Assembly (NCBI GenBank): GCA_001871075.1
Contig: MNUP01000122.1
Location: forward strand, 1 to 13,220
Length of the DNA stretch: 13,220 nucleotides
Source: Candidatus Desantisbacteria bacterium CG1_02_49_89
Lineage (GTDB): Bacteria > Desantisbacteria > UBA1551
Direction of reading: 5' to 3'
Below the pieces are notes generated by a model that saw nothing but the letters and a program-made list of their open reading frames with translations, was not told the DNA's origin and ran no database searches. This document shows, one piece after another, positions 1 to 13,220 of this stretch. Position 1 is the stretch's first letter. Each line of letters begins with the position of its first letter. Both the position numbers and the translations under genes were made by a program.

Positions 1-195
1 ACTCACAGGCTTGTGCGAAAGTCCACAGTTTATAAATTCACCAGACATTTTAAGGATTTATTGAAAAATTATAGAATGAATTTGATTTCTATTCAGCGGC
101 TGCGCTCTTCTTTTATGGCTTGGATTGGTCATATTAAACATGCCAATTACAAGAATCTCTGCAAAACGGTTTTAAATAAATTTAGGACTAAATAA
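1..195 (+). CDS. Reverse transcriptase, C-terminal end (cut by the window's left edge)
   Basis: The frame is open from base 1 to the TAA at 193-195, giving the last 64 residues of a longer protein. The tail reads like the C-terminal thumb/X region of bacterial retron-type or DGR-type (diversity-generating retroelement) reverse transcriptases: a basic RLVRKSTVYKFTRHFK stretch (residues 3-18), then SSFMAWIGHIKHAN (residues 36-49), which resembles the S-x-x-SWxGHxKHA block that I recall closing this family. The catalytic YxDD motif would lie outside the window. A GTG at 13 is an internal codon, not the start. The DNA is clearly AT-richer than the sugar genes that follow, hinting at a different origin. 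Only 58 bp separate it from gnd. It could be a DGR, a group II-like or an orphan RT; the fragment cannot decide. No template or variable repeat is visible in this window. Confidence 0.6.
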   Translation, partial: THRLVRKSTVYKFTRHFKDLLKNYRMNLISIQRLRSSFMAWIGHIKHANYKNLCKTVLNKFRTK

Positions 196-253
196 TTTTT
201 TAAAGAGCTGGTATTTTGTTATTTTCTAAATTAGCGAAGCTGAAGAGGATAAT

Positions 254-1657
254 ATGGAAAAGGCAGATGTTGGCTTGATAGGTTTGGCTGTTATGGGAGA
301 GAACCTTGCTCTGAACATCGAAAGCAGGGGCTGCGCCGTTTCTGTTTTCAACCGCACTGTGTCCAAGGTTGACGATTTCACGAACGGAAAAGCGAAAGGC
401 AGAAAGATAGTTGGGACGCACAGCATTGAAGAATTCGTGAATTCGCTGAAAAAACCCGGAAAAATAGTGCTGATGGTAAAGGCAGGCCAGCCGGTTGACG
501 ATTTCATAGAGCTGCTGATCCCGCTCCTGGAAAAGGGCGATATAATAATGGATTGCGGCAATTCCTTTTTTAAGGACACGATCAGGCGCGAGAAATACGC
601 TGAAGGAAAGGGTTTGCTGTATCTTGGTATAGGGGTATCAGGCGGTGAAGAAGGGGCGCTGAAAGGCCCTGCGATAATGCCGGGCGGTTCAAGAGAGGCC
701 TGGATACAGGTCAAGCCGGTACTTCAGGCCATAGCCGCTAAAGTGAAGGACGGCTCTCCGTGCTGTGACTATATCGGGGAGAACGGAGCCGGGCATTTTG
801 TCAAGATGGTGCACAACGGCATAGAATACGGGGATATGCAGCTCATCAGCGAGGCGTATTTTCTTTTGAAGGAGATGGTCGGGCTGGGTGTGAAAGAAAT
901 GCAGGAAATTTTTACGGAATGGAATAAGGGCGATCTTGATTCATACCTGGTTGAAATAACCGCTGATATTCTGGGTAAAAAGGATGAGATCACAGGCAAA
1001 CCAATGGTTGACGTTATTCTTGATTCGGCAGGGCAGAAAGGCACGGGTAAGTGGACATCGCAGTCAGCGCTTGACCTGGGAGTGCCGGCGCCCACTATCG
1101 CGGAAGCCGTGTTCGCAAGGTGCGTCAGTGCGCTGAAAGAAGAACGCGTAAAAGCATCAAAAACTTTATTGGGTCCCAAAAAAATAAGTAAATACGGTGC
1201 TTTTGTCAACAGGATAAAAGACGCCCTGTACATTTCAAAGATCTGTTCGTACGCCCAGGGATTCCAGCTTATGAAATACGCTTCAAAGGAATACGGCTGG
1301 AACCTGGATTTCGGCACTATTGCCCTGATATGGAGGAACGGCTGCATTATAAGAGCCCGGTTCCTGGATAGAATAAGGAATGCTTTCGCGGAGAAACCCG
1401 GGCTTGAGAACCTGCTGCTTGACCCGTATTTTAAGAGGATAGTCATGGGATCGCAAATGAACTGGAGGGAAGTAGTCGCGGAAGCTGCTAAAAGCGGGAT
1501 CCCGGTCCCCGGTTTCAGCTCAGCGCTTTCCTATTATGACAGTTACCGGACTGCCAGGCTGCCTGCCAATTTACTGCAGGCGCAAAGGGATTATTTCGGC
1601 GCCCACACGTATGAGCGCGTGGACAGGCCCGGTACGTTTCACACAAAATGGAAGTAA
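254..1657 (+). CDS. gnd: 6-phosphogluconate dehydrogenase, decarboxylating
   Basis: Oxidises and decarboxylates 6-phosphogluconate to ribulose 5-phosphate with NAD(P)+, the third step of the oxidative pentose phosphate pathway, in the cytoplasm. At 467 residues it has the normal length of the long bacterial form. The N-terminal Rossmann domain opens with [10 protein letters not shown] (residues 6-15) and has FNRT at 32-35, where NADP-using enzymes carry the Asn-Arg-Thr that contacts the 2'-phosphate. GVSGGEEGA lies at 127-135. The substrate signature [17 protein letters not shown] starts at 180 and supplies the catalytic Lys184 and Glu191 by alignment to the E. coli enzyme. The C-terminus ends in the conserved block [16 protein letters not shown] followed by FHTKWK. 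The ATG is preceded by GAAGAGG about 5 nt upstream. It is the only complete gene here of plain central metabolism; its product could receive 6-phosphogluconate made by the FGGY kinase at 2937-4406 if that is a gluconokinase. Confidence 0.96.
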
Positions 1658-1660
1658 AGC

Positions 1661-1692
1661 GTGTCAATGTATCAACGTGTCAGCGTGTCAGA
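1661..1692 (+). repeat. Degenerate octamer tandem repeat after gnd
   Basis: Four units of period 8 begin 3 nt after the gnd stop: GTGTCAAT, GTATCAAC, GTGTCAGC, GTGTCAGA. One of several short-period arrays in this window, each with its own unit. Confidence 0.75.
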
Positions 1693-1700
1693 GTAAATAA

Positions 1701-1727
1701 GTTTACAAAGTTTACATAGTTTACAGA
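1701..1727 (+). repeat. Degenerate nonamer tandem repeat (GTTTACAAA type)
   Basis: Three units of period 9: GTTTACAAA, GTTTACATA, GTTTACAGA. The same unit recurs at 4435-4469 and 8344-8379, so this is a dispersed family. Confidence 0.8.
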
Positions 1728-1735
1728 GTATAAAT

Positions 1736-1753
1736 CTCAGTGAATTCAGTGCC
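1736..1753 (+). repeat. 18-nt segment matching 9773-9790 in inverted orientation
   Basis: CTCAGTGAATTCAGTGCC is an exact reverse complement of 9773-9790, where it runs into one end of the 40-nt hairpin element (9738-9777). It is followed here by CTCAGTGG, another partial unit. Probably a decayed arm of that repeat family. Confidence 0.65.
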
Positions 1754-1772
1754 CTCAGTGGCAAAAAGTATT

Positions 1773-1831
1773 AATCACCGTAATCTTTTTAATAATCACT
1801 GTAATCGTATTTAATTAAAATCACCGTAATC
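1773..1831 (+). promoter_or_regulatory. Three 13-nt boxes in the leader of the hydroxyacid dehydrogenase
   Basis: AATCACCGTAATC lies at 1773-1785, AATCACTGTAATC at 1794-1806 and AATCACCGTAATC again at 1819-1831. The first two are 21 nt apart start to start. The last box directly abuts the AGGAG at 1832-1836 that serves the ATG at 1843. The same C-box then T-box pair occurs before three other genes. It could be an operator, a leader RNA element or a dispersed repeat; the sequence alone does not say which. Confidence 0.6.
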
Positions 1832-1842
1832 AGGAGTTAATA

Positions 1843-2862
1843 ATGAAGATCGCAGTTGTGAATTCAGACACTTTCGGAAAATATTTCCCGGAGCATCTCG
1901 AGCGGCTTTCCAAAATAGGGAAGACAGAAAAGATCAGGGTGGACAGAGGCATAAGCGGTATGGAGCTCGCGAAAAAATTAGCGGGTTTCAATATCGTAAT
2001 AGCGAGTATCTCCCCGGTATTCAGCCCGGAATTCTTTAAAAATAACGAGGATATCATCCTGATCTCAAGGCACGGCGTGGGGTGTGACAATATAGACGGG
2101 GATTCAGCCACCGGGGCCGGGGTTGTAGTGACAAAAGTTCCGGGCAATTTTGAGGAGGACAGCGTTGCGGAGCACGCGGTTGCGCTCCTGTTTGACGTTG
2201 CCAGGAAAATATGCCCGGCAGCCAGCGCTGTCAAGAACGGTAAGTGGTCTGACAGGGCAAAATTCCTGGGGATCGAGATCACCGGAAAGAAGGTCGGCAT
2301 AATAGGGCTGGGCGAAATAGGGACAAGGTTTGCCGAAATTATGAAAAAGGGGTTCGGAACTGAAATACTCGCTTATGACCCGAAGCTCGGGCCCGAAGAG
2401 ATCAGGAAAAGGGGCGCTGAACCCGTGTACCTTGAGCAGCTCGTGAAGGAAGCGGATATAATATCTCTCCACTGCCCGCTGACAGATGAGACGCGCGGCA
2501 TTCTTGGCGAGAAAGAGTTCGCGGGGATGAAGCAGGGCGTGATAATTATAAACACCGCGAGAGGCGGGCTTATAGATGAAAAAGCTCTCGCGAAATATCT
2601 GGGCAGCGGTAAAGTAAGCGGAGCGGGTCTGGACGTCGTGGAGAACGAGCCTGCTGATGCGAAGCACCCTTTGCTGAAATACGAGAACGTCGTGCTGGTC
2701 CCCCATATCGCCGCCTATACCGTGGAGTCTTTGAAAAAAATGGGTGATAAGGTTGTGGAGGACGCGGAGAAAGCGGCGCGGAAGGAAATACCGGACGGGG
2801 TGGTCAATACCGACGTTCTGAACAGGAACGGCCTGCGCATCAGAAATACAGTTGAAAGTTAA
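1843..2862 (+). CDS. NAD-dependent D-2-hydroxyacid dehydrogenase (phosphoglycerate dehydrogenase-like)
   Basis: Predicted to interconvert a D-2-hydroxyacid and its 2-oxoacid with NAD(H). At 339 residues it is the short form, without the ACT regulatory domain of SerA. The split substrate domain has SRHGVGCDNID (75-85) and PGNFEEDSVAEHAVALLF (100-117). The Rossmann domain starts VGIIGLGEIG (151-160), with Asp179 at the end of strand 2 (AYDP), favouring NAD over NADP. The catalytic trio is visible as Arg240 (NTARGG), Glu269 (DVVENEP) and His288 (VPHIAAYT). AGGAG 6 nt before the ATG fixes the start. Substrate is not decided: 3-phosphoglycerate, glyoxylate/hydroxypyruvate or 2-ketogluconate are all possible, and the last would fit the following FGGY kinase and gnd. 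The last codons and stop lie in a heptamer repeat. Confidence 0.88.
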   Translation: MKIAVVNSDTFGKYFPEHLERLSKIGKTEKIRVDRGISGMELAKKLAGFNIVIASISPVFSPEFFKNNEDIILISRHGVGCDNIDGDSATGAGVVVTKVPGNFEEDSVAEHAVALLFDVARKICPAASAVKNGKWSDRAKFLGIEITGKKVGIIGLGEIGTRFAEIMKKGFGTEILAYDPKLGPEEIRKRGAEPVYLEQLVKEADIISLHCPLTDETRGILGEKEFAGMKQGVIIINTARGGLIDEKALAKYLGSGKVSGAGLDVVENEPADAKHPLLKYENVVLVPHIAAYTVESLKKMGDKVVEDAEKAARKEIPDGVVNTDVLNRNGLRIRNTVES

Positions 2863-2878
2863 ACGTTGAAAGTTGAAG
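2851..2878 (+). repeat. Heptamer tandem repeat spanning the stop codon of the hydroxyacid dehydrogenase
   Basis: Four units of period 7: GTTGAAA, GTTAAAC, GTTGAAA, GTTGAAG. The first two contain the codons Val-Glu-Ser and the TAA stop (2860-2862), so the array began in coding DNA or has eaten into it. Confidence 0.8.
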
Positions 2879-2936
2879 GCTTTTTTATAAAAATTCCTTA
2901 TGCCTTTGATTCATAATTCATAATTGTTTTATCGGA

Positions 2937-4406
2937 ATGTCTATGGATCATGGATTGATCTTAGTAGCTGATATCGGGACCACAAACCTGAAAGCTGGAG
3001 TTGTTGACGCGAAAGGCAGGGTCCTTTCTTATGCCGAGAAAGGTATAACCCTTCTCAGCCCTGAGAAGGGCGCCGCAGAGCACGATCCCGGCGAGATATA
3101 TTCCATTTTCAGGAGTGTTTGCCGTAAGGCGGTTTCAGGCTTCGGAAAAAACATTTCAGCAATCGCTCTTTCAGCTTACCAGTGCGGTTTCCTGCCGGTT
3201 GATCCGAAAATGAAGCCCCTGGGCAGGATGATCACCCTTCTTGACACCCGGTGCGAAAAAGAATCGGAAGAAATAAAAAAGCGTTTTGACACGGGCAGAA
3301 TCTACCGGACAACCGGGTGCCCGCCTTTTTTTATCTACGCCCTGCCGAAAATATTGTGGCTGAAGAAAAACAAGCCCGGTGTGTTCAGGAAAACAAGGTA
3401 TTTCCTGGGTTCCAAGGATTATGTGATATACCGCCTTACGGGAAAAATATGTACAGAACCGAGTCTTGCTTCCGCGACGCAGCTTTTTGACATACACAAG
3501 CTTGACTGGAGCGATTATATGCTTAGCATCGCCGGGATAAAAAAATCCTCGCTCCCGGAGGTAGTGCGCGGAGACAAAGTATTATGCGGTATTCCTGAAG
3601 CGGCAGGCAGGGAGATAGGGCTGAAAAGGGAAGCCCTGCTCATTCCCGGAGTTTATGACGGCGGCTCGGTCGCGCTGGGCCTTGGCGGGTTTGAGGGCGG
3701 CGCCGCGGTAATGAACCTTGGCACAACCGCCATGCTGCGGGTTTCATGCGCAAAGCCGATCCTGGACAGGCAGATGAGGTTCCAGACTTATTATCTGTGT
3801 GCCGGCAGGTGGCTGACAGGCGGCGCCATAAATAACGCGGGGATCGTGCTGAACTGGCTTGGCAAAAACCTGCTGGGAATGCCGTATGAAAAAATGCTTT
3901 CGCTCGCCGCGAAATCTCCGGCCGGTTCTGACGGACTTGTTTTCCTGCCTTTTTTGGCAGGCGAAAGAGACCCCAGGATAGGAAGTTCCGCTTCAGGAGC
4001 TGTCTTCGGGCTCAAACTTTCGCACAACGTTTCGCACCTTATACGCTCATCGCTTGAAGGGGTTTCCTGCTCCCTGCGGCTTATAAAAGAGGCGCTTGAT
4101 GAAGACAGGGTCAAACTGAAGGAATTGAGGATAGGTGGAGGGGGCGCGAGGTCAGGGTTGTGGGTGAAGATCATAGGGGAAATGCTGGACCTTCCTGCAA
4201 GGCTGTCAAAGTCAAGCCAGGTTTCTCTTCTTGGGGGAGCTGTCATCGGCTACACCGCTCTGGGCAGGTATAAAAGCATAAAAGAAGCCGCAGGCGCGAT
4301 CGTAAAGCTGGAAAAGCCGCCGGTATATCCGGCGCCCGGGAACGTCAGGACCTACGACAAAGTGTTCAGCCGCTTCTCTAATTTGATTAAAGGATTAATA
4401 GATTAA
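2937..4406 (+). CDS. FGGY-family carbohydrate kinase (gluconokinase/pentulokinase type)
   Basis: Phosphorylates a sugar or sugar acid with ATP in the cytoplasm. At 489 residues it matches the family, with both actin-like domains: VADIGTTNLKAG (10-21, phosphate loop 1), catalytic Asp241 in GVYDGGSVALGLG (238-250), NLGTTAML (260-267, phosphate loop 2), LPFLAGERDP (337-346) and the adenosine motif IGGGGARSGLW (399-409). Substrate residues cannot be read with certainty; the LAGER block and overall pattern look closest to gluconokinase and xylulokinase, while a rhamnulokinase role is suggested only by the rhamnosidase downstream. The start is weakly supported: nothing resembling a Shine-Dalgarno sequence precedes the ATG at 2937, and an in-frame ATG at 2943 (residue 3) is equally possible. 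The last residues and stop are encoded by an octamer repeat. Confidence 0.9.
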   Translation: MSMDHGLILVADIGTTNLKAGVVDAKGRVLSYAEKGITLLSPEKGAAEHDPGEIYSIFRSVCRKAVSGFGKNISAIALSAYQCGFLPVDPKMKPLGRMITLLDTRCEKESEEIKKRFDTGRIYRTTGCPPFFIYALPKILWLKKNKPGVFRKTRYFLGSKDYVIYRLTGKICTEPSLASATQLFDIHKLDWSDYMLSIAGIKKSSLPEVVRGDKVLCGIPEAAGREIGLKREALLIPGVYDGGSVALGLGGFEGGAAVMNLGTTAMLRVSCAKPILDRQMRFQTYYLCAGRWLTGGAINNAGIVLNWLGKNLLGMPYEKMLSLAAKSPAGSDGLVFLPFLAGERDPRIGSSASGAVFGLKLSHNVSHLIRSSLEGVSCSLRLIKEALDEDRVKLKELRIGGGGARSGLWVKIIGEMLDLPARLSKSSQVSLLGGAVIGYTALGRYKSIKEAAGAIVKLEKPPVYPAPGNVRTYDKVFSRFSNLIKGLID

Positions 4407-4432
4407 AGGATTAATGGTTCCTGGGATTAATG
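4385..4432 (+). repeat. Octamer tandem repeat spanning the stop codon of the FGGY kinase
   Basis: Units of period 8 in register: GATTAAAG, GATTAATA, GATTAAAG, GATTAATG, one diverged unit (GTTCCTGG), GATTAATG. The array covers the last codons and the TAA at 4404-4406. Confidence 0.8.
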
Positions 4433-4434
4433 TA

Positions 4435-4469
4435 GTTTACAAAGTTTATATAGTTTATAAGTTTACAAA
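4435..4469 (+). repeat. Nonamer tandem repeat (GTTTACAAA type)
   Basis: GTTTACAAA, GTTTATATA, an 8-nt GTTTATAA, and GTTTACAAA. Same family as 1701-1727 and 8344-8379. It follows the octamer array with a 2-nt gap. Confidence 0.75.
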
Positions 4470-4475
4470 GTCTAA

Positions 4476-4493
4476 AATTCGTGAGAATTCGTG
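4476..4493 (+). repeat. 18-nt ATTCGTG repeat, inverted copy of 9798-9815
   Basis: AATTCGTGAGAATTCGTG is the exact reverse complement of 9798-9815. Its final GTG is shared with the first bases of the 40-nt hairpin element that follows. A further AATTCGTGG at 4565-4573 closes the far side of the element, so the element is flanked by this motif. Confidence 0.7.
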
Positions 4494-4530
4494 CCGTAGG
4501 GTCATCGACCCCGTTCTGACCCGTAGGCCC
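4491..4530 (+). repeat. 40-nt covarying hairpin element, copy 1
   Basis: Begins GTGCCGTAG and ends TAGGCCC. A perfect 6-bp stem, GGGTCA (4499-4504) with TGACCC (4517-4522), encloses a 12-nt loop. Related copies lie at 5962-6001, 6004-6042 and 9738-9777, all on the opposite strand. By hand alignment this copy shares 30 of 40 positions with 5962-6001 and 29 of 40 with 9738-9777. Confidence 0.75.
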
Positions 4531-4532
4531 CA

Positions 4533-4563
4533 GCGTTATGGTTTCGTAGAAACCCGCAGGGAC
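4533..4563 (+). repeat. 31-nt module with GTA-loop hairpin, copy 1
   Basis: Starts GCGTT, forms GGTTTC-GTA-GAAACC (6 bp, loop GTA) and ends GCAGGGAC. It lies 2 nt after the 40-nt element. The copy at 9705-9735 (- strand) keeps GCGTT, the GTA loop and GCAGGG but has entirely different stem bases. Confidence 0.65.
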
Positions 4564-4586
4564 TAATTCGTGGTTAAAGAGGTTGT

Positions 4587-5906
4587 ATGGATGTTTCAAA
4601 GGAAATGAAGATTACGGGTGTGATTGACGAAAATGAAAAACTGACCGTAGCCACCACGGGCGCGAAATACGTTTTCCTGAAAACCGGGGAAAAAGGCAGG
4701 ATACTTTGTTACCAGCTTATTAACATCGTTAACGGCGAACGCCTCAACGCGGTGATCATTTTTCCGTTCTCTTTCCTAAGCCTTACGCTGGAAAAGAAAG
4801 GCGCGGATTACTGTGTCCTGCACCAGGGTTTCAGCGGCGAGTTCTTCGTTAGGTTCCAGGTGAACGGCGATTCGGTGCTGGATCTTTATACGCCCCTGGA
4901 ACTGAACATAGGATTCGATATCGAGCTGTCCCCGGCGTACTCCGCCGAGAAAGACGGCAACGCGATATTCATAGACGATAAGGGCGGTTTTGGCATATAT
5001 CCCTGCCGCGGGTATGCGAGATCGGAAAAGAAGGTCCTGGATAACGGTAATATAAGGATGGAATACGCGTCCGGCAGGCCGTGCAGGTTCCTCGTATCGA
5101 TTTTCCCGCCCAGGAAATTCCAGGAGGAACGCTATTATAAGGAAAACATAGCGCATTTCGGCGTGAACCCGCCGTGGACCTTTTATCCTTACCCTTCGGA
5201 TGAAATGATTGAAGGAGTGTCCGCTCACGCTAACCTGTTAGTTCTTCACGCGCAAATATGGCAGGGGAAACTGCAGAGGAACGGCATTGAGCCAAAGAGC
5301 ACCCCCGAGCTTCTTTCCAACGCTTCTTTTTCCAGTTTTGACCACGTGCCCGTTTCGGAAAAGGAACTTGCGCGGGTCGTGAGGAAGTGCCGCTCGCTCA
5401 AAATGAAAGTTATACCGTACCTGAGCCCGACGTTCTCAACAGCTTTCGGTGAAGACTTCCTCGCGCAGGTCAGGAAAATGCTGGACAAATACGGCATGGA
5501 CGGGGTTTATCTGGACGGGTTCTCGTTCGACCTGCTGTACGGCTACCGGCTCATCAGGGACATAAGGCGCATCCTAGGGGACAGGATACTTTACCTTCAT
5601 GCCACCTGCGAGCCGTTCTGGGACGCGCGCGTTTGGTGCCCGTTCATTTACGCGTATGCGGATTACTCTCTGAGGGCGGAGATGCAGGGCGATTTTGACG
5701 ACAACTACCTGCGGTATGGCATATCGGGGTACAACACCAGCAATTCCATCCACTATACCTGCACCTGCTACTACAAGCCGGATTTCGTAAGGAAAATACT
5801 GGGCAAAGCCCTGGAATACAGGGTTAAGTTTTATCTTGCACTGCCGCAGGGCGAGATCGAGGAAATACTCAAATCCGAATATTTCCCCAAGCTGAAACAA
5901 AAATAA
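4587..5906 (+). CDS. Putative glycosidase-like TIM-barrel protein, family not recognised
   Basis: I do not recognise the family of this 439-residue protein. Residues 1 to about 190 look beta-rich, like the sandwich domains that precede glycosidase barrels. From about 215 the pattern is (beta/alpha)-barrel-like: VLHAQIWQG (219-227), KVIPYLSP (274-281), then DGVYLDGFSFD (305-315), a strand ending in acidic residues as in retaining glycosidases of the GH31/36/123 kind, and ILYLHATCEPFWD (334-346). Asp310, Asp315 and Glu342 are candidate active-site residues, by position only. Cysteines cluster near the C-terminus (341, 351, 392, 394). There is no signal peptide or membrane segment, so it is probably cytoplasmic. 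AAAGAGG 5 nt before the ATG supports the start. The neighbours are sugar enzymes, so a glycan or glycoside substrate is a reasonable guess, no more. Confidence 0.6.
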   Translation: MDVSKEMKITGVIDENEKLTVATTGAKYVFLKTGEKGRILCYQLINIVNGERLNAVIIFPFSFLSLTLEKKGADYCVLHQGFSGEFFVRFQVNGDSVLDLYTPLELNIGFDIELSPAYSAEKDGNAIFIDDKGGFGIYPCRGYARSEKKVLDNGNIRMEYASGRPCRFLVSIFPPRKFQEERYYKENIAHFGVNPPWTFYPYPSDEMIEGVSAHANLLVLHAQIWQGKLQRNGIEPKSTPELLSNASFSSFDHVPVSEKELARVVRKCRSLKMKVIPYLSPTFSTAFGEDFLAQVRKMLDKYGMDGVYLDGFSFDLLYGYRLIRDIRRILGDRILYLHATCEPFWDARVWCPFIYAYADYSLRAEMQGDFDDNYLRYGISGYNTSNSIHYTCTCYYKPDFVRKILGKALEYRVKFYLALPQGEIEEILKSEYFPKLKQK

Positions 5907-5931
5907 ACCCCCTGCAGTCCCGATATAGTAT

Positions 5932-5963
5932 CCCCCCGAGCCCCTTCGGGGCTAAAAGGGGGG
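5932..5963. terminator. Very stable two-part hairpin downstream of the barrel protein
   Basis: CCCCCC (5932-5937) pairs with GGGGGG (5958-5963). Inside it AGCCCC (5939-5944) pairs with GGGGCT (5948-5953) around a TTC loop, with an AAAA bulge. It starts 25 nt after the stop at 5906. It has no T-run, so it is not a standard intrinsic terminator; it could block exonucleases or be a repeat. Its last two bases overlap the adjoining 40-nt element. Confidence 0.5.
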
Positions 5964-6001
5964 ACCTACGAACCAGAACGTGGCTGATGGCTCTTCGGCA
6001 C
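5962..6001 (-). repeat. 40-nt covarying hairpin element, copy 2
   Basis: Read on the - strand it begins GTGCCGAAG and ends GTAGGTCC. The stem is GAGCCA with TGGTTC (6 bp including one G-U) around a 12-nt loop, at exactly the positions used in copies 1 and 3. It lies head to tail with copy 3, with two bases between them. Confidence 0.75.
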
Positions 6002-6003
6002 AG

Positions 6004-6042
6004 GGACCTTCGCCCGCCAATAATCGTGGCGGGCTACGGCAC
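6004..6042 (-). repeat. 39-nt covarying hairpin element, copy 3
   Basis: Read on the - strand it begins GTGCCGTAG and ends GAAGGTCC. The centre is replaced by a perfect 7-bp stem, CCCGCCA with TGGCGGG, around a 7-nt loop. The ends are conserved while the stem is wholly different, as expected if pairing and not sequence is kept. Confidence 0.75.
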
Positions 6043-6057
6043 AGAGAACACAGAGAA
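6040..6057 (+). repeat. Nonamer duplication CACAGAGAA
   Basis: Two exact units of CACAGAGAA in tandem. The first CAC is shared with the end of the hairpin element. Confidence 0.65.
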
Positions 6058-6065
6058 ATGCATTT

Positions 6066-6096
6066 AACCACGGATTAACACAGATTTTCACAGATT
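6066..6096 (+). repeat. 31-nt decamer-type repeat (CACGGATTAA), copy 1
   Basis: Built of three units of period 10: CACGGATTAA, CACAGATTTT, CACAGATT, preceded by AAC. It matches 7398-7428 at 30 of 31 positions. Both copies stand upstream of a C-box/T-box pair. Confidence 0.8.
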
Positions 6097-6104
6097 GATT
6101 TTTT

Positions 6105-6132
6105 ACTTGACACTTGATACTTGACTCTTGAC
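6105..6132 (+). repeat. Heptamer tandem repeat ACTTGAC
   Basis: Four units of period 7: ACTTGAC, ACTTGAT, ACTTGAC, TCTTGAC. It happens to contain TTGACA twice; see the rejected promoter. Confidence 0.75.
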
Positions 6133-6139
6133 ACTGAAA

Positions 6140-6173
6140 AATCACCGTAATCTGTTTTGAAATCACTGTAATC
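6140..6173 (+). promoter_or_regulatory. C-box/T-box pair before the Gfo/Idh/MocA gene
   Basis: AATCACCGTAATC (6140-6152) and AATCACTGTAATC (6161-6173), 21 nt apart start to start, joined by TGTTTTGA. The second box ends 2 nt before the AAGGAGG Shine-Dalgarno at 6176-6182. Confidence 0.6.
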
Positions 6174-6187
6174 ACAAGGAGGTAATA

Positions 6188-7330
6188 GTGGAAAAGGTTC
6201 GTATTGGTGTTATCGGGTGCGGGGGGATGGGGCAGGCGCATATCAAAAGCATTAAGGAGCTTCCGGAAGCGGAGCTTGCGGCTGTATGCGACGTGGATGC
6301 GAAAGTGCTGGACGGTTTAACGAAGGCAAACAACGTAAAGGGCTTCGCTGATTCAAAAGAGCTGACCGGCAGCGGGCTGGTGGATGCGGTTGTTATTGCC
6401 ACCCCGCATTATTTCCACCCGACGATAGCCGTAGACGCGTTCGAGAAAGGCCTGCACGTTCTTTCAGAGAAACCTATATCAGTAACAGTAAGCGCCGCGG
6501 ACATCATGCTCAGGGCGGCAAAAAAGAGCGGAAAGGTTTTCGCGGTTATGTACCAGCAAAGAACCCTTCCCGCGATACGGCTTGCCAGGCAGATAATCAG
6601 GAGCGGGAAGCTGGGCAAGATCATCCGGACCATGATGGTGGAGCCGAACTACCGCTGCCAGGCGTATTATAACAGCTCGGGATGGAGGGCGACCTGGACC
6701 GGTGAGGGCGGAGGAGTGCTTATAAACCAGGCGCCGCACGGCATTGACCTTTTTATGCTCCTGGGCGGGATGCCTGTCAGGGTGAACGCGAGGGTAAGGA
6801 CGAAGATCCACGACATAGAGGTAGAAGACGAAGCTTCGGCGATGCTCGAATATGAGAACGGGACCTGGGGTTACTATTATACTTCAACATGCGAGATGCC
6901 GGCTTCCACGAGGATGGAGATCTCGGGTGACAGGGGGAAGCTGGTTTACGTTGACGGTGAGCTCAAGCTGTATATGCTGAATCCCCCGGTTTCAGACCAT
7001 AATAAAGAAACCAAAGAAATGTGGTCTTTCCCGCAGGTGCAGGAAGAGCAGCTTGAGCTTCCCAAGGCGGAAACGGGGCACAAGGAGATCCTCAGGAATT
7101 TCTGCGCCGCTATTCTTCGTAAAGAGGAGCTGATATCCCCGGGTGAAGACGGGATGAAGGCAGTGGAATTCATTAACGCGGTCTGCCTTTCCGGAAGGAT
7201 GGGAAAGCCGGTTGACATTCCGGTTGACCGCAGACAGTATGACATGCTCCTGGACAAGCTGAGAAGGAACTCAAAGGAAAAGAAAGAAGCGGTGAAAACC
7301 GAACGCGTCACCGATCCCAGATTCAAATAA
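6188..7330 (+). CDS. Gfo/Idh/MocA-family NAD(P)-dependent oxidoreductase
   Basis: Predicted to oxidise or reduce a hydroxyl of a sugar, inositol or sugar acid with NAD(P)(H) in the cytoplasm. At 380 residues it is normal for the family. The Rossmann domain opens RIGVIGCGGMGQAH (5-18), with CDVD at 34-37 after strand 2. The family signature SEKPIS lies at 93-98 with Lys95 as the expected catalytic lysine. GEGGGVLINQAPHGIDL (172-188) starts the C-terminal alpha/beta domain and carries His184 and Asp187, the usual active-site pair. The start is GTG, chosen because AAGGAGG lies 5 nt upstream and the Rossmann motif follows at once. The next gene is a sugar isomerase/epimerase-type barrel; these two families are often partners in inositol, keto-sugar and glycoside oxidation pathways, so they probably act in sequence. 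Exact substrate unknown. Confidence 0.92.
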   Translation: MEKVRIGVIGCGGMGQAHIKSIKELPEAELAAVCDVDAKVLDGLTKANNVKGFADSKELTGSGLVDAVVIATPHYFHPTIAVDAFEKGLHVLSEKPISVTVSAADIMLRAAKKSGKVFAVMYQQRTLPAIRLARQIIRSGKLGKIIRTMMVEPNYRCQAYYNSSGWRATWTGEGGGVLINQAPHGIDLFMLLGGMPVRVNARVRTKIHDIEVEDEASAMLEYENGTWGYYYTSTCEMPASTRMEISGDRGKLVYVDGELKLYMLNPPVSDHNKETKEMWSFPQVQEEQLELPKAETGHKEILRNFCAAILRKEELISPGEDGMKAVEFINAVCLSGRMGKPVDIPVDRRQYDMLLDKLRRNSKEKKEAVKTERVTDPRFK

Positions 7331-7397
7331 TACCACGGAGGCAATTAGAAACGGAGGAGTTCTTGGTTTAAAACCCATAAAACATAACTGCCTTTGT

Positions 7398-7428
7398 AAC
7401 CACGGATTAACACGGATTTTCACAGATT
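7398..7428 (+). repeat. 31-nt decamer-type repeat (CACGGATTAA), copy 2
   Basis: Units CACGGATTAA, CACGGATTTT, CACAGATT after AAC; differs from 6066-6096 at a single base. The spacer on either side (7331-7397 and 7429-7473) holds nothing I can identify. Confidence 0.8.
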
Positions 7429-7473
7429 CATACTCTGTGAACTACTTTGGGCTGTTTTCTATAAACTTAAAAT

Positions 7474-7507
7474 AATCACCGTAATCTCTTTTGAAATCAC
7501 TGTAATC
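7474..7507 (+). promoter_or_regulatory. C-box/T-box pair before the epimerase-type gene
   Basis: AATCACCGTAATC (7474-7486) and AATCACTGTAATC (7495-7507), 21 nt apart start to start, joined by TCTTTTGA. The T-box directly abuts AGGAGG (7508-7513), 4 nt before the ATG at 7518. Confidence 0.6.
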
Positions 7508-7517
7508 AGGAGGAACT

Positions 7518-8351
7518 ATGTTTCTAAGCGGGATCGCGGACGAGGCGGCCGACAGCATTGACGGGCAGATAGCCGCGCATAAAGAGCTGGGCTGGGACCA
7601 TATAGAGATACGGAATATTGGCAGGAAAAACCTTACGGACGTTGATGACGCGGTTTTCGACGCCGTGGAGAAGAAACTCGGTGAGGCGAAAATGAAGGTA
7701 GTGTGCTTTGCGAGCCAGATCGCCAACTGGTCCCGCAAGATCACCGGCGATTTCAGCGTTGACGTTGAGGAGCTGAAGCGCGCGATCCCCAGGATGAAGC
7801 GGCTGGGCACCAGGTATATAAGGATAATGAGTTATCCGAACGATAACTGCACGGACGCATTCTGGAGGAAAGAGGTTATAAAGAGAATAAAGGAGCTGGT
7901 GAGGATCGCTGAAGACGGCGGCGTGGTGCTCGCGCATGAAAACTGTTCCGGCTGGGGCGGGCTGAACGCGGAAGAAGCTCTTGACCTTACCGAATCCGTG
8001 AATTCCCCGGCTTTCAAATGGATCCTTGACACAGGTAATAAGCCGCACAGGAGCGGAACTATTTACGACATTTATAAAAAAGTCCGCGGGTACGTTGAGC
8101 ACGTCCACATCAAGGATTACAAGGGAGAAAAGGGCGACCAGTTCGTTTTTCCCGGAGAAGGCGAGGGAGAGGTGAAGAAGATACTGAAAGAACTTATAGC
8201 TTCCGGTTACAACGGCGGTTTTTCGATCGAGCCGCACATGGCGGCTGTTGCGCATACAGGTAAGGAAGCAGAGGACAAGATGGCCGCGTATAAGCTTTAT
8301 ATTGAATACGGCAGGCGCGCGGAGAAGCTGCTGAAAGAAATCAGTTTATAA
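7518..8351 (+). CDS. Sugar phosphate isomerase/epimerase-type TIM barrel
   Basis: Belongs to the xylose isomerase-like / AP endonuclease 2 fold, which uses a divalent metal to isomerise or epimerise sugars or dehydrate inosose. The 277 residues fit the single-barrel members. Expected metal ligands are visible: Glu141 in LAHENCSG (138-145), Asp171 in WILDTGNKPH (168-177), His195 or His197 in VEHVHIKD (193-200), and Glu238 in FSIEPH (235-240). No extra domain, signal peptide or membrane segment is seen. AGGAGG 4 nt before the ATG fixes the start. Pairing with the preceding Gfo/Idh/MocA oxidoreductase suggests a keto-sugar intermediate passed between them; the reaction cannot be named from sequence. 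The last two codons before the stop, and the stop itself, lie in the first unit of a nonamer repeat. Confidence 0.88.
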   Translation: MFLSGIADEAADSIDGQIAAHKELGWDHIEIRNIGRKNLTDVDDAVFDAVEKKLGEAKMKVVCFASQIANWSRKITGDFSVDVEELKRAIPRMKRLGTRYIRIMSYPNDNCTDAFWRKEVIKRIKELVRIAEDGGVVLAHENCSGWGGLNAEEALDLTESVNSPAFKWILDTGNKPHRSGTIYDIYKKVRGYVEHVHIKDYKGEKGDQFVFPGEGEGEVKKILKELIASGYNGGFSIEPHMAAVAHTGKEAEDKMAAYKLYIEYGRRAEKLLKEISL

Positions 8352-8379
8352 AGTTTACACAGTTTACAGAGTTTACAAA
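8344..8379 (+). repeat. Nonamer tandem repeat spanning the stop codon of the epimerase-type gene
   Basis: Four units of period 9: GTTTATAAA, GTTTACACA, GTTTACAGA, GTTTACAAA. The first includes the TAA at 8349-8351. Same family as 1701-1727 and 4435-4469. Confidence 0.8.
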
Positions 8380-8386
8380 GGGTAGG

Positions 8387-8432
8387 CGCAACCTTCAGGT
8401 TGCGTTTGTAGCGGTGCGACGTTTCGTCGCAC
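8387..8432. repeat. Two adjacent GTAG-led hairpins
   Basis: Hairpin 1 pairs CGCAACC (8387-8393) with GGTTGCG (8398-8404) around TTCA. Hairpin 2 pairs GTGCGACG (8414-8421) with CGTCGCAC (8425-8432) around TTT. Each is introduced by GTAG (8382-8385 and 8408-8411). The hairpin after GTAG at 12787 looks like a third member. The stems differ while the lead and layout are kept, as in REP-like elements. Confidence 0.65.
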
Positions 8433-8444
8433 AGTTATAACTGT
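8431..8444. promoter_or_regulatory. Perfect 14-bp palindrome upstream of the beta-helix gene
   Basis: ACAGTTATAACTGT is its own reverse complement, about 66 bp before the ATG at 8511. Size and symmetry suit a dimeric repressor site. It occurs once in the window, and its left end touches the hairpin ending at 8432. Confidence 0.35.
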
Positions 8445-8472
8445 TGTATTTATCCGGAAAATTTTTTAATTT

Positions 8473-8491
8473 CTCTCCCTTGATGGGAGAG
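8473..8491 (+). promoter_or_regulatory. Leader hairpin with an SD-like 3' arm
   Basis: CTCTCCC (8473-8479) pairs with GGGAGAG (8485-8491) around TTGAT. The 3' arm includes the GAGG (8489-8492) that would serve a GTG start at 8499, so folding would hide it. A second GAGG at 8501-8504, outside the stem, fits the ATG at 8511. Confidence 0.45.
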
Positions 8492-8510
8492 GAAGAAGGT
8501 GAGGGTGAAG

Positions 8511-9704
8511 ATGCCTGATATAAAATCATATGGGATTAAGGGTGATGGAAAAACGGATGATACTTCCGCGATCCAGAAAATGCTGGACGAAACAGGGAAA
8601 AAAGGCGGGGTGGTGCGGCTTCCCGCGGGTATGTATCTTGTGGGCGGCAGTTTGAAAATACCTGCTGGAGTGGCATTGACCGGAGCCGCGCAGGCGCCGC
8701 TGTATATCGAGCCGCTCATCGGGACCGTGATACTGGCAACAGGCGGCAGGGGAAAAGAAGACGGTCCTGCGGTTTTTGAAATGGGCGATTCAGCAACTGT
8801 CCAGGGCCTGACGGTATTTTATCCGGAGCAGAAAGTAGACGACATAGTTCCGTACCCCTGGACATTCCACATGTTCGGCGGTGATAATACGGTTGAAAAC
8901 GTTACCCTGATAAACAGCTACAACGGTATTATTGTAGGGCCGGAGTCAAACGTGCGCCACAGGATAAGAAGCGTGTGCGGCTGCGTGCTGCGCCGCGGCC
9001 TTTTTGTTGATACCTGTTCGGACATCGGCAGGACAGAGAACGTGCAGTGGCACTGTCACTGGTGGTCTTCTAAAAAGGTAGGCGGAGACTGGAATTCTGT
9101 CTATGAGTATATGTGGAAGAACTGCGAGGGATTCATTTTCGCGCGCACTGACTGGGAATACGTCACCAACACCTTCATTTTTCCCGTAAATATCGGGTAC
9201 CACTTCATAGAAACGAAGAGCGGCGCGATGAACGGCCAGTTATGCGGTATAGGCGCGGATGCGGCGCAGAAGTGCATTGTCGTGGACCAGATCCAGTATA
9301 TGGGACTTTTGATCACAAATGGCCAATTTGTTGCTTTTTACGGGGACGACCCGATCGAGATAGTCATAAATTCCACTTGTACCGGTTCTGTGCGGCTTGT
9401 GAACTGCGCTTTCTGGGGCCCGGCGAACCAGTGCGTTGTTTCCCACAGCAAGAGCTTCGTCTCGCTTAATGACTGCTTTTTTTCAAGCGGGAAAGAGAAA
9501 CATCCGGGCAGAGCCCTTGTTGAAGCTGACGGGGGCAAGCTGCAGATACGGGGATGCAGTTTCGCAAGCCCTGAGCCCTGCATAGATCTTAAAAAAGGCG
9601 TTCAGCATGCGATCATCACGGAAAACAACGGCGTGAATGGTGTCAGCATCCGCAGCGACATCGGCGGGAACGCTATCATAGCAAATAACGAAAATAGCCA
9701 CTGA
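8511..9704 (+). CDS. Right-handed beta-helix protein, pectate lyase/polygalacturonase-like fold
   Basis: Residues 3-22 (counted from the ATG) carry the opening signature of pectate lyase 3 / polygalacturonase-type beta-helices, ending in GDGKTDDTSAI, as in many glycan lyases, hydrolases and phage tailspikes. The body has the short Asn- and Val-rich strands of stacked helix coils, for example NTVENVTLINSYNGIIVG and a later run ending in NDCFFSS. I do not see the GH28 catalytic set (NTD, DD, HG, RIK), so activity is uncertain; a lyase, a non-GH28 hydrolase or a binding protein are options. No signal peptide is present, which is unusual for this fold. I chose the ATG at 8511 (397 residues); the frame also opens at GTG 8499 (401 residues), but those extra codons come from the repeat-like leader. 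The rhamnosidase-like gene downstream suggests a rhamnose-containing pectin-like substrate. Confidence 0.75.
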   Translation: MPDIKSYGIKGDGKTDDTSAIQKMLDETGKKGGVVRLPAGMYLVGGSLKIPAGVALTGAAQAPLYIEPLIGTVILATGGRGKEDGPAVFEMGDSATVQGLTVFYPEQKVDDIVPYPWTFHMFGGDNTVENVTLINSYNGIIVGPESNVRHRIRSVCGCVLRRGLFVDTCSDIGRTENVQWHCHWWSSKKVGGDWNSVYEYMWKNCEGFIFARTDWEYVTNTFIFPVNIGYHFIETKSGAMNGQLCGIGADAAQKCIVVDQIQYMGLLITNGQFVAFYGDDPIEIVINSTCTGSVRLVNCAFWGPANQCVVSHSKSFVSLNDCFFSSGKEKHPGRALVEADGGKLQIRGCSFASPEPCIDLKKGVQHAIITENNGVNGVSIRSDIGGNAIIANNENSH

Positions 9705-9735
9705 GTTCCCCTGCAGCTGCTACGCAGCTCAACGC
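9705..9735 (-). repeat. 31-nt module with GTA-loop hairpin, copy 2
   Basis: Read on the - strand: GCGTTG, then AGCTGC-GTA-GCAGCT (6 bp), then GCAGGGGAAC. It starts at the first base after the beta-helix stop codon and adjoins the 40-nt element at 9738-9777 with a 2-nt gap, the same order and gap as at 4491-4563. Confidence 0.65.
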
Positions 9736-9737
9736 AG

Positions 9738-9777
9738 GGACCTTTGGGCCAGAGCCAAGCTAATGACCCTACGGCAC
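9738..9777 (-). repeat. 40-nt covarying hairpin element, copy 4
   Basis: Read on the - strand it begins GTGCCGTAGGGTCAT, identical to copy 1 for 15 bases, and ends AAAGGTCC. The stem is GGGTCA with TGGCCC (6 bp, one G-U) around 12 nt. The flanks at 9773-9790 and 9798-9815 are the inverted matches of 1736-1753 and 4476-4493. Confidence 0.75.
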
Positions 9778-9797
9778 TGAATTCACTGAGTTTTAAC

Positions 9798-9912
9798 CAC
9801 GAATTCTCACGAATTGTTTGCTTCGCAACATTCTTTGTGGGCTACGTCGATAAACGACGAATTGCACGAATTTTTAACCTTTTTAACTTTTAACCCTTTT
9901 AACCTCTTTAAC
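9798..9912 (+). repeat. Composite spacer: ATTCGTG repeat, small stem and TTTTAACC array
   Basis: 9798-9815 is the inverted copy of 4476-4493. A 5-bp stem, CGTCG/CGACG, occupies 9845-9859. From 9871 to 9912 a loose array of TTTTAACC-like units (period 8-9) runs up to the box pair. No open reading frame with gene-like character is seen here. Confidence 0.6.
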
Positions 9913-9929
9913 TAACGTGGACTATTAAT

Positions 9930-9965
9930 AATCACCGTAATCATCAGTTAATAATCACTGTAATC
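9930..9965 (+). promoter_or_regulatory. C-box/T-box pair before the rhamnosidase-like gene
   Basis: AATCACCGTAATC (9930-9942) and AATCACTGTAATC (9953-9965), 23 nt apart start to start. The T-box ends 5 nt before GGGGAGG (9971-9977), the Shine-Dalgarno for the GTG at 9983. Confidence 0.6.
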
Positions 9966-9982
9966 ACAAAGGGGAGGAATGC

Positions 9983-12700
9983 GTGAGCGCAAAGGTGGCG
10001 GGCTGGAAAGGCAGGTGGATATGGATAGACGCGGAAAAGAACCCGCACAACAAATTCGTCCTGTTCAGGAAGGAATTGAGCGCTGGAAAGATCGATTCGG
10101 CTGAGATCAGGATCACCGCTGACACGAGATACGAGCTTTACGTGAACGATATTTTCGCGGGAAAAGGCCCTGTCAGAAGCTGGCTTTTTGAGTATTCGTA
10201 TGACGTTCACGACATAACGGATCTACTGAAGCCCGGGAAGAACAGCATTATCGCGCTTGTTCACCATTACGGCATCGGAACGTTCCAGTCCAACGAGGCG
10301 GCTGCGGGCCTGATAGCGGAAATAAGCGTAAAAACAAGCGGGAAAAAGAAGATTATAGGCACAGATGCGTCCTGGCAATGCGCTGAGCACAAGGGATTTC
10401 AGAGATACGCCCAGCGGATGAGCTGCCAGCTCGCTTTCTGCGAGATCTTCGACGCGAACGAAAAACCCGGCCCGTGGAAAAAGGCGGTTGAGGCTGATAT
10501 TAATGATAAGCCCAAACTTGTGCAGAGGGACACTCCCAATCTTACAAGGGAATGCTATTATCCCAAAAGGGTCACTTCCATAAGGAAGATCAGGTTCCCG
10601 TATAAAGCGTACAGTTTTGATCTGAGGCCCTGCGCTTTGCCTGAGATACTTGACGCGAACATCAAGTATTTCAGCGGTTTTTTGGCGTTTAAAATTATTT
10701 CCGATTCTGACCAGGAAGGGTTCATAAACCAGGATTTTTACCTGGTAGGGGATTTCAAGCTGAACGAAGAGCTTTTCAACCCCCAGAAAAGCCCTGAAAG
10801 GAATTTCAAGGCAAGGCTTAAAAAGGGAGAGAATATTTTCGTTATGGGATTCCGCGGCGGCGCGCACGTGCTTACCACAGACCTTGTCCTGAGATTCCCC
10901 GGCAAAGTCAGGATAGAATCCGTTAATTATAAGGGCTGCCCTGCTGAGGTCATTTCTTTCGGGGGGTATTCAAGCCCCTGGGGCGAGCTTGAAAGAAAGC
11001 CGCTTGAACCAAGTTCCGTGTATGACGAGATATGGGATTCGGCAAGCGCCGATGTCCTGAAAAAACACAAGGACATTTCAAAGCCGCTTTCTTCCCCGTA
11101 TGTCAGCGAAGAAGACGTTTTCATGGAAAACCTGTTCGCTGAAGAGGTTGAGAAGGTTAATGTGGACGGCAATTTCTCGAAGATGATCTATCCAAACAGC
11201 GATTACGCGGAGGTAAAGAACGACCGCCATGCGGACACAGAGATAGTTCTTGATTTCGGAGACGAGTTCTTCGGGTATATCGAGCTTGACGTAAAAGCGA
11301 AAAAAGACAACGTGCTGGATTTCTACATATTCGAGCACATAGAAGATGAGACCAATGCTATCCAGCCCATGTACCACCTTAACAATACCCTTCGGTACAA
11401 GTGCAGAGAGGGCAGGCAGAAGTTTGTTTCTTTTGTCAGGCGCGGCGGAAGATATATGACCGTTATCGTAAAGGGTAGGTCCCCGGTCAGGATATATTCT
11501 GCAAGGATCCTGAACGCCTCGTTCCCTGTTTCATACCGCGGTATTTTCAGGTCAAACGACCACACGCTCATGAGCGTATATGACCTTTCCAGGAAAACAA
11601 CCAAGATGTGCATGGATGACACGTATATGGACTGCCCTACCTGGGAGCAGACTTTCTGGGTGGGTGATTCCAGGAACGAGTCTCTTGTCAACCTGTATTC
11701 TTTCGGGGCTTTCGATATCACGCGCAGGTGCCTTCTGCTTGTGCCGAAATCAATGTTCCGCTCTCCTATCCCTGAAAGCCAGGTGCCAAGCGGCTGGGCG
11801 AACGTGCTTACTGACTGGACCTGGTTCTGGATAGACGCGTGCAGGGAATTCTACGATTTTTCCGGAGATGAAAAGTTCTTAAAAGAGATATATCCCTGGC
11901 TGATGAAGACCATCAAGAATACTGAGCAGTTCATAAACAAGGACGGCCTGCTTGAAATAGCGGCGTGGAACATGCTTGACTGGGCTCCGATGGACTGCCC
12001 CACGTTCGGCATTGTAACCCACCAGAACGCGTTCCTTATAAGGGCGCTGAACGACATCGCGTACCTTTCGGATTTCCTGCACAAGGCGGAGGACAGGAAA
12101 TACCTTGAGCTTTTCAGGGATAAGCTGAAAGCCTCCATCAATAAGCATCTTTTCAACGAAGGCAAGCAGGCGTATTATGATTGTATCCACGAGGATGGCA
12201 AGCCGTCAAAAGTGTTCAGCATCCAGACCCAGACAGCGGTCTACCTGAGTGAAGCTGCCGCTGAAGACAGGATTAAAAGGATGGAAGACCTTATCCTGAA
12301 CCCGCCTGACGATTTCGTGAAGATAGGCAGCCCGTTCATGAGCTTCTTTTTCCTTGAAGCCCTTGTGAAGATGGGCAGATACCAGGAGATGCTGGATTAT
12401 ATAAGGAAGAACTGGGGAGACAGGATGCTTGATAAGGACGCGGTGACCTGCTGGGAATGCTTTGACACTACCAGGAGCCACTGCCACGCATGGAGCGCCG
12501 CACCTGGTTTCTTCCTGCCCGCGTATATTCTGGGAATAAGGCCCGGAGCCCCGGGATTCAAGAAAATAATCGTTGACCCCAAGCCCTGCGATTTGAAATG
12601 GGCAAAGGGATGCGTGCCCACGCCTAAAGGCGACATCTACGTTGAATGGAAGAGAAAAGACGACGGCACGCTGGACATCAAAACCCGCGGCGCGCTGTAA
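9983..12700 (+). CDS. Alpha-L-rhamnosidase-like glycoside hydrolase, family GH78
   Basis: Expected to cleave terminal alpha-L-rhamnose from glycosides or oligosaccharides by inversion. The 905 residues fit the multidomain family: an N-terminal carbohydrate-binding-like beta domain (about 10-330, opening GWKGRWIW), a concanavalin-like beta domain (about 400-510, with DFGDEFFGYIELDV), an (alpha/alpha)6 barrel (about 520-840) and a closing beta domain. The general-acid loop is DCPTWEQTFWVGDSR (550-564), with Glu555, Trp559 and Asp562; Glu825 in TCWECFD (822-828) is the likely general base. GIRPGAPGFKKIIVDP (851-866) is the family's usual C-terminal block. It lacks a signal peptide, so it probably acts on imported oligosaccharides. 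The GTG start is set by GGGGAGG 5 nt upstream; the ATG at 9979 is out of frame. Other substrates are possible, since GH78-like proteins vary. Confidence 0.85.
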   Translation: MSAKVAGWKGRWIWIDAEKNPHNKFVLFRKELSAGKIDSAEIRITADTRYELYVNDIFAGKGPVRSWLFEYSYDVHDITDLLKPGKNSIIALVHHYGIGTFQSNEAAAGLIAEISVKTSGKKKIIGTDASWQCAEHKGFQRYAQRMSCQLAFCEIFDANEKPGPWKKAVEADINDKPKLVQRDTPNLTRECYYPKRVTSIRKIRFPYKAYSFDLRPCALPEILDANIKYFSGFLAFKIISDSDQEGFINQDFYLVGDFKLNEELFNPQKSPERNFKARLKKGENIFVMGFRGGAHVLTTDLVLRFPGKVRIESVNYKGCPAEVISFGGYSSPWGELERKPLEPSSVYDEIWDSASADVLKKHKDISKPLSSPYVSEEDVFMENLFAEEVEKVNVDGNFSKMIYPNSDYAEVKNDRHADTEIVLDFGDEFFGYIELDVKAKKDNVLDFYIFEHIEDETNAIQPMYHLNNTLRYKCREGRQKFVSFVRRGGRYMTVIVKGRSPVRIYSARILNASFPVSYRGIFRSNDHTLMSVYDLSRKTTKMCMDDTYMDCPTWEQTFWVGDSRNESLVNLYSFGAFDITRRCLLLVPKSMFRSPIPESQVPSGWANVLTDWTWFWIDACREFYDFSGDEKFLKEIYPWLMKTIKNTEQFINKDGLLEIAAWNMLDWAPMDCPTFGIVTHQNAFLIRALNDIAYLSDFLHKAEDRKYLELFRDKLKASINKHLFNEGKQAYYDCIHEDGKPSKVFSIQTQTAVYLSEAAAEDRIKRMEDLILNPPDDFVKIGSPFMSFFFLEALVKMGRYQEMLDYIRKNWGDRMLDKDAVTCWECFDTTRSHCHAWSAAPGFFLPAYILGIRPGAPGFKKIIVDPKPCDLKWAKGCVPTPKGDIYVEWKRKDDGTLDIKTRGAL

Positions 12701-12733
12701 CTACCGTGTAAGGTGTAACGTGTAACGTGTAAG
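12695..12733 (+). repeat. Heptamer tandem repeat (GTGTAAC) at the stop of the rhamnosidase-like gene
   Basis: GTGTAAG, GTGTAAC, GTGTAAC, GTGTAAG run from 12706 to 12733. The stop region CTGTAAC (12695-12701) looks like one more unit, separated by 4 nt. Confidence 0.65.
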
Positions 12734-12786
12734 GCAATCCTTCAAAACTTCCCACTTTGAAAAAGGGGGATTGAGGGGGATTTTGC

Positions 12787-12831
12787 GTAGGGGCGATCTT
12801 GGTCGCCCGACCCCTCTTTTAGAAAGAGGGG
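12787..12831 (+). repeat. GTAG-led hairpin and 9-bp hairpin before the kinase gene
   Basis: After GTAG (12787-12790), GGGCGA (12791-12796) pairs with TCGCCC (12803-12808). Next CCCCTCTTT (12811-12819) pairs perfectly with AAAGAGGGG (12823-12831) around TAG. Upstream, 12748-12784 has a GGGGGATT-rich segment of the same repetitive look. The second stem ends 19 nt before the chosen start of the next gene. Confidence 0.6.
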
Positions 12832-12850
12832 CGTGGGGAGATTTCATAAA

Positions 12851-13220
12851 GTGGTTCCTTTCGACCGGTTTGAAATTCCCAGGGAAAAAGCGGAAGAGAT
12901 ACTGTCAGAAGGTTTTGGCAGAAAAGTAAAGGTAAGGTTCCTTGAACGGATGTCAGGCGGCATGATCTGCAGCGTTTTTCACGCCCGGCTGGGCACAAAA
13001 CCTGTTGATGTTGTCCTGAAACTAAAGGCGGGGAAAGCGGGATCAGAGGACTTTGAACATCAGTTCCGCGTGCTTAAGTTCCTGTCTAAAAACACAAAAT
13101 TTCCTGTTCCTGAGCCGTATTTCTGCCATATTGAAAAAGGCAAAGACCAGGTTTCCGCTCTTGTTCTTGGGTTTTTACCCGGCAATAACCTGGGGGAATG
13201 CTCCCTTGCTTCATCCCAGC
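12851..13220 (+). CDS. APH-type phosphotransferase, N-terminal part (cut by the window's right edge)
   Basis: The frame is open from 12791 to the window end; from GTG 12851 it gives 123 residues. The pattern is the N-lobe of the aminoglycoside phosphotransferase / choline kinase / fructosamine kinase superfamily: a glycine loop with SGGMICSVFHAR (35-46), VVLKL with Lys57 as the expected ATP-binding lysine, a helix with FEHQFRVLKFL (68-78, Glu69), VPEPYF (86-91), and a hinge-like ALVLGFLPG (103-111). The catalytic loop (HxD) would lie beyond the edge. GGGGAG (12835-12840) is 10 nt before this GTG, a loose but usable ribosome site; an in-frame GTG at 12833 is the alternative. It could phosphorylate a sugar, amine or antibiotic; the sugar-rich context favours a metabolite, as an inference only. 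Confidence 0.75.
   Translation, partial: MVPFDRFEIPREKAEEILSEGFGRKVKVRFLERMSGGMICSVFHARLGTKPVDVVLKLKAGKAGSEDFEHQFRVLKFLSKNTKFPVPEPYFCHIEKGKDQVSALVLGFLPGNNLGECSLASSQ

Follow-up and report, generated by a model that had tools for sequence, protein, structure and literature searches.

The window analysed here (13,220 nt; positions 1 to 13,220 of contig MNUP01000122.1 of Candidatus Desantisbacteria bacterium CG1_02_49_89) contains two complete copies of a small structured repeat and a third copy that sits within a fourth. An earlier note had described four copies of a 39-40-nt element, at 4491-4530 (+), 5962-6001 (-), 6004-6042 (-) and 9738-9777 (-). On the sequence, we confirmed all four at these coordinates, with the ends, stems and loop sizes given for them. 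The proposal that they form a structured repeat family was borne out, but not the 40-nt limits, as the true unit is roughly double that length. The full element measures 67-77 nt and consists of two hairpins, and the 40-nt copies are its left half only. Downstream of each lies CTGYGTTR, a second hairpin and RCAGGG; the arms of hairpin 2 show still greater variation and nearly always pair. The consensus reads YYGNAG-hairpin 1-CGNAGRYCC, then CCTGCGTTR-hairpin 2-GCAGGGR. Mini forms of the element (about 47-53 nt) also occur.

Element 1 (69 nt, 4494-4562, plus strand) was delimited by a genome-wide model match at 4491-4561 and a boundary scan, and ends in GCAGGGA. The arms of its hairpin 1 lie at 4499-4504 and 4517-4522, closed by CC/GG at 4494-4495/4526-4527; hairpin 2 spans 4529-4561. 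On the left, or target, side (4430-4493) is an array of 9-10-nt word repeats ending in GAGAATTCGTG, and the array resumes on the right (4563-4580; CTAATTCGTGGTTAAAGA). When the flanks AATTCGTGAGAATTCGTG and CTAATTCGTGGTTAAAGA are joined, the result agrees with an uninterrupted array at C135:29826 except for 5 mismatches in 36. Element 2 (67 nt, 9708-9774, minus strand; model match 9709-9777 minus) has a paralogous empty site at C30:12432. Its right flank word, AACTCAGTGGC, lies at 9690-9707 (minus), and a similar array runs uninterrupted at 1738-1762 of the window. The two copies previously read as head to tail (5962-6042) are one element inside another. The inner, complete element Y (5932-5998, minus; model match 5933-6001 minus) interrupts element X, the 5' part of which, a CCCGCC-type hairpin 1 and the CCCT of hairpin 2, lies at 6002-6039 (minus). 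Comparison with an intact relative of element X (L043, C58:3774-3849) placed the 3' remainder at 5908-5931 (minus): it holds the 3' arm of that hairpin together with GCAGGGGG, and the 5' arm is missing.

We based the sequence analyses on about 362 kb of segments around matches, together with genome-wide model searches. The pattern of the four copies gave dozens of true copies genome-wide, and a covariance model recovered, from 150 candidates scored in the 2.48 Mb genome, at least 104 copies with E <= 1e-4; the copies in the window are thus not chance. The element was not found in 58 other genomes, and viral contigs gave no match. Scanning about 85,000 species (GTDB) for the pattern returned a single match, in Thermosulfurimonas, which lies inside prfA and is attributed to chance. 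A simpler relative of hairpin 2 is present in one other genome of the phylum (G001, from another family).

To delimit the insertions, we joined the 11 + 11 nt flanking each copy. The joined flank was found elsewhere for 21-25 of 96 copies, compared with 3-6 for shuffled partners and mostly 0-2 for shifted boundaries; the mini forms fall on the same boundary diagonal (7-8 of 16). Removal of the element thus rejoins its flanks into a sequence present elsewhere, and insertion is exact. The GTG that had been taken as the start of the element belongs to the target, since other copies carry CGT, CGA, CTA, TTT or CAG there. Altogether, the left target triplets include GTG, CGT, CGA, TTT, CTT, CTA, CAG and others, with no single target tetranucleotide. 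Hairpin 1 loops are targets too: at C71:291, C71:5426, C19:1979 and C119:19240, an intact relative reappears once the element between CATCTACCCAG and CTCTGGCTCG is taken out. Copies inside such own-family loops show no target duplication, and it is these cases only that exclude it, as a duplication within word arrays is indistinguishable from the array itself. Some copies are nested two or three deep, among them the 5908-6039 pair of the window and a triple nest at C135:24216-24430. Nested composites occur at more than one site. At C71:291 and C71:5426, the inner copies are identical, the outer copies similar and the flanks different, which indicates that the composite moved as a unit.

The earlier note had pointed to paired changes across its four copies, and had staked its reading on a compensatory excess and on the existence of further copies; both were found. 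In an alignment of 111 copies, 18 of 21 stem pairs change on both sides and 96.0% of the cells are paired, with 392 double-change cells against 88.7 after shuffling. A structure-blind MAFFT alignment gave 75 double-change cells against 18.9, and this signal collapsed when the alignment was slid by one column. Copy pairs with fewer than 4 differences carry 0.48 one-sided but only 0.04 double stem changes per pair, whereas double changes dominate at larger divergence. Non-Watson-Crick stem cells comprise 18 G.T and 18 A.C, G.T being as rare as A.C. Near-perfect stems with little G.T could also arise if one hairpin arm were copied from the other (quasipalindrome correction), with no selection involved. 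We regard this as very unlikely: the one-sided changes of near-identical pairs imply that double changes are not high-rate single events, and such correction leaves the exact insertion and the nesting unexplained. The paired changes in old lineages probably reflect selection on folding at mobilisation, the strand probably being single-stranded DNA. In line with the earlier note's reading, the family behaves in the way one would expect of a single strand that folds and moves.

Most copies lie between genes, at a distance of about 100 nt from them, and the hairpins are stable (RNA folding gave four of the copies z-scores from -3.1 to -5.3). Both properties would suit a set of RNA or terminator structures of repeated origin, retained by the host for gene regulation. 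Such a role is, however, scarcely credible given that recent copies decay through one-sided changes and that copies lie within each other's loops and, in one case, within a coding gene (C100:7199-7267), the reading frame of which stays open. Moreover, Rfam gave no match to the window's elements when E values as high as 5 were allowed. Copies also occur in both orientations relative to genes (among co-directional neighbour genes, 26 in the same and 48 in the opposite direction); this rules out a cis-regulatory RNA with fixed orientation. No clear lagging-strand bias emerged from strand concordance within contigs (p = 0.2), and a weak skew is accounted for by gene direction.

Of 47 hairpin 2 triloops, 36 are C(GNA)G; GNA loops form extraordinarily stable DNA mini-hairpins (PMC4686876). 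In 96-98 of 100 copies, the internal loop of hairpin 1 carries GNA on each side, and in 96 of 100 hairpin 1 is preceded 5' by GNA(G), in which N may be T, A, G or C. This motif lies within the CC/GG closing stem. RNA can also form GNA/GNA internal loops, and the loop argument for DNA is therefore indirect.

The best label is a new family of structured mobile repeats of very small size, which may be compared with REPs and with the small dispersed repeats (SDRs) of cyanobacteria. SDRs of Nostoc and its relatives are treated in PMC4390886 and PMC3116915. The Nostoc SDRs of Elhai et al. (2008) are reportedly very small and structured, with compensatory changes, located in tandem word repeats and nested in themselves. 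The likeness, drawn by description, covers the very small size, structure with compensatory changes (found here by covariation), and nesting in own copies and in tandem word repeats, both of which we found. Nostoc-type SDRs measure 21-27 nt, whereas the present element, from a different phylum, is 67-77 nt long and combines two hairpins with conserved GNA loops and a GTTR bulge. An RNA intermediate has reportedly been suggested for the Nostoc repeats, which our family resembles in precise insertion, nesting and compensatory change. The same mobile family might accordingly be transcribed, folded, and reverse transcribed or spliced into its target, and a reverse transcriptase fragment (RVT_1) is present at the end of C119, with the window's first 195 bases resembling its C-terminus. 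We consider this route possible but unlikely: the C119 fragment is the sole RVT_1 match in the genome, G.T is not in excess over A.C although G.U pairs well in RNA, and the common C(GNA)G triloops are not the RNA favourites UUCG or GNRA. Rickettsia palindromic elements (RPEs) are likewise palindromic, and one copy here lies in an open reading frame (C100:7199-7267); by description, they are set apart from our family by its two-hairpin plan and the almost exclusively intergenic location of its copies. RPEs are mentioned in PMC3733652.

With GTAG REPs and REPINs, moved by RAYT (TnpA-REP) transposases, the element shares a short hairpin with GNAG 5' of the stem (PMC3733652, PMC8266576, PMC3116915, PMC6006769), as well as intergenic location, high copy number and strand-specific features. 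Ten Y1_Tnp genes are present in the genome, with Y1 proteins on C83, C13, C100, C38, C80, C114, C23 and C111. The GNAG immediately before hairpin 1 recalls the GTAG tag of REPs (PMC3733652, PMC8266576), and the small size, intergenic location and high copy number would fit a REP/REPIN family moved by one of these genes. A link to a REP-type Y1 transposase, raised in the earlier note, was not found: the element is absent within about 1.5 kb of each of the eight Y1 genes inspected, and Y1 gene flanks hold mostly other repeats (inverted GGGGAC-type repeats or CGTAACTCAAACC arrays). In addition, the E. coli RAYT tolerates no change in GTAG (PMC8266576), whereas the second tag letter here is any base and the tag is enclosed by the closing stem rather than single-stranded. 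The second hairpin is also obligatory, and the element nests exactly in its own loops. Mobilisation by a RAYT of this genome therefore appears improbable. IS200/IS605 elements and their non-autonomous forms similarly have a hairpin at each end, make no target duplication and are recognised by structure over sequence (PMC6006769), but our element is without a spacer or guide between end and hairpin foot, a fixed target tetranucleotide, an internal gene or a clear orientation bias.

Reading mobility from this one genome, we think it fairly probable that the copies form one family of mobile elements, very small and non-coding, which insert exactly and without target duplication into intergenic word arrays and hairpin loops, their own included, and which are moved in trans while single-stranded and folded. 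What the enzyme recognises would be the loops, C(GNA)G and GNA/GNA, together with the GTTR bulge, and not the letters of the stems; after cutting at YYG...CAGGGR, it would link the strand to the target. Because only copies that still fold would be moved on, paired changes would mark the lineages, and idle copies would be free to decay. We think that the strand is probably DNA and that the enzyme acts in an HUH-like manner, this last step being the weakest. More tentatively, and with a good deal of doubt, we suggest a class of gene-less transposon consisting solely of a pair of hairpins plus one 3' base. Its mover, an enzyme not belonging to the known Y1/RAYT systems, would carry it as folded single-stranded DNA and prefer loops and repeat-word junctions, so that copies would build nested, still-mobile multi-hairpin composites.

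The family looks to be among the smallest mobile elements known. Mobile elements of less than 100 nt that are unlinked to genes are poorly understood in all bacteria, both in route (DNA or RNA) and in mover. Here, the demands of the mover can be read from more than 100 copies, through their measurable decay, their exact empty sites and their nested composites: the fold, the loops and the bulge, not the letters. Strong covariation is by itself no proof of a functional host RNA. As the genome offers ten candidate Y1 enzymes, the question can be put as a defined biochemical test.

The window (contig C124) belongs to a draft genome of 2.48 Mb in 150 contigs. All four copies of a 40-nt repeat reported from it in the earlier note were found in the window as described. 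The unit length had to be revised, however: comparison of genome-wide copies with their flanks revealed that each 40-nt copy makes up one half of a longer element, in which AGGYCC is followed 3′ by CTGYGTTR, a second hairpin and RCAGGG. Even divergent copies are predicted to fold alike, into two hairpins. Hairpin 1 has CC/GG closing pairs, a 3 × 3 internal loop (GNA/GNA) and an upper stem of 6–7 bp; hairpin 2 combines a CCCTGC/GCAGGG stem with a GTTR bulge on one side and an upper stem of 6 bp. The arms of hairpin 2 are highly divergent among copies, yet pairing is almost always kept; 5′ CTGC is matched by 3′ GCAG, and 5′ CTGT usually by 3′ ACAG. The internal loop of hairpin 1 is GNA/GNA in 96–98/100 and the hairpin-2 triloop is C(GNA)G in 36/47 cases, counts that are not independent because related copies share loops by descent. 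Mini forms in the same genome consist of TCC-CTAAA-GGA plus hairpin 2. A CCCGCCA-N5-9-TGGCGGG hairpin (e.g. window 6009–6035) is found in both hairpin slots, as an exchangeable cassette; it had 62 matches, both strands counted, in the analysed segments around element matches and apparently also stands alone.

A MAFFT alignment of 30 copies was built without structure. Standard pairs made up 95.9% of its pair cells, both-sided changes were seen in 75 cells versus 18.9 in shuffles, and a one-column slide abolished the pairing signal. With 111 copies aligned to the model, double changes occurred at 18 of 21 pairs (392 cells versus 88.7 in shuffles); this alignment is biased towards structure whereas the MAFFT alignment is not, and the shuffle controls ignore relatedness of copies. 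The closing helix covaries too (CC/GG, TC/GA, CT/AG, TT/AA). Copy pairs with fewer than four differing sites had a mean of 0.48 one-sided versus 0.04 double stem changes, and double changes predominated once pairs differed at about eight sites or more. This is most simply read as free decay of single copies, with new copies arising only from well-folded ones. Among non-Watson–Crick stem cells, G·T and A·C were equally frequent (18 each), unlike what we would expect for RNA kept folded in the cell. GNA loops flanked by G-C pairs form extraordinarily stable DNA mini-hairpins (PMC4686876). Taken together, the decay pattern, the G·T/A·C balance and the prevalence of GNA loops favour, rather than prove, a folded DNA strand.

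The covariance model R1 gave 125 matches at E ≤ 1 in the genome itself and none in 58 others, among them G001, which belongs to the same phylum. The model R2, for which 111 copies were used, gave at least 104 matches at E ≤ 1e-4 among the 150 candidates scored in the own genome, and six weak matches in G001, which is of the same order, every one to hairpin 2. A model of hairpin 2 alone (R3) matched at 131 sites in this genome and at nine in G001; four G001 sequences had trained R3 and match by construction, the remaining ones do not. At E ≤ 1e-4, R3 matched these two genomes only, among 290. From these matches, hairpin 2 looks to be the older module of the element. A degenerate pattern run over about 85,000 GTDB species had a single match, inside prfA, which we ascribe to chance. 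Viral contigs gave no match. Close relatives of the window's genome may be missing from the records behind the R1, GTDB and viral scans.

The triplet 5′ of the element is variable (GTG, CGT, CGA, TTT, CTT, CTA, CAG), and the element therefore begins at YYG. Each of 96 copies was deleted at every combination of left and right limits, and the joined 11+11 nt were sought elsewhere in the analysed segments. A single diagonal worked: with the boundary YYG...CAGGGR the joined flank recurred for 21/96 copies, and one base further along for 25/96, versus 3–6 with shuffled partners and mostly 0–2 off the diagonal and its immediate neighbours. Mini forms gave the same diagonal. Window 9708–9774, for example, has a paralogous empty site at C30:12432. 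Where the element sits in a hairpin-1 loop of its own family (C71:291, C71:5426, C19:1979, C119:19240), its removal restores the intact loop with no base gained or lost. CCGA|TCGG hairpin loops and hairpin-2 loops are further hosts. The main target is intergenic arrays of imperfect 8–10-nt words (AGTTTACAA, ACGGATTAAC, AATCACCGTAATC and others), which lie 5′ of most window genes (1690–1840, 4430–4490, 6063–6180, 7380–7515, 8338–8380, 9790–9970) and recur in other contigs; insertions there may still have involved target duplication. SDR5, of the Nostoc-type small dispersed repeats (SDRs), inserts exactly into HIP1 (PMC4390886).

The two copies described earlier as head to tail form a nest: on the minus strand, Y (5932–5998) lies within X (6002–6039 plus 5908–5931), which is without the 5′ arm of hairpin 2. 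Comparable arm loss was found in C14, C27, C71, C135 and C19. In this recurrent composite (C124:5908–6039, C14:4991, C27:570, C71:16644, C135:24276, C19:1871) an inner element takes the place of the outer arm (CCCTGYG, inner element, AT..3′ arm..CAGGG). A nest at C135:24216–24430 is three deep. Nested composites appear to have moved as units, since those at C71:291 and C71:5426 share identical inner and similar outer copies in different surroundings.

The copies are mostly intergenic, lying about 100 nt away from genes in either orientation. Between co-directional neighbours, 26 copies have the same orientation versus 48 the opposite (p = 0.014), a modest excess of the opposite one; a search for replication-strand bias gave no convincing signal. 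One copy (C100:7199–7267) lies within the still open frame of an SLFN_AlbA_2/HATPase_c_4 protein and divides a RecG-C-terminal-type domain into two matches. The window genes are those of sugar metabolism (6PGD, 2-hydroxyacid dehydrogenase, FGGY kinase, Gfo/Idh/MocA, TIM barrel, pectate-lyase-like, alpha-L-rhamnosidase). The translation of window 1–195 resembles a reverse-transcriptase C-terminus, and a comparable stretch, adjoining an RVT_1 match, ends contig C119.

Y1_Tnp (HUH transposase) matches numbered ten in the own genome and three in G001; no element was found near the eight inspected of the ten. At these eight, most RAYT-like genes are flanked by inverted GGGGAC-type repeats; GGGGWSAS-type inverted repeats beside such genes are TIRs (PMC3733652). 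Two genes are flanked by CGTAACTCAAACC arrays, and the IS200-like gene has its own CCCCGCGG hairpins. Two short Y1 genes (163 aa; C23:324–5676) within CGTAACTCAAACCTTCAGGTTTGA/CAGGGCTTTAGCCCTGAGTTACG hairpin arrays probably form with them a REP–transposase pair of another kind. A tandem pair of GTAG-tagged hairpins at window 8382–8433 (GTAGGCGCAACCTTCAGGTTGCG, GTAGCGGTGCGACGTTTCGTCGCAC), with few copies in the analysed segments, is nearer to classical REPs than is the two-hairpin element.

In behaviour, the closest known counterparts of the element are the Nostoc SDRs, followed by REPs and IS200/IS605 ends. It differs from SDRs in size, from REPs in not flanking the RAYT-like genes inspected and from IS200/IS605 in having no fixed target. 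Because it departs from each of these, we regard it as a new family of tiny, structured mobile repeats.
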